A stretch of DNA of 64,000 bases from Caldisphaera lagunensis DSM 15908 (GTDB taxonomy: Archaea > Thermoproteota > Thermoprotei_A > Sulfolobales > Acidilobaceae), in the NCBI RefSeq assembly GCF_000317795.1, contig NC_019791.1, positions 558,001 through 622,000 on the forward strand, read 5' to 3'. Made by a program: the position numbers and the translations under genes. This document shows, piece after piece, positions 1 to 64,000 of this stretch. How positions within the stretch are numbered: position 1 is the stretch's first letter; each line of letters starts with the position of its first letter. The notes under the pieces are model-generated. The model saw only the letters and a program-made list of their open reading frames with translations, was not told where the DNA came from and ran no database searches.

Positions 1-288
1 TTCTTCCATATGTTGTTGGTATCTTATTTCTTGAACCCATTCTTTTGTTTTAACAACCTCATCCCAAATTTTTTCAGGATCTATTTCTTTATTTGTTGAA
101 GTGAATTCCAATATCTTTGTTCTAACAGTTTTTGATGGTATGCAACCTGCATATAAACAATCGCCGCCTAGGTTTCCCTTATTATCTATCATTAAAACTT
201 TTTTCCCTGCTTTGGCTAATTCAAAGGCTCCAGGATATGAAGCTCCTCCGCCTCCTATGAATATTACATCAAATTCGTTTTGATTCAT
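1..288 (-). CDS. FAD-dependent pyridine nucleotide-disulfide oxidoreductase, N-terminal part
   Basis: Partial gene; the C-terminal part lies beyond position 1. The reverse strand from the ATG at 288 reads an FAD-binding Rossmann start (IGGGGASYPGAFELAKAG, residues 11-28) followed by the redox-active disulfide motif GGDCLYAGCIPSK, with cysteines near 44 and 49. This is the class I flavin disulfide reductase layout of dihydrolipoamide dehydrogenase and mercuric reductase. A Shine-Dalgarno-like GGTGAG lies just upstream. Compared with the family consensus GGTCLNVGCIPSK, the residues between the cysteines are unusual (LYAG rather than LNVG). Which substrate it reduces cannot be told from about 96 residues; a dihydrolipoamide dehydrogenase or a mercuric-reductase-like enzyme are both possible. 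Confidence 0.8.
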   Translation of the reverse strand, partial: MNQNEFDVIFIGGGGASYPGAFELAKAGKKVLMIDNKGNLGGDCLYAGCIPSKTVRTKILEFTSTNKEIDPEKIWDEVVKTKEWVQEIRYQQHMEE

Positions 289-390
289 CTTAGGCTCACC
301 TATGTTTTCTTTTAAATTATTTTTTAGAGATAGAGGTTTAAAAATATTATTTGAAAGAAGTTATTAAGATTTGTTTGAATTCATTACGAT

Positions 391-444
391 GCTCAGAGGA
401 AAGTCGCTCATCACTGATCAGGGTCGCTCCATCCTCCTCACTGC
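391..444 (-). ncRNA. Candidate box C/D guide sRNA
   Basis: On the minus strand the order is a C-like box GTGAGGA (441-435), a 13-nt spacer, D' box CTGA (421-418), a 3-nt TCA, C' box GTGATGA (414-408), an 11-nt spacer, and D box CTGA (396-393). The box order, the 10-13 nt guides and the 3-nt D'-C' gap match archaeal 2'-O-methylation guide RNAs. The C box has one deviation from RTGATGA, and the flanking stem is only GC/GC. It is GC-richer than the AT-rich flanks. The guide targets were not established. Confidence 0.65.
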
Positions 445-600
445 TATTTCTATATAAGCTAGGTTTCTAGTACCTTTTTAACATTATATTTTAAATCTAG
501 ATGTTTTCTTGTTATCATAATTTTTTAATTATGTAAATTTTTATATAAAGATTCATATGAACATGAAAAATTATCTTGAGAAATGAAAATATTGCAAAAT

Positions 601-623
601 TGGTCCTCAATGCTTAAGGACCA
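601..623. repeat. Inverted repeat TGGTCCT/AGGACCA
   Basis: Perfect 7-bp arms with a 9-nt loop lie between the first gene's start and prs. It could be a hairpin in an RNA or a protein-binding site. There is no strong T-run that would make it a convincing terminator. The rest of the 289-770 intergenic stretch holds the sRNA candidate and the AT-rich prs promoter (TTTAAA-like box near 711-718). Confidence 0.4.
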
Positions 624-770
624 TTAAATCCTCTTTTTCATTAGAAATGTTTAATTTGAGTAGTTTATGTATAATTTTATTGATAAAAATATGTAAATGT
701 AATTTGTTAAATTTAAATGCCTTATAATAATTTAAGGGGATAAGCATAATAATAGTTAGGGGACCTGAAG

Positions 771-1664
771 ATGAAAAATATAGTTATTTCAGGAACTAAT
801 ATGGTTTCAGAAGAAATAGCAAAATCATTAGCAAACTCTTTATCTGCAGAATTGTGTAAGCCAATTTATAAAGTATTTCCAGATGGAGAAAGTTATGTAA
901 GGTTACCATGCAATGTTAAGGATAGTAAAGCGATTGTTGTTCAATCTCTTATAAATCCTCAAGACAAATCCATAATAGAGGCAATATTGTTAGGAGATGC
1001 TATTAAAGAATCGGGAGCTAAAGATCAAATATTAATAACACCATACTTAGCTTATTCAAGGCAAGATAAGGTATTCTTGGAAGGAGAACCTATAAGCATA
1101 AGGGGAATTTTGAAGATATTTAGCGATTACTATAATATTTTAGCAACAATAGAAATACACAAAGAAGATAGCTTAAAATTTTTCAATAAAAAAGCAATTA
1201 ATATAAGGCCATATACATACATGGCTGAGAAAATTGGTTTTGATAGTAAAAATATAGCTGTATTGTCTCCTGATATAGGTGCAATAGATAGAGCAAAAAT
1301 TCTCTCCAGTTATTTGAATTGTGAATATGATTACTTTATCAAAGCTAGGGATAGAATTACAGGAGAAATTACTATGCAAACAAAAGAATTAGATGTTAAA
1401 GGAAAGGATATAATAGTGGTTGATGATATAATTAGCACAGGAGGTACTATATTAAAGGCAACACAAATTTTGAAAAATCAAGGGGCAAGAAATATTTATG
1501 TAATGGTATCACATGCATTATTATTAGAAAATGCTGAAGAAAAACTGTTTTCTAATGGAGTTAATAAAATATATGCAGCAAATACGTTACCAAAGAAGAG
1601 CAAAGTAGATTATATAGATGTGGGTCCACTAATAGCTAAGAATTTATCCGCTTATCTCGATTAA
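771..1664 (+). CDS. prs: Ribose-phosphate pyrophosphokinase (PRPP synthetase)
   Basis: Makes 5-phosphoribosyl 1-diphosphate from ribose 5-phosphate and ATP, the entry point to purine, pyrimidine, histidine and tryptophan synthesis. The 297-residue protein has the N-terminal subdomain with FPDGESYVRL and the PRPP-binding loop VVDDIISTGGT near residue 220, followed by a typical C-terminal half. The length is close to the short archaeal form. The ATG at 771 follows a purine-rich GGGGACCTGAAG. The 3' end overlaps the convergent PyrE-like regulator by 21 bp, so the two transcripts are complementary at their ends. Both proteins handle PRPP chemistry, which makes the neighbourhood functionally coherent. 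Confidence 0.93.
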   Translation: MKNIVISGTNMVSEEIAKSLANSLSAELCKPIYKVFPDGESYVRLPCNVKDSKAIVVQSLINPQDKSIIEAILLGDAIKESGAKDQILITPYLAYSRQDKVFLEGEPISIRGILKIFSDYYNILATIEIHKEDSLKFFNKKAINIRPYTYMAEKIGFDSKNIAVLSPDIGAIDRAKILSSYLNCEYDYFIKARDRITGEITMQTKELDVKGKDIIVVDDIISTGGTILKATQILKNQGARNIYVMVSHALLLENAEEKLFSNGVNKIYAANTLPKKSKVDYIDVGPLIAKNLSAYLD

Positions 1665-2336
1665 AGCCTCAGAATCTGGCAATAATTTCCAATCCTTTCC
1701 AATACCTACAATAACTAGCATCGATCTTGGTTCAGCTCCGGCCTTTCTTATTAATTCTATTAATGCATTTAAAGTATGACCTCTAACGCTAAAATCATCA
1801 ACTATAAGTATCTTACCCCCTTTGGGTAATTCCCTTTTTGGAACATAAAATACTGTATATGATGCAGGCCCATAGAAATGAACTCCTTCTATAATAGGTT
1901 CTGATGATATAGGTCTTTGCTTTTTAGCAACAACCATAGGTACTCCGGAAGAAATGCTAATTGATGTCGCTAAACTAATTCCTCCAGCTTCTGGCGTTAA
2001 TATTCTATCAAAATTTCCATTAAACCTCTTTTTTACATATTCCGATATTAATAATAGAGCATCAGGATTCCAAGTAACTCCACTAATATCATAAAAACCA
2101 TTATAAACCTTTATTGCATTGGCGACAATGTTTGATATAATTTGTTTAGATAAGAGAGAGTTTATAATTTCTCTTGCATTTCCTTCAGAAGGTAAAGTGT
2201 ATTCTGAAGAATATCTAGAAATTATAGATAAGGATAAGCCGGTGAGCTCTGAAATCTTTGATAGAGATAAGAATTTTCTTGCAGATCTTAAAATCTTTAC
2301 AGCCCTTAATCTTTCTTCATAATTCTGTTGTGGCAT
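1644..2336 (-). CDS. HTH-phosphoribosyltransferase regulator (PyrE-like/GfcR family)
   Basis: Residues 1-60 form a helix-turn-helix (KISELTGLSLSIISRYSSEY), and residues about 90-230 form an orotate-phosphoribosyltransferase-like fold with ILTPEAGGISLA and the PRPP loop ILIVDDFSVRGHTLNAL. This is the architecture of archaeal GfcR/PyrR-like transcription regulators, where the PRTase domain is thought to act as a ligand sensor. The PRPP loop has SVRGHT where active OPRTs have a T/S-TGGS-type end, which fits binding more than catalysis. It is convergent with prs, so a role in pyrimidine or PRPP-responsive control is an inference. An active orotate phosphoribosyltransferase cannot be excluded. Confidence 0.75.
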   Translation of the reverse strand: MPQQNYEERLRAVKILRSARKFLSLSKISELTGLSLSIISRYSSEYTLPSEGNAREIINSLLSKQIISNIVANAIKVYNGFYDISGVTWNPDALLLISEYVKKRFNGNFDRILTPEAGGISLATSISISSGVPMVVAKKQRPISSEPIIEGVHFYGPASYTVFYVPKRELPKGGKILIVDDFSVRGHTLNALIELIRKAGAEPRSMLVIVGIGKDWKLLPDSEALIEISG

Positions 2337-2378
2337 TTATTTAAACACCTATTGTATTTGAATTTTTCAAACCTTAAA

Positions 2379-3362
2379 TTATAATATTGAGTTAACTATC
2401 TTAGCAAGTTCTAATGCTCCATCGTTGTAACTATAAGGAATTAAATTTTTAGTATATTTTATTGCCTCCATTATAGAATTTTCATTAAGAGAATTGGGAG
2501 GTAAATAATATGCATTTAACTTTTTTGCCATAATTTCCGATTCTTTTATTCTTATCTCATTTTGCATCCATTTCCATTCAATGTTTGGAGCAAGGATTGT
2601 AGGTTTTTTATATTTTAAGGCGCTCTCTACAGCAGTTCTTCCAAAATGGGTAATAACAATACTTGCGCTTGCAATATATTTTTCTAAGTTAGGATCGAAT
2701 TGAAAAACTTTCCATTCAGGATGCGATGCTATATATGGTTTGGGATCAACTTTACCAGTTTGTAATACAATATTTTCCAAATTTGTTTTTGATAATGCAT
2801 CAAAAAGTTTTTTATATCCATAGCTTCCAGCACTAACCAATATATATCCTTCATCTTTAATATTATATTTTAATTTACCTAAGAAAGGTCCTACAACCTT
2901 TCCTTTTTTATCATTAAATTTTAATTGTTCCTCCCATTGAAATGCAATTAATTTTGAAATTTTTCCTAATGTTTTAATAGTTCTACTTGGCTCTAAGAAT
3001 CTCTCTGTAGATTCAAACACTATAATATCAGAACCTTTTAACCATAGTGCTAATCCTGTTGAAATACTATGATTACTACCACTTGCTATAACCAGTTTAT
3101 ATCCGGACTTAACCTTAGCAAGGGATTTTATAATAGCAATAGGGGCTCTTAATATGCCTTTATACAATGATTCGCTTGGATCTAAAAATTTAGGAGTTTC
3201 AGAAACAACATTTCCATAATTTATTACTGAATTTCTAGTCCACGTATCATTTTCAGGTATTATGAAATCTACCTCTATGCCCATATCTATAAGGTATTCC
3301 GCTAATGCAATGCTATGTCCTGTATGCCCGCCCCCACTGGCTATTATTAAAACTTTTTTCAA
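2379..3362 (-). CDS. Fused Alg14/Alg13-like UDP-GlcNAc transferase (Agl24-type)
   Basis: 327 residues. The N-terminus ASGGGHTGHSIALAEYL (residues 8-24) matches the GGH-containing Alg14 start, and the C-terminal half (QTGKVDP..., FDPNLEKYIASASIVITHFGRTAVESAL) matches the GT28/Alg13 donor-binding half. In eukaryotes these are separate subunits adding the second GlcNAc to dolichol-PP-GlcNAc. Crenarchaeal Agl24 is a single chain with this activity in N-glycan chitobiose synthesis. A glutamate in VFESTERF could correspond to the conserved acidic residue. No strong membrane segment is seen, so it probably sits peripherally on the inner membrane face. The gene lies downstream of the NSUN-like gene on the same strand with a 36-bp gap. 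Confidence 0.75.
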   Translation of the reverse strand: MKKVLIIASGGGHTGHSIALAEYLIDMGIEVDFIIPENDTWTRNSVINYGNVVSETPKFLDPSESLYKGILRAPIAIIKSLAKVKSGYKLVIASGSNHSISTGLALWLKGSDIIVFESTERFLEPSRTIKTLGKISKLIAFQWEEQLKFNDKKGKVVGPFLGKLKYNIKDEGYILVSAGSYGYKKLFDALSKTNLENIVLQTGKVDPKPYIASHPEWKVFQFDPNLEKYIASASIVITHFGRTAVESALKYKKPTILAPNIEWKWMQNEIRIKESEIMAKKLNAYYLPPNSLNENSIMEAIKYTKNLIPYSYNDGALELAKIVNSIL

Positions 3363-3398
3363 TGTTATTCTCCAATATCAAAATATAATTTTGATACT

Positions 3399-4571
3399 TT
3401 AAGTTTTCTTTTTGATCAGCTTTGATATAAAGAATCCAGGGTAGTCATTCTCCGGAGAAAATCTGATTCCATAATCATTTTTAATTACATTTTCTTTTAT
3501 ATTTATCTCATCTAATTCAAAACCTAACTCTAAGGCATACTTTATATTTTCTTCATTTTCGGTATAGGTTAATGTGCAAGTAGAATACATTAATATCCCT
3601 CCGGGCTTTAATAATTTAAAAGCTTCATTTATAAATTGTTTTTGATATCTTGATAAAATTATTGAGTCCCTTAAGCTTTTTTTATCGCTAAGCTTTGGTA
3701 TTACTCCTAAGTTCGTGCATGGAGGGTCAATTAATACAAGATCTGCTTTTTCTTTAATATTAAGTTCCTGAGTTGCATATCTAGAATCTCCTCCAATAAC
3801 TTCAACCCAATCATATCCTAGTCTTTTCATTTTTTCTGTTAAGTCATTTGTTTTACTAGGTCTATCAATTGCAATTATTCTTGAGTTTTTTCCAACCTTT
3901 TGAGCTATATTACCAACTTTTCCTCCTGGAGCAGCATTCATGTCAATTATAATCGATCCTTCTTTAGGATCAGCTAATTCCGCAACCCACATGCTTGGAA
4001 GGCTTTGTGAATAAATGTAACCTTCTTCAAATCCTGGAAGTTCTCTAATTTTAGGAGATTTATAAACTGAATCTTCTACAATAACAGCTAATCCTTTTTT
4101 GAGTCTATATATGTCTTCCCAATCTATTATAGATATACCAGAGGCTAAAGGTATATCATTTCTATTAAATATTGTTACCTTATCTCCCTTCTTTATTTTA
4201 TCAGCCTTAAGAATTCCTGGTATGTATAAATTGCTACCAAGATATATGGACTCGGAAGCATATTTATTTACATAAATCTTCTTATCATATATAGGAATTT
4301 CATAAGGACCGCTTATTTGGGCATAAATAGCATAATCTATATTTTCATCTTTATAAAATTTTATCCCCCTTTCTTTTAATATGTTTAAATATTCATTCCT
4401 AGTTATTTTTAGCGTATTAACTCTTAAATAAAATTTAGTTGGAGGTTTAATAAGGAGATTAATTATTTTACATGAATTTCCAAATATTGAATCTAATTCT
4501 TCCAATAATCCAATATCGTAACTAAGCATGTTATTGAAATTAATGTATTTATTTGCTATGTTTTTTTCCAT
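3399..4571 (-). CDS. NOL1/NOP2/Sun-family RNA m5C methyltransferase with PUA domain (NSUN6-like)
   Basis: SAM-dependent cytosine-5 RNA methyltransferase. The order is an N-terminal region, a PUA-like insert (roughly residues 95-175), then a Rossmann methyltransferase with motif I DMNAAPGGK, motif IV DPPC and motif VI STCT, which supply the two family cysteines. Motif I has N where most family members have C (DMCAAPGGK). The PUA-plus-MTase layout is that of archaeal NSUN6-like enzymes acting on tRNA C72, but the substrate is an inference. The start at 4571 is chosen because AGGAGA lies just upstream; the open frame extends 11 codons further without a better site. Confidence 0.85.
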   Translation of the reverse strand: MEKNIANKYINFNNMLSYDIGLLEELDSIFGNSCKIINLLIKPPTKFYLRVNTLKITRNEYLNILKERGIKFYKDENIDYAIYAQISGPYEIPIYDKKIYVNKYASESIYLGSNLYIPGILKADKIKKGDKVTIFNRNDIPLASGISIIDWEDIYRLKKGLAVIVEDSVYKSPKIRELPGFEEGYIYSQSLPSMWVAELADPKEGSIIIDMNAAPGGKVGNIAQKVGKNSRIIAIDRPSKTNDLTEKMKRLGYDWVEVIGGDSRYATQELNIKEKADLVLIDPPCTNLGVIPKLSDKKSLRDSIILSRYQKQFINEAFKLLKPGGILMYSTCTLTYTENEENIKYALELGFELDEINIKENVIKNDYGIRFSPENDYPGFFISKLIKKKT

Positions 4572-4680
4572 TTTTATTCTCCTAAGATTTTGTTTCCCTT
4601 GCAATAAAATAACTTTAAATTTTTTATTTTCCTATATAATATAAAAACTTAGATTTCTTTTATATAAATGGGGAATATAA

Positions 4681-5040
4681 ATGGGATCACAACTTAAGGT
4701 TTTGGTTATTTTATCAAGCAGTGATATTGATAAAATATTAACTGGATTATTATGGTCAACAAATGCATTTAAATATAAATGGGTCTCTGATTTAAAACTC
4801 GTATTTTTTGGACCTTCAGAAAAATTCCTGAGTTTAAAAGATAAAAGAGTCTTAGATGCTTTAAAACAATTCTTATCTTATGCTAATCAAAAACCTCTTG
4901 CATGCAAATTCTTAGCAGAGCAAGATGGGACTTTAAATGAGTTACAAACAGTTTCTTCAGAATTAGGTATTGATGTGGTGTATGTGGGTAGTAAAATTTC
5001 TTCTTATCTTTCAGAAGGATATGTACCCTTAGTTTTTTAA
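4681..5040 (+). CDS. DsrE/DsrF-like small protein
   Basis: 119 residues with the alternating beta-alpha pattern of the DsrE fold: VLVILSSSDIDKILTGLLWSTNAF, then LKLVFFGPSEKFL, a conserved-type cysteine in PLACKFLAE, and the end VVYVGSKISSYLSEGYVPLVF. DsrE-family proteins take part in sulfur transfer or unknown small-molecule processes. The single cysteine is where related proteins carry theirs. A GGGGAATATAA sequence precedes the ATG. It is convergent with the MFS gene with a 5-bp gap and appears monocistronic. The exact function is unknown. Confidence 0.6.
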   Translation: MGSQLKVLVILSSSDIDKILTGLLWSTNAFKYKWVSDLKLVFFGPSEKFLSLKDKRVLDALKQFLSYANQKPLACKFLAEQDGTLNELQTVSSELGIDVVYVGSKISSYLSEGYVPLVF

Positions 5041-5045
5041 AAAAA

Positions 5046-6461
5046 TTATTTTTGTTTTGGAGTATAGTTTTTCATAAACAATGCTGTTACAAAAGTTAAG
5101 AATGAAAATATAATTCCTATTAAAAATGTATAATTGAATGCAACAGGCCCAGCCTCAGTAAAGAATGAAAAGCCATATTTTGGAAGATAATATGATGCAT
5201 ATGCAACATATGTTGTCATTAAATTAGCCGTCATAACTGGTCCTATAGAAGATCCTAGAAATCTAACCATAGTATTAAATCCAAGACCAACAGTAACGCT
5301 ATCCTCAGGCATTGAAATTGCTATCATATTAACTATAGGTGTCATAATAGATATAATGCCTATGCCAGTTACAAAAGAATCTAATACTAAAGGTAAGGTT
5401 CCTGACCTGTTGAATATGAATAAGGAGAAACCTATTAGTGAAACAATTGAACCATATATAAGCACTGGTTTTGGTCCTATTGAACTAACAGCCAAGCCAA
5501 CCAAAGGGGCCAATATTATCATAGCAAGGGTTGCAGGTAATAATGAAAAAGCAGCGTTAATAACTGATAATCCTAGGCCATATGGTGTAGGCTCCTCTGC
5601 ATAATATATAACTGCTAAATATAGTGTAAACATAGTTACTCCTGAGAAAAGGCCAGCTAAATTTGCTACCATAACATTTTTGATTTTTAAAAGATCAGGT
5701 CTTATTAATGGATTAGTTGATTTAGTTATATAAACTAAGAAGCCTATAAACAATGCTAAACCTGAAACAATTATAGGTAGTTGATACAATGAAATCCAAC
5801 CTTTATATGGGGCCTCAGTAAGATATATCAAAATTAGGGCTGTGCCAATAGATAATAAAGTAGTGCTGAAATAATCGATTTTCTCCTTTTTAACTGGAGG
5901 ATGTGGACCTATACTTAAATAGGAAATTATTATAGAAATTAAAGCGATGCCAAATGCTATATGAAACATTGCCCTCCATCCTAAATATTCCTCAATATAT
6001 GCGCCAGCTATAATACCAATAGTCATTCCAATTGCTACCATAGCACTTAAAATTCCTTGAGCTAAAGCAACCCTTTCTTTAGGGAATATATCTGTTATTA
6101 TTGCAATGCTTAATGGAAAAATAGAAAACCCAAAACCTTGAATAGCTCTAGATCCAATTAAAAAATAAACATTGGGAGAAAAACCAGCAAAAAGTACAGC
6201 TAATGAATATAGAGTTAATGAGATAAGATAAAGTTTCTTTTTTCCAAATGTATCTCCCATCTTTCCAAATAAAGGAGCGATTGCAGCTCCAACAACCAAA
6301 TATGCAGAAACTATCCATGCAGCCTCTTCATTTGTTGCAGACAAAGCTTGTTCTATATGTGGTAGAGAAGGTATCACCATAGCTTCAACATAGCTTGTTA
6401 ATGCAGTAGTAAATGTTAGCACACCTAAAACCAAAAATGGATTTTCAGGATCCTTTTGCAT
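5046..6461 (-). CDS. MFS exporter, 14-TM DHA2 (EmrB/QacA) type
   Basis: 471 residues of hydrophobic helices with the MFS loop 2-3 signature GKMGDTFGKKKLYL and the antiporter-type motif C region (GILSAMVAIGMTIGIIAGAYIEEYLGWRAMFHI). The length and helix count fit the proton-driven drug/H+ antiporter 2 family in the cytoplasmic membrane. A GGGGAACCTT ribosome-binding site precedes the ATG. It lies 14 bp behind the anchored surface protein on the same strand, so the two are probably co-transcribed and may act together in export. The substrate is not predictable. Confidence 0.85.
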   Translation of the reverse strand: MQKDPENPFLVLGVLTFTTALTSYVEAMVIPSLPHIEQALSATNEEAAWIVSAYLVVGAAIAPLFGKMGDTFGKKKLYLISLTLYSLAVLFAGFSPNVYFLIGSRAIQGFGFSIFPLSIAIITDIFPKERVALAQGILSAMVAIGMTIGIIAGAYIEEYLGWRAMFHIAFGIALISIIISYLSIGPHPPVKKEKIDYFSTTLLSIGTALILIYLTEAPYKGWISLYQLPIIVSGLALFIGFLVYITKSTNPLIRPDLLKIKNVMVANLAGLFSGVTMFTLYLAVIYYAEEPTPYGLGLSVINAAFSLLPATLAMIILAPLVGLAVSSIGPKPVLIYGSIVSLIGFSLFIFNRSGTLPLVLDSFVTGIGIISIMTPIVNMIAISMPEDSVTVGLGFNTMVRFLGSSIGPVMTANLMTTYVAYASYYLPKYGFSFFTEAGPVAFNYTFLIGIIFSFLTFVTALFMKNYTPKQK

Positions 6462-6475
6462 AAGGTTCCCCAGGT

Positions 6476-7852
6476 TTAATGTTTTCTCCTTCTTCCAATA
6501 ATAACCATAACAATTAGTATTATGATTACAATGATTGCTACTAGATATAGTATATCAATGGAGCTTATTTTGCTAAATGAGCCTATTGAAAATGATGAAG
6601 ATATAGTTATAGGAATTTCTATTACTTGATGCATTGGTGTCATTGTAGGAGGTTGGTACCAAGTTACTAATATAGGTATGTAGTATGTTCCTGGCGTTAT
6701 TCCGGATGAAGCGCTAATAACAAATGTAACATTAAAAATAGCATTGCTAGGTATATCACCAACTGTATAATTAATAGTTTCAACTCCTATTAATGGATTA
6801 ATACTTGAAGAAACATATGGAGTTATAACTGGATTTGGCAATAAAGTAACTGTTACAAATTTTGATGTTGCGCTACCTAAGTTTATTAATGATATTGTTA
6901 AATATGTATTTGATTCTCCTTGTGTTAATGAGTTATGATATACCTGTGTGGCAATAAAATATGCCGATGGTTTAACTTCAATTGGTATATTAAATGATTC
7001 ATTTATACCATTTCCTTTAATAACAAGAATAGCTGTAGTATTAAATGAAGCTGGTATTTGTACAGTCTTATAAGGTTCTATTAATGATATAGGAGTAGTT
7101 ATATTTTGGATTTCAAGAGGAAATGATATGTTTACTGGAGTTCCTATTGGCAAATAACCTATGTTTATTTTATTAGAACCTAAATATAATGGTGATAATT
7201 GAGAAGGTGTATAAAGATAAGCACTGACGTTACTTGCAATAACATTACCTTGATTTACTAAATAAACAGTTAATATCGCAGCTGTGTCTCCAGCATAAAT
7301 AACAGGAGGATTGGTTTTGAATCCAACTAGTTTTAAGTCAACATAACCTAAAATAGGGACTGAATATTTTATTGTAGTAAATTGACTTATAGGTATTGTT
7401 TGATTAGTCTCAGGTATAGTTTTAAATATTGTATATTTTATATTAAGTGTTTCATTATATATACCATTTGAAGTATTGCTAACATTAAATAGTCCAAATA
7501 ATTTTAATGTAGTTCCAGGAGTTAACACAGGAATATATAGACTAGGTATCGAGCTTCCTTTTGATAATATTAAAGGATATGTAATTGTTGAATTTATTGT
7601 TACATTATATAACGTATAAGGTCCTAAATATGTAACTGTTATAGTCAAAGGTAAAAACGATGCTCCTGGATATGCTAAAATAGGTGATGTATTTGAACCC
7701 CAGTATGAATATGCTATAAATGATGGTTTTAGAACTGGAGTTGTTTCTGCTTTACTAACATGAATAAATGATATACTAACCAATATTAATGAAATTAATA
7801 ATAAAATTGTTATAATGCTTCCTTTTTTTCCTAATTTATTCAATATATTCAC
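6476..7852 (-). CDS. Secreted, C-terminally anchored CARDB/NEW3-like surface protein
   Basis: 458 residues: signal peptide (residues about 12-36, ending SKAETTP), four or so beta-rich modules of the COG1361/CARDB/NEW3 type (recurrent patterns such as VTYLGPYTLYNVTI, VYLVNQGNVIASNVSAYLY, ISLINLGSATSKFVTVTL), and one C-terminal membrane helix (about 430-452) followed by GRRRKH. N-X-S/T sequons are abundant, fitting crenarchaeal N-glycosylation. It is therefore an extracellular protein tethered at its C-terminus. It is the promoter-proximal gene of a pair with the MFS exporter 14 bp downstream. A role as an extracytoplasmic partner of that exporter is an inference. Confidence 0.7.
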   Translation of the reverse strand: MNILNKLGKKGSIITILLLISLILVSISFIHVSKAETTPVLKPSFIAYSYWGSNTSPILAYPGASFLPLTITVTYLGPYTLYNVTINSTITYPLILSKGSSIPSLYIPVLTPGTTLKLFGLFNVSNTSNGIYNETLNIKYTIFKTIPETNQTIPISQFTTIKYSVPILGYVDLKLVGFKTNPPVIYAGDTAAILTVYLVNQGNVIASNVSAYLYTPSQLSPLYLGSNKINIGYLPIGTPVNISFPLEIQNITTPISLIEPYKTVQIPASFNTTAILVIKGNGINESFNIPIEVKPSAYFIATQVYHNSLTQGESNTYLTISLINLGSATSKFVTVTLLPNPVITPYVSSSINPLIGVETINYTVGDIPSNAIFNVTFVISASSGITPGTYYIPILVTWYQPPTMTPMHQVIEIPITISSSFSIGSFSKISSIDILYLVAIIVIIILIVMVIIGRRRKH

Positions 7853-8016
7853 CCTGGATATATATATAACAAAGTTATATAAAAACTCTTACAATAATTA
7901 AGCAATATACTTAGGGTGGGGAAATATTAATAATGTTGATTTTCATCATATCTTTACTTTCTTAACTATTTTTTAGCAAAATAAATATAGCCTAATTAAT
8001 TTTCTTTATTTTATGA

Positions 8017-8091
<75 letters not shown>

Positions 8092-8207
8092 TTCTATATT
8101 ATTTCAAAAAATTTTTAAAATGAAAAATAAAGAAGATTAATTTTATAATGTATTCCACGATAAAAATATAAAATTTTTACTATTCTTAGTAGTAATAGGG
8201 GATTTGG

Positions 8208-8843
8208 ATGAGCAATTTCGATATTTTAAGAGACGATGTGAAAGATTTATGGGATAAGTATATTAGGCATGAATTTGTTATTAAAATGAAAGAAGGTACC
8301 TTACCTTTAGATTCATTTAAATATTATATGATCCAAGACACAAAATATGTTAATATAATGCTTAAGTCATTATTGAATGCATCAAGCAAAGCTCCTCTAA
8401 ATAAAATTACAAATATATTAAATGCTATTTTTAATACAAGAGATAAAGGATTGGAAATAGAAAAAGAGATTTTAGAAAAATTAAACATTGATGATGCAGC
8501 TATAGAAAATACTGGATATAATTTAGTTAATTATGCGTATACTAGACATTTATATTATAATTCAACGATTGGTTGGGATTATTTTCTTGCATCCTGGGCG
8601 CCTTGCATGATAGGCTATAGTTTTGTTGGAAAATTTGTAAAAGGGTCACCTAATGAAATATACGATTTATGGGCAAGCTTTTATGGTTCAAAAGATTATG
8701 AGAATAGAGTAGAGACCATAATAGATGCCCTTGATGATATAAAATTAAATGATGGGATAAAAAATGTCTTCAGAAACAGTGTAAATTTTGAAATAATGTT
8801 TTGGGAAGCAGCTTTAAGAAAAGATCCTACAATATTTAAATAG
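8208..8843 (+). CDS. tenA: TenA/THI-4 family aminopyrimidine aminohydrolase or thiaminase II
   Basis: 211 residues, all-helical TenA family. The recognisable positions are LWDKYIRHEFVIKMKEGTLP near the N-terminus, YYMIQDTKYV, the active-site cysteine in SWAPCMIGYSFVGK (near residue 129) and the C-terminal glutamate in FEIMFWEAA. TenA salvages thiamin pyrimidine breakdown products. Both the cysteine and the glutamate are present, so the TenA_C type with hydrolase activity is likely. The start follows a GGGGATTTGG element. It converges on cdvC with an 8-bp overlap. No other thiamin gene is nearby. Confidence 0.85.
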   Translation: MSNFDILRDDVKDLWDKYIRHEFVIKMKEGTLPLDSFKYYMIQDTKYVNIMLKSLLNASSKAPLNKITNILNAIFNTRDKGLEIEKEILEKLNIDDAAIENTGYNLVNYAYTRHLYYNSTIGWDYFLASWAPCMIGYSFVGKFVKGSPNEIYDLWASFYGSKDYENRVETIIDALDDIKLNDGIKNVFRNSVNFEIMFWEAALRKDPTIFK

Positions 8844-9996
8844 CCTTAAATCTTTCAGTCCAACTCTCATAAAGCTTTAGCATTTCTTTATTAACACTAG
8901 GCCTCCTTTGTTTAATTGCCTCATTGAAATCATTAATATTTATAGGCCTAACAGTTTCACTTTTTCCATCAGATTCAAAATATTCCCTCACAGCTATCAT
9001 ATAGGCATCTTGAACAATATCTTTTATATCGCTACCTGAATATCCTTCTAACATTTCTGAGAGTTGATCAAAGTTTACACCTTCATCTATTTTAATCTTT
9101 GATGTAAGCATTGAAAGCAATTTTAATCTAGCCTCTTTGTTTGGCAAAGGTACATAAATTCTCTTTTGGAATCTTCTTATAAATGGCTCATCAAGAGCCC
9201 AAGGTTTATTTGTTGCACCTATTACATAAACATGTAATGTTATTGATTTATCTTGTAGGCCATCCATTTCTTTAAGAAATTGATTTCTTACTCTTACTTC
9301 CCCTCCTACTTCATTTGTATGGACCCCTAATAATGCATCTAATTCATCTATAAATACAATAACTGGTATACCATTTTTTGATTTATTTCTTGCATAATCA
9401 AATACCTTCTTTACATTCTTTTCTCCTTCTCCTAACCATTTACTCATTATATTAGCTGCGTCTAAATATATGAATTCCCCATTAATTTCATTTGCAACAG
9501 CAGCCGCTAGCATGGTTTTTCCAGTTCCTGGAGGACCATATAGAAGTATTCCTCTTGGCCACCCTAATGGAAATAGGTCAGGCCTTTTTATAGGATATAT
9601 AATTGCTTCTTTTATTGCTCTTTTTGCTTCATCCAAGCCTGCTATGTCATCAAATGTAATGCTAGGTTTTTCCTTTAAAACAAAGTCAGGCAAGCTATCA
9701 TTTATATCTCCTTTAATTTCTACCCTTACTTCATCAGAAACAGTTTCCCCAATAGGCTGGCTAGCTTTGTTTTCTAAATATTTAAGTCTTAAATTCAGCT
9801 CATTTATAGTCTTTTTATATATTTTTACCATGGGATGCTCAGGATAATTTCTAATGATTTCTTCAAGAGCCTCCATAGCTCTTTTATATTTATCAATGGC
9901 TGTTTCATAATCTTTATTTCTCTCAGCATCTAATGCTTCATGCATCTTTCTCCTAGCAGTTTGTTCTAGCATTGCAACTGGGTTTGTTTCTGACAT
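8836..9996 (-). CDS. cdvC: CdvC, Vps4-like AAA ATPase of the cell-division ESCRT system
   Basis: 386 residues: an N-terminal MIT domain (residues 5-78, three helices), a linker, and an AAA module with Walker A GPPGTGKT (154-161), Walker B IVFIDELDAL and arginine-bearing DEPFIRRFQKRIYVPLP, plus a Vps4-type C-terminal helix. CdvC disassembles ESCRT-III (CdvB) polymers at the division neck. It lies 56 bp downstream of cdvB on the same strand and is probably co-transcribed. The MIT domain binds a proline-rich MIM2 motif, and CdvB here carries a candidate one. Confidence 0.95.
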   Translation of the reverse strand: MSETNPVAMLEQTARRKMHEALDAERNKDYETAIDKYKRAMEALEEIIRNYPEHPMVKIYKKTINELNLRLKYLENKASQPIGETVSDEVRVEIKGDINDSLPDFVLKEKPSITFDDIAGLDEAKRAIKEAIIYPIKRPDLFPLGWPRGILLYGPPGTGKTMLAAAVANEINGEFIYLDAANIMSKWLGEGEKNVKKVFDYARNKSKNGIPVIVFIDELDALLGVHTNEVGGEVRVRNQFLKEMDGLQDKSITLHVYVIGATNKPWALDEPFIRRFQKRIYVPLPNKEARLKLLSMLTSKIKIDEGVNFDQLSEMLEGYSGSDIKDIVQDAYMIAVREYFESDGKSETVRPININDFNEAIKQRRPSVNKEMLKLYESWTERFKAI

Positions 9997-10052
9997 AATC
10001 TAACCTCTTTTTATTTATTTAAATAAAATGGTTTAAAGAGTGAGAGGCTATT

Positions 10053-10832
10053 TTACGTTGTTGATTGATTTGGAAGATCTACTTTAATTATTCCCCTTGC
10101 CTCTAATCTATATAATGTTTCTCTAATTACATCCAAAGGTATACCCAATTCTTCTGATGCTTTCCTTAAGCTTAATACTCCATTTTTATTCTTTATATAT
10201 TCAAAAACTTTTCTTTCTATTATATCAGGATCAAAGGTTTCTGGAACCCTTGGTGAAAGCTGTTCTGCTTCTTTTTGAGCCTTTGCCATAGCATTAGTTA
10301 TTAATTCACTTGCTTCTGGAACTAATTCTGATACACTTTTTCCTTGAGGCATTGAGTTTGCTATGATTCCTGTCTTTCTTATTACGTTTTCAGTTTCTTC
10401 TAATACATTGCTCAATGACGTAACGGCTTCTGGTGCGAAGCCTGTCAAATATTCATCCATAGCGCTCATTGCATATCTTAATGGCGTCAATACTTTAACT
10501 ATAGATTCTAGACTTCTTGTATCCTGTATTCTCCTTATAGTTAATTCTATCATGTTTCCATAGGCTAACACAGCTTTCAATACCCTCTTTTTTAAAACTA
10601 TTTCTGCAGCATTCATTTCCATATCTTCAGTGTTATTCAATTTCTTTGAGCTAACCATTTTTTCATAATAATTTTGTATTTCATTTATAATTGTGGTCTT
10701 TATTCTATCTAACTCCATTTTAACTAAACCTAATTGGGCAAGTATCTCATCATAATTAATGCCTTCTTGAGATAGACCGGTCTCTTTGTATTGACCTCTT
10801 GCAAAGAATTTTTTTACAACATCTCCTATCAT
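10053..10832 (-). CDS. cdvB: CdvB, ESCRT-III-like cell-division protein
   Basis: 259 residues. Residues about 20-175 form the charged Snf7/ESCRT-III helical core, then comes a proline-bearing linker (LSPRVPETFDPD, a possible MIM2 site for CdvC), and a C-terminal winged helix (IIERKVFEYIKNKNGVLSLRKASEELG...). The winged helix is known from Sulfolobus CdvB as the site that binds CdvA. A GAGGGA element precedes the ATG at 10832. It is the first gene of a cdvB-cdvC pair; the usual upstream cdvA is not present, its place being taken by an aldo/keto reductase. Confidence 0.92.
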   Translation of the reverse strand: MIGDVVKKFFARGQYKETGLSQEGINYDEILAQLGLVKMELDRIKTTIINEIQNYYEKMVSSKKLNNTEDMEMNAAEIVLKKRVLKAVLAYGNMIELTIRRIQDTRSLESIVKVLTPLRYAMSAMDEYLTGFAPEAVTSLSNVLEETENVIRKTGIIANSMPQGKSVSELVPEASELITNAMAKAQKEAEQLSPRVPETFDPDIIERKVFEYIKNKNGVLSLRKASEELGIPLDVIRETLYRLEARGIIKVDLPNQSTT

Positions 10833-10914
10833 TTTTTATCCCTCAACTCTATATTACAAATATAATTTTAGAGCACTTTAGCAGTGTTCCCTGGTAACAC
10901 CGGATTAATACTTC

Positions 10915-10944
10915 ATCTTATTGAAAATTATCTTATTGAAAATT
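10915..10944. repeat. Tandem direct repeat ATCTTATTGAAAATT x2
   Basis: Two perfect 15-bp copies (10915-10929, 10930-10944) straddle the stop codon of the aldo/keto reductase. The second copy ends within the TAA stop, so a small duplication could have moved or preserved the stop. Nothing suggests a regulatory role. Confidence 0.6.
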
Positions 10945-11932
10945 AAGCTCCACCAGCAATTTTTATGCCTATATATTGCAATATGCAAGGAACATATCTT
11001 ATAGAATTTAAATTACCATATTTATTTCCCCACATATTAACATATTTATTTGTAACACTATTGAGTAACGATAATTCTTCTTTGTCTAATTCAATTTCTG
11101 ATGAATTTGCATATTCTATTACTCTATTTTTGTTTCTAGTCCCTGGTATTGGTAATGTATTGTTATTTATTAACCATTTTAGGCTTATTTGAGACCATGT
11201 ATAACCTCTTTTCTGAGAAATGGAATTTAGTGTTGATATTAGTTCATTATCATTTTTAATTATGTTAAACTTTTTATCAGATTTTTGAGCCAAAGAATTA
11301 GGATTTAAGGCCCCTGCTAAAGCCCCCTTTGCTAAAGGACTATATGCAATTATTTCAACATTTTCTTTTTTTGCTAAGGGAAATATATCAATTTCTGGTA
11401 CCCTATAGGCTAGATTATATTCAATTTGATTTGATATTATTTCATGCTTTGATGTGCAATGAATGGCTTCATTTAATAATTTTCCAGAAAAGTTAGAAAC
11501 CCCTATGAAATCTACATATCCTTTGTCAACCATTTTTTCTAAACCTCTAATAGTTGAACATAATGGTATCCAAATTGGTGGTGGCCAATGAAGTTGCAAT
11601 AGATGTGGTTTAAATCCTAAATTTTTGATAGATCTTTTGATACCTTTTTCTATAAAATATTCAGTTGGTCTGAATCCCCCAACTTTTGTTGCGACAAAAG
11701 TTGAATCTATAGCATTAAGTTCTTTTATTGCATTTCCTAAAGACATTTCACTTTTTCCATTGCCATATACTTCTGCGGTATCGAAAAAATTAATTCCAGA
11801 ATCTAATGCCTGCTTAACTATTTCTTTGGCCTTACTTATATCTCCTTTCCAAGAAGTAGAGCCTATTTGCCAAAAACCTAAACCAACTTCACTAATTTTT
11901 ATTTTTGTTTTTCCAAAGACTTTATATTTCAT
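10943..11932 (-). CDS. Aldo/keto reductase
   Basis: 329 residues of the (beta/alpha)8 NADPH-dependent aldo/keto reductase superfamily. Visible are NFFDTAEVYGNGKSEMSLGNAI (catalytic Asp and Tyr), VATKVGGF (catalytic Lys), LLQLHWPPP (catalytic His), GVSNF, NQIEYNLAYR, and the nucleotide-binding end IPGTRNKNRVIEYANSSEI. The length is typical. Substrate is not predictable; YajO/YghZ-type aldehyde reductases are similar. It precedes cdvB on the same strand by 110 bp, but that gap holds a small GTGTT/AACAC hairpin and a separate promoter-like region, so co-transcription is uncertain. Confidence 0.87.
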   Translation of the reverse strand: MKYKVFGKTKIKISEVGLGFWQIGSTSWKGDISKAKEIVKQALDSGINFFDTAEVYGNGKSEMSLGNAIKELNAIDSTFVATKVGGFRPTEYFIEKGIKRSIKNLGFKPHLLQLHWPPPIWIPLCSTIRGLEKMVDKGYVDFIGVSNFSGKLLNEAIHCTSKHEIISNQIEYNLAYRVPEIDIFPLAKKENVEIIAYSPLAKGALAGALNPNSLAQKSDKKFNIIKNDNELISTLNSISQKRGYTWSQISLKWLINNNTLPIPGTRNKNRVIEYANSSEIELDKEELSLLNSVTNKYVNMWGNKYGNLNSIRYVPCILQYIGIKIAGGA

Positions 11933-12038
11933 TTCTCTCTCCTACTTTTAAAACAAAAAATTTTTATAAAAAACTTTGTATTGGTTAGCTAAATTAAAAT
12001 TTAAATTTTTATTTATATTAAAATTATTGGGAGAAATA

Positions 12039-12932
12039 ATGGAAGACATATTAATAAAAAAGATAAAAGATGCAAAAGATTTGGAAAATGTTATGGAAAT
12101 TGAAAAATCTGCTTGGGGAATGCCTGATTATACAGAAGCAACACCTGTACATATTTTAAAGGCTCTTGCAGAAAATGGTGGCATTATTTTAGGAGCATTC
12201 TATAATGGAAATATGATAGGTTTTAATATGGGTTGGGCAGTTGGATGTAATGAAAATAGATATTTCTATAGCCATATGACCGGCGTTTTAAATGAATATA
12301 AATATAAAAATGTTGGATATAAACTAAAAATAAAACAAAGAGAAGAAGTATTGAAACTAGGTATAGACCTTATTAAATGGACTTTTGACCCATTGCAATC
12401 ATTAAACTTGAATTTCAATTTAGAAAAATTGGGGGCTATAGGAAGGATTTATAAAGAAAATTATTACGGCAATATAAGGGATTCAATAAATAAAGGATTG
12501 GAAACAGACAGATTTGAGGCTGAATGGTATATCTCAAGTAAATATGTTTCTAATAAATTAGAAGGCAAAATTAAAACCCCATCATTTGAAGAGTTAATGG
12601 GGAAAGGAGCTTATCTAGCCATAGATAGTAAAACAAGTAAAGAGAAAGGGAAAAAAGGAGAAATCTTTGATATTGAAATACCAATAAAGAAGGAATTTAA
12701 ATTAAATAATAAAATAGTCTTAATTTCTATACCAAAAGAAATATCATTTATAAAGGAAATAAACAAAGATATTGCACAAATGTGGAGATTATATACAAGA
12801 GAGGCATACAAGTTTTATTTAAGCAACGGTTATATTGCAATAGGTTATACTAAAAGCAAAAACAATGGGTATGTTGTATTAATTAAGACTAGTCTAAACG
12901 ATTTATTGGAGGGAGATAAGTTATGGAGTTAA
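12039..12932 (+). CDS. GNAT-superfamily acyltransferase (COG3375-like), partner of NSAR
   Basis: About 297 residues from the ATG at 12039, which follows GGGAGA; the open frame continues 21 codons upstream without a better site. The N-terminal half has the GNAT pattern (IKDAKDLENVMEIEKSAWG, IILGAFYNGNMIGFNMGWAV, YFYSHMTGVLNEYKYKNVGYKLKIKQREEVLKLG for acyl-CoA binding, and WTFDPLQSLNLNFNLEKLGA). In Geobacillus and Thermus relatives, an acyltransferase of this kind is encoded next to N-succinylamino acid racemase and acts as an amino-acid N-succinyltransferase. The same arrangement here, with a 10-bp overlap with the racemase, supports the role. Confidence 0.7.
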   Translation: MEDILIKKIKDAKDLENVMEIEKSAWGMPDYTEATPVHILKALAENGGIILGAFYNGNMIGFNMGWAVGCNENRYFYSHMTGVLNEYKYKNVGYKLKIKQREEVLKLGIDLIKWTFDPLQSLNLNFNLEKLGAIGRIYKENYYGNIRDSINKGLETDRFEAEWYISSKYVSNKLEGKIKTPSFEELMGKGAYLAIDSKTSKEKGKKGEIFDIEIPIKKEFKLNNKIVLISIPKEISFIKEINKDIAQMWRLYTREAYKFYLSNGYIAIGYTKSKNNGYVVLIKTSLNDLLEGDKLWS

Positions 12933-14056
12933 AGAAAATAGAAATTTTTGAATTGTGGGTTAAGTTAAAAGAAGACTTTGAAACAAGTTTTGGGAAAACA
13001 ATCGAAAGACCAGCATTATTAATTAGATTAGAAGAAAAAGGAGGAGAGGTTGGATGGGCCGAATCAGTAGCTGGAGAAGGACCTTGGTATAGTTATGAAA
13101 CATGGGAAACTGCTTGGCATATATTAAATGATTTTATAATACCAAAAGTTATTGAAGAGAAAGAAATTGATGTAGATAAATTTAATGAAAAGGTTTCAAA
13201 CATTAGAGGTCATAATATGGCAAAGGCAGGTTTTGAAATGGCTTTATGGGATTTAAAAGCTAAGGTGGAAGGAAAGCCTTTATGGAGATTATTAGGTGGA
13301 GTAAATAGAAATATTTCTAGCGGAGTTAGCATAGGAATACAAAAAACAACGGACGATTTAGTTAAAAAAGTATCATCATTTTTAGAAAAGGGTTATAAAA
13401 GAATTAAGATAAAGATAAAGCCTGGTTATGACCTAGAGCCTGTTATTAGATTAAGAAAAGAATTTGGTGAAGATTTACCTTTGCAGGTAGATGCAAACTC
13501 AGCTTATAAGTTAAATGATATTGAGATATTCAGAAAATTAGATAATTACAATTTGCTCATGATCGAACAGCCTTTGCATTGGAAAGATTTAGTTGATCAT
13601 GCAGAATTAGCAAGACACATAAAAACACCTATATGCTTGGATGAAAGCATAGAAGATGTAAATGATGCAAGAAAGGCTTATCAACTAAATTCAGCAATGA
13701 TTATAAACATAAAGCCAGGAAGGGTTGGAGGGTTTAATGAGGTATTAAAAATTCACGATTTCTGGTATAAAATAGCAAATAGAAATGTTTGGATAGGAGG
13801 TATGCTTGAAACAGGTATTGGAAGAGGCCATCTAGTTTCTGCAGCAACCTTGCCAGGAGTAAGGTATCCTAATGATATAAGTGCATCAGAAAAATACTAT
13901 GAAAAAGACATTGTAGAACCTCCTTGGAAGCTTAATAAAGATGGTACAATTACTGCACCAGAAAAACCAGGAATTGGAGTAGAAGTATTAGAAGATTATA
14001 TAATTAAAAATTCAAAAAGGAGCAAAAGTTATAGTTTAAGTAATCCTAGCAAATAA
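12923..14056 (+). CDS. Enolase-superfamily N-succinylamino acid racemase / o-succinylbenzoate synthase-like
   Basis: 377 residues of the muconate-lactonising (MLE) subgroup. The catalytic set is visible: KIKIKPG (the KxK base), QVDAN (metal Asp), MIEQPL (metal Glu), CLDESI (metal Asp) and INIKPGRVGG (second Lys base), then the MLETGIGRGH segment typical of OSBS/NSAR. Without menaquinone genes nearby and with an overlapping GNAT acyltransferase, racemisation of N-succinyl amino acids is the likelier role. It overlaps the upstream gene by 10 bp and the convergent permease gene by 28 bp. Confidence 0.8.
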   Translation: MELKKIEIFELWVKLKEDFETSFGKTIERPALLIRLEEKGGEVGWAESVAGEGPWYSYETWETAWHILNDFIIPKVIEEKEIDVDKFNEKVSNIRGHNMAKAGFEMALWDLKAKVEGKPLWRLLGGVNRNISSGVSIGIQKTTDDLVKKVSSFLEKGYKRIKIKIKPGYDLEPVIRLRKEFGEDLPLQVDANSAYKLNDIEIFRKLDNYNLLMIEQPLHWKDLVDHAELARHIKTPICLDESIEDVNDARKAYQLNSAMIINIKPGRVGGFNEVLKIHDFWYKIANRNVWIGGMLETGIGRGHLVSAATLPGVRYPNDISASEKYYEKDIVEPPWKLNKDGTITAPEKPGIGVEVLEDYIIKNSKRSKSYSLSNPSK

Positions 14057-15723
14057 AATGTTACTAAAAACTTTATTAAGATTATTAGTATTCCAGCTAA
14101 TAAGAAGTCTCTATTTTTATATCCTGCTGTGCCATAAGCTATAAGATTAGCTTGATGTGCGAATGGGGTCAAAAAAGGAGAGGAAGCCCCCATAGCTAAA
14201 ACTGTAACGCCTAATAATGGATTTGGGAATGATAACGCTATTGGTGCAAGTATTATAGCGGCTGTAACATAACCAACAGTATTGCTAAGCAGTATTGCTA
14301 ATAAAAACAAAATTAGGAGTGAGCTATGGATCAATCCTCCAACCATGGATGAAATCCCACTATTTATGATGACTTCTCCTAAAGATAAATAAGAACCTAT
14401 AAAGACTATTAAAGGCCATTCAACATATTCATACATTTTTCTTAATGTTGAAAAACCGCTAAATGTAGAAATTAATGCACCTATTAAAAATGATAAGCCT
14501 AAATTAAAATTGAAGAAACTAAGTATTATTGCTATACTTAAACCAGAGATTGAAAATAAGGCTTTTCTTTTATCAAAAGCCTTTAATCCTTGACTATTAA
14601 TAGGTAATAGGTCATAGTATTTTGCAAGTTTTGCCACATTAGGTTCTTCTCCTTGTATTAATAATATATCTCCAGGTCTCAATATGTAATCGTTAATTCT
14701 TGTTATGAAATTAGCAGATGCAATCCCTATTACATAAGAGTTATAAGTATCTAAATCTAATTCCTTTACTTTTCTCCCCTTTAGTTTTGATGAACTAGTT
14801 ACTAATAACTCAAAGAACATTTCTTTTTCTTCCTTTTCTTTTTCAGAAATTTTTAATCCTCTAGATGAAAGTATCAAAGGAAGTTGTGCAGGAGTTATTT
14901 TTAATAATAAAATATCTCCTTCTTTTAGCTTTCTTACCGTTCCAATAAATCTCCATGGAGAAATAATTCTAATAACTTTTGCGTTGAGAGATTTTTCCAC
15001 ATCCTTTGGAGTCTTTCCTATAAAATTGCTATCACCTGTTATTTGTGCCTCTATAATATAACTTTGCACTGTTATTTCTTTTAATGATGAAACCTCTTTA
15101 ATTTTCCTTCCTAAAAAAGGCGTTATAACAAATACCAATATAATTATGCTTATAAATGATGCAATTAAATTTATTTTTGCAAACTCAAATAAATTTAGAT
15201 TATATCCAAATTTATTGTACCATGCATTTGTTAATATAACATTTGTTGAGGTCCCAATTAGAGTGGTAGGACCTCCTAAGATTGCAGCATAAGCTAAAGG
15301 TAATAAATATCTTGATATAGGTCTCTTAAGCCTTAATGAAACAGAATAAATAAGAGGTATAAATGCTAAGATCAATGCAACATCACTTACAAATCCGGAG
15401 GCGATAACAGTTAAAGATAAAAGTAATAACAATAAAACTTTTTCATATTTAATCTTAGATGTTATATAATTTCCCATAACTTCTAATATTCCAGAATCAG
15501 CCAACGTACCTGCTATGATCATTAATGAAATAAGCATAATAACGGTTATCGAGCTGAAATTTTGTAAGGCTTCTTGAGGGGTTAAATAGCCAGCAATAAT
15601 TAAAACTATCATTGTTGCAATTCCTATAATATCATGTCTTAGCCTTCTTGATAGTAAGAATGATAATGAAATTATTATTATTGCAATCAAACCATATTCA
15701 TGTAAACTTGGCATACTTTGCAC
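14029..15723 (-). CDS. SLC13/DASS-like permease with cytoplasmic RCK_C (TrkA-C) domains
   Basis: 564 residues: two hydrophobic halves (about 1-210 and 390-564) of the ion-transporter superfamily (ADSGILEVMGNYIT, GGPTTLIGTSTNVI in the first half; the related SGISSMVGGL and ATAAIILAP in the second) separated by a soluble part with two RCK_C-like modules (KVIRIISPWRFIGTVRKLKEGDILLLK and VIGIASANFITRINDYILRPGDILLIQ). Such proteins are divalent-anion or sulfate/Na+ symporters. The SNT-containing loop GTSTNV is the substrate/Na+ region of the family. Start is GTG at 15723 or ATG at 15714. Substrate unknown. Confidence 0.8.
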   Translation of the reverse strand: MQSMPSLHEYGLIAIIIISLSFLLSRRLRHDIIGIATMIVLIIAGYLTPQEALQNFSSITVIMLISLMIIAGTLADSGILEVMGNYITSKIKYEKVLLLLLLSLTVIASGFVSDVALILAFIPLIYSVSLRLKRPISRYLLPLAYAAILGGPTTLIGTSTNVILTNAWYNKFGYNLNLFEFAKINLIASFISIIILVFVITPFLGRKIKEVSSLKEITVQSYIIEAQITGDSNFIGKTPKDVEKSLNAKVIRIISPWRFIGTVRKLKEGDILLLKITPAQLPLILSSRGLKISEKEKEEKEMFFELLVTSSSKLKGRKVKELDLDTYNSYVIGIASANFITRINDYILRPGDILLIQGEEPNVAKLAKYYDLLPINSQGLKAFDKRKALFSISGLSIAIILSFFNFNLGLSFLIGALISTFSGFSTLRKMYEYVEWPLIVFIGSYLSLGEVIINSGISSMVGGLIHSSLLILFLLAILLSNTVGYVTAAIILAPIALSFPNPLLGVTVLAMGASSPFLTPFAHQANLIAYGTAGYKNRDFLLAGILIILIKFLVTFYLLGLLKL

Positions 15724-15854
15724 ATGTAAATTAAATAGAAGACTAGATATTAAAATTTAAATTAAGTATATCAATAAAATATTCATGAAAAAATCTTAAA
15801 ATTTTCCCACCATAATTTATGGGCTTTCATTTGTTGTAATGAATATATTTTTGC

Positions 15855-16361
15855 TTATTTAAAATTTTCTTTAGGTTCAGAAGAGTTAATCGAGTTAATT
15901 TTTGCTTCGTTGATTATTCTTCTTATGTTTTTCCAATGTCCTCCTTCCCAATATACTTGACCACATTTCTTGCAGAGATAAAAGGTATTGTAAGTCTTTA
16001 ATGCTCCTGGAGGAACTCTATTTCTTATTAAATTCTTATCAGTTACTTTAATTAATTTTTCATTACATTGGGGGCATCTGCTTTTTGCAGGGTCTAATTC
16101 TAATTCTATTATTTTTTTAGAATATAATTCAGATAATATTTTAACAATGTCTGTAGATTCAATTAAATACGAATCTATGTTAAGTTTTTTAGCTTTATGA
16201 TATAATCCTCTATCTCTTGTAATTATCATTCTCTTTGTTTTCAAAGCAATATTTATTATTTGTCCATCGCTATAATCCCTTGAATATATAATATCATATC
16301 CTAATATTCTTAGCCATCTTGTTAATGTACCAAGCATGGCATCAGCTATGTATTTTGACAT
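15855..16361 (-). CDS. Mut7-C (PIN-like RNase plus zinc ribbon) protein
   Basis: About 168 residues from the ATG at 16361, chosen because GGAGATAAAG lies directly upstream; an 18-codon extension is open but lacks a site. The N-terminal part is a PIN-like fold (YIADAMLGTLTRWLRILGYDIIYSRDYSDGQII, then MIITRDRGLYHKA) with aspartates for metal binding. The C-terminal part is a zinc ribbon with CPQC and CKKC followed by QVYWEGGHW. This is the Mut7-C/DUF82 family, found alone in many archaea and likely an RNase. It is 65 bp downstream of the CBS gene on the same strand. Confidence 0.82.
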   Translation of the reverse strand: MSKYIADAMLGTLTRWLRILGYDIIYSRDYSDGQIINIALKTKRMIITRDRGLYHKAKKLNIDSYLIESTDIVKILSELYSKKIIELELDPAKSRCPQCNEKLIKVTDKNLIRNRVPPGALKTYNTFYLCKKCGQVYWEGGHWKNIRRIINEAKINSINSSEPKENFK

Positions 16362-16426
16362 CTTTATCTCCTTAGATAAAATACTTTTATCAGAGCCCTT
16401 ATATTTAAATAACAATGCTCATAGGA

Positions 16427-16885
16427 TTATTTTCCTATCTTTTCTGCCTTTAATTGATAAACTAAGTCAATATAATATGGAGCTAATTTTAATATATCTC
16501 TCTTAGAAAGCATTCCAATTGGCTTTAAAGTTCTTGAATCCAAGATAGGTAAATGGCCAACACCTTTGCTTCCCATTAGACTTGCAGCTTCTTCTAATGG
16601 TACGTCTTCAAATGCGTAGTATGGGTTTTTAGTCATAATTTGGCTTGCATTAATATTTAATGGAGATAAGCCTTTGGCAACCACCTCTCTTACAATATCT
16701 GTTTTTGTAATTATTCCTAGTAAGTTTCCTTCTTCATTTACTACTAATACGGATCCAACATCCCTATCAATCATGAGTCTTGCTATTTCACTAACACTTT
16801 TGGTAGGCAATATATTTACAGTTGGGGTTCTCATTACATCTCTTACTAAATATTTCGGCACTGAAGCACTCAATGTATCCACCAC
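16427..16885 (-). CDS. Two-CBS-domain protein
   Basis: 152 residues consisting almost only of a CBS pair: CBS1 about 12-70 (VRDVMRTPTVNILPTKSVSEIARLMIDRDVGSVLVV) and CBS2 about 75-135 (ASQIMTKNPYYAFEDVPLEEAASLMGSKGVGHLPILD). Each ends in an ITKTDIV/LSKRDIL-type motif. Stand-alone CBS pairs usually bind adenine nucleotides and regulate partners. The partner is unknown; the gene sits upstream of the Mut7-C gene in the same direction. Confidence 0.9.
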   Translation of the reverse strand: MVDTLSASVPKYLVRDVMRTPTVNILPTKSVSEIARLMIDRDVGSVLVVNEEGNLLGIITKTDIVREVVAKGLSPLNINASQIMTKNPYYAFEDVPLEEAASLMGSKGVGHLPILDSRTLKPIGMLSKRDILKLAPYYIDLVYQLKAEKIGK

Positions 16886-16934
16886 TGTAACTAAATAAAA
16901 AAGAGAGTTTAAAGTATCTTTGTTTTATAAGATT

Positions 16935-17582
16935 TTAATATAAATCTTTTAAAGAGAAATTAATATAAATTTTCTTTAATAGCGAAATATGTCTAGTTGA
17001 TCTTGGAGGTAACAGCATTTGCTTTAATGCTACATATATTACATCATTTTTATCTAATTTTGGTGGATCAATTATAATTCCATTCCTTTTATTTTGTTTA
17101 AGGGGTGATTTAGAAAAGTAAATTCCTTTTATTAGTTCTTTATATTCATTTTCAAATTTGTTAATTTGCATATATGCATCTATTTTATTATCATCGCATA
17201 GTTTTATTTTTGTGCTTTTATGATTATGCTCAATATTATCAAAACAGAATATGGACTTTAAATCTGTTATTATTTCACTTTGGTTGTCAAAATAATATAT
17301 TCTAATCCATTTATCAACATACATTTCATTATAATTAAGATAATCTATCAAGATCGCAGGGATATATTTTACATTTAGAGATTTTAAAGCCCTTGTTCTA
17401 TGAGCTCCATCTATTATTGTACCAGTATTTATATCAGCAATTATCGGCTTTCTTATAATTTTCTCCATTATAATTTTCTGCTTTAGTTCCTCTATGTGCT
17501 CATCGAGAGCATACTCATGTTGTTTAAGATCAGATATATTAACAAGTCCTATGTTAACGGAGCTTAAATTCTTAGTCTCCAC
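16935..17582 (-). CDS. ParB/Srx-superfamily protein, SerK-like
   Basis: 215 residues. The N-terminal 100 residues have the ParB/sulfiredoxin fold: VNISDLKQHEYALDEHIEELKQKI, PIIADINTGTIIDGAHRTRAL, KYIPAILIDY. The DGAHR sequence corresponds to the DGHHR-type nucleotide motif of archaeal free serine kinase (SerK) and SbnI, with one His replaced by Ala. The C-terminal half also resembles SerK length. If active, it would phosphorylate serine with a nucleotide donor; the His-to-Ala change makes this uncertain. It could instead be a ParB-like DNA-binding or regulatory protein. It has no chromosome-segregation partner nearby. Confidence 0.55.
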   Translation of the reverse strand: METKNLSSVNIGLVNISDLKQHEYALDEHIEELKQKIIMEKIIRKPIIADINTGTIIDGAHRTRALKSLNVKYIPAILIDYLNYNEMYVDKWIRIYYFDNQSEIITDLKSIFCFDNIEHNHKSTKIKLCDDNKIDAYMQINKFENEYKELIKGIYFSKSPLKQNKRNGIIIDPPKLDKNDVIYVALKQMLLPPRSTRHISLLKKIYINFSLKDLY

Positions 17583-17753
17583 AAAGGCGCATCACCATTC
17601 ACCTTTTCAGAAACATTAATATTACTAAGGATTAAAAACTTTATATTATATCAGTAATAATCATAAGAAATATAAATTAAGCTTAATTTAAAAACAAAAT
17701 CATAAAAAAGTTATAATAAAAATAGGCTGTTAATAAAATTAAAAATAAGATTA

Positions 17754-18278
17754 TTACTCTTCATCCTCACTATCGCTACTTTCTTCTCCTTCCTCAGAAC
17801 TTCCAAAAGAGGAAGAATATCCTCCTCTATCTCTTCTATATCCTCTTCCCCCATATCCTCCTCTTCTATATCCTCCTCTAGATCTTCCATAACTTCTTGA
17901 ACTCGATTCTGATGCCTTTGGTGTATTTTCTGGTATATCTTCAGGCTTAGGAAGTGATCCCTCATCTATCTTATTTATTTCACCACGTGATCCTATATTT
18001 AATTGGACATCTCCTTTAAAGCTTGTTGTCCAAGCGCCTTTTAGTTCTATAGCATCTCCCTCATTTATTTTCCCAGCCTGATTTCCCCACATTGTAAGTT
18101 TTATTCTGCCGCTTTCATCTCCAACTATGGCTTCGCTTATTGTTCTATCTCCTCTTTTTGTATGGATGACCTTTGGCTCGTCAACACTTAAAACCCTTAC
18201 CTTAATAGAGACATTATCTTCCCCCTCACGGAGGTCCGATACCTTACGATTACCTTCACTCAAGATTACATTCCTCAC
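17754..18278 (-). CDS. ssb: Crenarchaeal single-stranded DNA-binding protein (OB fold)
   Basis: 174 residues. Residues about 15-112 are the OB fold seen in Sulfolobus SSB (VSIKVRVLSVDEPKV, RTISEAIVGDESGRIKLTMWG, GDAIELKGAWTTSFKGDVQLNIG), then IPENTPKASE, a Gly/Arg/Tyr-rich stretch and an acidic tail rich in E, D and S. The acidic tail is the usual protein-interaction site. The start is GTG at 18278, with GGAGGTCCG inside the early reading frame, so a later start cannot be ruled out. The tail DNA is highly repetitive and gives a spurious acidic reading frame in another phase. Confidence 0.93.
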   Translation of the reverse strand: MRNVILSEGNRKVSDLREGEDNVSIKVRVLSVDEPKVIHTKRGDRTISEAIVGDESGRIKLTMWGNQAGKINEGDAIELKGAWTTSFKGDVQLNIGSRGEINKIDEGSLPKPEDIPENTPKASESSSRSYGRSRGGYRRGGYGGRGYRRDRGGYSSSFGSSEEGEESSDSEDEE

Positions 18279-18569
18279 ACTATTTATTTACACCCTACTG
18301 GGCAATTAATTTTTTAGAGGACTGTGGTTAAAAGTTTTCTCTTTTTGTTATCAGATCCTTTTTTAGATGATTACTTCCTTTTTAGAAGTATCAATATAAA
18401 AGTTTGTTATATTGTTAAGAGCTCTTTGTTAACAAAAAATGGTTATTCAAATTGGTAGAATTCGTTGAAATCATGATTATAACAAAAGAACTATAAGAGA
18501 TGGATCAGAATCGATGAGAAGTAAATCCTGGAGAAAGTAGCAAAATATAAAGAGTCGAATAATTAATTT

Positions 18570-19481
18570 TTATAATTTGTTACATCTTTCATTTAAACTA
18601 TTTATTATACCAGGACCCATGTATAAAATAGCCGTATAAATTTCTGCAGCATTAGCATATTGTAATATTTCATTAAGTTGTTTACAACTCATAATTCCTC
18701 CTACACCGATAATTGGTATTTCATTTCCACCAACTTCTCTAGCTTTTTTGATCATAGCTTTTGAAAGTTTATATAACAATATTCCGCTTAACCCTCCTCT
18801 TTTTACACTTATTCTGTTATCTTGTATTGGTAATGTGTTTGATAAGACTAAGCCAAATCCTTCTTTATTAGCAATTTTTGCATATTCTCTTATACTAAAT
18901 CCTGGACCTATTTTGATAAAAATCTGTTTTTTAGAAGCTGTTAATGTTGGTATAATATCCTTCCATTTGCCTTTATATGTAGGGCTTGATAAATTAATTT
19001 CTATCCCTTGTATGTTTTCGCTCATATATTTATTTAAATAAATTATTTGTTCTTCTATTTCAAAGAGGTTAAATCCAGCAACGCTTATAAAGATCGGATA
19101 ATTTATCTTTGAAACCCTAGATAAAACCATGGGTAATCCATCATTGTTTAATCCCATGGCATTAACCATGGAATAAGGCAAAATTCTAGCAACTCTAGGA
19201 GGTTTATTTCCAATCCTTTTCTTAGGTGTAGTTGAACCAATTACAATAAATCCAGGATTAAAATGGGATAGAAATTTGGCGTATTTTCCATTTTTATCTA
19301 ATCCAGCTGCAATACCAACTTTTCCACAAACCTTAGCTGAACCTATTTCGTATTGATGTTTGCATTTACCTTCTGGCAAGGGTATAGAAAAAATTAGATG
19401 GCCTATTCTCATAGTTATTTCTGGATGTACATACTTAACACTTTTTGAAATCAAATTAATCATGGACTCTGCTATGCTCAT
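18570..19481 (-). CDS. pyrD: Class 2-like dihydroorotate dehydrogenase
   Basis: 303 residues, FMN-dependent TIM barrel. Class 2 features: VGIAAGLDKNGKYAKFL, VIGSTTPKKRIGNKPPRVARILPYSMVNAMGLNNDG, INLSSPTYKGKW with the catalytic-type serine, IFIKIGPG, and IIGVGGI. It oxidises dihydroorotate, passing electrons to quinone at the membrane. The motif after the catalytic serine reads SSPT where the family has SSPN; the replaced Asn contacts orotate in known structures. The N-terminal helical extension typical of class 2 is short. No other pyrimidine gene is adjacent, though a PyrE-like regulator lies at 1644-2336. Confidence 0.82.
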   Translation of the reverse strand: MSIAESMINLISKSVKYVHPEITMRIGHLIFSIPLPEGKCKHQYEIGSAKVCGKVGIAAGLDKNGKYAKFLSHFNPGFIVIGSTTPKKRIGNKPPRVARILPYSMVNAMGLNNDGLPMVLSRVSKINYPIFISVAGFNLFEIEEQIIYLNKYMSENIQGIEINLSSPTYKGKWKDIIPTLTASKKQIFIKIGPGFSIREYAKIANKEGFGLVLSNTLPIQDNRISVKRGGLSGILLYKLSKAMIKKAREVGGNEIPIIGVGGIMSCKQLNEILQYANAAEIYTAILYMGPGIINSLNERCNKL

Positions 19482-19615
19482 TTTTCCACTCTATTATTTT
19501 ATTGATTATAGAAATTAAAATTAAAGATGACCCCTAATGCTTTTTGGCATAATAGGTTGAATTGATCATATTTAAATTTAAAAATTTTTATTGAAATCCA
19601 TTTATATGAGATACT

Positions 19616-19894
19616 ATGGACAAGGATTATTCAGATAAAATAAGGAAGGCTATAGTTAAATACAATAGATATAGATCACCTGAAGCTGTGGCCAGAGTTA
19701 TAAAAAGGGAGGGAAATTTAGTTTATGTTAAGATTGAAGGTACTTATTGCGAGACATGCGGATTATATGATTGGATTGAAGATTTAAAATATGTATTTGA
19801 AGAATACGGCTTAATTTCAGATATTATTGATATAAAAAACGATGAACCATCTTTTGATTATAGAATTGCAGTTTTTAAAATTAAAAATCAATAA
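19616..19894 (+). CDS. Small conserved-looking protein with CxxC
   Basis: 92 residues. It has a positively charged N-terminus (SDKIRKAIVKYNRYRSPEAVARVIKREG), then VYVKIEGTYCETCGLYDWIEDLKYVFEEYG with one CxxC pair, and an ordinary beta-strand end. The shape of a beta strand followed by GxxCxxC recalls the NifU C-terminal (Fe-S scaffold) domain, but the similarity is weak and I do not assign it. The ATG follows a weak ribosome-binding region and an ATTTATATGAGA TATA-like element, so it is probably leaderless. It abuts the convergent MBL gene exactly (ends 19894 and 19895). Confidence 0.7.
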   Translation: MDKDYSDKIRKAIVKYNRYRSPEAVARVIKREGNLVYVKIEGTYCETCGLYDWIEDLKYVFEEYGLISDIIDIKNDEPSFDYRIAVFKIKNQ

Positions 19895-20785
19895 TTATTT
19901 TGTAATTTTCCATTTTATATTATTATCATTAATTGCCTCTATTAAACCTTGTTGTCTTAAGCATGAAATATATCCTCTTATTGTATTTTCTGCAAGCAGA
20001 TAAGCCCCAATGCTTGGTTCTTCACTTTTATATATTGAGGTTAATTTCTGTGTTATTGATGATAAGCACATAGGCTCTACTAATAGCTTTTTAATTTCTT
20101 CTTCAATTTCAGTTATTTTCTTAATATTGCTCTCAATTAGTTGAGATGCTTCAGAGCTATTAACAATTGGACCGTGTGAAGGAACAATAATATCTACTTT
20201 TGATAGCATATTTAAAATCAAATTAAGGCTTTCTACGGACTTGCATGGATATTGATGATAGGGTATTCCATATTTTGTCAAAACTTTATCTCCAAATAAT
20301 GAATCTGCTGCATATAATACACCATCTGGAGTTATTACTCCTAATTGTCCCTGTGTATGGCCTGGTAAAGGAATTAACTGTAAAGGTCCATAAGTATTTT
20401 GATCTTTGCCTATTAATTTCGTAGGATTTATAGCCTTAGCCTTAAATGGTAATATGTTATCTTCATGATTTAGCATGTAACCAAATGTAAGTAATGCTCT
20501 AAGACTAGGATCCCTAACGGCTGGTGCATCTATTTCAGAAACAACTATTTCATTTACAGAAAATCCTTCTCCAAGAACTGCTATATGGTCACTATGATAA
20601 TGCGTAATGAAGGCTATGGATTTTTTTGGATTTAATTTATTTAACATAGATTTTAATTCTTTAGGTCTTTTCGATCCTTGTCCAGGATCTATTATATAAA
20701 CATTATTTTCTTCATCCTTATAAAACAATGTTGCTGGACTTCCTTTATATAAAAAGGTATTTCCCTTTATATTTTCTAATCCCAC
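19895..20785 (-). CDS. Metallo-beta-lactamase-fold hydrolase with C-terminal winged helix
   Basis: 296 residues. The MBL motif THYHSDH and later metal ligands GHTQGQL (His), AADSLFGD (Asp) and PSHGPIV (His) are all present, indicating a binuclear metal site. The last about 75 residues form a winged-helix-like module (LVEPMCLSSITQKLTSIYKS, then GAYLLAENTIRGYISCLRQQGLIEA), as in LACTB2/glyoxalase II-like proteins of archaea. The substrate could be a thioester or nucleic acid. It reads away from the K+ channel gene. Confidence 0.82.
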   Translation of the reverse strand: MGLENIKGNTFLYKGSPATLFYKDEENNVYIIDPGQGSKRPKELKSMLNKLNPKKSIAFITHYHSDHIAVLGEGFSVNEIVVSEIDAPAVRDPSLRALLTFGYMLNHEDNILPFKAKAINPTKLIGKDQNTYGPLQLIPLPGHTQGQLGVITPDGVLYAADSLFGDKVLTKYGIPYHQYPCKSVESLNLILNMLSKVDIIVPSHGPIVNSSEASQLIESNIKKITEIEEEIKKLLVEPMCLSSITQKLTSIYKSEEPSIGAYLLAENTIRGYISCLRQQGLIEAINDNNIKWKITK

Positions 20786-21051
20786 ATTAACACCCTTTTT
20801 AGCGTATATACAATAAAATTAATAAACATGTTTTTAGAAATATTCAACTTATATAGCAATAATAGATTCCTTTACAAAATGGTTTTCTCATTAGTTTGGG
20901 ATTATATTTTGAAGGAAACGAGATTTAAAGAACTCCTTTTTAGAATTTTCATTGCAATTTAATTAGTTTATTAATTAAGATAATTTTCTCTATTAGGAGA
21001 ATATTATAATAGAACAAACAACAAACTTCACTCTTTAGGGTTCAGATAATG

Positions 21052-22089
21052 CTAGCTTGAGGTACACATTTCTTTTAAAATATGAAATTCTGAAGGATCT
21101 CCTAAAATTACTAACCCATCTCCTGCATCAAGTTTAGTATCTCTAGTAAAATATGGTGTGAAATTATTTTGTTTTTGAATTAAAATTGGCAAAAGTTTAG
21201 TAGGAATTTCAGATATTTTTATTCCATCGCATTTAGATCCTTTTTCTACATAAAAGAATCCTACTGCATAGCCATGTTTTTTAACTGCTCTTGAACTATC
21301 TTCGGTAGATTCTAAAAGTATTCCTCCAATATTATTTGACAATGCCAGGCTAGCCAAGGCTCTGCCAATGAACCTCCTTATTCTTATAACTTGATATGCA
21401 CCGGCCTGCTTAAAGACATCAGTTAGACTTTCATCATGAATTACAGTAATGATTCTAGCATTTGGATTTAGGCTTTTCGTTCTTATAAGTGCTGTCATAT
21501 TTTCCAAATCGTTATCTAATGCTATTAGAACCACAGAGGCCTCCTGTACGCCAGAATTTTTTAATTCTATTTCGCTTGAAGGATTACCAATTATTACACG
21601 TGGAGAATTTATTTTCTTTGCTATTTCTTCATTTTTTACAATCATTACATAATCTGCTTTAATTCTATCAAGTTCTTCTGCAACTTCTATCATTTCACCT
21701 AATATAACTATATGATTTTTCATATGGGCAGCTCTCCATCTAGCTCTTGCATCTATCCATACACTTCTTCTAGATAACGTCATAATTATACCGGTTATTA
21801 AAGTTGTATAAATAGCAACAGATGAACCAACTAATATAGTTAAAAATATTTTCTCTAATGATGGCATTTGGTTTATAGCTGGTGCGTATAAACCAATAGT
21901 TGTTATAAGGCCTACCGATGCATAAATTGCTGAAATTATATCAAGGTGTTGATAATATATGAAAACTTCAGACGTTATTATTATAACTAATGCTATTGCA
22001 ATGAGTTGGGGAACGATTCTAGATATGATGCTATAGGGTGCAAATATAATTTCTAGTATATCTAATAGCCATTTTTGCTTTGTTCTCAT
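21052..22089 (-). CDS. 2-TM RCK potassium channel with non-canonical selectivity filter
   Basis: 345 residues: two membrane helices (about 25-45 and 80-110) around a pore loop, a TrkA-N/RCK domain (about 125-245: HIVILGEMIEVAEEL, YVMIVKN, RVIIGNPSSEIELKNSGVQEASVVLIALDND) and a TrkA-C domain (about 260-345). The layout is MthK-like. Position 63-70 reads TTIGLYAP where canonical K+ filters read TVGYGD, so the ion selectivity is uncertain. The nucleotide-binding glycine motif is also altered (GEMIEV instead of GxGxxG), which argues against NAD binding. It is a membrane protein with a cytoplasmic gating ring. Confidence 0.85.
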   Translation of the reverse strand: MRTKQKWLLDILEIIFAPYSIISRIVPQLIAIALVIIITSEVFIYYQHLDIISAIYASVGLITTIGLYAPAINQMPSLEKIFLTILVGSSVAIYTTLITGIIMTLSRRSVWIDARARWRAAHMKNHIVILGEMIEVAEELDRIKADYVMIVKNEEIAKKINSPRVIIGNPSSEIELKNSGVQEASVVLIALDNDLENMTALIRTKSLNPNARIITVIHDESLTDVFKQAGAYQVIRIRRFIGRALASLALSNNIGGILLESTEDSSRAVKKHGYAVGFFYVEKGSKCDGIKISEIPTKLLPILIQKQNNFTPYFTRDTKLDAGDGLVILGDPSEFHILKEMCTSS

Positions 22090-22287
22090 TTTTTCACCGC
22101 TATTCGTTTTTTAAAATATAAAGCAAGTTAAAAATATCTTTTATCTTGAAGGAATTATCTTTTGATAGAAATCTTTTATATTCAATTGTGTTAGAATGGC
22201 ATTTAAGACTTAAAACAAAATTAAGGTATAATGTAATAATAAAATTATTTAATTTTTAAATCAAAATATTTAAAATTATAATTGGTG

Positions 22288-23343
22288 TTAAAGCAATATT
22301 GATGCTTCTTTATAGATTGGGTCTAAAAATTCATAATTTTCATCAATAATACTTAATTTCTTCAAATTATTCAAAATATTATCGAGAACACTAGTAGAAA
22401 TTGTACTACCTTCCTCTTTTTGGATACAATTAACTATCTTACTCCAGCTATTCGTTCCTCTAGCTATGCATCTCATAACTGTTCTATAACGTCTTGCTAC
22501 AACAGGGGAGACGTTATTTTTCATCTCGATCAAGTTATTAATCTCATTTAAAGCAACATTTATTGCTATATTCTTTACTCTTTTCAAATCTCTATTGTTG
22601 GAAAATTGATTTCCGGCCAAAGCTAGCCACCCTGGAATACCATCAAACATTTCAATAATACCATGTATTACGTTCTCATCAACATTTAATCTTAACTCTT
22701 CGAAACCTTTTCTTAAAAACAGCTCGCTTTTGTCTTTATCAAACCTCTCTAACGTTATTTCATGATAGTATCTCCCATAGAGTGGTGATTCAGAATTCTC
22801 TATACCTAAAAATTCATGAAGTAGTCCTACTTCAGAGCCAGTTAAAATAAAGGTTAAGTTTCTATCATAATCATAAGCATGAGCGATGCTATCCTTTATT
22901 TCCTTTGATAAAGGCCCTCTTAATTTTTGAGCCTCATCTATTCCTATTATTATTCTTTTCTCGTTTAAATGATCAAAAAGATCTGATAGAGTTACATATT
23001 CTTTTCCTTTCCATTTTAATTCTATACTATTACCAAGAATACTAATCCCTCTTATTTTACTTAATATTTCAAGAAATGTTGAAAGTTTAGATGATATTGC
23101 GTTGGAGAATAGTGAGTACAAATTCCCCTTACTATAATTAGGGGGCAAATTTCTACAATCTATTATAAAATGTGGTATTTTTAACTCATTAAGTACAACT
23201 TTTAGTATCGATGTTTTACCTATTCTTCTAACCCCAGTTATTAAAATTAAAGGTCTATTGATATTATTCATTATTTCTTCAATCTCTTTTTCTCTATCAA
23301 ACAAATCTCCTTTATTCTCTTTAGGTCTTTCATCAAATAACAA
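22288..23343 (-). CDS. Archaeal-type STAND-like ATPase (PF01637-like)
   Basis: 351 residues. The N-terminal FDREKEIEEIMNNINRPLILITGVRRIGKTSILK is the Walker A region with the RRIGKT variant, and IIIGIDEAQKLRG is Walker B. The rest has FILTGSEVGLLHEF and a C-terminal winged-helix part (about 280-350). These ATPases are widespread in archaea and of unknown cellular role, some linked to mobile elements. The start is TTG at 23343, overlapped by a tandem palindrome that also carries the ribosome-binding site. No partner such as a nuclease is adjacent. Confidence 0.85.
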   Translation of the reverse strand: MLFDERPKENKGDLFDREKEIEEIMNNINRPLILITGVRRIGKTSILKVVLNELKIPHFIIDCRNLPPNYSKGNLYSLFSNAISSKLSTFLEILSKIRGISILGNSIELKWKGKEYVTLSDLFDHLNEKRIIIGIDEAQKLRGPLSKEIKDSIAHAYDYDRNLTFILTGSEVGLLHEFLGIENSESPLYGRYYHEITLERFDKDKSELFLRKGFEELRLNVDENVIHGIIEMFDGIPGWLALAGNQFSNNRDLKRVKNIAINVALNEINNLIEMKNNVSPVVARRYRTVMRCIARGTNSWSKIVNCIQKEEGSTISTSVLDNILNNLKKLSIIDENYEFLDPIYKEASILL

Positions 23344-23379
23344 CTTCTCCCCCAGAAGTTAACTTCTCCCCCAGAAGTT
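23342..23379. promoter_or_regulatory. Tandem 19-bp palindrome over the ATPase start
   Basis: Two perfect adjacent copies of AACTTCTCCCCCAGAAGTT (23342-23360 and 23361-23379), each with 7-bp arms and a 5-bp centre. On the minus strand the centre reads GGGGG next to AGAAG, so the copy next to the TTG start also supplies the Shine-Dalgarno. It may be an operator for autoregulation, or an RNA hairpin that hides the ribosome-binding site. Confidence 0.75.
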
Positions 23380-23687
23380 AAAACTTATAAAAGAAAAAAG
23401 TTTATATAAGATACTCAATATTTTTACAACTTAATGAAAGCCTCCCCCTTTGAGGTTGGTTACTTATTATTAATAAGAGGCAAAGCCTTATAAAAACACT
23501 AATTAAAGAACATAATTATGAATTGATATCAATTGGTAGCTATAGTAGAGTAGCCTCAGTAAAAGTAGGTACGCTTTATATCTTAACGGAATTCTTTAAA
23601 TAGACTTATAAAAATGTTGTGAAAAATATTTAATTTTTTAGTACTATTAATATATATAGAGTAATAAAAAATAATAAGGTGATATTT
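23380..23687. other. Gene-free region before the ThermoDBP-like gene
   Basis: AT-rich. It holds two TATA-like segments (around 23400 on the minus strand and near 23577), a perfect palindrome CTTATTATTAATAAG (23463-23477), a GCCTC/GAGGC pair enclosing it, and a 14-bp palindrome AATTGATATCAATT (23521-23534). No ORF or RNA gene is supported here. Confidence 0.5.
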
Positions 23688-24029
23688 ATGGAGATCTTAT
23701 TAAAGACAGGTCCCGTTAGAATGAGTGGATATGCATTAAAGCTGCGTAGAGCAGCAAATGCAGCTTTTCGCAAATTATATGCTGAAAAGAAAGTAGATCC
23801 TAAAGTTGTAAATCAACTATTAACTGATCTAAACAAAAATTTATATGGAGTTTTAGTAGAAAATTATAATATTCCAAAAGATATAATAGTTAATATACAA
23901 ATAGTATTTGATTTGAATGATAATAGTATATCAATAAAGGATATGGATTTAACAATTTATGATAAAAATGAGATTTTAAGTAAAGAATTAACAAAGGAAT
24001 TTAAGAAACTATTAAAAATAAATGCTTAA
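23688..24029 (+). CDS. Small ThermoDBP/DUF2258-like protein
   Basis: About 113 residues from the ATG at 23688, which has GGTGAT upstream; a GTG 9 bases further upstream is possible but lies inside the ribosome-binding site. Sequence: MEILLKTGPVRMSGYALKLRRAANAAFRKL..., then a middle helix pair and a beta-rich end with IVNIQIVFDLNDNSISIKD. The basic KLRRAANAAFRK start and size recall archaeal ThermoDBP-related (DUF2258) proteins, which bind single-stranded DNA. This is recalled, not verified, so confidence is low. It sits 90 bp upstream of mre11 on the same strand, which fits a DNA-repair role. Confidence 0.5.
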   Translation: MEILLKTGPVRMSGYALKLRRAANAAFRKLYAEKKVDPKVVNQLLTDLNKNLYGVLVENYNIPKDIIVNIQIVFDLNDNSISIKDMDLTIYDKNEILSKELTKEFKKLLKINA

Positions 24030-24119
24030 TATTGCTAAGTGAATTTCTTATTTATAATATATGAGAGAAATAATAAACATTATTAGGTAATACTAACAAA
24101 TAATAATAAGGAGATTAAA

Positions 24120-25346
24120 TTGCAAATAGTCCACATGTCTGATTTACATGTAGGGGCAAAACCCCGCAATGAAAAAATAATATATAATGATATTATTGAT
24201 GCATTCAATGAATCTATGGATTTGATAATAAGGGAAAAGCCTAATTTGTTAATAATAGCTGGCGATTTGTTCGATACGCCAAAACCAGATAATGATTCTT
24301 TAAAAATAGTAATTAATAGGTTTAAGGAAGTAACAAATCATGATATACCAATAATTTTAGCTCATGGAGAGCACGACACTCCAGGAAGAAAGGAATCCAC
24401 GATATTGCAAGTTTTATCATCTGCCATATCTAATGTTTATGCTCCCTTATATGAATCTAAAGGTAATGAAGATGAAAATACAATGTTTTTGAATATAGTA
24501 AAAGAAAGTAAAATAAGTACAAAAAATATTGATATATATGTATATCCATATAAAAAAATAAATTTGGACATGAGAAAAAATTTAGCAGATAAGCTGTTAA
24601 AAATATATGATAAAGAAATAAGGTCAAATGGTAATAAAAGTGTTTTTGTAGCTCATTTTTCGATAGATCCATATTTGTTATTTGATGCAGTAGCTGATGT
24701 TCAAAAATTACCTAATGCTAACTATATAGCGTTAGGCCATATACATGAAAGAATAATAAATAAAAAAGATAAGTTTTTTGTTTATCCAGGTTCGTTATAT
24801 CCATTAAGTATAAGTGAAATTAAGCATAAAAATAGAGGTCCAATTCTTGTTGATTTATCAAAAGATGAGCCAGACATTCAAGAATTAAAAATAAATCTAA
24901 GAGATAATTTGTTTGCTAGGATTTCAATTGAAGATGAAAAGGATATCATAAATAAATTGAGAGCTGGAATTGAAGTAAAAATTAGAGAGACATTAAATAA
25001 AAATAAACAACCCATAGTATATTTAGATATAGAAAAATCTAAGGATATTTATGCAAGATCTATAATACAAGCTATTACAAAAATTGAAAACGAATTTAAT
25101 GTACATATAATTCCAGAAATGAAAAATAAAGAAAAGAAGGAAAGTTCATATAGCGTAAAGGCATTAAGCAGAAGTGGTTTAGATCCTTTTAACATACTAG
25201 TCAATGAACTAAAATTAGGCGATAATACTGCTAAACTATTGCTTGATTTAAGAGATGCAACACTTGAAGGAGACGAATCAAAAATCGTTGAAGTATTAGA
25301 TAAGTTATCTAAAGAAAGTTTAGATGAATTGAAGAGGTTGATTTAA
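24120..25346 (+). CDS. mre11: Mre11 DNA double-strand-break nuclease
   Basis: 408 residues. Calcineurin-like phosphoesterase motifs are in order: HMSDLHVG, IIAGDLFDTP, LAHGEHDTPG (the usual GNHD reads GEHD), VAHFS and ALGHIHER. With Rad50 it forms the end-processing complex: Mre11 supplies exo- and endonuclease activity. The start codon is TTG at 24120 behind AAGGAGA. The gene is followed by rad50 after one base, and then nurA and herA, one co-directional unit. The order is mre11-rad50-nurA-herA; many Sulfolobus-type clusters place herA first. Confidence 0.95.
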   Translation: MQIVHMSDLHVGAKPRNEKIIYNDIIDAFNESMDLIIREKPNLLIIAGDLFDTPKPDNDSLKIVINRFKEVTNHDIPIILAHGEHDTPGRKESTILQVLSSAISNVYAPLYESKGNEDENTMFLNIVKESKISTKNIDIYVYPYKKINLDMRKNLADKLLKIYDKEIRSNGNKSVFVAHFSIDPYLLFDAVADVQKLPNANYIALGHIHERIINKKDKFFVYPGSLYPLSISEIKHKNRGPILVDLSKDEPDIQELKINLRDNLFARISIEDEKDIINKLRAGIEVKIRETLNKNKQPIVYLDIEKSKDIYARSIIQAITKIENEFNVHIIPEMKNKEKKESSYSVKALSRSGLDPFNILVNELKLGDNTAKLLLDLRDATLEGDESKIVEVLDKLSKESLDELKRLI

Positions 25347-25347
25347 T

Positions 25348-28104
25348 ATGGGTTATTACATTTTGGATTCATTAGAAATTGAAAACTTTTTAAGCCATAA
25401 AAATACCAAAATTAATTTTTCATCAGGCAGTTTAGCATTTGTTGGCGAAAATGGTGCTGGAAAAAGTAGTATTTTAGAGGCATTATATTTTGCGTTAACT
25501 TTAAAGCCTTGGAGGGATAGGGCATATTTAATAAATGCAAATTCAAAAAAGGCTGTAGTAAAGATTAGATTAAAAGAGCTTGAAGGAAATGATATGCTGG
25601 AATTAAGAGTAGATCTTGCAAAAAAAGGAAATGATAGCTTTACAACGGAAGTTATTTTAAAGAGAAATAATAAAGTTGAAGCAACAAGACAAGAAGATTA
25701 TAAGAGATTAGTAAAACAATACCTTAACATGCAATCAGTTCCAGATATTACTGATTTTTTGCAAAGTTCAATAATAGTTAAGCAAAATACATTAAATGAA
25801 ATAGCAAGCAAAATGACAGATAACAAAAAAGATTTCAAAGAATTAATAGAAAGAGCTTTAGGTATAGAATCTTATAAAGATGCCGAAGAGGGCCTAAAGA
25901 AAGTTGATATTAGATCTGAAAACCAAAGTATTGGTTTAATTTATAACATTAAACAAAGGCATCTTGACGAAGTGAATAAAAATATTGTAAGCAAAAAACA
26001 GGAATATGATATGATTATAAATAAAATAAATGAGATAAAAATTGAGATACAAAAGAAAGATAGGGAAAAACAAGAATTAGAAAATTTAATAAATAGCCTT
26101 AAAAAGCAGTTGGATGAAGAACAAGATAAAGTTTTAGAATTGAATTCTTTGAGAACAAGAAAAGAAGAGCTTTTGAAGTATTTGAATAAAAGGCAAAAAG
26201 AAATAGAAGAATTGCAAAAAGAAATAGAAGAATTGCAAAAAGAAATAGAAAATATTGAAAGTCAAAAAAGTGTAGCAGATTTATATGATAAGCTAAATGA
26301 ATATGATAGTCTATCAATGGAATTTAAAGATCTGGAAAGCAAAATAAAGGAATTGGAATTTATAAAAAATAACTATGAACAAATGATAAAATATCAAGAA
26401 TATGAAGAAAAATACAACGGATTGAATAGGGAAAGGGATGAAATAAATGATAAATTAAAAAAAGTCGAGATTAGTTTAAATTACTATAATAATTTATACA
26501 AGGAATATAAAAACAGAATAAATAAAATTAAAAATTTGAAAAATAATTTTAGGGAATTTGCAAATATTGATGTTGAAAAAGATTTAGATCAATTTATAAA
26601 TCAAATTAATGAAGAAATTAAACAAATAAATAATGAGAAAGAAGAATTAGATAAAAAGATTAATAATATAAAAGAAGAGATTATAAAAAGGGAAACTGAA
26701 ATTAAAAGAATGAAGGAGTATTTAAATGTATTAAACAATGAAGATGAAAAAAGTGTTGAATGCCCAGTTTGTCATACCAAGTTATCTGGAAAAACAATTG
26801 AAGATCTTAGAAATAACTATCTTAATGAAATAAATATTCATACAAACGAGCTTGACAAATTAAAAAAAGAAAGAGAATTATTAGATAAAAGTCAAAGAGA
26901 AATTGATGATAAACAAAATAAAATAAAGAATCTTATGCAAGAGATTACAATTTTTAAAGAACAAATAACCGAAGAAATGAAAGAGTCTGGTAAAAAAGCA
27001 AATGAACTAAGCTTGAATAAGAAAGAACTAGAACAAAAGTTAAATGAGATATCTGATAATCTTGATGATATTAAAGCCTTTCATGAACAATATTTAGCTG
27101 CAAAGGTTAACCTTGAAAAGAGTAAAATTGATTTAAGTAAAATTAATGAGAAGATAAATGAATATGAAGAAATGAAAAAAAGGTATTCAGATTTAGATAA
27201 TAGTTTGAAAAATTTACTTAAACTCATTTTAGATACAACTAAAGTTAATAATGTAAGAAAGGCAAGAGAAATAATAAATAATGCAAGAGCAAAATATATG
27301 GGATTAGAAAATATTAAAAATAGTCTAATGAAAAATAATGAGGAATTAATATCTATGAAAAATGATTTAAATGATAACATGGTTGAATATAAAAATATTG
27401 AAGAAAAAATAAATCAATTTAAAAATATTGAAGAAAAAATAAATGAATTAAAGAATGAAATAGATGGCAAGATGATTTCATATCAAAATATTCTGAAGGA
27501 TATTAGTAGACTTGAAGGTGAAAAGAAAAATAATGAGGATAATGCAAACAAATTAGAAAATGAAATTAAGGCGTTAGAAGAGATAAAGAATAAAATAATT
27601 GTTGGATTGGCATCTATTAACGTATTTAATAAGGTTCAAAGATCTCTTTATAATAATGCCTTAATAGCGCTTGAAAATGAAATGAATAATGTATTTTCAA
27701 AGTTTGGACTAGATTATTCTAGGATTGAGATCAGGGAAAACCAAGATGGAAATATAGGTGTATATGTAATAGATAGGAATGGTAATGAAAGGCCAATATC
27801 CGTATTAAGCGGAGGAGAACAAAGTGTTATAGCATTGGCATTTGTTATAGCGTTAAATAAGATAATTCAAGCCAAAATAGGTTTTTTAGCCTTAGATGAA
27901 CCAACAGAGAGTTTAGATGAGCAGAGAAGAAAGATATTGATAGAAATCTTAAGTAAATTAACAGAAAGCAATGATAACTTACCTCCACCAATTTATCAAT
28001 TATTAGTAATAACACATCATAATGATATAATGGAAAGCATTGATCAAGTATGCAATGTAGCAAAAGAAGATGGTATCTCTAAAGTTATATGTGAAGGTGA
28101 TTAG
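25348..28104 (+). CDS. rad50: Rad50 SMC-like ATPase
   Basis: 918 residues. Walker A GENGAGKSS (33-41), a long coiled coil (about 180-780), the zinc hook CPVC (472-475) at its apex, and at the C-terminus the LSGGEQS signature and Walker B FLALDEPTESLD. It tethers DNA ends and controls Mre11. The coiled coil holds two DNA tandem duplications: a 21-bp unit coding EIEELQK at 26200-26241 and a 30-bp unit at 27391-27450. Many antisense leucine-rich frames on the other strand are artefacts of the coiled coil. Confidence 0.97.
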   Translation: MGYYILDSLEIENFLSHKNTKINFSSGSLAFVGENGAGKSSILEALYFALTLKPWRDRAYLINANSKKAVVKIRLKELEGNDMLELRVDLAKKGNDSFTTEVILKRNNKVEATRQEDYKRLVKQYLNMQSVPDITDFLQSSIIVKQNTLNEIASKMTDNKKDFKELIERALGIESYKDAEEGLKKVDIRSENQSIGLIYNIKQRHLDEVNKNIVSKKQEYDMIINKINEIKIEIQKKDREKQELENLINSLKKQLDEEQDKVLELNSLRTRKEELLKYLNKRQKEIEELQKEIEELQKEIENIESQKSVADLYDKLNEYDSLSMEFKDLESKIKELEFIKNNYEQMIKYQEYEEKYNGLNRERDEINDKLKKVEISLNYYNNLYKEYKNRINKIKNLKNNFREFANIDVEKDLDQFINQINEEIKQINNEKEELDKKINNIKEEIIKRETEIKRMKEYLNVLNNEDEKSVECPVCHTKLSGKTIEDLRNNYLNEINIHTNELDKLKKERELLDKSQREIDDKQNKIKNLMQEITIFKEQITEEMKESGKKANELSLNKKELEQKLNEISDNLDDIKAFHEQYLAAKVNLEKSKIDLSKINEKINEYEEMKKRYSDLDNSLKNLLKLILDTTKVNNVRKAREIINNARAKYMGLENIKNSLMKNNEELISMKNDLNDNMVEYKNIEEKINQFKNIEEKINELKNEIDGKMISYQNILKDISRLEGEKKNNEDNANKLENEIKALEEIKNKIIVGLASINVFNKVQRSLYNNALIALENEMNNVFSKFGLDYSRIEIRENQDGNIGVYVIDRNGNERPISVLSGGEQSVIALAFVIALNKIIQAKIGFLALDEPTESLDEQRRKILIEILSKLTESNDNLPPPIYQLLVITHHNDIMESIDQVCNVAKEDGISKVICEGD
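26200..26250 (+). repeat. 21-bp tandem repeat in rad50 coiled coil
   Basis: Two perfect 21-bp copies plus 9 bases of a third encode the heptad EIEELQK. One unit is exactly one coiled-coil heptad, so insertion or loss preserves register. Confidence 0.8.
27391..27450 (+). repeat. 30-bp tandem repeat in rad50 coiled coil
   Basis: Two near-identical 30-bp copies (the first 24 bases identical) encode two 10-residue units around KNIEEKINQF and KNIEEKINEL. Ten residues is not a heptad multiple, so the duplication shifts the heptad phase. Confidence 0.75.
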
Positions 28105-28106
28105 GA

Positions 28107-29264
28107 ATGGATTCTACTTTAATAAATTCAACATTAAAAAATAAAGATATTATATTAGATATTATTAAGAAAAACCCAAAGAGTCAATGTAATATAAAAT
28201 GGAATCCTTTGCCTGAAAAAGTTGATTATGATATCGAAGTTTCCGCAGAAGATGGAGGAGATATGATTTCGGAGTTTGATACATTTACATTATATGTAGT
28301 AAAATCATGGGCTAAAACGTTTAATAACAATCTTAAACCAATAGAAAATGCTTTGATAGGTCTTTTATTACCTCCTAAATATACAATGTTAAGAGTTTCA
28401 TTGTATAGGGAAATAATTGAGGCAAAATCATCATTAAATGCCATACCTAAAAATGGTATCGCTTTTTTTGATGGAAGCCTTACTCCTTTAATAGCATGGT
28501 GGAGACCTAGCGCTTCAATAAAAAATGGAGAAGAACTTGATATATTATTAGAAGAGGCTGATAATGAGTTAAAAAACGGGGGTTATTTTATTAATAAAAT
28601 AGATGATTTATTAAATGAGTCATTATATCATCCATTAATACCGTTAATGCTTATGGATAAGGAGCAAAAAGATCAATTAAAACCCATGATAGATGCTTTT
28701 TTAGCCATGGAGATATTAGAAAAATTATATTTGTATAAAATATTATTAGAAAAAATATTTGAAAACAATTCATTACCAATTTTTATATCAAAGACTAGCA
28801 GATCAACTAGATTATGTAATTCAAATTTACCAGATGTGCATATAATTAAAAAAATGGTAAGATCAGAGCCAGGTTATGTCTATTGGGATGGAAGCTTAAA
28901 CATGGGGGCATCAAATATAATTGGAGAAAAAAATATGAAAAAAATGTTCCCTAAACTAGGAGGAATAGAAGATTTTTATGAAAATAGATTGGGTATGGTA
29001 AGATTCTATGCAAGGTTCCAGCATGGAGCACCAATTTTACAAGTAGAAGCTTTATTTGATCAAAATAAGGGAATTCCTGATACTGAAGATTTTATTAATC
29101 AAGTCATTTCAAAAATAATTTTGATACCATTACAACAGGGCTATCCTACATCTCTAGTTTTTGCCCATAAGAATGCAGAAATTACTCATGATGATATGGA
29201 AGCCTTAATAAAAGTAGCAGGTATTGAGGGGGAGTTAAAGGAAAGGAGCATGTTATTGTATTAG
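28107..29264 (+). CDS. nurA: NurA 5'-3' nuclease
   Basis: 385 residues. The pattern fits NurA: VSAEDGGDMISEFDTF near residue 45 (motif I acidic residues), IAFFDGSLTPLIAWW near 115, YVYWDGSLN near 255, and the C-terminal RFYARFQHGAPILQVEA containing the late His used for catalysis. NurA is an Mn2+-dependent nuclease that works in the HerA channel to resect ends. It starts 2 bp after rad50, and its stop is 12 bp before herA, so all four repair genes are one operon. The family is divergent, and the assignment rests on motifs plus context. Confidence 0.85.
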   Translation: MDSTLINSTLKNKDIILDIIKKNPKSQCNIKWNPLPEKVDYDIEVSAEDGGDMISEFDTFTLYVVKSWAKTFNNNLKPIENALIGLLLPPKYTMLRVSLYREIIEAKSSLNAIPKNGIAFFDGSLTPLIAWWRPSASIKNGEELDILLEEADNELKNGGYFINKIDDLLNESLYHPLIPLMLMDKEQKDQLKPMIDAFLAMEILEKLYLYKILLEKIFENNSLPIFISKTSRSTRLCNSNLPDVHIIKKMVRSEPGYVYWDGSLNMGASNIIGEKNMKKMFPKLGGIEDFYENRLGMVRFYARFQHGAPILQVEALFDQNKGIPDTEDFINQVISKIILIPLQQGYPTSLVFAHKNAEITHDDMEALIKVAGIEGELKERSMLLY

Positions 29265-29276
29265 GGGGGAAATAAA

Positions 29277-30815
29277 ATGAGTTGTGGAGAAAATCTGGTA
29301 GGATGGATTGTCGGTGAAAGTAGTCCTGCAAGAAGTCTTGTAATATTTTCTCATGATAGCAAGTCTAATTTATCAGCAGGCATGTATTTGGTTACAGAAA
29401 CACCTAAAGGTTGTGTTTTAGGTATATTAGAAAGCCTAGTATCAGGAAGCAGATTATTGCCTAATAGCGTTACAGATCCCAATTCTGTGAATTCCGTAAT
29501 AAGTGCTATAAATCAAAATGAAATGCTCGGAGAAACTTATTTAAAAGGAAACGTTATGTGGTTAAGTTATTTGGACGCATTAAAAAATGGATCTATAGAT
29601 TCTCCTAAGGTTCCACCATTTCCAGGGACAATAGTTTATTCTGCAAAAAAAGAAGATTTGGAAAACATATTTTCACCAAATGAGAAGGGATGGATTAAAA
29701 TAGGAAAACTTTCAACTATAGATGTTGATTATAAAATTAATATAAATAAATTGCAAAGACATTTGGCAATTCTAGCTGTGACCGGTGGAGGAAAAAGCAA
29801 TACAGTATGTATATTGTCAAGAAATATAATAAAGGAATTAGATGGAACAGTTGTTTTGTTCGATATGCATGGAGAATATGGAGATCTTGGATTAGGTGAT
29901 AAGGCAAATATTAGGAAACCTATTATTAATCCGGCGAAGCTATCATTTGAAGAAATTAAGGATCTATCTAGGTTACCAGAAAATGCAATAAACCAAGAAA
30001 GAATATTAAGACGTGCTTGGTTAAAAACAATGGATGAATATAAAAAGGGGCAGATATCAGCTGCAGATTTTATGGAAAAATTATATGAAAATGCTAAAGA
30101 AGAAAAAGGTGACGCTAATAAAAGAGAAGTTGATGGAGCGCTTAATAAACTTGAAGACATAAAATCTATGTATGATGAAGTAATAGATCCAAACGCACCT
30201 TTAGAGTTAAAAGAGATCATTGAGCCTGGAAAGCTTACAATATTTGATTTGAGCGAATTAGATGAAATAGGTGCAGATGCTATCGTTAGTCATTTTCTAA
30301 GAAGATTATTGCAAGAAAGGAAGTTATGGAAGAGAACAAAATCTGGAAATGCTACCGGATATCCTGTACCAGCATTTACTGTTATAGAGGAAGCCCACAT
30401 ACTTATACCCAATAAAAGAAATACTCTAACATCTTACTGGGCCTCTAGGATTGCTAGAGAAGGTAGGAAATTTGGAGTTGGGCTAATTTTAGTAAGTCAG
30501 AGACCAAAGAATGTAAATCCTGATGTATTAAGCCAAACAAATAATAAAATAATTTTAAAAATAGTTGAGCCTCAAGACATAGAATACGTTCAAGATGCTA
30601 GCGAAGAATTAAGCCAAGACTTAGCAGATTTATTGCCTGGGTTAAATCCAGGAGAGGCTATAATAATTGGTAGCATGGCCAAATTGCCAGCTTTAGTTAA
30701 GATAGAACTTTGCAACAGCAAAAAGTCAGGAGGAGACATTGATATAGTATCAGAGTGGAGCAATATTAATAAAAGCAACGAATCTATTGATGAAGATCTT
30801 AAATCCGTCTTTTGA
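29277..30815 (+). CDS. herA: HerA DNA translocase/helicase
   Basis: 512 residues. N-terminal HAS-barrel (about 1-140), then a FtsK/HerA-type ATPase with Walker A AVTGGGKSNT (near 165) and Walker B AFTVIEEAHILIP, followed by the arginine-bearing WASRIAREGRKFGVGLILVSQRP. HerA forms a hexamer that pumps DNA into NurA and so pairs with the preceding gene. An AGGGGGGAAA sequence precedes the ATG, a strong ribosome-binding site. Confidence 0.95.
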   Translation: MSCGENLVGWIVGESSPARSLVIFSHDSKSNLSAGMYLVTETPKGCVLGILESLVSGSRLLPNSVTDPNSVNSVISAINQNEMLGETYLKGNVMWLSYLDALKNGSIDSPKVPPFPGTIVYSAKKEDLENIFSPNEKGWIKIGKLSTIDVDYKININKLQRHLAILAVTGGGKSNTVCILSRNIIKELDGTVVLFDMHGEYGDLGLGDKANIRKPIINPAKLSFEEIKDLSRLPENAINQERILRRAWLKTMDEYKKGQISAADFMEKLYENAKEEKGDANKREVDGALNKLEDIKSMYDEVIDPNAPLELKEIIEPGKLTIFDLSELDEIGADAIVSHFLRRLLQERKLWKRTKSGNATGYPVPAFTVIEEAHILIPNKRNTLTSYWASRIAREGRKFGVGLILVSQRPKNVNPDVLSQTNNKIILKIVEPQDIEYVQDASEELSQDLADLLPGLNPGEAIIIGSMAKLPALVKIELCNSKKSGGDIDIVSEWSNINKSNESIDEDLKSVF

Positions 30816-30895
30816 TTATAGAAAAGTATTCCAAAGGTTGATAAAAGCTTAAATTTCTTTTAGTATTATAAAAAACGTGGCGATGCATAAATAAG

Positions 30896-33580
30896 ATGAA
30901 CGCATATAATAGAATTCGGGGAACAAAGGCGCACAAAATTCTTATAATTACCTTAGTTGTTCTTATTATTTTTTCACTAGGTTATTATATTTCTTCATAC
31001 CATATTAAAAATAAATCAGTAGAGCTAGAATCCCTTAGACCTATTTCTCCCGCTTCTCTGATGGTTGTTGCAGGACAGAATTTAACAGTATATTTGCCGA
31101 ATTTTAAAAATAATGAAAATGAATATGCTCTAATATTTGTAGGTAATGGTTCTATAGTGAATGCTACAAATAATTATGCAATATTAAATTATGTATATCC
31201 TGGAAATTATTTAATTTATTACGAATTATATCAAAATGGTTTTCTTATAGGAGAATCTGAAAATAATTTGATGAAAATTGTTGTTACTCCTAATATACCA
31301 TTAAACTTATCCCAATACCTTACAGTTCCAACAATTACATTTAATTCAACAGAAAACCCGACAGCACCCTTATTTAATGTATCTCAAAAAATTTATTTGA
31401 TAGGAAGCTTTTTGCAACCACCATCTGGTCAAAACATGACAATATATGAATATGTATGGAACTTTGGTAATGGAACAATAAAAACAATATTAGCAAATCA
31501 AACAACATTATTACCTGAAGAAAATCCAGTTGTTGTTTATAATAAACCTGGTTTATATGCTGTATCATTAACAATAATAACTAAAAACGTTTCATCTGGG
31601 AAAACATATAACTATACAACATATCAAAGCATTGCAGTATCATCAAGATCATTATCCTTTAATATATTTACAACTTATTTTGATACACCAAATTCAAAGC
31701 TAATTATTTCTGCAGAAAATGTTCCAGGAGGTCCATATAGCTTTGACCCTCAAATAGATTATGATGCGATAGGATTTGAAGAGCTTTTAAACATATATTC
31801 TACATTAGTTATTTATAATGGTTCATCAACAACGTCTTTCCTACCAATGGCAGCAGCTTATTTACCAACTGTTGGTAATTGGTCAAACATAACTGCTAGA
31901 TATTTATATGGAGCAATTTCACCAAATTATACAGTTTACATATTTAAAATAAGACCTGGTTTGTATTTCTCTAATGGAGATCCATTAACAGCATATGATG
32001 TATGGTATTCATTTATAAGAGATATGTTATTTGCAGGAGGAACACCAGGTACTCCAGGTTGGATATTAACACAATACCTTATACCAAATTATACACCATT
32101 TACCTCAGTTATTACTTCACCAAATGATACACAAGGATTTGATGAAATAATGAATGCAATAACTTATAATAATCAAACAGATACAGTAACTTTCCATCTA
32201 TATAAACCAACAGCTCCTCAATTCTTATTTACTGCATTAGCTGACCCTGAAGGAACAGGTATATTGGATGCTAAATGGTTAGAACAAATAGGGGCAGGAA
32301 TTAATTTCACACCAGCTGGATTTTATGCATATCAACAACAAGCAAATGAAGGTAATTATAATACACAAGTACAATGGAACCCAATATCATCTGGACCATA
32401 CATGATCAAATCTTATACCCCTGGAGAAAGCGTTGTTTTATCACCAAATCCATATTGGCCCACAAATATTTCATACATACCTAAACCAAATGATACTGTT
32501 ATAATATATTGGGTTAAAGATCCAAATACTGCATATGAAATGTTTGCATCTGGACAAGCTGATATAGTAACTTTCTTACCGTCTAATTACATAGTTCCGC
32601 TAGAGCAATTAGAATCTGAAGGACAAGCATCTTTATATGAATTTCCTAGCTTAAATGAATATATTTTTGCATTTACTTCTAACATAAATAATACAATATT
32701 ATCTTCATTAAATCCCTCATATCATATACCTAGTTATTATTTTGCAAATCCATTGGTTAGAAAAGCATTTGCTTATGCATTTAATTACACACAGTTCATT
32801 AATAATATATTGGGTAATGCTAAATATCACTTTAACTTTGGGGAACAAATTTGTGGTGTGATAATTCAAGGACTTCCATATTATGTTCCTCCATCAGAAT
32901 TAAGTAATTGCCCAACATTTAACTTAACATATGCAAAGCAATTAATGGAAGAATCAGGATTTTATAATATCTCAGTAAACTTCCCAATTATTGTATCAAG
33001 TGGTGATACAGTTGATTTCACAGCAGCAGAGATGTGGGCACAAGCATTACATGAAATGGATCCAAACATAAATGCTGTTCCCTTATATATGCCGCAAACA
33101 ACGATAATGTCATATCAAATACCTGGACAAAATCCAATGCCAATTTATAATCTTGAGTGGGTACCGGATTATCCTTTAGCAAGTGATTTTGTTAATGCAT
33201 TATATCTTTTATCTGGGGATTATGCTGCTCCTAATGGATGGAATGTTTCCTATTTTGAGAACTTAAGCAAATACTTTGCATCTCAAGGAAATACTTTTCT
33301 TGCTAATCTATTTGAAAATGAATCTGAACAATATGAAGAATTAAATAATTTAATAATTATGGCAAATAATGCAGCTTTGCAAGGTAATACCTCTTTAGCT
33401 TCATTATATTACAAAGAAGCAGAACAACTTGCTATAGATCAGTATCTATATGTATATGAATATCAACCAAACTTGCAATGGGTAATAAAGCCATATATGT
33501 ATGCTTTTAATAACCAAATAAGCTATCAAGAAAATCCCATAAATGCAGAGGATTCAGTATTTTATTGGTGGTTTAAATAG
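30896..33580 (+). CDS. PKD-fused family-5 solute-binding protein, paralogue 1
   Basis: 894 residues: an N-terminal membrane helix (about 17-38) anchoring the protein outside the cell, two PKD-like beta domains (about 55-130 with NGSIVNATNNYAILNYVYPGNY, and 150-240 with VWNFGNGT... and YAVSLTIITKNVSSGK), then a SBP_bac_5 dipeptide/oligopeptide-binding fold (about 255-890, with FNISPNYTVYIFKI and YDVWYSFIRDM). N-X-S/T sequons are many. It lacks permease and ATPase genes nearby. Long segments are nearly identical at DNA level to the paralogues at 44290 and 50835. The ATG is preceded only by AATAAG. Confidence 0.85.
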   Translation: MNAYNRIRGTKAHKILIITLVVLIIFSLGYYISSYHIKNKSVELESLRPISPASLMVVAGQNLTVYLPNFKNNENEYALIFVGNGSIVNATNNYAILNYVYPGNYLIYYELYQNGFLIGESENNLMKIVVTPNIPLNLSQYLTVPTITFNSTENPTAPLFNVSQKIYLIGSFLQPPSGQNMTIYEYVWNFGNGTIKTILANQTTLLPEENPVVVYNKPGLYAVSLTIITKNVSSGKTYNYTTYQSIAVSSRSLSFNIFTTYFDTPNSKLIISAENVPGGPYSFDPQIDYDAIGFEELLNIYSTLVIYNGSSTTSFLPMAAAYLPTVGNWSNITARYLYGAISPNYTVYIFKIRPGLYFSNGDPLTAYDVWYSFIRDMLFAGGTPGTPGWILTQYLIPNYTPFTSVITSPNDTQGFDEIMNAITYNNQTDTVTFHLYKPTAPQFLFTALADPEGTGILDAKWLEQIGAGINFTPAGFYAYQQQANEGNYNTQVQWNPISSGPYMIKSYTPGESVVLSPNPYWPTNISYIPKPNDTVIIYWVKDPNTAYEMFASGQADIVTFLPSNYIVPLEQLESEGQASLYEFPSLNEYIFAFTSNINNTILSSLNPSYHIPSYYFANPLVRKAFAYAFNYTQFINNILGNAKYHFNFGEQICGVIIQGLPYYVPPSELSNCPTFNLTYAKQLMEESGFYNISVNFPIIVSSGDTVDFTAAEMWAQALHEMDPNINAVPLYMPQTTIMSYQIPGQNPMPIYNLEWVPDYPLASDFVNALYLLSGDYAAPNGWNVSYFENLSKYFASQGNTFLANLFENESEQYEELNNLIIMANNAALQGNTSLASLYYKEAEQLAIDQYLYVYEYQPNLQWVIKPYMYAFNNQISYQENPINAEDSVFYWWFK

Positions 33581-33631
33581 GTTTATTAAATTCTTTTATA
33601 TTTGATTTTTAATTACAGATAAGGGATAAGT

Positions 33632-34492
33632 TTGGAAATATTTGAATTTGAACCATTTAAAGGAATCGCGCTATTACCAAAAGAATCTAAAAGTATAATA
33701 AAAAATGAACAAGCTACAATTAATTGTGGAAGGGATAGAGCAGATTATATAAATAAAGAAAATGATAAAATTATAATTAAATTCAATGAAAAAATATTTG
33801 AGATAGATTATGATGTATTAGAAAAACATGTTAATAGAAGATCTGTGCTTTTAATCGATAAAGATTATTATGAGGCAGAGGTAAGAAGTACAAACAATTA
33901 TTATAAATTGGTTCCCGTTAATGATACATATTATACCACTCTTGAGATTAATGGAATACATATGCATAGAATAAAAGGTATTACCCCGATGGAAGACGCG
34001 AAAAGAAAAGTTGAGGTAGCAGCTGTAAGAAAGGGGGTCAGAGTATTAGAAATAGGAACTGGTCTTGGATATACAGCAATAAATTCCCTAAAATTTGGGG
34101 CCAGAGAGGTTATTACAATAGAAAAAGATCAAAATGTTTTATGGTTGGCAGAAAGAAATCCATGGAGTTATGAATTAAATTCTGAAAAAATTAAAATTAT
34201 TTTGGGGAATGCATTTGATATAATAAAAGATTTTAATAATGAATTTGACATAATTATACATGATCCACCTCGGTTTACATCAAATAGTAGTGAATTATAT
34301 TCAATAGAATTTTATAAATATCTTTATTCCGCATTAAAAAGAAATGGTGTATTATTCCATTATACTGGAGAACCGGGTAGAGTTAAAGGTAAAGGTTTTC
34401 CATTAAAAATATCGGGCAAATTAAAAGATGTAGGATTTGAGGTATTGAGATATGATAGCATAGCAATGGGTATTAAAGCTATAAAGAAATAA
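33632..34492 (+). CDS. Archaeal SAM-dependent methyltransferase (COG2521-like)
   Basis: 286 residues. The Rossmann motif I is VRVLEIGTGLGYTAI, then ITIEKDQNVLWLAERNPW, then IIIHDPPRFTS (a DPPR[FY] motif), then GVLFHYTGEPGRVKGKGF. The N-terminal 130 residues are a beta-rich extra part typical of this archaeal family, which is related to spermidine-synthase-type folds. Substrate unknown; the DPP motif suggests a base or protein methyltransferase. The TTG at 33632 follows AAGGGATAAG. It is 51 bp downstream of the binding protein, but relation to it is not evident. Confidence 0.75.
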   Translation: MEIFEFEPFKGIALLPKESKSIIKNEQATINCGRDRADYINKENDKIIIKFNEKIFEIDYDVLEKHVNRRSVLLIDKDYYEAEVRSTNNYYKLVPVNDTYYTTLEINGIHMHRIKGITPMEDAKRKVEVAAVRKGVRVLEIGTGLGYTAINSLKFGAREVITIEKDQNVLWLAERNPWSYELNSEKIKIILGNAFDIIKDFNNEFDIIIHDPPRFTSNSSELYSIEFYKYLYSALKRNGVLFHYTGEPGRVKGKGFPLKISGKLKDVGFEVLRYDSIAMGIKAIKK

Positions 34493-34499
34493 TTCAAAA

Positions 34500-34871
34500 T
34501 CAATGTTTTGAAAATAACCTTTCATAAACTGCAAGCATATTAGAATAAAGAACTTCTCCCATTGTTAAATCTTTCAAAAATTTTGGCGGTATTGATGAAT
34601 AGTTTTCGCTAACATATGCTTTTATATTATTTTCTTTAATTAAATTATATGAAGGACTGCAATAGGATCCATGGGCTGCAATTATTACATTTGCTTTATG
34701 TTTTATACATCCTTTTATAAATTCTGGTCTTTTTATTTTAGCATTTAATGCAGGATTTTCTTCAATTACTACGGGTTTATCATTTAATTTTTCAAATATA
34801 GCTAAATATTTTGCCCTAGAAGTTATTGTTATTTTGTTATCATCGCTTAGCGGAATACAAATCTTTTCCAA
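34500..34871 (-). CDS. NifX/DINB-like (dinitrogenase Fe-Mo cofactor biosynthesis fold) protein
   Basis: 123 residues with the RNase H-like NifX/NafY pattern: KICIPLSDDNKITITSRAKYLAIFEKLND (N-terminal beta strands), VVIEENPALN, and ANVIIAAHGSYCSPSYNLIKENNIKAYV where the family has a GxGxxAxxxLxxxGIxVY-like segment. No nitrogenase gene is present, as is common for archaeal stand-alone members, so the function is not nitrogen fixation. It converges with the methyltransferase gene. A palindrome cluster lies upstream at 34934-34957. Confidence 0.55.
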   Translation of the reverse strand: MEKICIPLSDDNKITITSRAKYLAIFEKLNDKPVVIEENPALNAKIKRPEFIKGCIKHKANVIIAAHGSYCSPSYNLIKENNIKAYVSENYSSIPPKFLKDLTMGEVLYSNMLAVYERLFSKH

Positions 34872-34933
34872 TATTATCCTCTGTTTTTATTATTAATTAG
34901 ATAGTTTTAAGCTTTTCTAAAAATGAAGTGCTA

Positions 34934-34957
34934 ATAGTGAACTATGCAGTTAACTGC
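34934..34957. promoter_or_regulatory. Palindromic cluster upstream of NifX-like gene
   Basis: ATAGT-GA-ACTAT (34934-34945) abuts the perfect 12-bp palindrome GCAGTTAACTGC (34946-34957). It is 63 bp before the 34871 start on the minus strand, in a 182-bp gap that otherwise holds no gene. It may be an operator, or a terminator for mscS from the other side. Confidence 0.4.
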
Positions 34958-35053
34958 TTGGTTTACTGGTGCATTAAACAAAACCTTAATCTTAAACTTA
35001 TTAATTTATTAAAAAATATTATAAATTTCTAAGCTTAAATTAAATTAAGAAAC

Positions 35054-35968
35054 TTATTGAGTTTTTTGTTTATCTGAATTTTTGTATGACAAAAGCTCCC
35101 TTAATATGCTATCTTTTAATTGCAACCAGTTTTGATCTTTAGGTACAGATATTTTAACTAAATATATTAAATAATTTTTATCGCTTTGTTCCGTTAAATA
35201 AAAGCTTGCCTTATCATCAAATTTACTTAATACTTTTTTTGCATGTAATTCAAATGCTTCCATATCGCTTATTGGTATTTCTACTCTAATAGAGCCAGTA
35301 AAGTTATCTTCCCATATCGTTTGATATTTGATAATACCCCCACCCAAAATATGGCTATTTGTTATCTTTAATTCATAGCCTTGATCTGTTATAATTGAAG
35401 ATGCAAATAAGCCAACTTCTACTACCTTTCCATCATATCCAGGTATTATATAATCTGGCGAGAAATATTTGTATCCTGGATTTGAAGCCCATTGATATGG
35501 TAAACGCCAATTTATTACCCTTACTCTTTCTCCAGGCTTAATAAATCCTGTTGTTAATATTAGTATTCCAGAAAATAAGTTATCTAAAGTAGGTTGCAGA
35601 GCATAACCTAAAACCAAACCTGTTACAGTACCTCCAAATAATGCTACCGTAGTGCTAATTTTTGTAAAAGCTATTACTGCTATGATAACTATAATATAAC
35701 CTACTATTTTTACAAGATTACCAACTGATAAAGATCTTTCCCTATATTTAGGAAATAAGCTTCTTATAATACCATTACCTATACTTCTAACTATTAACAA
35801 ACCCGCTGCTAAATAAAGAACATCTCTTACAACATACATGTACTCTTGTAATCTATGGATAAAAATTGCTAAAAAGTTAACAAACAGGTATATTGTTACA
35901 ACTATAGCGACTATTGAAATAATTTCTGCCAAGGTTCTGTTAAATGTTGAAATGGCCCTTCTTGAAAT
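35054..35968 (-). CDS. mscS: MscS-type mechanosensitive channel, probable AUU start
   Basis: About 304 residues from an ATT at 35968, or 292 from the TTG at 35932. The membrane helices are at about 20-100. The pore helix is LFGGTVTGLVLGYALQPTLDNLFSGILIL, followed by FIKPGERVRV, typical of MscS. It opens when the membrane is stretched. The stretch 35933-35968 codes SRRAISTFNRT, has no ATG/GTG/TTG start, and is preceded by GGGGAGG (35980-35974) and a TTTATAA box (36012-36005) about 25 bp before the expected transcript start. I take ATT as the start. The ATT alternative is an inference; the TTG lies directly inside the reading frame with no ribosome-binding site. Confidence 0.85.
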   Translation of the reverse strand: MSRRAISTFNRTLAEIISIVAIVVTIYLFVNFLAIFIHRLQEYMYVVRDVLYLAAGLLIVRSIGNGIIRSLFPKYRERSLSVGNLVKIVGYIIVIIAVIAFTKISTTVALFGGTVTGLVLGYALQPTLDNLFSGILILTTGFIKPGERVRVINWRLPYQWASNPGYKYFSPDYIIPGYDGKVVEVGLFASSIITDQGYELKITNSHILGGGIIKYQTIWEDNFTGSIRVEIPISDMEAFELHAKKVLSKFDDKASFYLTEQSDKNYLIYLVKISVPKDQNWLQLKDSILRELLSYKNSDKQKTQ

Positions 35969-35973
35969 TTTGT

Positions 35974-36012
35974 CCTCCCCAATAACAATATTATTTGTGT
36001 TGAATTATAAAG
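35974..36012 (-). promoter_or_regulatory. Promoter and Shine-Dalgarno of mscS
   Basis: The minus strand has a TATA-like CTTTATAATTC (36012-36003) and GGGGAGG (35980-35974). The spacing would put the transcript start about 14 nt before ATT 35968. There is no usable start codon between the SD and ATT. Confidence 0.6.
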
Positions 36013-36053
36013 CTATGTAGCATCTCACCCATTATTTTTAACTAGATGGGGGT

Positions 36054-36099
36054 TAAGGGGGCGAAAGTCCCCTTCCATGAGGGATGGATAGCCCCCTTA
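36054..36099. repeat. Nested inverted repeat with alternative pairings
   Basis: Outer stem TAAGGGGGC (36054-36062) pairs with GCCCCCTTA (36091-36099). Inside, TCCAT (36074-36078) pairs with ATGGA (36084-36088). AAGGGG (36055-36060) can instead pair with CCCCTT (36069-36074), so two mutually exclusive folds are possible. It lies between the mscS promoter and the tnpB relic, and could be a left end of that element or an RNA structure. Confidence 0.6.
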
Positions 36100-36149
36100 T
36101 AGAAGGATTTATTATAATTCATCAATTCTGGGAAAAATATTAGGCATTG

Positions 36150-36360
36150 GCTGAAAGCTCTAGGTCATACCCTAGGGACTGGGGATTAAGCCTGTGGAGA
36201 GCAAACCCTCCGTAACTCCTCCTTCCACACGGGATATAACGGAACGGTTCTGTTTGATGGAATACTGTGGGTGTAGGGAGATCGAGGTTACTCTAAGAAG
36301 CAGGAAATTCTCACCGCGAGGTGGGGATGCCCCATCAGAAAGGGCGGGATAGTCCACATA
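36150..36360 (+). pseudogene. Decayed tnpB 3' end / IS200-IS605 right-end relic
   Basis: From 36182 to the TAG at 36352 the plus strand reads a 57-codon open frame starting GIKPVESKPSVTPP and ending SPRGGDAPSERAG, which resembles the C-terminal tail of archaeal TnpB (KPVE...). The preceding bases read a plausible HWLKALGHT in another frame, indicating a frameshift, and no upstream tnpB body remains. The end has the hairpins CTCACC-GCGA-GGTGGG and GGGG-ATG-CCCC expected at a right end (omega-RNA region). The reverse-strand ORF 36172-36357 is its shadow. Confidence 0.5.
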
Positions 36361-37223
36361 ACTATACTAGAAGTAGAATAAACATTTAGGATCATAAGGT
36401 TAACCTTTTTTCAACCAAAAGAGGTTAAATTTCGGTTAACTCTACCATTCTTATGGAAAAAGTAGAGATAACTTCCTGTTAACTCTACTTATTTTTAAAT
36501 TTTTTATAATTTAAAAGTTGTTTTATAATATAATTTACTCATATCGTTCCTCTTATATAAAATTTTGGTAATACCTTGATTAGAGGTTTAACATAAAAAA
36601 AGAGTAGAAGATATAGCTAAAACAAATAGGTGCTAATATGAATTTAAGGAAGCGGTATTACCTAAGATCAAGTAATACCGCCAAGGAAGCGATCCATAAA
36701 CTTTTATTTTTTAGATATAGCATATACAATTAAATAATAGTTTATTAAATAAATAAAAAAATATAGTTTACTAGTAAATACACTAGTAAATTTATCAATT
36801 TATTGTTTAGCTATCAAATTAAAATTCATTAATTGCTACTGAAGCATAATTCATGAATTTTTATAAAACAATATTTAATCTTAATTTTTATTGATTATAT
36901 TAAAATATGTTAGAAACAATTCATGAATTTTTATTTGTTAATTAATTTGAAAATATTAATCAAATAATAGTGAATGAGACTTTTGATCTTTTTTACATTT
37001 CTTTAATATTCCTCATTTTTTGTAAACAATGAAAATTTTTTCTACAATAAAGGATGAGATTTCTATCAAAGACAAAAACATTACAACAAATGAAAGTCTA
37101 GCTAGAAAAAATCAGTCTTTTTTATATGTTTTATTAAGATTTTGAATGTTTCTTAAAGCTTGGAAATGTTTATATAATGAAGGAGACATATTTCTTCTTA
37201 TTTCTAAAAACTTTTTATTAAAG
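36361..37223. other. AT-rich gene-free region with repeats
   Basis: Contents: GTTAACTCTAC at 36435-36445 and 36478-36488 with a near-inverse GTAGAGATAAC at 36462-36472 between them; a perfect 10-bp stem GCGGTATTAC/GTAATACCGC (36652-36661, 36672-36681) flanked by AAGGAAGCG direct repeats (36646-36654, 36683-36691); and a 17-bp direct repeat AATTCATGAATTTTTAT (about 36849-36865 and 36920-36936). No coding, rRNA, tRNA or ORB-type origin motif is seen. Confidence 0.6.
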
Positions 37224-38090
37224 TTATTTTATGCTAACTAACGCAGCTCCTATGCTTGCTAATATAGCAGCTATCCAATGATATTTTTTAGGCCTTTTTT
37301 CTCCAACACCAAATGCTAATAAAATGAAGGTTGCAACAACAGGTCTTATGTTTTGTAATGGAGCAACAACACTTGCCTCTGCAGTTAGCAATGCAATATA
37401 TCTCATAACTTGTCCTGCTGCAGCTGAATTGCTCATTAAAAGGAGAGGTATTAGCAGATCCTTTATTTCTTTTTTACTTATAGGATTTCTTTTAAAACCT
37501 ATAAAACTAAATGATAAACCAGATAGATAGGCTATAAGCGTGCCTAAAACAGGTTGTCCTCCGCTTTGATCTCCTATCTTAATAAGAATGACAGCTATGG
37601 CTATTGATAAACCAGTTATAAGCCCAAATAATATACCAGATAATGATATTTCTGATTTAAATCCACCAGAAGCAATATAAACACTTATCATTATTAAGAT
37701 AACTCCTATTGCCATAATATAAGTAACATGTTCATTTAATATAAGCCAACCCATTATAAAACCAAACAAAGCACTTGTACTAGATAATATACTTCCTCCA
37801 CTAGAACTTAATCTGGATATTGATGCATAAAGAGAAGTTCTTCCAATAGTAAAGTTAACTAAACCAGCAAATATGTATACTATAAATGCCTTTAATGTCA
37901 TAGTAAATCTTCCAACAGGAAATAATAAAGAAATCATTATAATAGGTAAACCAAATAATAATGATATAAACGTTAATGACATAGAATTATTTCCCTTTAC
38001 CTTTAATTTTGCAATTGCATCATTAATTGCAAATCCTATACCTGATCCTAATGCTAATGCAACAGCTAGCCCATAACTTATTAATGCCAA
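37224..38090 (-). CDS. EamA-type drug/metabolite transporter
   Basis: 288 residues forming about ten membrane helices in two EamA repeats (1-140: ALALGSGIGFAINDAIAKL..., WLILNEHVTYIMAIGVILIMISVYIASGG; 150-288: FGLITGLSIAIAVILIKIG..., AALLTAEASVVAPLQNIRPVVATFILLAFGV). The length and the end VSIK fit the DMT family; the substrate is unknown. The gene lies divergent to nothing obvious, and 47 bp downstream of the ArsR-type regulator on the same strand, so co-expression with merR is possible. Confidence 0.88.
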   Translation of the reverse strand: MALISYGLAVALALGSGIGFAINDAIAKLKVKGNNSMSLTFISLLFGLPIIMISLLFPVGRFTMTLKAFIVYIFAGLVNFTIGRTSLYASISRLSSSGGSILSSTSALFGFIMGWLILNEHVTYIMAIGVILIMISVYIASGGFKSEISLSGILFGLITGLSIAIAVILIKIGDQSGGQPVLGTLIAYLSGLSFSFIGFKRNPISKKEIKDLLIPLLLMSNSAAAGQVMRYIALLTAEASVVAPLQNIRPVVATFILLAFGVGEKRPKKYHWIAAILASIGAALVSIK

Positions 38091-38137
38091 TTCTAATCAA
38101 TTTTATTTTTATAATAGTGGTTATTAAGTTTATTTAT

Positions 38138-38518
38138 CTATAATATTTTCTCTTCTTCCTTCTTCTCTTCTTTTATTATATCACAAGAAAGGATTGATTT
38201 GCTATAAGATTCTACATGATTTATCGCAAATTTAATTATTTTTTTAACATTATCCCCATTAATTTCATATAAAGAGAACTTACCTTTCTTTTCTAATTTA
38301 ACAACTCCGCAATTCTTTAAACAAGATAAATGATGTGAGACTAAGGATTGATTTTTGTTTATTCCATTTGCTATTTCTTGCACGGTTCCTACATTTTTTT
38401 CAAGAAGATAAAAAACTATTTCTAGCCTTGTTTTGTCTGATAATGCAGAAAAGAATGATTCGAGCTCTATTAATATGGGATCATTTTTATTTATACTTAA
38501 GTTACTCATCTTTATCAT
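38138..38518 (-). CDS. merR: ArsR-family repressor of the mer locus
   Basis: 126 residues with the ArsR winged helix: SALSDKTRLEIVFYLLEKNVGTVQEIANGINKNQSLVSHHLSCLKNCGVVKLEKKGKFSLY. Cysteines at SHHLSCLKNCG and near the end (SILSCD) could bind metal. Sulfolobus MerR is of this ArsR type and not the bacterial MerR type. A TATA box on the minus strand (around 38543-38549) lies about 25 bp from the start, so the transcript is probably leaderless, starting at the MIKM methionine. It is divergent from merH with a 92-bp gap that contains a palindrome. Confidence 0.8.
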   Translation of the reverse strand: MIKMSNLSINKNDPILIELESFFSALSDKTRLEIVFYLLEKNVGTVQEIANGINKNQSLVSHHLSCLKNCGVVKLEKKGKFSLYEINGDNVKKIIKFAINHVESYSKSILSCDIIKEEKKEEEKIL

Positions 38519-38610
38519 CGATATAATAGTTTATATGCAGAGTTTATAAACACATATATGAACAGTTATTCATATGTAAATTTATAAAGATAAACCAATT
38601 TATAAAAATA
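38519..38610. promoter_or_regulatory. Divergent mer promoter/operator
   Basis: An inverted repeat ATATGAA-N6-TTCATAT (38556-38575) lies between two TATA-like boxes (TTTATAAAC near 38543-38549 for merR, AATTTATAAAG near 38578-38588 for merH). The TATA of merH is about 25 bp before ATG 38611, so both genes look leaderless. The palindrome may be the MerR operator. Confidence 0.65.
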
Positions 38611-38790
38611 ATGGCGAGAAAGTTGAGAATGAATTTAAGGATAAATGATATAGAAGGTAAGGTTTGTGAAAGCTGTGGTAAACCATTAACTGTTGAAGAT
38701 GTTTATGCGAGAAAAATAGGAAATGAAATTCATTATTTCTGTTGTTCCCATTGTGCAGATGCCTTTGAAAGAAAAATGAAACAAGGATGA
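38611..38790 (+). CDS. merH: MerH, TRASH-domain metallochaperone
   Basis: Short ORF of 59 residues (38611-38790). It contains the TRASH-type cysteine pattern: VCESCGKPL, then HYFCCSHCADAFERK, matching MerH of Sulfolobus, which carries Hg(II) to MerA or MerR. The leaderless start at 38611 is chosen from the TATA box at 38578-38588; an inframe ATG at 38629 is an alternative. It precedes merA by 13 bp, and merA has a GATGAGGA ribosome-binding site inside that gap. Confidence 0.85.
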   Translation: MARKLRMNLRINDIEGKVCESCGKPLTVEDVYARKIGNEIHYFCCSHCADAFERKMKQG

Positions 38791-38803
38791 TGAGGATTTT
38801 AAT

Positions 38804-40156
38804 ATGAAAGATTTGGTAATAATAGGTTATGGTGCAGCAGGATTTGCTGCATTAATAAAGGCAAACGAACTAAATGTAAAGCCAGTATTGATTGGGGAAG
38901 GTCCTATAGGAGGAACTTGCGTAAACGTTGGTTGTGTACCAAGCAAGAAATTATTAAGCATTGGAGAAATTTATTATAAATCAAGAAAACATCTAAAACT
39001 TAATATTTATCCCCCATTTTTTGAAACATTTAAAGAAAAAGATAATTTGGTCTCAAATCTAAGAAAAATGAAATATGAAGATGTAATCTCATCGTCAGAT
39101 GTAGAATTAATTGAAGGTAAAGCAAAATTTATTTCTCCTCATGAAGTTAAAGTTGGGAATAAAATAATTGAAGGTAAAAAGTTTATAATTGCAACTGGAT
39201 CATCTCCGAAAATTCCAAGAATACCTGGCTTAGATAAAATAGGGTATTGGACAAATAATGAAGCACTATCTCCTGATAGGAAAATCGATTCTTTAGCTAT
39301 AATAGGAGGAGGTCCTTTGGGTTTAGAGTTTGCTCAAATGTATAAAAGGTTAGGAGTTGATGTTATTGTTTTAGAAGCATTACCAGTTTTGTTATATGGC
39401 TGGGAGCCTGAAATATCATTAGAAGCAGAAAAAATTTTAGAAAATGAAGGGATTTCAGTTGTGACTAATGTGAATATAAAAGAGATTAAAAAAGGTAGTG
39501 GAAAGGTAATAGTTACAAATAAAGGAGAAGTAGAGGTCGATGAAATACTTGTTGCTACCGGAAGAAAACCAAACACAGATTTAGACTTAGAAAAAGCTAA
39601 TGTTGATTTAAACGAAAATAAAGGAATTAAGGTTGATGAGGAATTGAGGACGAGCAATAAAGATATTTATGCAGCTGGTGATGTAATAGGGAGTAAGATG
39701 CTTGAGGCATTAGCTGGAAAACAAGGAACAGTTGCTGCTGAAAATGCCTTATTAGATTCGCATAAAAAAATAGATATGTTAAGCGTTCCTCAAGTAGTCT
39801 TTTTGCAACCTAACATTGCAAGTGTTGGCTTAACTGAGGCTGAAGCAGAAAAGATCTATAGGATTGAGACTAGTAAAATCATGATGGAGGATTTACCAAA
39901 AGCAAATATATTGGGAGAAAATGAAGGTTTTATAAAAATGATAATTGAAGAAGAAACAAAAAAGATCTTGGGAGTTCATTTGGTTAGCGAAAATGGGGCT
40001 GAAATAATTAATGAAGCTTCTTTAGCAATTAAAATGAGAGCAAATATAAATGATTTAATAGATACTATTCATGTATTTCCAACAATGGGGGAAGCTATTA
40101 GATTAGCTGCATTAAGCTTTATATCAGATATAAAAAAGATGAGCTGTTGTGTTTAA
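38804..40156 (+). CDS. merA: Mercuric reductase
   Basis: 450 residues. FAD motif IIGYGAAGFAAL, redox disulfide GGTCVNVGCVPSKK (Cys39, Cys44), NAD motif AIIGGGPLGLEFAQ, FAD motif DIYAAGDV, and the C-terminal MSCCV pair (448-449) that distinguishes MerA from dihydrolipoamide dehydrogenase. There is no N-terminal NmerA domain. It reduces Hg(II) to volatile Hg(0) with NADPH in the cytoplasm. With merH and the ArsR-type regulator it forms a complete archaeal mer locus. It differs from the enzyme at 1-288, which lacks the MerA-type redox motif. Confidence 0.92.
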   Translation: MKDLVIIGYGAAGFAALIKANELNVKPVLIGEGPIGGTCVNVGCVPSKKLLSIGEIYYKSRKHLKLNIYPPFFETFKEKDNLVSNLRKMKYEDVISSSDVELIEGKAKFISPHEVKVGNKIIEGKKFIIATGSSPKIPRIPGLDKIGYWTNNEALSPDRKIDSLAIIGGGPLGLEFAQMYKRLGVDVIVLEALPVLLYGWEPEISLEAEKILENEGISVVTNVNIKEIKKGSGKVIVTNKGEVEVDEILVATGRKPNTDLDLEKANVDLNENKGIKVDEELRTSNKDIYAAGDVIGSKMLEALAGKQGTVAAENALLDSHKKIDMLSVPQVVFLQPNIASVGLTEAEAEKIYRIETSKIMMEDLPKANILGENEGFIKMIIEEETKKILGVHLVSENGAEIINEASLAIKMRANINDLIDTIHVFPTMGEAIRLAALSFISDIKKMSCCV

Positions 40157-40207
40157 CTTGATAAAGAAACGTTAATCCATTTTCATCTGATTTTTCGAAT
40201 TTCATTT

Positions 40208-40294
40208 TATGATAAGCTTCCCGCTAACTTTACCAGGAATTATAGCAGTGTTTTTAATATTATGGATGGCCTCTTGGGATGAATTTACATTTGT
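40208..40294 (-). pseudogene. Possible remnant of a zinc alcohol dehydrogenase C-terminus
   Basis: The minus strand reads VNSSQEAIHNIKNTAIIPGKVSGKLIIK then a stop, a pattern like the end of a medium-chain dehydrogenase (EA...GKxxGKxVI). The upstream frame is soon broken by a stop. The region 40157-40477 has no other gene; a promoter for hyuA is presumed near its end. The short match makes this a tentative call. Confidence 0.3.
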
Positions 40295-40477
40295 TTATCA
40301 GAATTACGCTTTATACACACATGGTTGTATTTGATAATATTTCCCCAAGATTAAAGCGCTTACCTAAAATGAATAGAAATACTGTTATAATATTGAAGCT
40401 TAGCATTTCTAAAAATCTTGATATAAATCCACATATTTTTTAACTTTATTTTTTATAGTAATTTGTGGGATTTGGAA

Positions 40478-42457
40478 ATGGAGGATATACTGGTAGGAGT
40501 AGATGTTGGTGGGACTTTTACAGATGCGATATATATTGATTCGAATGGATACATAAGTGTTTCTAAGGTTTCTACAACCCCGACAAAGCCAGAGATAGGA
40601 ATTGCTAATGCATTAAGGCAATTAGTAAAAGGTAACAAAATACAAGAATTGCTCCATGCTACCACAATTGCTACAAATGCAATATTGGGTCAAGTAGGTT
40701 TAGAATTGCCTAATATTGCGTTGCTAGTAACATATGGATTTAGAGATATAATAGAGATTGGAAGACAAAATAGGCCAAAGTTGTATGATTTGTTTTTTAC
40801 TAAACCAAAACCATTAGTTTCTAGAAAGTACAGATATGAGATTAAAGAAAGGACTAACGTTGATGGAAAAATAATTAAAGGTATCGATGAAAGAGAAATA
40901 ATTGAAATAGCTAATGAAATGCTGAAAAACAAAATAGAAAGTGTGGCAATTTCATATCTCCACTCGTATATAAATCCAGAAAATGAAATCAAAAGTAAAG
41001 AAATATTAAGCAAATATTTTAAATACATAACTATTTCTCATGATATTGCTCCTGAACCCAGAGAATATGAGAGGACCTCAACAACTGTTGTTAATGCAGC
41101 ATTAAGACCTATAGTTTCTAGGTATATAGAGATGTTATCATCATCTTTAGAAGAATTTAGCCCAGAAAAAATTTATATAATGTCAAGTTCTGGGGGTCTG
41201 GTTGATACAGGTGATGCCTCTCAAAGGCCAGTACAAATGATAGAATCAGGTCCAGCTGCTGGAGCTATTGCGGCTGCAGAGTTATCAAAAATGCTCTCAA
41301 TAAAAAATTCAATAGGATTTGACATGGGAGGGACAACAGCGAAGGCCAGCGCCATAATTAATGGTAAGCTTGAAATAACAACAGAATATGAAGTTGGAGG
41401 AGAAGCACATCATGGAAGAACAGTTAAAGGCTCAGGCTATCCAGTTAGGTTTCCATTTATTGATTTAGCAGAGGTATCTGCAGGAGGAGGTACAGTTATT
41501 TGGAGGGATGAAGCAAACGCATTAAGAGTAGGCCCAATAAGCGTTGGAGCCGATCCTGGACCAGCATCCTACGGTAAAGGGGGGGATAAGCCATCAATCA
41601 CAGATGCCAATTTCTTTTTAGGTAGGATAGGAAATAAGTTAGCTGGTGGAGAAGTTAATTTAAACTTGGATTTAGCTAAAAAGGCGTTATCAAAAATTGG
41701 TGATCCTGAAGAAGTATCTATTTCAGCATTAGAATTAATAAACTTGGAAATGGCTAGAGCTGTTAGATTAGTAACAGTAGAAAGGGGCTTGGATCCCTCA
41801 TCATTTTCAATCATAGCATTTGGTGGAGCAGGACCACAGCACGCTGCTATGTTAGCTGAAGAATTAGGTTCTCAAGAAGTTATTGTCCCCCCAGAACCAG
41901 GATTATTTAGTGCTTTAGGTTTATTAATGGCAGATTCAAGGTTTGAGGCAAGGGTTGCGTTTCCCAAAGATTTACAAGAATCTTTTGAAAAATTAGAAAA
42001 AGATTTGATAAAAAAGGTTGGAAAAATAGATTATTTTATTAGATTATTAGATGTTAGATATAAGGGTCAAGGATATGAGTTAACTATTAATGCACCAGAA
42101 AATTTAGATAAAGAATCCATAGAAAAAATCTTTTCTTCTATTCATTATAATACGTATGGATTTGTTTTAGATAGGCCAATAGAGATAGTCATGGCTAGAA
42201 TTTTTGGAATAAAGGTTAGACCAAAACCTAAATTAGGAGAAGCAAAAGAGAATATTGAACCAAAAGAGAAAACGTTTAGAAAGGCATATATAAGCAAATC
42301 GTGGGATGAAATTCCTGTTTATGATAGGGATTCATTACCAAAGGGCTTTAAAATTGATGGCCCAGCAATTATAGATGAATATAGCTCAACAATAGTGATT
42401 CCAAAGGGTTGGAGAGGGGAAGTTGGTTCTTATAGAACAGTTATTTTAAGGAGGTGA
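40478..42457 (+). CDS. hyuA: Hydantoinase/oxoprolinase HyuA-type subunit
   Basis: About 659 residues from ATG 40478 (a TTG at 40463 also lies in frame). The ATP-binding fold is seen: [16 protein letters not shown] at the N-terminus, [52 protein letters not shown], and the C-terminal domain [21 protein letters not shown]-dependent hydrolysis of hydantoins or 5-oxoproline, or acetone carboxylation, are all carried out by relatives. It ends 5 bases before the start of hyuB, so the two subunits are likely co-translated and form a complex. Confidence 0.87.
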
Positions 42458-42462
42458 AGATC

Positions 42463-44025
42463 ATGGTTTCATGGGAAATAATTCATAGGGCGACATCTTT
42501 TATATCAGAAGAGATGGGTGTTGCATTAAGAAGGTCTGCTTTATCTCCAAATATAAGAGAAAGAGCTGATCATAGCTGTGCAATAATTGATTCCAATCAG
42601 AGAATTGTTGCTCAAGCAGAACACATACCAGTTCATTTGGGATCATTAAGAGTTGGGATAAGAAATTTATTAAATTATTTAGAAAAAGAAAATGTAGAAT
42701 TAAATGAAGGAGATATGATATTTGCAAATGATCCTTATTTAACTGGGACACATCTAAATGATGTAACAGTTATATCAGGGATTTATTATAATGGAAGATT
42801 AATAGGATATGCAGCAAACAAAGCTCATCATGTAGATATCGGAGGACCTGTTTTTGGTAGCATTAATCCTCAAGCGACAACAATATATGAAGAAGGAGAA
42901 ATAGTACCTCCAGTAAAGTTAGTAGAAAAGGGTAAAATAAGAGATGATATATTGAAGATGTTTTTATCAAATGTAAAATCACCATTAACTAACGAAGGTG
43001 ATCTAAAAGCACAAATATCTGCAAATCTAACAGGGGTTAAAAGAGTAAAGGAGTTAATAGATAAATATGGTCTTGAGCAAACTATTGATGGATGGGACAA
43101 TTCAATAAAATATGGTAGGGAAATGGCTTTAAAAGAAATATCTTCATGGCCTAAAGGAGAATTTGATGCTGAAGATTACCTAGAAACTAGTCAAGAAGTT
43201 TCTGATTTGATAAGCATTTATGTTAATGTAAAGATATCTGAAGATGGTGTTTATATATCATATCCTAGATTGATAAAACAACTTAGAAAACCTCTGAATG
43301 CAGTATTTGGGGTAACATTTGCAGCATCATCATTTGCTATTAGATCTTTAATGAAAGAAGATGTACCAACAAATGAAGGTCTGTATTCTACAATAAATGT
43401 TACTGCAGAAGAAGGAACAATACTTAATGCAAAGCCGCCAGCACCTGTATCTGGAGGGAATCTAGAGACAAGCCAAAGAATAGTTGATGTAATTTTATTG
43501 GCTTTATCTAAGGCTATGCCTAACAGAATTCCAGCAGCCTCATCTGGTACTATGATGAATATAATGCTTGGTGGTTACGATAAAGACGGTAGACCATGGG
43601 CTTATTATGAGACAATTGGAGGAGGTAGTGGGGGTAGGCCAAATGGTGATGGCATATCTGGAGTTCATACTAATATGACTAATACTATGAATACTCCCAT
43701 AGAAATAACGGAGTCCACATATCCGATGTTATTTACTTCTTATAAAATAAGAGATGGTAGTGGAGGAGATGGTAAATATAAAGGCGGAGATGGGATAATA
43801 CGATCATTTAAGGTATTATATCCAGCTAGGTTAGCTGTAATGGCAAGTAGATTTTTCACTAACCCTTATGGCTTATATGGTGGAAAGCCTGGAAAACCTT
43901 CGAAGCTTACTATAATTAGAAAAGATGGAAGGATAGAAGATTTAAAGCCAATGTCTGTCGTAGAGCTATTTGCTGATGATGAAGTAATAATAGAAACACC
44001 GGGCGGCGGAGGATACGGAAAGTAG
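42463..44025 (+). CDS. hyuB: Hydantoinase/oxoprolinase HyuB-type subunit
   Basis: About 520 residues starting ATG 42463, because GGAGGTGA (overlapping the hyuA stop) precedes it; a GTG 9 bases upstream is possible. It has EIIHRATSFISEEMGVALRRSALSPNIRERADHS, AEHIPVHLGSLRVGI, NDPYLTGTHLNDVTVISGIYY, HHVDIGGPVFGS, and the glycine-rich end ETPGGGGYG. It is the catalytic or metal-binding partner of HyuA. The terminal GGGGYG is typical of the family. Confidence 0.87.
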   Translation: MVSWEIIHRATSFISEEMGVALRRSALSPNIRERADHSCAIIDSNQRIVAQAEHIPVHLGSLRVGIRNLLNYLEKENVELNEGDMIFANDPYLTGTHLNDVTVISGIYYNGRLIGYAANKAHHVDIGGPVFGSINPQATTIYEEGEIVPPVKLVEKGKIRDDILKMFLSNVKSPLTNEGDLKAQISANLTGVKRVKELIDKYGLEQTIDGWDNSIKYGREMALKEISSWPKGEFDAEDYLETSQEVSDLISIYVNVKISEDGVYISYPRLIKQLRKPLNAVFGVTFAASSFAIRSLMKEDVPTNEGLYSTINVTAEEGTILNAKPPAPVSGGNLETSQRIVDVILLALSKAMPNRIPAASSGTMMNIMLGGYDKDGRPWAYYETIGGGSGGRPNGDGISGVHTNMTNTMNTPIEITESTYPMLFTSYKIRDGSGGDGKYKGGDGIIRSFKVLYPARLAVMASRFFTNPYGLYGGKPGKPSKLTIIRKDGRIEDLKPMSVVELFADDEVIIETPGGGGYGK

Positions 44026-44289
44026 TTTTATAGTTTAAAATCCTATTTTAAATGATTTTAACATTTTTAGTTTTAGCAAATCTTTTCTTAAGGATAAGGA
44101 AACTAATATGAGAGGATCAATTAAGAAATAGAACAATTGTTAACCTTTTAAATTGATTTTTCATAAAGATTAAGAATTGATTTAAATATTTTAATAATAT
44201 AATTTTATAAAATAATATTTTAATAATAAAAAATATATAAATCTTTGGAAAAGCTTTTATATTCCAGCTTATTAAATTTTTTGTGACAG

Positions 44290-47118
44290 GTGAGTGTGAG
44301 ATGGTTCGCTGGAATTTATAATAAAAATGGGATTTCTTTAAAGGTTTTAGTCGGAATTGTTCTTGTGGTAGTAATTGTTGTTGGATTATATGCATATTAT
44401 AATTATAAAATAAGTGAAGGTAAAGCTCCTAAGCAAATTATATCTAACATTACAACAGAAACTACAAGCCAAATTAAAAATGCAACTATATTAAATAATC
44501 TACAGCCTTTGTTGCCTCAAAGCTATTCTATACAGGTAAATGAACCGTTGCAAGTAAATATACCAATTTTTAGCCAAGGTGATATTGCAAGTGTTTATGA
44601 AGGAAACGGGAAAATTATTAAAATTAATAATAATACATTCAATGTCTCATATGAATACCCTGGTCAATACCTCCTATATTATAATTTATACAATAACAAT
44701 TCATTAATAGGAAGTTCATCAGAGAATTTAATTCAAATAATCGTGTTCCCATATTTTAACTTTAGTCAGTCATCATTGCTAACTATTCCTGTTATGTCAT
44801 TGAATAAAGGCTCAATAATAAGTTTGGGCGAACAATTTAATATATCTATTGGATTTTTGCAACCACCATCTGGTCAAAACATGACAATTTATGAATATGT
44901 TTTATCTCTTGGTAATGGAACAACTTTAACAATACCTGCTTTAAATTCTACAGGCTATGCAGAACAGGTAGCTTTAACTGGATCTGGAAATATTAGCTAT
45001 ATAGAACCTTCTAAAAATCCCATAACTCTTTCATTTAACGAACCTGGTTTATATGCTATATCATTAACAATAATAACTAAAAACGTTTCATCTGGAAAAA
45101 CATATAACTATACAACATATCAAAGCGTTGCAGTATCATCAGAAAACATGAAATTCAGCCTATATTCTTCACAATCAACCATTTCGAATCCAGGTATAAT
45201 AGTAGATGCTGAAGTTGTTCCGGGAGGACCCTTTACATTTGATCCTTTATTATGGATTGATACCATAAGCCAAGAAGTTATTAACAATATATATGGATCT
45301 TTGATTTGGTATTATCAATCAAGTACAACTAAATTTATACCTATGCTTGCAGAATACATACCAACTGTTGGTAATTGGTCAAACACAACTGCTAGATATT
45401 TATATGGAGCAATTTCACCAAATTATACAATTTACATATTTAAAATAAGACCTGGTTTAAAGGCATCTAATGGAGATCCTATAACAGCATATGATGTATG
45501 GTATACTATGATAAGAGCCCTGGTTTGCGCAGGGGGATTCCCTGGCGCTGAAGGTACATATTTAGCCCCATTTACTATACCTAATTATAATTTTTCCACA
45601 TTTATAATAGCTTCACCAACAGATTCATTAGGTGCAAAAGAAATAATAAACTCAGTATCTTATGACAATCAAACTAATACTGTAACATTTCATTTAGTTC
45701 AACCTGTAAATCCGACGTTTTTCTTTAATATTATGACATCTTTTGATTATGTTATGGATGCAAAATGGCTAGAGAGCGTAGGGGATGGATTAAATTTAAC
45801 GGGGCTTTATAATAATAACTTCACTCAATTAGCTGAAGCATTTTATCAATATCAACAAACATGCAATGCTGGAAACTATAATACACAAGTTCAATGGCCA
45901 TCATCAAATGCAGGTTTTACAGGTTTATATTATATTGCATCATTTACGCCCGGAGAAAGCGTTGTATTAAAACCAAACCCATACTGGCTTAATAACATAA
46001 CTTATTTTCCAAAACCAAACAATACAATTATTATAGATTGGGTTCAGGATCCGACAACTGCATTAAATATGCTAGCAAGCGGTGAGGCTGATATAGTAAC
46101 ATTTCCAAAAATAGAAATATCTCCATATTTACCGAAATTAGAGCAGTTACAGTCCCAAGGAAAGGCAAAGATCTATGGATTTTCATCATTAAACATATGG
46201 TATTATGATTTCAATTTAAATATAAGTGTGCCATTATTAAAACAAATAAATCCATCTTATAATATTCCATCATATTATTTTGCAAATCCATTGGTTAGAA
46301 AAGCATTTGCTTATGCATTTAATTATTCTGAATACATAAACGACATATTAGGGAACTCAAAATATCATATGAATTTTGGACAGCCATGGTGTGGAGTCCT
46401 TTTACCTGGGGTAGATTATTCAGTTCCTCCATCAGAATTAAGCAATTGCCCAACATTTAACTTAACATATGCAAAGCAATTAATGGAAGAATCAGGATTT
46501 TACAACATATCAGTGTACTTCCCAATAATTGTATCAAGCGGTGATACTGTTGATTTCACAGCAGCAGAGATGTGGGCACAAGCATTACATGAAATGGATC
46601 CAAACATAAATGCTCAACCATTATATATGCCTTGGTCAACAATACTTAGCTATGATATACCAGCTGTTAATCCTATGCCAATTTATTATATAGATTGGAA
46701 CGGATTGCCTATATCATGGGATTGGTTACCATTTAATTATCAAGAAGGTTCTATAAATGCAGCACCTAATGCTTGGAACATATCATTCCTTACCAGTTTA
46801 TCTTTAGAATTCAATTCTACTAATAATACATATGTAGGAGCATTAATATGGCAAGAAGCTCAACAATTTAAGCAACTAGTTAATTTGATAAATGAGGCTG
46901 ATAATGCTGATGTCGAAGGATGGAGTAATGCTAGTGTTATAATTAAAGAAGCTCAGCAGCAAGCAATAAATTTGTACACTATGGTATATGTGGTTATACC
47001 AAACAAGTTTTTAATATTAGCTCCTTATATGAAGCCTTACCAGAATAATATTGGATGGGAATCAAATCCAGCTTATACTAATGGTTTGGAACAGGAATTC
47101 TGGTGGTGGACAAAATAA
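44290..47118 (+). CDS. PKD-fused family-5 solute-binding protein, paralogue 2
   Basis: 942 residues, beginning GTG at 44290 (AGGTGA directly upstream). Membrane helix (about 18-36), two PKD-like domains (about 75-150 and 175-285), then SBP_bac_5 (about 300-935). Blocks such as FNLTYAKQLMEESGF and TTYQSVAVSS are near-identical at DNA level to the paralogues, whereas other parts of the binding domain (DPLLWIDTISQEVINNI) are clearly different. Preceded by AT-rich DNA with repeated AATATTTTAATAATA (44185 and 44214). It has no permease partner in the window. It may bind a peptide different from that of the other two. Confidence 0.83.
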   Translation: MSVRWFAGIYNKNGISLKVLVGIVLVVVIVVGLYAYYNYKISEGKAPKQIISNITTETTSQIKNATILNNLQPLLPQSYSIQVNEPLQVNIPIFSQGDIASVYEGNGKIIKINNNTFNVSYEYPGQYLLYYNLYNNNSLIGSSSENLIQIIVFPYFNFSQSSLLTIPVMSLNKGSIISLGEQFNISIGFLQPPSGQNMTIYEYVLSLGNGTTLTIPALNSTGYAEQVALTGSGNISYIEPSKNPITLSFNEPGLYAISLTIITKNVSSGKTYNYTTYQSVAVSSENMKFSLYSSQSTISNPGIIVDAEVVPGGPFTFDPLLWIDTISQEVINNIYGSLIWYYQSSTTKFIPMLAEYIPTVGNWSNTTARYLYGAISPNYTIYIFKIRPGLKASNGDPITAYDVWYTMIRALVCAGGFPGAEGTYLAPFTIPNYNFSTFIIASPTDSLGAKEIINSVSYDNQTNTVTFHLVQPVNPTFFFNIMTSFDYVMDAKWLESVGDGLNLTGLYNNNFTQLAEAFYQYQQTCNAGNYNTQVQWPSSNAGFTGLYYIASFTPGESVVLKPNPYWLNNITYFPKPNNTIIIDWVQDPTTALNMLASGEADIVTFPKIEISPYLPKLEQLQSQGKAKIYGFSSLNIWYYDFNLNISVPLLKQINPSYNIPSYYFANPLVRKAFAYAFNYSEYINDILGNSKYHMNFGQPWCGVLLPGVDYSVPPSELSNCPTFNLTYAKQLMEESGFYNISVYFPIIVSSGDTVDFTAAEMWAQALHEMDPNINAQPLYMPWSTILSYDIPAVNPMPIYYIDWNGLPISWDWLPFNYQEGSINAAPNAWNISFLTSLSLEFNSTNNTYVGALIWQEAQQFKQLVNLINEADNADVEGWSNASVIIKEAQQQAINLYTMVYVVIPNKFLILAPYMKPYQNNIGWESNPAYTNGLEQEFWWWTK

Positions 47119-47560
47119 TTAAAAATTATTCTAGCTTTTAGATTTCTTGTTTTTAATTATCTTATTAATTTTCTATTTATCTAAGAAATTTTTAAAAGCA
47201 ATAATTATGAAATTTTATTGAAGAATTTTAGATTCTATTCCTTAGGGTTTGAAGCTATGCAGGATTTACAAAATGTAGGCAGAAAGCCTCGCCTGTGGGG
47301 ATTAATGCCTACAAAATTTTTAAATCATAGAAATACAAACATTTTGTAAAAAATAAATGGGAATGATTCTCTGAGCTTCTTGTCTGCCCCAGACGAGAGA
47401 TGTAAACACGAACCGATGAGGGAATACTTTATGGCAGGTATGAAATCAGATGTGAAATCAAACGGGGAAAATAAATAACTCTTTAAAAACATCTAAACAT
47501 GTTTATTATAAATAATTATATAATTTTATCACCATAAAGGTGAGGCCTATCACTTTATTG
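47119..47560. other. Intergenic region between convergent genes with two hairpins
   Basis: An 8-bp inverted repeat TGTAGGCA/TGCCTACA (47274-47281, 47306-47313; 24-nt loop) encloses GCCTCGCCTGTGGGG. A 9-bp hairpin TCTTGTCTG-CCC-CAGACGAGA follows at 47378-47398. A 40-codon open frame from about 47358 to 47478 ends MKSDVKSNGENK but has no start or known match. The hairpins and a CCTGTGG sequence faintly recall the tnpB relic at 36150. Not firmly identified. Confidence 0.45.
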
Positions 47561-48010
47561 CTAATAAGGGGTAGCCGTTTCTATTCTCATCTCATCCCTT
47601 TTAACTGGACTTGATGTTGGGAATTGTGTTCTATCTGCATAATTATATGAATAATATTGAGGCTTTAATCTTTCCACGATTAATTTATATGCTTTTTCTG
47701 GGTTTGTATGATTTCCACATGTATATACATCTACTGTTGCATATCTATACTCCTTCCAAGTATGTATTACTATATGACTTTCATTTACTAATGCCATTAC
47801 TGATACGCCGCCTTTAATACCAGGTATCTTCCAGCTCATTAGTTGTATTAAAGTGGCATTAGCAGCCTTAACTGCATCAAGAACTGTTTGTCTTATTAAT
47901 TCTTCATCATCTGCTATTTCTGGTTTTAAACCATATAAACTACCGTAAACATGCTTCCCTACAATAAAATCCACATCACTACGGGATTCTTCATTCACTT
48001 CTAAGTTCAT
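47561..48010 (-). CDS. speH: Pyruvoyl-dependent S-adenosylmethionine or arginine decarboxylase proenzyme
   Basis: 149 residues of the class 1B AdoMetDC fold. The self-cleavage site is LVNESHIVIHTW: the bond between Glu77 and Ser78 is cleaved to make the pyruvoyl group. VDVYTCGNHTNP follows. Crenarchaea have two paralogues of this size, an AdoMetDC and an arginine decarboxylase that evolved from it, and I cannot tell which one this is. The product would feed polyamine synthesis; the AdoMetDC role would generate methylthioadenosine for the MTAP at 54641. The strong AGGAGGG lies just before the ATG at 48010. It is divergent from thioredoxin. Confidence 0.85.
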   Translation of the reverse strand: MNLEVNEESRSDVDFIVGKHVYGSLYGLKPEIADDEELIRQTVLDAVKAANATLIQLMSWKIPGIKGGVSVMALVNESHIVIHTWKEYRYATVDVYTCGNHTNPEKAYKLIVERLKPQYYSYNYADRTQFPTSSPVKRDEMRIETATPY

Positions 48011-48249
48011 GCCCTCCTAGATTTCTAATGATAAATGCTATAGCAAGCCTTATTAAGCTATTTGTATCTTATACTAATTTAACGTATAATGAGAATACAA
48101 AATCGTTATAGTGTTATGTATTACTAAAAAATTTAAAGTTAACTAATGATAAAAATGATTAAATTATAAACTAAAAATACAAATTAATCAGAATTTATAG
48201 TAACATTTTTAACTTGTTTTGTTAAACATAAAACTTAAGGCGATAAAGT

Positions 48250-48693
48250 ATGCCAGATATATCAGATTTAGATGATCCAGAATTAAAGGAAATATTATCT
48301 AGAAAAGCTATGGAAATAATTAAAGAATCAAGCAAAAAAGATAATAATAAAAATATTGATATAAATGAAGGACCTATAGAATTAAATGATAATAATTTTG
48401 ATGAATTTATTTCCAAAAATAAAGGGGTTGTAGTTGATTTTTGGGCTCCATGGTGTGCTCCATGTCATATGTTATCACCTATGTTAGAGGATCTATCAAC
48501 AAAATATACAGATATAAAATTTGTTAAGGTTAATGCTGATGAATCTCCAATGACTGCGAGTAAATTTTATGTGATGAGCTTACCAACCACAATGCTATTT
48601 CTAAATGGAGAGCCTGTAGATAGGATTGTTGGCGTAGTTCCTTACGAAGTTTTAGAGGAGAGGATAAGATGGCTACAAGCAAAGTTGTATTAA
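48250..48693 (+). CDS. trx: Thioredoxin with N-terminal charged extension
   Basis: 147 residues. Residues 42-147 are a standard thioredoxin: FWAPWCAPCHML (active Cys69, Cys72), KVNADESPMTASKFYVMSLPTTMLFLNG (cis-Pro). The first about 35 residues (DPELKEILSRKAMEIIKESSKKDNN) form a charged helix absent from canonical thioredoxins. It keeps redox partners reduced. An AAGGCGA lies before the ATG. The gene overlaps the next one by 25 bp, so the two are translationally coupled. Confidence 0.9.
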   Translation: MPDISDLDDPELKEILSRKAMEIIKESSKKDNNKNIDINEGPIELNDNNFDEFISKNKGVVVDFWAPWCAPCHMLSPMLEDLSTKYTDIKFVKVNADESPMTASKFYVMSLPTTMLFLNGEPVDRIVGVVPYEVLEERIRWLQAKLY

Positions 48694-49316
48694 TTGGAAT
48701 TAACTCTTTAAGTTATGGAGAATTTATGATATGTAAACCAAAAACCCTATTATATCTCTTAGGCAATTCGTTTAGGGGAGTTGTAGAAAATAATCCCCCT
48801 AAAGATGCTATTTCATCATGGCTTTCTATATTTAGTTTGAATAGAACTAATAACAATGAGTCAATTAATAAACTCGATGATCTGCCCTTAATAAAATTAG
48901 TAAACCCTATTTTAATTAATATACCGATAAGTAATCCTACATATGGAAGAGTTAACATAAAATTAGATCAAAGTATATCATATCAAGAAGAGATAGATAC
49001 TGTTATGAATGAGATAATGGAAAACCAAGAAAATGGGCCAATTATTTCTGGAATTACTGCTCTGGAAAGGATAGACGATAAATCATGTGAAATTTATAAT
49101 GCAATAGATAAAATGTTATTAAATGTTATAAGGAATGTAGATGAGTTTATAATATTTTCACCTTATGGGATGAAAAAAGGGAAAATAAATGAACCCTATG
49201 GGGTTTATTTATCATCGAGACCTAGGCCCAATGAACATGATACAGTCAAACTTTGGGAGATAGGTCAAATATTTGTAGACATAGTTAAAGGAGATAATGT
49301 GCAAGATGATTTTTAA
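48669..49316 (+). CDS. Unidentified protein, overlapping with thioredoxin
   Basis: 215 residues, not recognised. It contains LIGINSLSYGEFMI near the start, a central low-complexity and acidic part, and a C-terminal FIIFSPYGMKKGKINEPYGVYLSSRPRPNEHDTVKLWEIGQIFVDI, which loosely recalls the terminal part of phosphodiesterases but lacks their metal motifs. It starts inside the last 25 bp of thioredoxin and its end overlaps the convergent reductase by 4 bp. It may be a redox partner of the thioredoxin, on grounds of coupling alone. Confidence 0.7.
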   Translation: MATSKVVLIGINSLSYGEFMICKPKTLLYLLGNSFRGVVENNPPKDAISSWLSIFSLNRTNNNESINKLDDLPLIKLVNPILINIPISNPTYGRVNIKLDQSISYQEEIDTVMNEIMENQENGPIISGITALERIDDKSCEIYNAIDKMLLNVIRNVDEFIIFSPYGMKKGKINEPYGVYLSSRPRPNEHDTVKLWEIGQIFVDIVKGDNVQDDF

Positions 49317-50644
49317 AATTTAGTTAATAAAGATCTAGCTGCTAAAATTACCGGATCCCAACTTCTTGATATGGCAGGCATATAGGCATGTTCTAAATAA
49401 AACAAATCATACAACGTATTGGATTTCATTATGGCTAACGCAAGCAAATCTATTCTTCCTAAAACTTCTTCTTGGCCTATTATTTGGGCTCCAATTAATT
49501 TTTGGGTATTTTCGTCTGCTATCAACTTAATTATAATCTCTTTTCCTCCAGGATAATATCTAGCCCTTGTATTAGATCTAATTATGGTAGAAATAGTTTT
49601 AAAACCATATTTTTTGGCTTCATTTTCGGTTAATCCTGTTTTTGCAATAAAATACTCTCCATATTTTGTTATAGCCGTACCTATTAATCCTGGAAATCTA
49701 TAATTAACTCCCCCTATATGATTCCCAGCAGTGAATCCCATTTTACCTGCAACAGGTGCAAATGGTTGCCAATCAGGCATTCCTGTTATAATGTTAGTTG
49801 ATTCTGCAACATCACCTACGGCATAAACATCTTTATAACTTGTTCTCATGTATTCATCTGTCTTTATTGCTTTAGTTTCTCCTATCATATTCTTATCATT
49901 GATTAGTTCTGTATTTGGTTCAACACCTATAGAAACTATTGTTCCATCAACTTCGTATTTACCGTTATTAGTAATTATAACCCTTCCCCCATCAGTTATC
50001 TCTAAAACCTCTTCATTTAATTTTAGTTTTATATCTTTAGAGACATAATTGTTGATATATGAAGCCATATCGTTGTCTAGCATCTTATTTAGCAAATACG
50101 CGTTCTTATGTATTAATAAAACATTTTTCCCATTTCTAACCAGCGCTTCTGCCAATTCAACGCCTAGTATCCCACCACCTATTATTGCTACATTATTTAA
50201 GTTCATTATTTTCTCTTTTACTTCTCTTGCCAAAGAGGGGTGATGAACATAGAAAATTCTTGATTCATTATCGTATTTAATCTTCTTAGGCTTAGAACCA
50301 GTTGCTATAGCTAAATAATCATATTCTAATTTAATAATATCATTATTATTTCTATTTTTTGCATAAATAACTCTATTGTCTAAGTCTAGCTCTATTATTT
50401 CATGGTTAATTCTTATATTAACATTTCTTTCTTTTTCAAATTCTTCTGGTGTATATGCTGATAGAAGTTTCTCATCATCGAATAATCCTTCTATAAAATA
50501 AGGTAATCCGCATGGTGCATGACTGATTAAGTTCGTTTTTTCAAATACTATTATATTCATATGGGGTTTTCTCCTTCTGGCCCATGATGCTGTTGTCATT
50601 CCAGCGTCTCCGCCACCTATTATTGCCAATGTTTCTTTGTTCAT
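49313..50644 (-). CDS. CoA-disulfide reductase/NADH oxidase-like flavoprotein
   Basis: 443 residues. FAD motif IIGGGDAGMTTASWARRR, single-cysteine active site HAPCGLPYFIEG (Cys44), second nucleotide motif AIIGGGILGVELAEALVRNG, and DVYAVGDVAES followed by the dimerisation half. The single Cys is the feature of the CoADR/NADH-oxidase/Npx group, which uses a Cys-SSCoA or sulfenic acid, not a disulfide pair. It may detoxify oxygen or polysulfide. It converges with the unknown protein's gene. Confidence 0.85.
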   Translation of the reverse strand: MNKETLAIIGGGDAGMTTASWARRRKPHMNIIVFEKTNLISHAPCGLPYFIEGLFDDEKLLSAYTPEEFEKERNVNIRINHEIIELDLDNRVIYAKNRNNNDIIKLEYDYLAIATGSKPKKIKYDNESRIFYVHHPSLAREVKEKIMNLNNVAIIGGGILGVELAEALVRNGKNVLLIHKNAYLLNKMLDNDMASYINNYVSKDIKLKLNEEVLEITDGGRVIITNNGKYEVDGTIVSIGVEPNTELINDKNMIGETKAIKTDEYMRTSYKDVYAVGDVAESTNIITGMPDWQPFAPVAGKMGFTAGNHIGGVNYRFPGLIGTAITKYGEYFIAKTGLTENEAKKYGFKTISTIIRSNTRARYYPGGKEIIIKLIADENTQKLIGAQIIGQEEVLGRIDLLALAIMKSNTLYDLFYLEHAYMPAISRSWDPVILAARSLLTKF

Positions 50645-50834
50645 TAACTACACCAGTTAAAATTGATACTTAAGAGAAAATAAAAAGTAATACTTATGTT
50701 TCTCTTTTTTGTAACAAAACGATGTTGATTCAAAGATCTCTAATTAGGATTTTAAATAAGCCAATAAAAAGAACTTTCATATCATGAAGAATTTAAGCCA
50801 TTAAAAAAACAAAATATTTATAATATAAAAAGAG

Positions 50835-53657
50835 TTAGCCTTTAATCCACCAATAAAATACAGAATCTCCTCCATTTATTGGATTCTCTTCATATAATAT
50901 TTGATTATTAAATCCATGCATATAGGATTTAATAATCCAAGACAAGGTAGGTTGATATGTATATACGTAAAGATAAAGATCAATTCCAATTTGTTCTGCC
51001 TGTTTATAATATAGTTGTGCGGCAGTTGTATTGCCTGTAAATGCATATTTATCTGCCATTAAAATTAAATTATCCATTTCATTATATTGTTCAGATTCAT
51101 TTTCAAATAGATTAGCAAGAAAAGTATTTCCTTGAGATGCAAAGTATTTGCTTAAGTTCTCAAAATAGGAAACATTCCATCCATTAGGGGCAGGATACAC
51201 ACCACTTGTTTCCAAATATAATGCATCTGTAAAATCATTTGCTAAGGGATAATCGGCATACCATGCGTCATTGTAAACTGGCATCGGGTTTTGGCCTGGA
51301 ATTCCATATGCTCCTATGGTAGAGCTGGGCATATATAAGGGAACAGCATTTATGTTTGGATCCATTTCATGTAATGCTTGTGCCCACATCTCTGCTGCTG
51401 TGAAATCAACAGTATCACCGCTTGATACAATTATTGGGAAGTACACTGATATGTTGTAAAATCCTGATTCTTCCATTAATTGCTTTGCATATGTTAAGTT
51501 AAATGTTGGGCAATTGCTTAATTCTGATGGAGGAACATAATATGGCAAACCATAAACTATAGCTCCGCAATATAGGTTACCGAAATCAAAATGATATTTA
51601 GCATTACCAACTATGTCGTTTATGTATTCAGAATAATTAAATGCATAAGCAAATGCTTTTCTAACCAATGGATTTGCAAAATAATATGATGGAATATGAT
51701 AAGATGGATTCAGACTACTCAAAATAGGTTCGCTTATGTTAGCATTGAAAGTGAAGAAAAACGCAGCTAAGCTGGGGTATTCATATAAAGATGCTACCCC
51801 TTCTGATTCTAATTGCTCTATTGATGGTATGTAATTAGACGGTAAGAAAGTTACTATATCAGCTTGTCCAGATGCAAACATTTCATATGCAGTGTTTGGA
51901 TCTTTAACCCAATATATTATAACAGTATCATTTGGTTTAGGTATGTATGAAATATTTGTGGGCCAATATGGATTTGGTGATAAAACAACGCTTTCTCCAG
52001 GGGTATAAGATTTGATCATGTATGGTCCAGATGATATTGGGTTCCATTGAACTTGTGTATTATAATTACCTTCATCTGCTTGTTGTTGATATGCATAAAA
52101 TCCAGCTGGTGTGAAATTAATTCCTGCCCCTATTTGTTCTAACCATTTAGCATCCAATATACCTGTTCCTTCAGGGTCAGCTAATGCAGTAAATAAGAAT
52201 TGAGGCGTTGCAGGCCTCCATAAATGCAAAGTTACTGTATCTGTTTGGTTATTATAAGTTATTGCATTCATTATTTCATCAAATCCTTGTGTATCATTTG
52301 GTGAAGTAATAACTGAGGTAAATGGTGTATAATTTGGTATGAGGTATTGTGTTAATATCCAACCTGGAGTACCTGGTGTTCCTCCTGCACATAATATATC
52401 CCTTATCAATGAATACCATACATCATATGCTGTTAATGGATCTCCATTAGAGAAATACAAACCAGGTCTTATTTTAAATATGTAAATTGTATAATTTGGT
52501 GAAATTGCTCCATATAAATATCTAGCAGTTATGTTTGACCAATTACCAACAGTTGGTAAATAAGCTGCTGCCATTGGTAAGAAAGATGTTGTTGATGAAC
52601 CATTATAAATAACTAATGTAGAATATATGTTTAAAAGCTCTTCAAATCCTATCGCATCATAATCTATTTGAGGGTCAAAGCTATATGGACCTCCTGGAAC
52701 ATTTTCTGCAACAATTATTGTACCTGGGTTAGGTACTTGCAGGTTTGGTGAATATATTGCAAATGGTGAAGTAGATGATGATACTGCAACGCTTTGATAT
52801 GTTGTATAGTTATATGTTTTCCCAGATGAAACGTTTTTAGTTATTATTGTTAATGATATAGCATATAAACCAGGTTCGTTAAATGAAAGAGTTATGGGAT
52901 TTTTAGAAGGTTCTATATAGCTAATATTTCCAGATCCAGTTAAAGCTACCTCTTCTGCATAGCCTGTAGAATTTAAAGCAGGTATTGTTAAAGTTGTTCC
53001 ATTACCAAAGTTCCATACATATTCATATATAGTCATGTTTTGACCAGATGGTGGTTGCAAAAATCCTCCTGATAAATAAACTGTTTCACCTGTTGAGAAA
53101 ATTGGTGCTGTTGGATTTCTTGTTATGTTAAATGTAATTGTTGGAACTGTAACTAAATCTGATAGGCTTGATGGTACATTTGGTGCTACTGTTATTTCAA
53201 TCATGTTTGATTGAGAAGACCCTATTAATGAACCGCTTTGATATACATTATAATAAACTAAATAATGACCTGGATAATTATAGGTTACATTAACGTATTG
53301 TGATGTTGTGTTTATTATTTTCCCATTACCTGCATAGAATAATGCATATCTATTGCTTGATGGGGTAAATGATGATAATACAAAGTTAATTGGTGTTCCT
53401 GCTACTGATGCATATGTTGATGTTGCAACTGGTTTTAATGTTGAAAGAGTTATTGTACTTGTAGTAGTCGAGGATGTAGTACTTGTAGTAGTACTTGTAA
53501 TGTATGTAGTAGTCGAGGATGTAGTAGTCATTATTGGTTTTTTAGTTGCATAATATGCTGCAACTCCCCCTACAATAATTAATACTATAACGACTACGAC
53601 AATAACATAAAGAGTTACCCTAGACGAGGACCTCTTGTTTCCTTCAATAACTCTCAC
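50835..53657 (-). CDS. PKD-fused family-5 solute-binding protein, paralogue 3
   Basis: 940 residues: membrane helix (about 14-37), a Thr/Ser-rich linker (about 42-75), two PKD-like domains (about 75-160 and 175-290), then SBP_bac_5 (about 305-935). The linker DNA has repeated GTAGTAGTCGAGGATGTA-type units at 53463-53527. Large parts match paralogue 1 almost identically (VPGGPYSFDPQIDYDAIGF, then WNPISSGPYMIKSYTPGE), so 1 and 3 are the closest pair. The protein is exposed outside the cell. No permease or ATPase lies beside it. Confidence 0.85.
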   Translation of the reverse strand: MRVIEGNKRSSSRVTLYVIVVVVIVLIIVGGVAAYYATKKPIMTTTSSTTTYITSTTTSTTSSTTTSTITLSTLKPVATSTYASVAGTPINFVLSSFTPSSNRYALFYAGNGKIINTTSQYVNVTYNYPGHYLVYYNVYQSGSLIGSSQSNMIEITVAPNVPSSLSDLVTVPTITFNITRNPTAPIFSTGETVYLSGGFLQPPSGQNMTIYEYVWNFGNGTTLTIPALNSTGYAEEVALTGSGNISYIEPSKNPITLSFNEPGLYAISLTIITKNVSSGKTYNYTTYQSVAVSSSTSPFAIYSPNLQVPNPGTIIVAENVPGGPYSFDPQIDYDAIGFEELLNIYSTLVIYNGSSTTSFLPMAAAYLPTVGNWSNITARYLYGAISPNYTIYIFKIRPGLYFSNGDPLTAYDVWYSLIRDILCAGGTPGTPGWILTQYLIPNYTPFTSVITSPNDTQGFDEIMNAITYNNQTDTVTLHLWRPATPQFLFTALADPEGTGILDAKWLEQIGAGINFTPAGFYAYQQQADEGNYNTQVQWNPISSGPYMIKSYTPGESVVLSPNPYWPTNISYIPKPNDTVIIYWVKDPNTAYEMFASGQADIVTFLPSNYIPSIEQLESEGVASLYEYPSLAAFFFTFNANISEPILSSLNPSYHIPSYYFANPLVRKAFAYAFNYSEYINDIVGNAKYHFDFGNLYCGAIVYGLPYYVPPSELSNCPTFNLTYAKQLMEESGFYNISVYFPIIVSSGDTVDFTAAEMWAQALHEMDPNINAVPLYMPSSTIGAYGIPGQNPMPVYNDAWYADYPLANDFTDALYLETSGVYPAPNGWNVSYFENLSKYFASQGNTFLANLFENESEQYNEMDNLILMADKYAFTGNTTAAQLYYKQAEQIGIDLYLYVYTYQPTLSWIIKSYMHGFNNQILYEENPINGGDSVFYWWIKG
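53463..53527 (-). repeat. Low-complexity Thr/Ser-linker repeats
   Basis: Repeated GTAGTA/GTACTTGTA/GTCGAGGATGTA units encode the Thr/Ser linker of paralogue 3. This is a coding repeat, not a CRISPR. Confidence 0.7.
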
Positions 53658-54100
53658 CTACTATAAATACACAATTAATACAAACGTTTAAAAAGTTTTT
53701 TATTTTTATTGTTTTAATATTTATATAAAAATGCTAGTAAGACAGGTTTAAAAAGTTTGAAGGAGTTAATTGAGCTTTAAATAATCTTTTAAATGTATTT
53801 ATAATAAACTAGATAATATTCTTCCAAGTAGATCTATAACTATTATGTTATTGTTAAATAAGAATAAATGTAAGTTCTTTCTATTCTATTTGTTCTGCTT
53901 GCTACCATCTGTTTGTAGAGGTGTGACAGATCCTCCACTGCACTATCTCTAATAGGGCTTAATGATAGTCCAAATAACGATGAAATAAGGGCTATTATTA
54001 TGTTATGAGTTGAAATAAGTATTATATTAGAATTATTGGTAACATTGAAATTATAATTAAAGTCTTTTTTAGATTTTAAATATATCTTTTAAATAGATTT
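53658..54100. other. Gene-free stretch
   Basis: AT-rich. The only structure seen is a weak inverted repeat ATCTGT/ACAGAT (53907-53912, 53926-53931) and GAGG/CCTC close by. No ORF, RNA gene or known motif could be assigned. Confidence 0.4.
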
Positions 54101-54592
54101 TCATTTATCATGGGGTTTTCCACTTAGTTGCTCTACTGCATGATTTGCTATAGAGATTAAGATTTCTAGCGATATCTTTACTGCTGAAGGGTTTCCAGGG
54201 CTTACTGCAACTAAGTTTTTGTTTATTATAAATGCTGAAGCTCTGCTTAATACAACTCTATAACCAACATCATTAAAACTCTTCATTCTATGAATTTCTC
54301 CAAATCCAGGTAACTCCTTTTGTGCTATTGATTTTACAACATCTATGCTAATATCTTTTGGGGAAATACCAGTTCCACCTGTTACTAAAATAATATCAGA
54401 AATGTTTAATGAATTATTTAAAGCATTTATTAAGTCTTCTTTATTGTTTTTTATAATTGTCTTAAAGACAAGTTCTTGGTTATATTCTTTTAACATTTTT
54501 TCAACAATGGGTGTTATCTCATCTTTCTTAATTCCATTATAAACGCTATCGCTTGTAACAATTAAAGCAAATCTAGCCAATACTAACACCAA
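54101..54592 (-). CDS. moaB: MoaB/MogA molybdopterin adenylyltransferase
   Basis: 163 residues. ALIVTSDSVYNGIKKDEITPIVEKML, then IILVTGGTGISPKDISIDVV (the GGTGISPxD motif), then LPGFGEIHRMKSFNDVGYRVVLSRASAFII and LVAVSPGNPSAVKI. It activates molybdopterin with AMP before metal insertion. The start is TTG at 54592 or GTG at 54589, with no clear ribosome-binding site, so it may be leaderless. It is divergent from MTAP by 48 bp. Confidence 0.9.
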   Translation of the reverse strand: MVLVLARFALIVTSDSVYNGIKKDEITPIVEKMLKEYNQELVFKTIIKNNKEDLINALNNSLNISDIILVTGGTGISPKDISIDVVKSIAQKELPGFGEIHRMKSFNDVGYRVVLSRASAFIINKNLVAVSPGNPSAVKISLEILISIANHAVEQLSGKPHDK

Positions 54593-54640
54593 AGATTAAT
54601 GAATTGAAGAAAAATTAAAACTTATCCCCTTATATTTTAA

Positions 54641-55480
54641 GTGGTGAATAGATTGGGTATAACTTTAACAGTTCCAAAAGATGTAAAGGCTCATGTAGGT
54701 ATTATAGGTGGTTCTGGATTATATAAAGCTGATATAATCGAAAATCCAAAAGAAGTTAAGGTTTTTACCCCATATGGAGAGCCTAGTGATTATATAACAG
54801 TTGGGGAAATTAAAGGAGTTAAAGTTGCATTTTTACCAAGGCATGGAAAAGGTCATAGATACCCTCCACATAAGGTTAATTATAGGGCAAACATTTGGGC
54901 ATTAAAATCATTAGGAATTAAACATGTTATTAGTGTATCTGCAGTTGGGAGCTTAAATGAAAACATGAAACCTGGAGATTTTGTTATACCAGATCAATTT
55001 ATAGATATGACTAAGTTAAGAAACTATACCTTCTTTGATGGTCCAACAACAGTCCATGTTAGTATGGCTGATCCATTTTGCAAATATTTAAGCAAAAAGC
55101 TTTATGAATCATCTAAGTCATTAGGATATACGTCTCATTTCGGAGGAACTTACATATGTATTGAAGGTCCTAGATTTTCAACAAGAGCAGAAAGTAGGGT
55201 TTGGAAAGAAGTTTTTAAGGCAGATATAATAGGGATGACTTTAGTTCCTGAAGTAAATTTAGCATGTGAAGCACAACTATGTTATTCTACTTTGGCTATG
55301 GTAACAGATTATGATGTCTGGGCAGAAAAGCCTGTAACTGCTGTGGAAGTTGAAAGAGTTATGAATCAAAATATAGAAAGGGCTAGGAAGATACTTTATG
55401 ATGTCATTCCAAAATTATCAGAAAATCCTATAGAGGAAGAATGTAGCTGTTGTAAGGCGTTAGAGCATGCAATACAATGA
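54641..55480 (+). CDS. mtnP: S-methyl-5'-thioadenosine phosphorylase
   Basis: 279 residues, trimeric PNP family: [77 protein letters not shown]. The C-terminal [11 protein letters not shown] contains a CSC motif (268-270); Sulfolobus MTAPII uses such a CXC pair for stability. It cleaves methylthioadenosine to adenine and MTR-1-P. The start is the GTG at 54641, apparently leaderless after CTTATATTTTA. It overlaps the next gene by 14 bp. Confidence 0.92.
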
Positions 55481-56312
55481 GTTAAAAAACAATTTGATAA
55501 AAGCTATCGATGTAGCAAAATCGATGAAGAAACCAGAGATAGAAGATAATATATTGATAATATCTGATTATATATCAAGATCTGCAGGAAAGATTTTGTA
55601 TATAGGATTGTTATCATCTGGCAAAAAAGCTACGCTATTAACGCCAACAGAGGCTGTTTTGTATTCCTTACCATATTATGAGAACTTTAATAAAACTATA
55701 ATATTTTCTATGAATCCAAAAGATTCCAGATCAGTGCATGCAGCAGAAGTATCGAGAGTAATGAACTTAGAGGTTGAATTCATTTCTCCTAAGCTGGATG
55801 ACACATTAGAAGAGAGGCTTAAATATTTGGGAGTTAAAAGAATTTTTATTAATAGTGAATGGCCAATAATTACGTCTAGTATTGCATCACTTTTATGGAT
55901 TCCAAAAGATTTAGGAGAAAGATATGAAAGAATTAAAAAAGAAATGGATAATTTAGAAGGAGCCTTAGATTGGCTAAATGAAAAATACAAATCGAATATT
56001 GAAAGAATTAAAAAAATAAATGAAGAATTTGCTATATTTTATACACCATCAACAGAAGCGGGAGGTATTTATGCATATAATATTCTGCAGAACTGTGCTT
56101 TTGCTTTACCAATTGAGTTTTTAAAGAACAAAATTAAGTATAGAAAAATTTTATTAACTTCTAGTGTTGATTCATCAGATTTTAAGGATTTGATTATAAT
56201 GTTTAAAATCGATTATACTGGTAATGAATTAATAGAGTTTAATACAGACCCAATAACAGTTGGATTATATTCAATGTTATTTATATCTTTGATTTCTGAT
56301 AAACTTCTATAG
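55467..56312 (+). CDS. SIS-like/uncharacterised protein coupled to MTAP
   Basis: 281 residues, not firmly identified. The centre resembles a SIS (sugar isomerase) fold: [69 protein letters not shown]-terminal helical region follows with [17 protein letters not shown]. The start lies within the 3' end of MTAP (14-bp overlap), and pth2 begins directly after its stop. The context (methylthioribose-1-phosphate producing enzyme) would fit a sugar-phosphate isomerase, but this is an inference. Confidence 0.6.
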
Positions 56313-56321
56313 GTGCCTGTA

Positions 56322-56687
56322 ATGGTAATGAAACAATCGATAGTATTGAGAAAAGATTTAAAGATGGGTCATGGTAAGGCAGCCGCTCAAGCTTCCCATG
56401 CAAGTTGTGATGCTATTTTTGAGATTATAGATTCTAATAAGAAGGATTGGAAAGAATGGCTAGATTTATGGAAGAAACAAGGTCAAATGAAGGTAGTATT
56501 AAAAGTTAATTCAAGAGATGAAATAGAGGAAATATATAATCAGGCATTGCAACTAGGATTACCATGCTCTATTATAAGCGATGCGGGCAGGACCCAATTA
56601 CCTCCTGGTACTATTACTGCTGTAGCAATTGGGCCAGGGCCTGAAGAAATTATAGATAAAATAACTGGTAAGCTTAAATTATATTAA
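56322..56687 (+). CDS. pth2: Peptidyl-tRNA hydrolase 2
   Basis: About 121 residues from ATG 56322; GGTG 5-8 bases upstream serves as ribosome-binding site (a GTG at 56313 is the alternative). Sequence KQSIVLRKDLKMGHGKAAAQASHAS (Pth2 N-terminal active site), GLPCSIISDAGRTQLPPGTITAVAIGPGPEEII. It releases peptides from stalled peptidyl-tRNA. The gene follows the SIS-like gene within the same run. Confidence 0.95.
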   Translation: MVMKQSIVLRKDLKMGHGKAAAQASHASCDAIFEIIDSNKKDWKEWLDLWKKQGQMKVVLKVNSRDEIEEIYNQALQLGLPCSIISDAGRTQLPPGTITAVAIGPGPEEIIDKITGKLKLY

Positions 56688-56766
56688 AAAATATTGCTAT
56701 AATTTATTAAATTTAGAAAACAACAAACTTTTAATGTTTAAAGTATAGATTTATTGGGGATAATAA

Positions 56767-57453
56767 TTGCCTAAAGTGTCAGTTAAACTAGTAAGTTGGT
56801 CTGAAATAGTTGATTGGGCATATAATTTAAGTAAATTAATAGAAAGCTCAAATTTTAATCCAGATATTATAGTTGCAGTTGCAAGAGGCGGTTATGTTCC
56901 TGCTAGACTCCTATGCGATTTTTTAGGGGTAAGCGATTTATTAAGTGTACAAAGCCAACATTGGATAGAAGCTGCAAAGGTTACACAAAAAGCAATACTA
57001 AGGTATCCATATAAAATAGATGCTAAAAATAAAAATATACTTGTGGTTGATGATATAGTAGATACTGGAGAAACATTGAAATTAGCTAAGGAATATATTG
57101 CAGAAAGTTGGAACCCTAAGGATATTAGAACAGCATCTTTGCAATGGATAAGTTCTGTAGCTAAATATAAACCAGATTATTATTTAATTGAGGTAAAAGA
57201 CTGGTCTTGGTATCAATATCCATGGACTAGGTTGGAGGATATCATGGAATTTATAGAAAGAATATTTAAAGAAGATGAGAGGGCTAAAAAAGGTTTAGAT
57301 TATGAAGAGCTAAAGAGTATCTTTATAGAATGGTATGGAATTAGTGATAAAGATTTAGGAGAGTATTGGAATTTAGCCTTTGATAAATTGATTTCAAAAA
57401 AAATAATTTATAAAAATGGTGAAAAGTATTATTATGAATTAAAAAGAAAATGA
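56767..57453 (+). CDS. Purine (guanine/xanthine-type) phosphoribosyltransferase
   Basis: 228 residues. PRTase motifs IIVAVARGGYVPARLLCDFLG and ILVVDDIVDTGETL (PRPP loop). The last about 70 residues form an extra acidic helical domain found in the archaeal gpT-type 6-oxopurine enzymes. It converts hypoxanthine/guanine/xanthine to the nucleotide with PRPP. TTG start at 56767. It is 79 bp downstream of pth2 and close to MTAP, whose adenine product needs a similar salvage step; this enzyme could use 6-oxopurines formed from it. Confidence 0.85.
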   Translation: MPKVSVKLVSWSEIVDWAYNLSKLIESSNFNPDIIVAVARGGYVPARLLCDFLGVSDLLSVQSQHWIEAAKVTQKAILRYPYKIDAKNKNILVVDDIVDTGETLKLAKEYIAESWNPKDIRTASLQWISSVAKYKPDYYLIEVKDWSWYQYPWTRLEDIMEFIERIFKEDERAKKGLDYEELKSIFIEWYGISDKDLGEYWNLAFDKLISKKIIYKNGEKYYYELKRK

Positions 57454-57485
57454 TCATTTTTAAATTATTGCTTAATATTTAAAAT

Positions 57486-58865
57486 TTACATCAATTGTTT
57501 AACTTTTATAATAAATGAATTTTCCTCTAGACTTCTTGCTGTTTCTATTACTGTATCGCCTGCACCTAAAACGCCTTCCTTTCTTAAATAGCTTTCCGTC
57601 ACCTTTAACCCTTCTTCTTCGTTATTAGATTGACCAACAATTAAAGGTTTAATTCCATAGAATATGTTAAGTTTCTTTGCTACGGATTCTTCTGATACAC
57701 CTGTATAAATGGGTTTTGATGGTCTAAACCCAGCAATAAATCTAGACATATCTATTGTTGTAGCATAAGATACAATCTCAGCACCTATATCATTAGCTAA
57801 ATCAACAACACCCTTCGCGATTCTTGCATCGGATATATCGCTTATTTCTATTCTATTTGGTGTTATATGCTTTTGTGCTTCTTGTATAACCCTACTTAGC
57901 CAAATGATAACTTGTACAGGATATTTTCCTATAGAGGTCTCTGATGTTACCAAAAATCCATCAACTCCTTCTTCAACAGCCTTGTATACATCTGATATCT
58001 CCCCTCTTGAAGGAACAGGTCTTTCTATCATGCTCATAAATATTTCAGTTGCCAAAATAACTGGTTTTAATTTTCTTCTAGCACTTTCTATTATCTTCTT
58101 TTGTATCATGGGTAATTGCTCAAGTGGAAAATGCATCCCTAAATCTCCTCTAGCTACTACTATTCCATCAGCAGCCTCGCTTATTTCATCAATATTTTTA
58201 ACGCCGCTTGGAGTCTCAATCTTTGCTAATAGTCCAATATTATTTGCTCCTTGCTTTTTAAGAGCTTCTCTTACAATATCAATATGCTTGGAGTTTCTTA
58301 CAAAACTTACCATAACATAATCAAAGTCTTTTGCTGCTATGAACTTCATATCATTTAAATCTTTATCTGTTATAGGCGGCATATCAAATTCTTTTCCAGC
58401 TAAAACAACACCTTTTCTTGGTTCAAGTAAATCACCTTCTATTATTCTTACTTCTGCAGAATCTTTTTCTACGATTTCTACTTCGGCAGAAACCTTTCCG
58501 TCATCTATTAATATTTTATCTCCTTGCTCAATAGATGAGAAAAACACTTTATTATCAACTGGGATTCCATCTATTTTAGAATTCTCATATCTTAATACTA
58601 GATTTTGGCCTTGTTGTATTTTAACTGGTTCAAAATTCCCCAATCTGACTCTAGGTCCTTCCAAATCTGCTATTTTTGTTACTTTGATTCCTAGTTCATT
58701 AGATGCTTTATTAATTAGATCAATAAAATCTTCCCATTGTTTTTGATCTCCATGGCTCATATTTATTCTGAACGCATCTGTTCCGCTTGCAACCATTTTT
58801 CTAATAACATTATAATCATAATTAGCCGGTCCTACTGTTGCAACTATTTTAAGTAATCTCATCAT
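57486..58865 (-). CDS. pyk: Pyruvate kinase
   Basis: 459 residues. IVATVGPANYDYNVIRKMV, FRINMSHGD, the catalytic block VVARGDLGMHFPLEQLPMIQKKII, ATEIFMSMIERPVPSRGEISD, VTSETSIGKYP. The last step of glycolysis. GAGGTGAAAT is just before the ATG at 58865 and MMRLL gives two closely spaced start options. Its coding frame starts 3 bp after the nucleotidyltransferase-like gene, so these are coupled. The C-terminal domain is short, as in archaeal enzymes. Confidence 0.96.
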   Translation of the reverse strand: MMRLLKIVATVGPANYDYNVIRKMVASGTDAFRINMSHGDQKQWEDFIDLINKASNELGIKVTKIADLEGPRVRLGNFEPVKIQQGQNLVLRYENSKIDGIPVDNKVFFSSIEQGDKILIDDGKVSAEVEIVEKDSAEVRIIEGDLLEPRKGVVLAGKEFDMPPITDKDLNDMKFIAAKDFDYVMVSFVRNSKHIDIVREALKKQGANNIGLLAKIETPSGVKNIDEISEAADGIVVARGDLGMHFPLEQLPMIQKKIIESARRKLKPVILATEIFMSMIERPVPSRGEISDVYKAVEEGVDGFLVTSETSIGKYPVQVIIWLSRVIQEAQKHITPNRIEISDISDARIAKGVVDLANDIGAEIVSYATTIDMSRFIAGFRPSKPIYTGVSEESVAKKLNIFYGIKPLIVGQSNNEEEGLKVTESYLRKEGVLGAGDTVIETARSLEENSFIIKVKQLM

Positions 58866-58868
58866 ATT

Positions 58869-59429
58869 TCACCTCAAATAACCTAATTCTTTTAACTTTC
58901 TCAATATAGTATTTTCTTCTCCAACTTCTTTGGCAGCTTCAACTATTTTATCTTCATGTATTCTAATTTTATTTTTCTTTATTATGTTCAAAATATCTTT
59001 TAGTTTTTCTATATCTTCTTCTTTTCCCGAATACGATTTTAATACCAAATATTGTTCAATGCTTATTGTCTTAAGCCTTAAACCATTAATATCGATTCTT
59101 TGGGCATTATTAATAAAAGAATTTGGTATATAAAAATCATAAAGATTTTCATATAGATCTAAATTTATTTCTTCATTAAAAATTACGGCAGTAATTCTTG
59201 GAGTACCTAGCCATGTTTTTCCATAACTCCACTTATTTTTATTTGAAAGCTCTTCATAAAAGTTTTCATTTTCTAATATACTTGGCGATTCAACAAAAAG
59301 ATCTATATCTTCTCCTAGATCTTCACTTTTTATATTTAATAGAATAACAGTGTCTCCTATAATTGTAAATTTAACTCCCTCATCTAATAATTTTCTTAAT
59401 ATTTCTACAAAAGCCTTTAACGAAACCAA
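58869..59429 (-). CDS. Nucleotidyltransferase-like protein (coupled to pyk)
   Basis: 186 residues. The N-terminal part is KFTIIGDTVILLNIKSEDLGEDIDLFVESPSIL, which resembles the GG...D-x-D signature of the MNT/AbiEii or DUF6036 nucleotidyltransferases, then YLVLKSYSGKEEDIEKLKDIL. The IGD replaces the usual GGS, so the activity is uncertain. It stands directly upstream of pyk with a 3-bp gap, an unusual partner for a glycolytic gene. Function unknown. Confidence 0.65.
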   Translation of the reverse strand: MVSLKAFVEILRKLLDEGVKFTIIGDTVILLNIKSEDLGEDIDLFVESPSILENENFYEELSNKNKWSYGKTWLGTPRITAVIFNEEINLDLYENLYDFYIPNSFINNAQRIDINGLRLKTISIEQYLVLKSYSGKEEDIEKLKDILNIIKKNKIRIHEDKIVEAAKEVGEENTILRKLKELGYLR

Positions 59430-59486
59430 ATCCGACCCCGAAATAAAAAATATAAAGGATAATAAAAAAGGTATATTAATTTATGG

Positions 59487-60791
59487 TTAAGGAGCAGGAT
59501 AAACTGCTTTGCCAGTTGCTAAATTGGGAGGCCATAATAGTACAACATTAGCTGTACCGTTTGGATATACCCAAACTTGAGCTGGTAATGGATTTTCTCC
59601 TACTTGCATTCCATATTGAGTTACATTAAATAACCCATCAATAGTTGTTATTTTACCGCTTATATCATTTAAAACAGCGGCTTTAATAGCAGTTTGATTT
59701 AATGTTCCTGCATCTTGTATTGCTAATCCTATTATCAATCCAGCATTAAATCCTGCTATTGATAAGAAGTTTGGAGGAATAGTTGGATATGTACTGTTCC
59801 ATAGCTTATAGAATTCTGTCAAATTAGGACCATAATTTGGTGTGTAGCTAACCAATGGAGGATAGGCTAAAGTAAAGGTTCCATTCATATTAGCTCCAAC
59901 TGCTGATAAGAAGTCCGGTAATAGTTGTCCAGGGAAATTGGTTAAGACCATGGGGAAATGATAACCTGATGATGCTACTTGATTTAAGAATGGTATATCA
60001 TCTGTAGGATATCCTAATTCTAAAACAGCCTGTGGCTTCGCGCTTTCTATGGTTGCAATATAGCTAGAGAAATCTGTTGTTGATGTGGGGAAGCTTTCAT
60101 TAACTACAGCTGTAATTCCATATTGTTTGAAATAAGTGCCTAAGAAGTAGTCTTGATATGCATTAAAGTCATTTGCTGCATAAATAACAGCAACCTTCGT
60201 TATATTTAATGAATGCAAAAATGGTGCAACATAAGTTATGAAATATGGTGAAACAGGTAAAGATGTTAAGATTATATATGGATTATTAATGAAGAATGCA
60301 TACGAAGAACCGGTTACATCCCAAAGTAATATATGGCTTGCGTTAGCATATGTAACAGCTGGCGCTGTTAAGACTGAACCGAAATCTGCTACTAATACAT
60401 TAACATGGTTAACTGTAACTAATTGCTGATAAAGTGATTGTGCTGTTGTTGGATTGCTTTGATCATCATATGCTACAATTTTAACAGGTATCTTTTTACC
60501 ATATTCTTTTACATAAATACCTCCACTTTCATTAACCCACTTAGCCCATAACTGAAGCCCTTCATATTCTGGCATTGAAGATGAAGCGTAGCTACCGCTA
60601 GATGCATACAATGTACCAATTAAAATATATGGTGGTGCTGAAACAGTAGATGTTGTTGAAGTTGGTTTCTTTGTAGAATAATAGTACGCGACTCCTCCCA
60701 CAATAATAACAACAATAATAACAACAATAATTCCTATCAATGCTCCTCTAGAAATAGCTCTATTCCCAACTTTATCCAAAATTATATACAC
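59487..60791 (-). CDS. livK: Periplasmic-type branched-chain-like solute-binding protein
   Basis: 434 residues: N-terminal membrane helix (about 15-40), a short Thr/Ser linker, then the LivK/Peripla_BP_6 fold (APPYILIGTLYASSGSYASSSMPEYEGLQLWAKWVNESGG, KIVAYDDQSNPTTAQSLYQQLV, KVAVIYAANDFNAYQDY). It is anchored outside the cell and delivers a substrate, probably an amino acid, to LivMH. The gene is divergent from livG, with 121 bp of shared promoter region between them. Confidence 0.85.
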   Translation of the reverse strand: MYIILDKVGNRAISRGALIGIIVVIIVVIIVGGVAYYYSTKKPTSTTSTVSAPPYILIGTLYASSGSYASSSMPEYEGLQLWAKWVNESGGIYVKEYGKKIPVKIVAYDDQSNPTTAQSLYQQLVTVNHVNVLVADFGSVLTAPAVTYANASHILLWDVTGSSYAFFINNPYIILTSLPVSPYFITYVAPFLHSLNITKVAVIYAANDFNAYQDYFLGTYFKQYGITAVVNESFPTSTTDFSSYIATIESAKPQAVLELGYPTDDIPFLNQVASSGYHFPMVLTNFPGQLLPDFLSAVGANMNGTFTLAYPPLVSYTPNYGPNLTEFYKLWNSTYPTIPPNFLSIAGFNAGLIIGLAIQDAGTLNQTAIKAAVLNDISGKITTIDGLFNVTQYGMQVGENPLPAQVWVYPNGTANVVLLWPPNLATGKAVYPAP

Positions 60792-60912
60792 CTTCTTCTT
60801 TTTACTGATTTTTAATAATTTATTTGGTAGTATAAAAGCTTTTTATATACCATTTTCTATAAATAATTAAATACCTTCTCAGATACAGATAAATAAGGAT
60901 AAGGGAAGAGAA

Positions 60913-61635
60913 ATGTTACAAATATCGTCTTTAACAAAAACCTTTGGAAAATTAAAGGCAGTTGATAATTTTAGTATGGAGATAGAAAAAGGAGAAGTCA
61001 AAGCTCTTATAGGTCCTAATGGTGCAGGAAAAACAACTGTAGTAAATTTAGTTACAGGAGTCTTAGAACCAGATAGTGGAAGAATAAGAGTTGATAATCA
61101 TTGCTTACTAAAACTTCCTCCCCATAAAAGAACTAAGATGGGTATTTCCAGGACATACCAAATTCCAAAGCCTTATCCAAATCTAACTGTATTAGAAAAC
61201 GTGTTAGTTAGTTCATACTTCGGCGCAGGTCTAAAAGGAGAAGAAGCAATGGCAAATGCTGTTGAAAGCCTTAAGTTTGTAGGTATATATTCTATGGCTG
61301 ATAAATATGCCAAAGAATTAAACTCAGAGCAGCAAAAACTTCTTGATTTTGCTAGAGCTTTAGCAACAAGGCCTAAATATATAATGATAGACGAAATAGG
61401 AGCAGGCCTAGGTGTTGGGGAACAAGAAGAAATTGCATCAAAAATAAAAGAATTGGGTAAAAAAGGATATGGAGTTTTATACATTGGTCATTTAATGAAG
61501 ATGGTTAAAGCAGTTTCTGATAAAGTAATTGTAATGAATGAAGGTAAAAAATTATTTGAAGGTACATATGAAGAGGCAGTAAATAATGAAGAAGTTATAA
61601 AAATTTATCTAGGTGAGAAGTATGCTAAAAGTTGA
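60913..61635 (+). CDS. livG: Branched-chain-type ABC transporter ATPase (LivG)
   Basis: 240 residues. Walker A IGPNGAGKTT (33-42), then the switch. The ABC signature, normally LSYGQ, reads LNSEQQKLLDFARAL, and Walker B is YIMIDEIGAGLG, where DEP/DEI is changed. The H-loop His is kept (YIGHLMK). It is probably functional but has degenerate catalytic motifs. GGGAAGAG is before the ATG. It overlaps livF by 23 bp. It pairs with the livMH permeases across a strand change. Confidence 0.87.
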   Translation: MLQISSLTKTFGKLKAVDNFSMEIEKGEVKALIGPNGAGKTTVVNLVTGVLEPDSGRIRVDNHCLLKLPPHKRTKMGISRTYQIPKPYPNLTVLENVLVSSYFGAGLKGEEAMANAVESLKFVGIYSMADKYAKELNSEQQKLLDFARALATRPKYIMIDEIGAGLGVGEQEEIASKIKELGKKGYGVLYIGHLMKMVKAVSDKVIVMNEGKKLFEGTYEEAVNNEEVIKIYLGEKYAKS

Positions 61636-62320
61636 TCATATTTATTCGGGTTATGGAGACCTCAAAATCATTAAAGATGTTACATTTGATGTAAATAAAG
61701 ATGAAACAGTCCTTATATTGGGTTTAAATGGTGCAGGTAAAACAACATTATTAAAATCAATAGCAGGTTTTGTAAAACTTTTTTCGGGCAAAATAATTCT
61801 TGATAATAATGATATAACAAAGCTAGACTCATATAAGAGGGCTAAACTAGGTATAACTATGATTATGGAACAAGCAATCTTTCCAGATTTAACAGTAAAA
61901 GAAAATATGGAGATAGCTCACTCAAAAACAAGAAACTCTAAGTTTAATGATGAATTAAATAATATATTAAAAACGTTTCCTGAATTGAAAACCTTCCTAA
62001 AAATTAAGGCCCAAGCATTATCTGGAGGGCAAAGAAAGATGCTTTCAATGGCTATGGCTTTGTTATCTAAACCAAAATTATTGATATTAGATGAACCATC
62101 AGCAGGCCTATCACCATTAATGGTATCTAGGGTTGTAAAATATGTAAGTTTGTTAAAGGAGAATGGAATAACTATATTAATAGCAGAACAAAATCCATCT
62201 TTTATAGATGTTGCAGATAAGGTAATGGTATTAGAATCTGGTGTAATAAAATTAATGGGTAATGCATCAGAAATAGCTAATAATAATGAGGTAAGAAAAA
62301 CATTTTTCCAGGTATCATAA
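61613..62320 (+). CDS. livF: Branched-chain-type ABC transporter ATPase (LivF)
   Basis: 235 residues with intact motifs: Walker A LGLNGAGKTT, ABC signature LSGGQRKML, Walker B LLILDEPSAGLSP, and an H-loop near the C-terminus (AEQNPSF replaces the usual xxH: the position corresponding to the catalytic His reads Q). The pair LivG/LivF forms a heterodimer, so each supplies part of the two composite sites. It ends 5 bp before the convergent livM. Confidence 0.87.
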   Translation: MRSMLKVDHIYSGYGDLKIIKDVTFDVNKDETVLILGLNGAGKTTLLKSIAGFVKLFSGKIILDNNDITKLDSYKRAKLGITMIMEQAIFPDLTVKENMEIAHSKTRNSKFNDELNNILKTFPELKTFLKIKAQALSGGQRKMLSMAMALLSKPKLLILDEPSAGLSPLMVSRVVKYVSLLKENGITILIAEQNPSFIDVADKVMVLESGVIKLMGNASEIANNNEVRKTFFQVS

Positions 62321-62325
62321 AATTT

Positions 62326-63261
62326 TTATGGTATATTCTTTTTAATGTATTTTTTGACAACTTGGGCTAATCCACCTGGTAAGAACAGTATCAAAAATAT
62401 TAATAATATTCCAAAGAATAATTGAACATAATATGTATAAGATATGCTGAAATATTGATATATGCTATATAAAATTACTGTCCCTATTATAGGGCCTAAT
62501 ATTGTTCCTAAACCACCAAAGAGTACAAATGCAATTATATATACCCCAAGGGTTAATGCAAAAACAGTTTCTGGATAGAAAAATGAAGAGTACCAGCCAT
62601 ATAATGCACCAGCAACACTAGCTATTAATGCACTTATTATCCATGCAATCCCCCTAGTAACAGGAACGTTAACGCCATCTAGGTACGCTGATATAACGCT
62701 ATCTTTAATTGCCCTTAGAGAAAGACCAAACCTACTTGACTTAATAAATGTTGTTAATAAAATAACAAAAACCAGAAATATTACTGATATTATGTAAGTA
62801 AGATTAGGATTGTATATATTAACCAAGGAGGCGCCTAACGCTCCATTAGTATATTTAGATAGATCTGGAGATTGGATTAAATAATACATGCCTTCAAATC
62901 CAGCAAGTGTAGCTATAGCAAAGTAATGAGATTTTAATCTAAATAATGGCAACAAGATTAATGCAATTATTAAATTTAAGACAAAACCAAACGCAAAAGC
63001 TTCCCATGGAACTAAACCAATTCTCATACCAATATAAACTCCATATGCCCCTGTACCAAAAAATAACATATAACCAAAAGGTAAATACCCTGTAAGCCCA
63101 TATATCAAATTTAAGCCTAATGCAACAGTAGTTATTATTATTAGATTAAAGAAGAACGCTTTGTTTGAATATATTTCAGGGCCTCCAAAGGCCAATACAA
63201 CCATTATTATTGATATTAATATAGCTGAAATATAATTTTTTTCAAACTTCACGTTGTACAC
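62326..63261 (-). CDS. livM: Branched-chain-type ABC permease (LivM)
   Basis: 311 residues of about eight to nine membrane helices. IIITTVALGLNLIYGLTGYLPFGYMLFFGTGAYGVYIG and FVLFGGLGTILGPIIGTVILYSIYQYF are the typical LivM blocks; the EAA-like loop is RFGLSLRAIKDSVISAYLDGVN. It forms the membrane channel with LivH. It overlaps livH by 20 bp and is on the strand opposite livGF. Confidence 0.88.
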   Translation of the reverse strand: MYNVKFEKNYISAILISIIMVVLAFGGPEIYSNKAFFFNLIIITTVALGLNLIYGLTGYLPFGYMLFFGTGAYGVYIGMRIGLVPWEAFAFGFVLNLIIALILLPLFRLKSHYFAIATLAGFEGMYYLIQSPDLSKYTNGALGASLVNIYNPNLTYIISVIFLVFVILLTTFIKSSRFGLSLRAIKDSVISAYLDGVNVPVTRGIAWIISALIASVAGALYGWYSSFFYPETVFALTLGVYIIAFVLFGGLGTILGPIIGTVILYSIYQYFSISYTYYVQLFFGILLIFLILFLPGGLAQVVKKYIKKNIP

Positions 63262-64000
63262 CTCCTAAAATCCCTCCAGGTCTGATAACAACGATTGCAA
63301 GTAATGCAAAAAATGTTATAGCAAGACTAAGTCCAGAGATATAGACTTGTAAAAGCTCGTAGAATACGCCAAAAACTAAGCCACCAATTATTGTGCTTAA
63401 TGGGTTACCTAGCGCTCCTATTATAACTATTGTAAATGCTAATATAGTAATAAAATCACCCATGCTCGGATAAATGGTACCTAATATATAAGGTCCAATA
63501 GCCCCAGCCATTCCAGCTACTCCAAATCCATAGGCAAAAGTAATTAGAGTGACCCATCTTGGATTAATTCCAAAGCTTATTGCTTGCTCTTTATTTTGCA
63601 TAAGGGCTTTTGTTGCCTTACCTAGCATTGTTTTATTTAAGTATAAATATGTTATAGCTAGTATTATAACAGATAATGCTGATATGGCAAGATAGATTTT
63701 AGGGGTTCTAAATCCAAATAATGTAAAGGATCCTCCTAATAAGGCACTATTTGGTAAAGCATGATAATAATTTCCAAATATTAAAAAGGATATAGCTTCA
63801 ATTGCCAAAGAAAGTCCAAAGAATGCAGTAAAGGAATTCATTTCTGGATCATTGCTTGATTCTAATTTTGGTACAAAAGCAAAGTAAATTAATATTCCTA
63901 ACAAGAAAAATATTGGAAAAGCTATTACAAAGCTTAACCCTACCTTTATGCTATAGTAAATTAAAAAATAATATGCCATGTATGAACCTAACATTACAAT
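63242..64000 (-). CDS. livH: Branched-chain-type ABC permease (LivH), partial
   Basis: At least 252 residues; the 5' end lies beyond 64000. The visible start, IVMLGSYMAYYF, matches a point about 40-50 residues inside LivH, after the N-terminal helix, so the ATG at 63994 is probably not the true start. It has KATKALMQNKEQAISFGINPRWVTLITFAYGFG (EAA-like loop) and GALGNPLSTIIGGLVFGVFYELLQ. It forms the substrate channel with LivM. Confidence 0.87.
   Translation of the reverse strand: MVMLGSYMAYYFLIYYSIKVGLSFVIAFPIFFLLGILIYFAFVPKLESSNDPEMNSFTAFFGLSLAIEAISFLIFGNYYHALPNSALLGGSFTLFGFRTPKIYLAISALSVIILAITYLYLNKTMLGKATKALMQNKEQAISFGINPRWVTLITFAYGFGVAGMAGAIGPYILGTIYPSMGDFITILAFTIVIIGALGNPLSTIIGGLVFGVFYELLQVYISGLSLAITFFALLAIVVIRPGGILGGVQREV

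Follow-up and report, generated by a model that had tools for sequence, protein, structure and literature searches.

A putative AUU start codon led by a Shine-Dalgarno sequence in an mscS-family gene of Caldisphaera lagunensis, and candidate near-cognate starts in related archaea

Start site of the mscS-family gene

The mscS-family channel gene of Caldisphaera lagunensis very probably begins at an AUU codon, at position 35968 of the window (the whole 64,000-nucleotide stretch that was analyzed, G000:C1:558001-622000 of the one-contig genome G000, 1,546,846 bases). We consider it highly probable that mscS is translated from this AUU by means of a Shine-Dalgarno (SD) sequence, that it belongs to a small class of genes with near-cognate start codons, and that its translation is likely weak and steady. 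As judged from sequence comparisons, SD-led near-cognate starts are a sparse class, with examples from two genera of a single archaeal order. The codons of this class are AUU, AUC, AUA, ACG and CUG, and the features observed for it are the position of the codon, an SD at a usable distance and exchanges with standard start codons at homologous positions.

The AUU start had been proposed in a sequence-only reading of the window, on the grounds that the frame stays open for 12 codons beyond the first TTG, that no ATG, GTG or TTG occurs in frame between that TTG and an upstream stop, that GGGGAGG lies five bases ahead of the ATT, and that a TATA box is found upstream. All of these elements were located as described, and their positions are presented in Table 1; the upstream stop and the ATT are separated by 12 codons, none of which is ATG, GTG or TTG.

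Table 1. Features of the mscS locus in the C. lagunensis window
Feature	Position	Strand	Basis
mscS-family channel gene, likely translated form, 304 codons from ATT plus stop	35054..35968	-	PF00924; comparison of species
ATT (AUU) start codon	35966..35968	-	Same column: ATT in three species, GTG in two
Shine-Dalgarno sequence GGGGAGG	35974..35980	-	5 nt (ACAAA) before ATT; 16S tail; -10.1 kcal/mol
TATA-like box TTTATAAT	36004..36011	-	First T 43 nt ahead of the A of ATT
In-frame stop TAA, upstream bound of the mscS frame	36005..36007	-	Sequence
TTG, codon 13 counting ATT as 1, first standard start codon	35930..35932	-	No SD (+0.4 kcal/mol)

The 16S rRNA gene of G000 fits the archaeal model, and GGAGG can be regarded as a true SD core because the 3' end of this 16S rRNA reads GGATCACCTCCTTT. 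Pairing with the 16S rRNA was found at a usable spacing, with the SD at offset 11 (hand-placed). This is closer to the codon than the mode of 13-15 obtained when the SD spacing was calibrated on ATG genes, but within the observed range, and offset 11 was also found in 60 ATG genes of that calibration. Given the usual distance from a TATA box to the transcription start, the TATA-like box predicts an mscS leader of about 13 nt that would start near 35981 and have the SD right at the 5' terminus. A similar box, TTTATAAA, was found 41 nt before the ATT (hand count) in the related genome G004. A scan of the mscS locus for sigma-70 promoters and terminators, and an Rfam search, gave nothing useful.

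The MscS beta domain is present in the predicted protein, where the Pfam MscS family PF00924 matches residues 128-208 (E 1.4e-6, 28.7 bits vs. a cut-off of 20.2). The E. coli-type MscS subfamily model NF007662 gave 21.6 bits vs. a cut-off of 321, and because this score is far under the cut-off the product is regarded as a distant member of the superfamily. The residues SRRAISTFNRT, encoded between the ATT and the TTG and taken in the sequence-only reading as typical of MscS, are partly conserved in the genus, but they are no general MscS signature. In G000 and G004, basic residues come ahead of the first peak in hydrophobicity (window from residue 19), and in two distant relatives (L007 and L008) basic residues directly follow an apparent TTG start.

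Conservation of the start column within the genus

The within-genus comparison was performed with five species, G000, G001, G002, G003 and G004, and an mscS gene was found in all five genomes searched. The Acidilobaceae archaeon UBA158, a match at 85% identity in a genome-contig search, was counted as one with G004 because their start regions are identical. The same column holds ATT in G004 (85% identity) and in G001 (58%), preceded by the SD-like sequences GGGGGAG and GGGGGA, respectively, with duplex energies of -8.4 and -9.1 kcal/mol as compared with -10.1 kcal/mol in G000. In a protein alignment without N-terminal gaps, the ATT of these three species stands opposite a GTG in G003 and G002, so that the alignment of N-termini proposed as a check supports the AUU start. 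The lack of a usable AUG, GUG or UUG, together with the conserved start column, is clearest in G001.

A protein that starts at the TTG of codon 13, with the open frame upstream of it as leader RNA, would have the advantage of a standard start codon, and this codon is conserved in G004. We nevertheless regard such a start as very unlikely, since the TTG has no SD in either G000 or G004 (+0.4 kcal/mol in both), conserved residues (S.F.R..EI) continue across codon 13 in three species, and G001 has ATT in place of the TTG. The first standard codon in frame in G001 is an ATG at codon 30, within the first membrane helix and midway along the hydrophobic stretch, which in G000 and G004 begins near residue 19; translation from this ATG would leave the protein without half of the helix.

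Alternatively, a sequencing error, as the sequence-only reading had allowed, or a frameshift could mask the true start, or this start could lie in an upstream first exon joined by splicing. Frameshifts do exist in the G000 assembly (the GNAT gene at G000:155557-156160 is one case), and splicing of protein genes has been described in crenarchaea (PMC2738675). Both versions are scarcely credible, given that the same ATT and SD-like sequence recur in separate assemblies and that two other species have GTG at the same column. A start at the conserved ATT is preferred over a start at the TTG or a hidden one.

In the near-identical genes of G003 and G002 there are three differences in the 15 nt before the GTG. 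The 900 nt that begin at the GTG differ at 16 sites, of which 14 are third codon positions. Because of this distribution, the GTG is a likelier mscS start in these two species than the ATG found five codons upstream, although a start at the latter is possible.

Near-cognate codons at other loci of the genus

The survey of G000 covered 862,000 bases and 819 open reading frames (ORFs) of at least 80 codons. Its comparison with approximately 652 kb of G004 yielded 215 ortholog pairs, a set that was not fully blind, as the G004 loci of mscS and EamA had already been found and were deliberately included. Fifty-two of the 215 pairs were flagged, and five were retained by eye: mscS, aroC, EamA, an aldehyde dehydrogenase and an AIR-synthase-like gene. 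Codons were inspected for eight of the flagged pairs. Most of the others were judged from their N-termini alone, which suggested a standard start located deeper in the frame, ORFs that are antisense or broken, or masked N.

At four G000 loci other than mscS, the start column holds a near-cognate codon and other species lend support to it. The chorismate synthase gene aroC reads ATC in G000 and G004, in precise alignment with ATG in G001, G002 and G003, with an SD of -11.7 kcal/mol; the second residue of its product falls opposite the second residue of both of the closest chorismate synthases with solved structures. The start column of the aldehyde dehydrogenase gene reads ACG in G000, TTG in G004 and ATG in G001 (SD -7.8, -7.8 and -8.5 kcal/mol, respectively); the matches in G002 and G003 are paralogs with about 34% identity and were left out. 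The AIR-synthase-like gene has CTG in G000, G004 and G001 and ATG in G003, with no match in G002; in G001 an upstream TTG and an upstream GTG are also present, both without an SD. The start of the EamA transporter gene is ATT in G000, ATA in G004 and ATT in G001, in all cases after GGTGA, and the distance from there to the first standard codon is 35 codons in G000 and G004, but no more than seven in G001; the transporter of G003 has a differing N-terminus.

A further pair reads ACG in G000 as well as in G004, with an SD of -9.5 kcal/mol in each. The gene of a GH15-like secreted protein (G000:713935; L142-L146) has ATA in G000 (SD -10.5 kcal/mol) opposite GTG in G003 and G002 (SD -6.5 and -7.7 kcal/mol), and an ATG a few codons upstream instead in G004 and G001. 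The start of this gene appears to have shifted between species of the genus, and its near-cognate status is uncertain. A UppS-like candidate with ACG in two species is likewise uncertain, its frame in G004 being open further upstream. In a radical-SAM-like ORF (G000:763022-764269), 11 conserved codons precede a TTG without an SD. The NUDIX, SFM1-like and nucleotidyltransferase candidates are uncertain too, and no relatives of them were found in the sampled G004 sequence.

The GNAT acetyltransferase gene mentioned above (L062 15500-16160, G000:155500-156160) was rejected as a case of an ATT start. It is split in G000 by a frameshift soon after an ATG that lies in another frame, and its relative in G004 is a single frame.

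Scan counts, SD spacing and a second genus

A raw scan for near-cognate starts matched nine of 653 ORFs in G000, four of 461 in G004, seven of 299 in G042, ten of 322 in G053 and five of 116 in E. coli; G042 and G053 (400 kb each, same scan) were intended as negative controls. These totals were rejected as evidence, because the five E. coli matches are false: according to the annotation, gcvP and rpnC have standard starts, the matches in gcd and panD are antisense, and one falls in the yedS pseudogene. The E. coli infC gene was absent from the matches, though its ATT scores -9.3 kcal/mol. Nor did ATT show any general SD enrichment, 2.2% of 882 ATT codons reaching -8 kcal/mol or better vs. 16% of 593 ATG codons. 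The raw counts alone therefore do not prove the class; AUU starts are rare in G000, and the case rests on the homologous start columns.

A spacing test was performed on genes without an SD-led standard start, in which the share of codons at offsets 13-15 from the SD that are near-cognate (ATT, ATC, ATA, ACG and CTG) was compared with the share at offsets 8-11 and 18-22. In G053 the result was 9/17 vs. 5/50 (p 0.0006). It was not significant in G000 (4/19 vs. 4/54, p 0.12), G004 (6/17 vs. 9/45, p 0.18) or G042 (1/9 vs. 5/26, p 0.86). Pooling with G004 left out gave 14/45 vs. 14/130 (p 0.002), and a wider core of 12-16 gave 20/83 vs. 14/130 (p 0.009).

G053, meant as a negative control and belonging to a second genus of the order, came out positive. 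Its TtuA-like gene has ATT at the start, as has that of its congener G072, with an SD of -12.2 kcal/mol in each; the column, read at 11 of 13 other sampled loci, holds ATG or TTG in seven, a non-start codon in three, and ATT beside TTG in one. An ABC transporter gene has ATA in both G053 and G072, as the first of two adjacent ATA codons, and in 12 of 13 other sampled loci the column is occupied by ATG, GTG or TTG in six and lacks them in six. The assignments at the distant loci are less sure, because the columns were projected gap-free from the start of each match.

Comparison with known starts and proposed mechanism

In E. coli, the infC product IF3 regulates the expression of its own gene. 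The genes infC and pcnB of E. coli resemble mscS in their AUU starts, and the infC SD scores -9.3 kcal/mol by the same measure; they differ in that their starts involve bacterial factors and Met-tRNA, and mscS encodes no translation factor. The sequence-only reading had connected AUU starts in bacteria with infC autoregulation, a link that is inapplicable to mscS because the genome is archaeal. In addition, the mscS product is an MscS-like channel and not a start-codon proofreading factor, and pcnB of E. coli has an annotated ATT start as well.

AUU could still be a regulated start, retained so that translation responds to the levels of initiation factors in the manner of infC. It is indeed retained in three species, and S. 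solfataricus aIF1 favours discrimination against non-canonical starts according to PMC6237735 and PMC8211752. We consider a regulated start unlikely, as the codon varies at the other loci (ATC, ATA, ACG and CTG) and is exchanged with standard starts between species, a pattern that suggests drift more than a fixed switch. Furthermore, the aIF1 (SUI1) genes themselves (L075-L079) have an in-frame ATG near the N-terminus in all five species, which is a candidate start, and from their sequences they do not look like near-cognate starts.

In the preferred reading, GGGGAGG would pair with the 3' end of the 16S rRNA and place the small ribosomal subunit over the AUU. The initiator Met-tRNA (anticodon CAU) would pair with A and U and presumably tolerate the mismatch at the third base, and the protein would begin with methionine because this tRNA would accept AUU. 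The output of channel protein is likely to be weak and steady, and aIF1 may have some role in the choice of AUU. The mscS gene would then belong to a small SD-led class of genes in this archaeal order, its start having drifted by one base from AUG.

A single precedent was found in print: the gene for L12ae of Staphylothermus marinus (Smar_1096), which, according to the part of the genome paper (PMC2678158) that deals with it, appears to begin with ATC. As with mscS, the organism is a crenarchaeon and an AUH start was deduced from an alignment; that account concerns one gene, without an analysis of SD or spacing, whereas several genes and species are compared here. A review of archaeal initiation names AUG, GUG and UUG as start codons, with no AUU in its main text (PMC7531240). 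The archaeal UUG and GUG starts that it describes resemble the near-cognate starts in being non-AUG and in occurring with or without a leader. UUG and GUG match AUG at positions 2 and 3, whereas AUU, AUC, AUA and ACG do not. No multi-gene class of near-cognate starts was found in the archaeal literature searched, a search that had most subscription journals outside its scope.

It is rather likely that AUU, AUC, AUA, ACG and CUG serve this order as a regular, minor group of start codons, used by perhaps approximately 1% of genes, and that they take the place of AUG, GUG or UUG where a strong SD is present. If so, start selection on SD-led mRNAs in archaea would accept mismatches at each of the three codon positions, and some of the genes in these genomes that look like pseudogenes or have truncated models would be normal ones. 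Gene callers restricted to ATG, GTG and TTG shorten or drop genes with near-cognate starts, including aroC, the gene of an enzyme of aromatic amino-acid synthesis, and would cut the first helix of the channel in one species. These genes would also be convenient natural mRNAs on which to examine how aIF1, aIF2 and the SD divide the choice of start codon in archaea.

Repeats in the window

A GC-rich intergenic repeat of approximately 330 nt (window 36037-36367, minus strand) ends just upstream of mscS. The sampled G000 sequence contains four more copies, with 79-90% identity, near 174131, 401931, 525063 and 760696. The repeat was not found in the G004 sample, Rfam gave no match, and inspection by eye of the ORFs of at least 150 codons beside the copies revealed nothing transposase-like. 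Its beginning, GAACTACC followed by a hairpin, is reminiscent of a TnpB element's non-coding end.

A 19-nt direct repeat, AACTTCTGGGGGAGAAGTT, occurs twice in tandem at window 23342-23379 (minus strand), in the start region of a 356-codon ORF. Because of this tandem repetition, the SD-like sequence GGGGGAG is doubled ahead of the TTG of that ORF.
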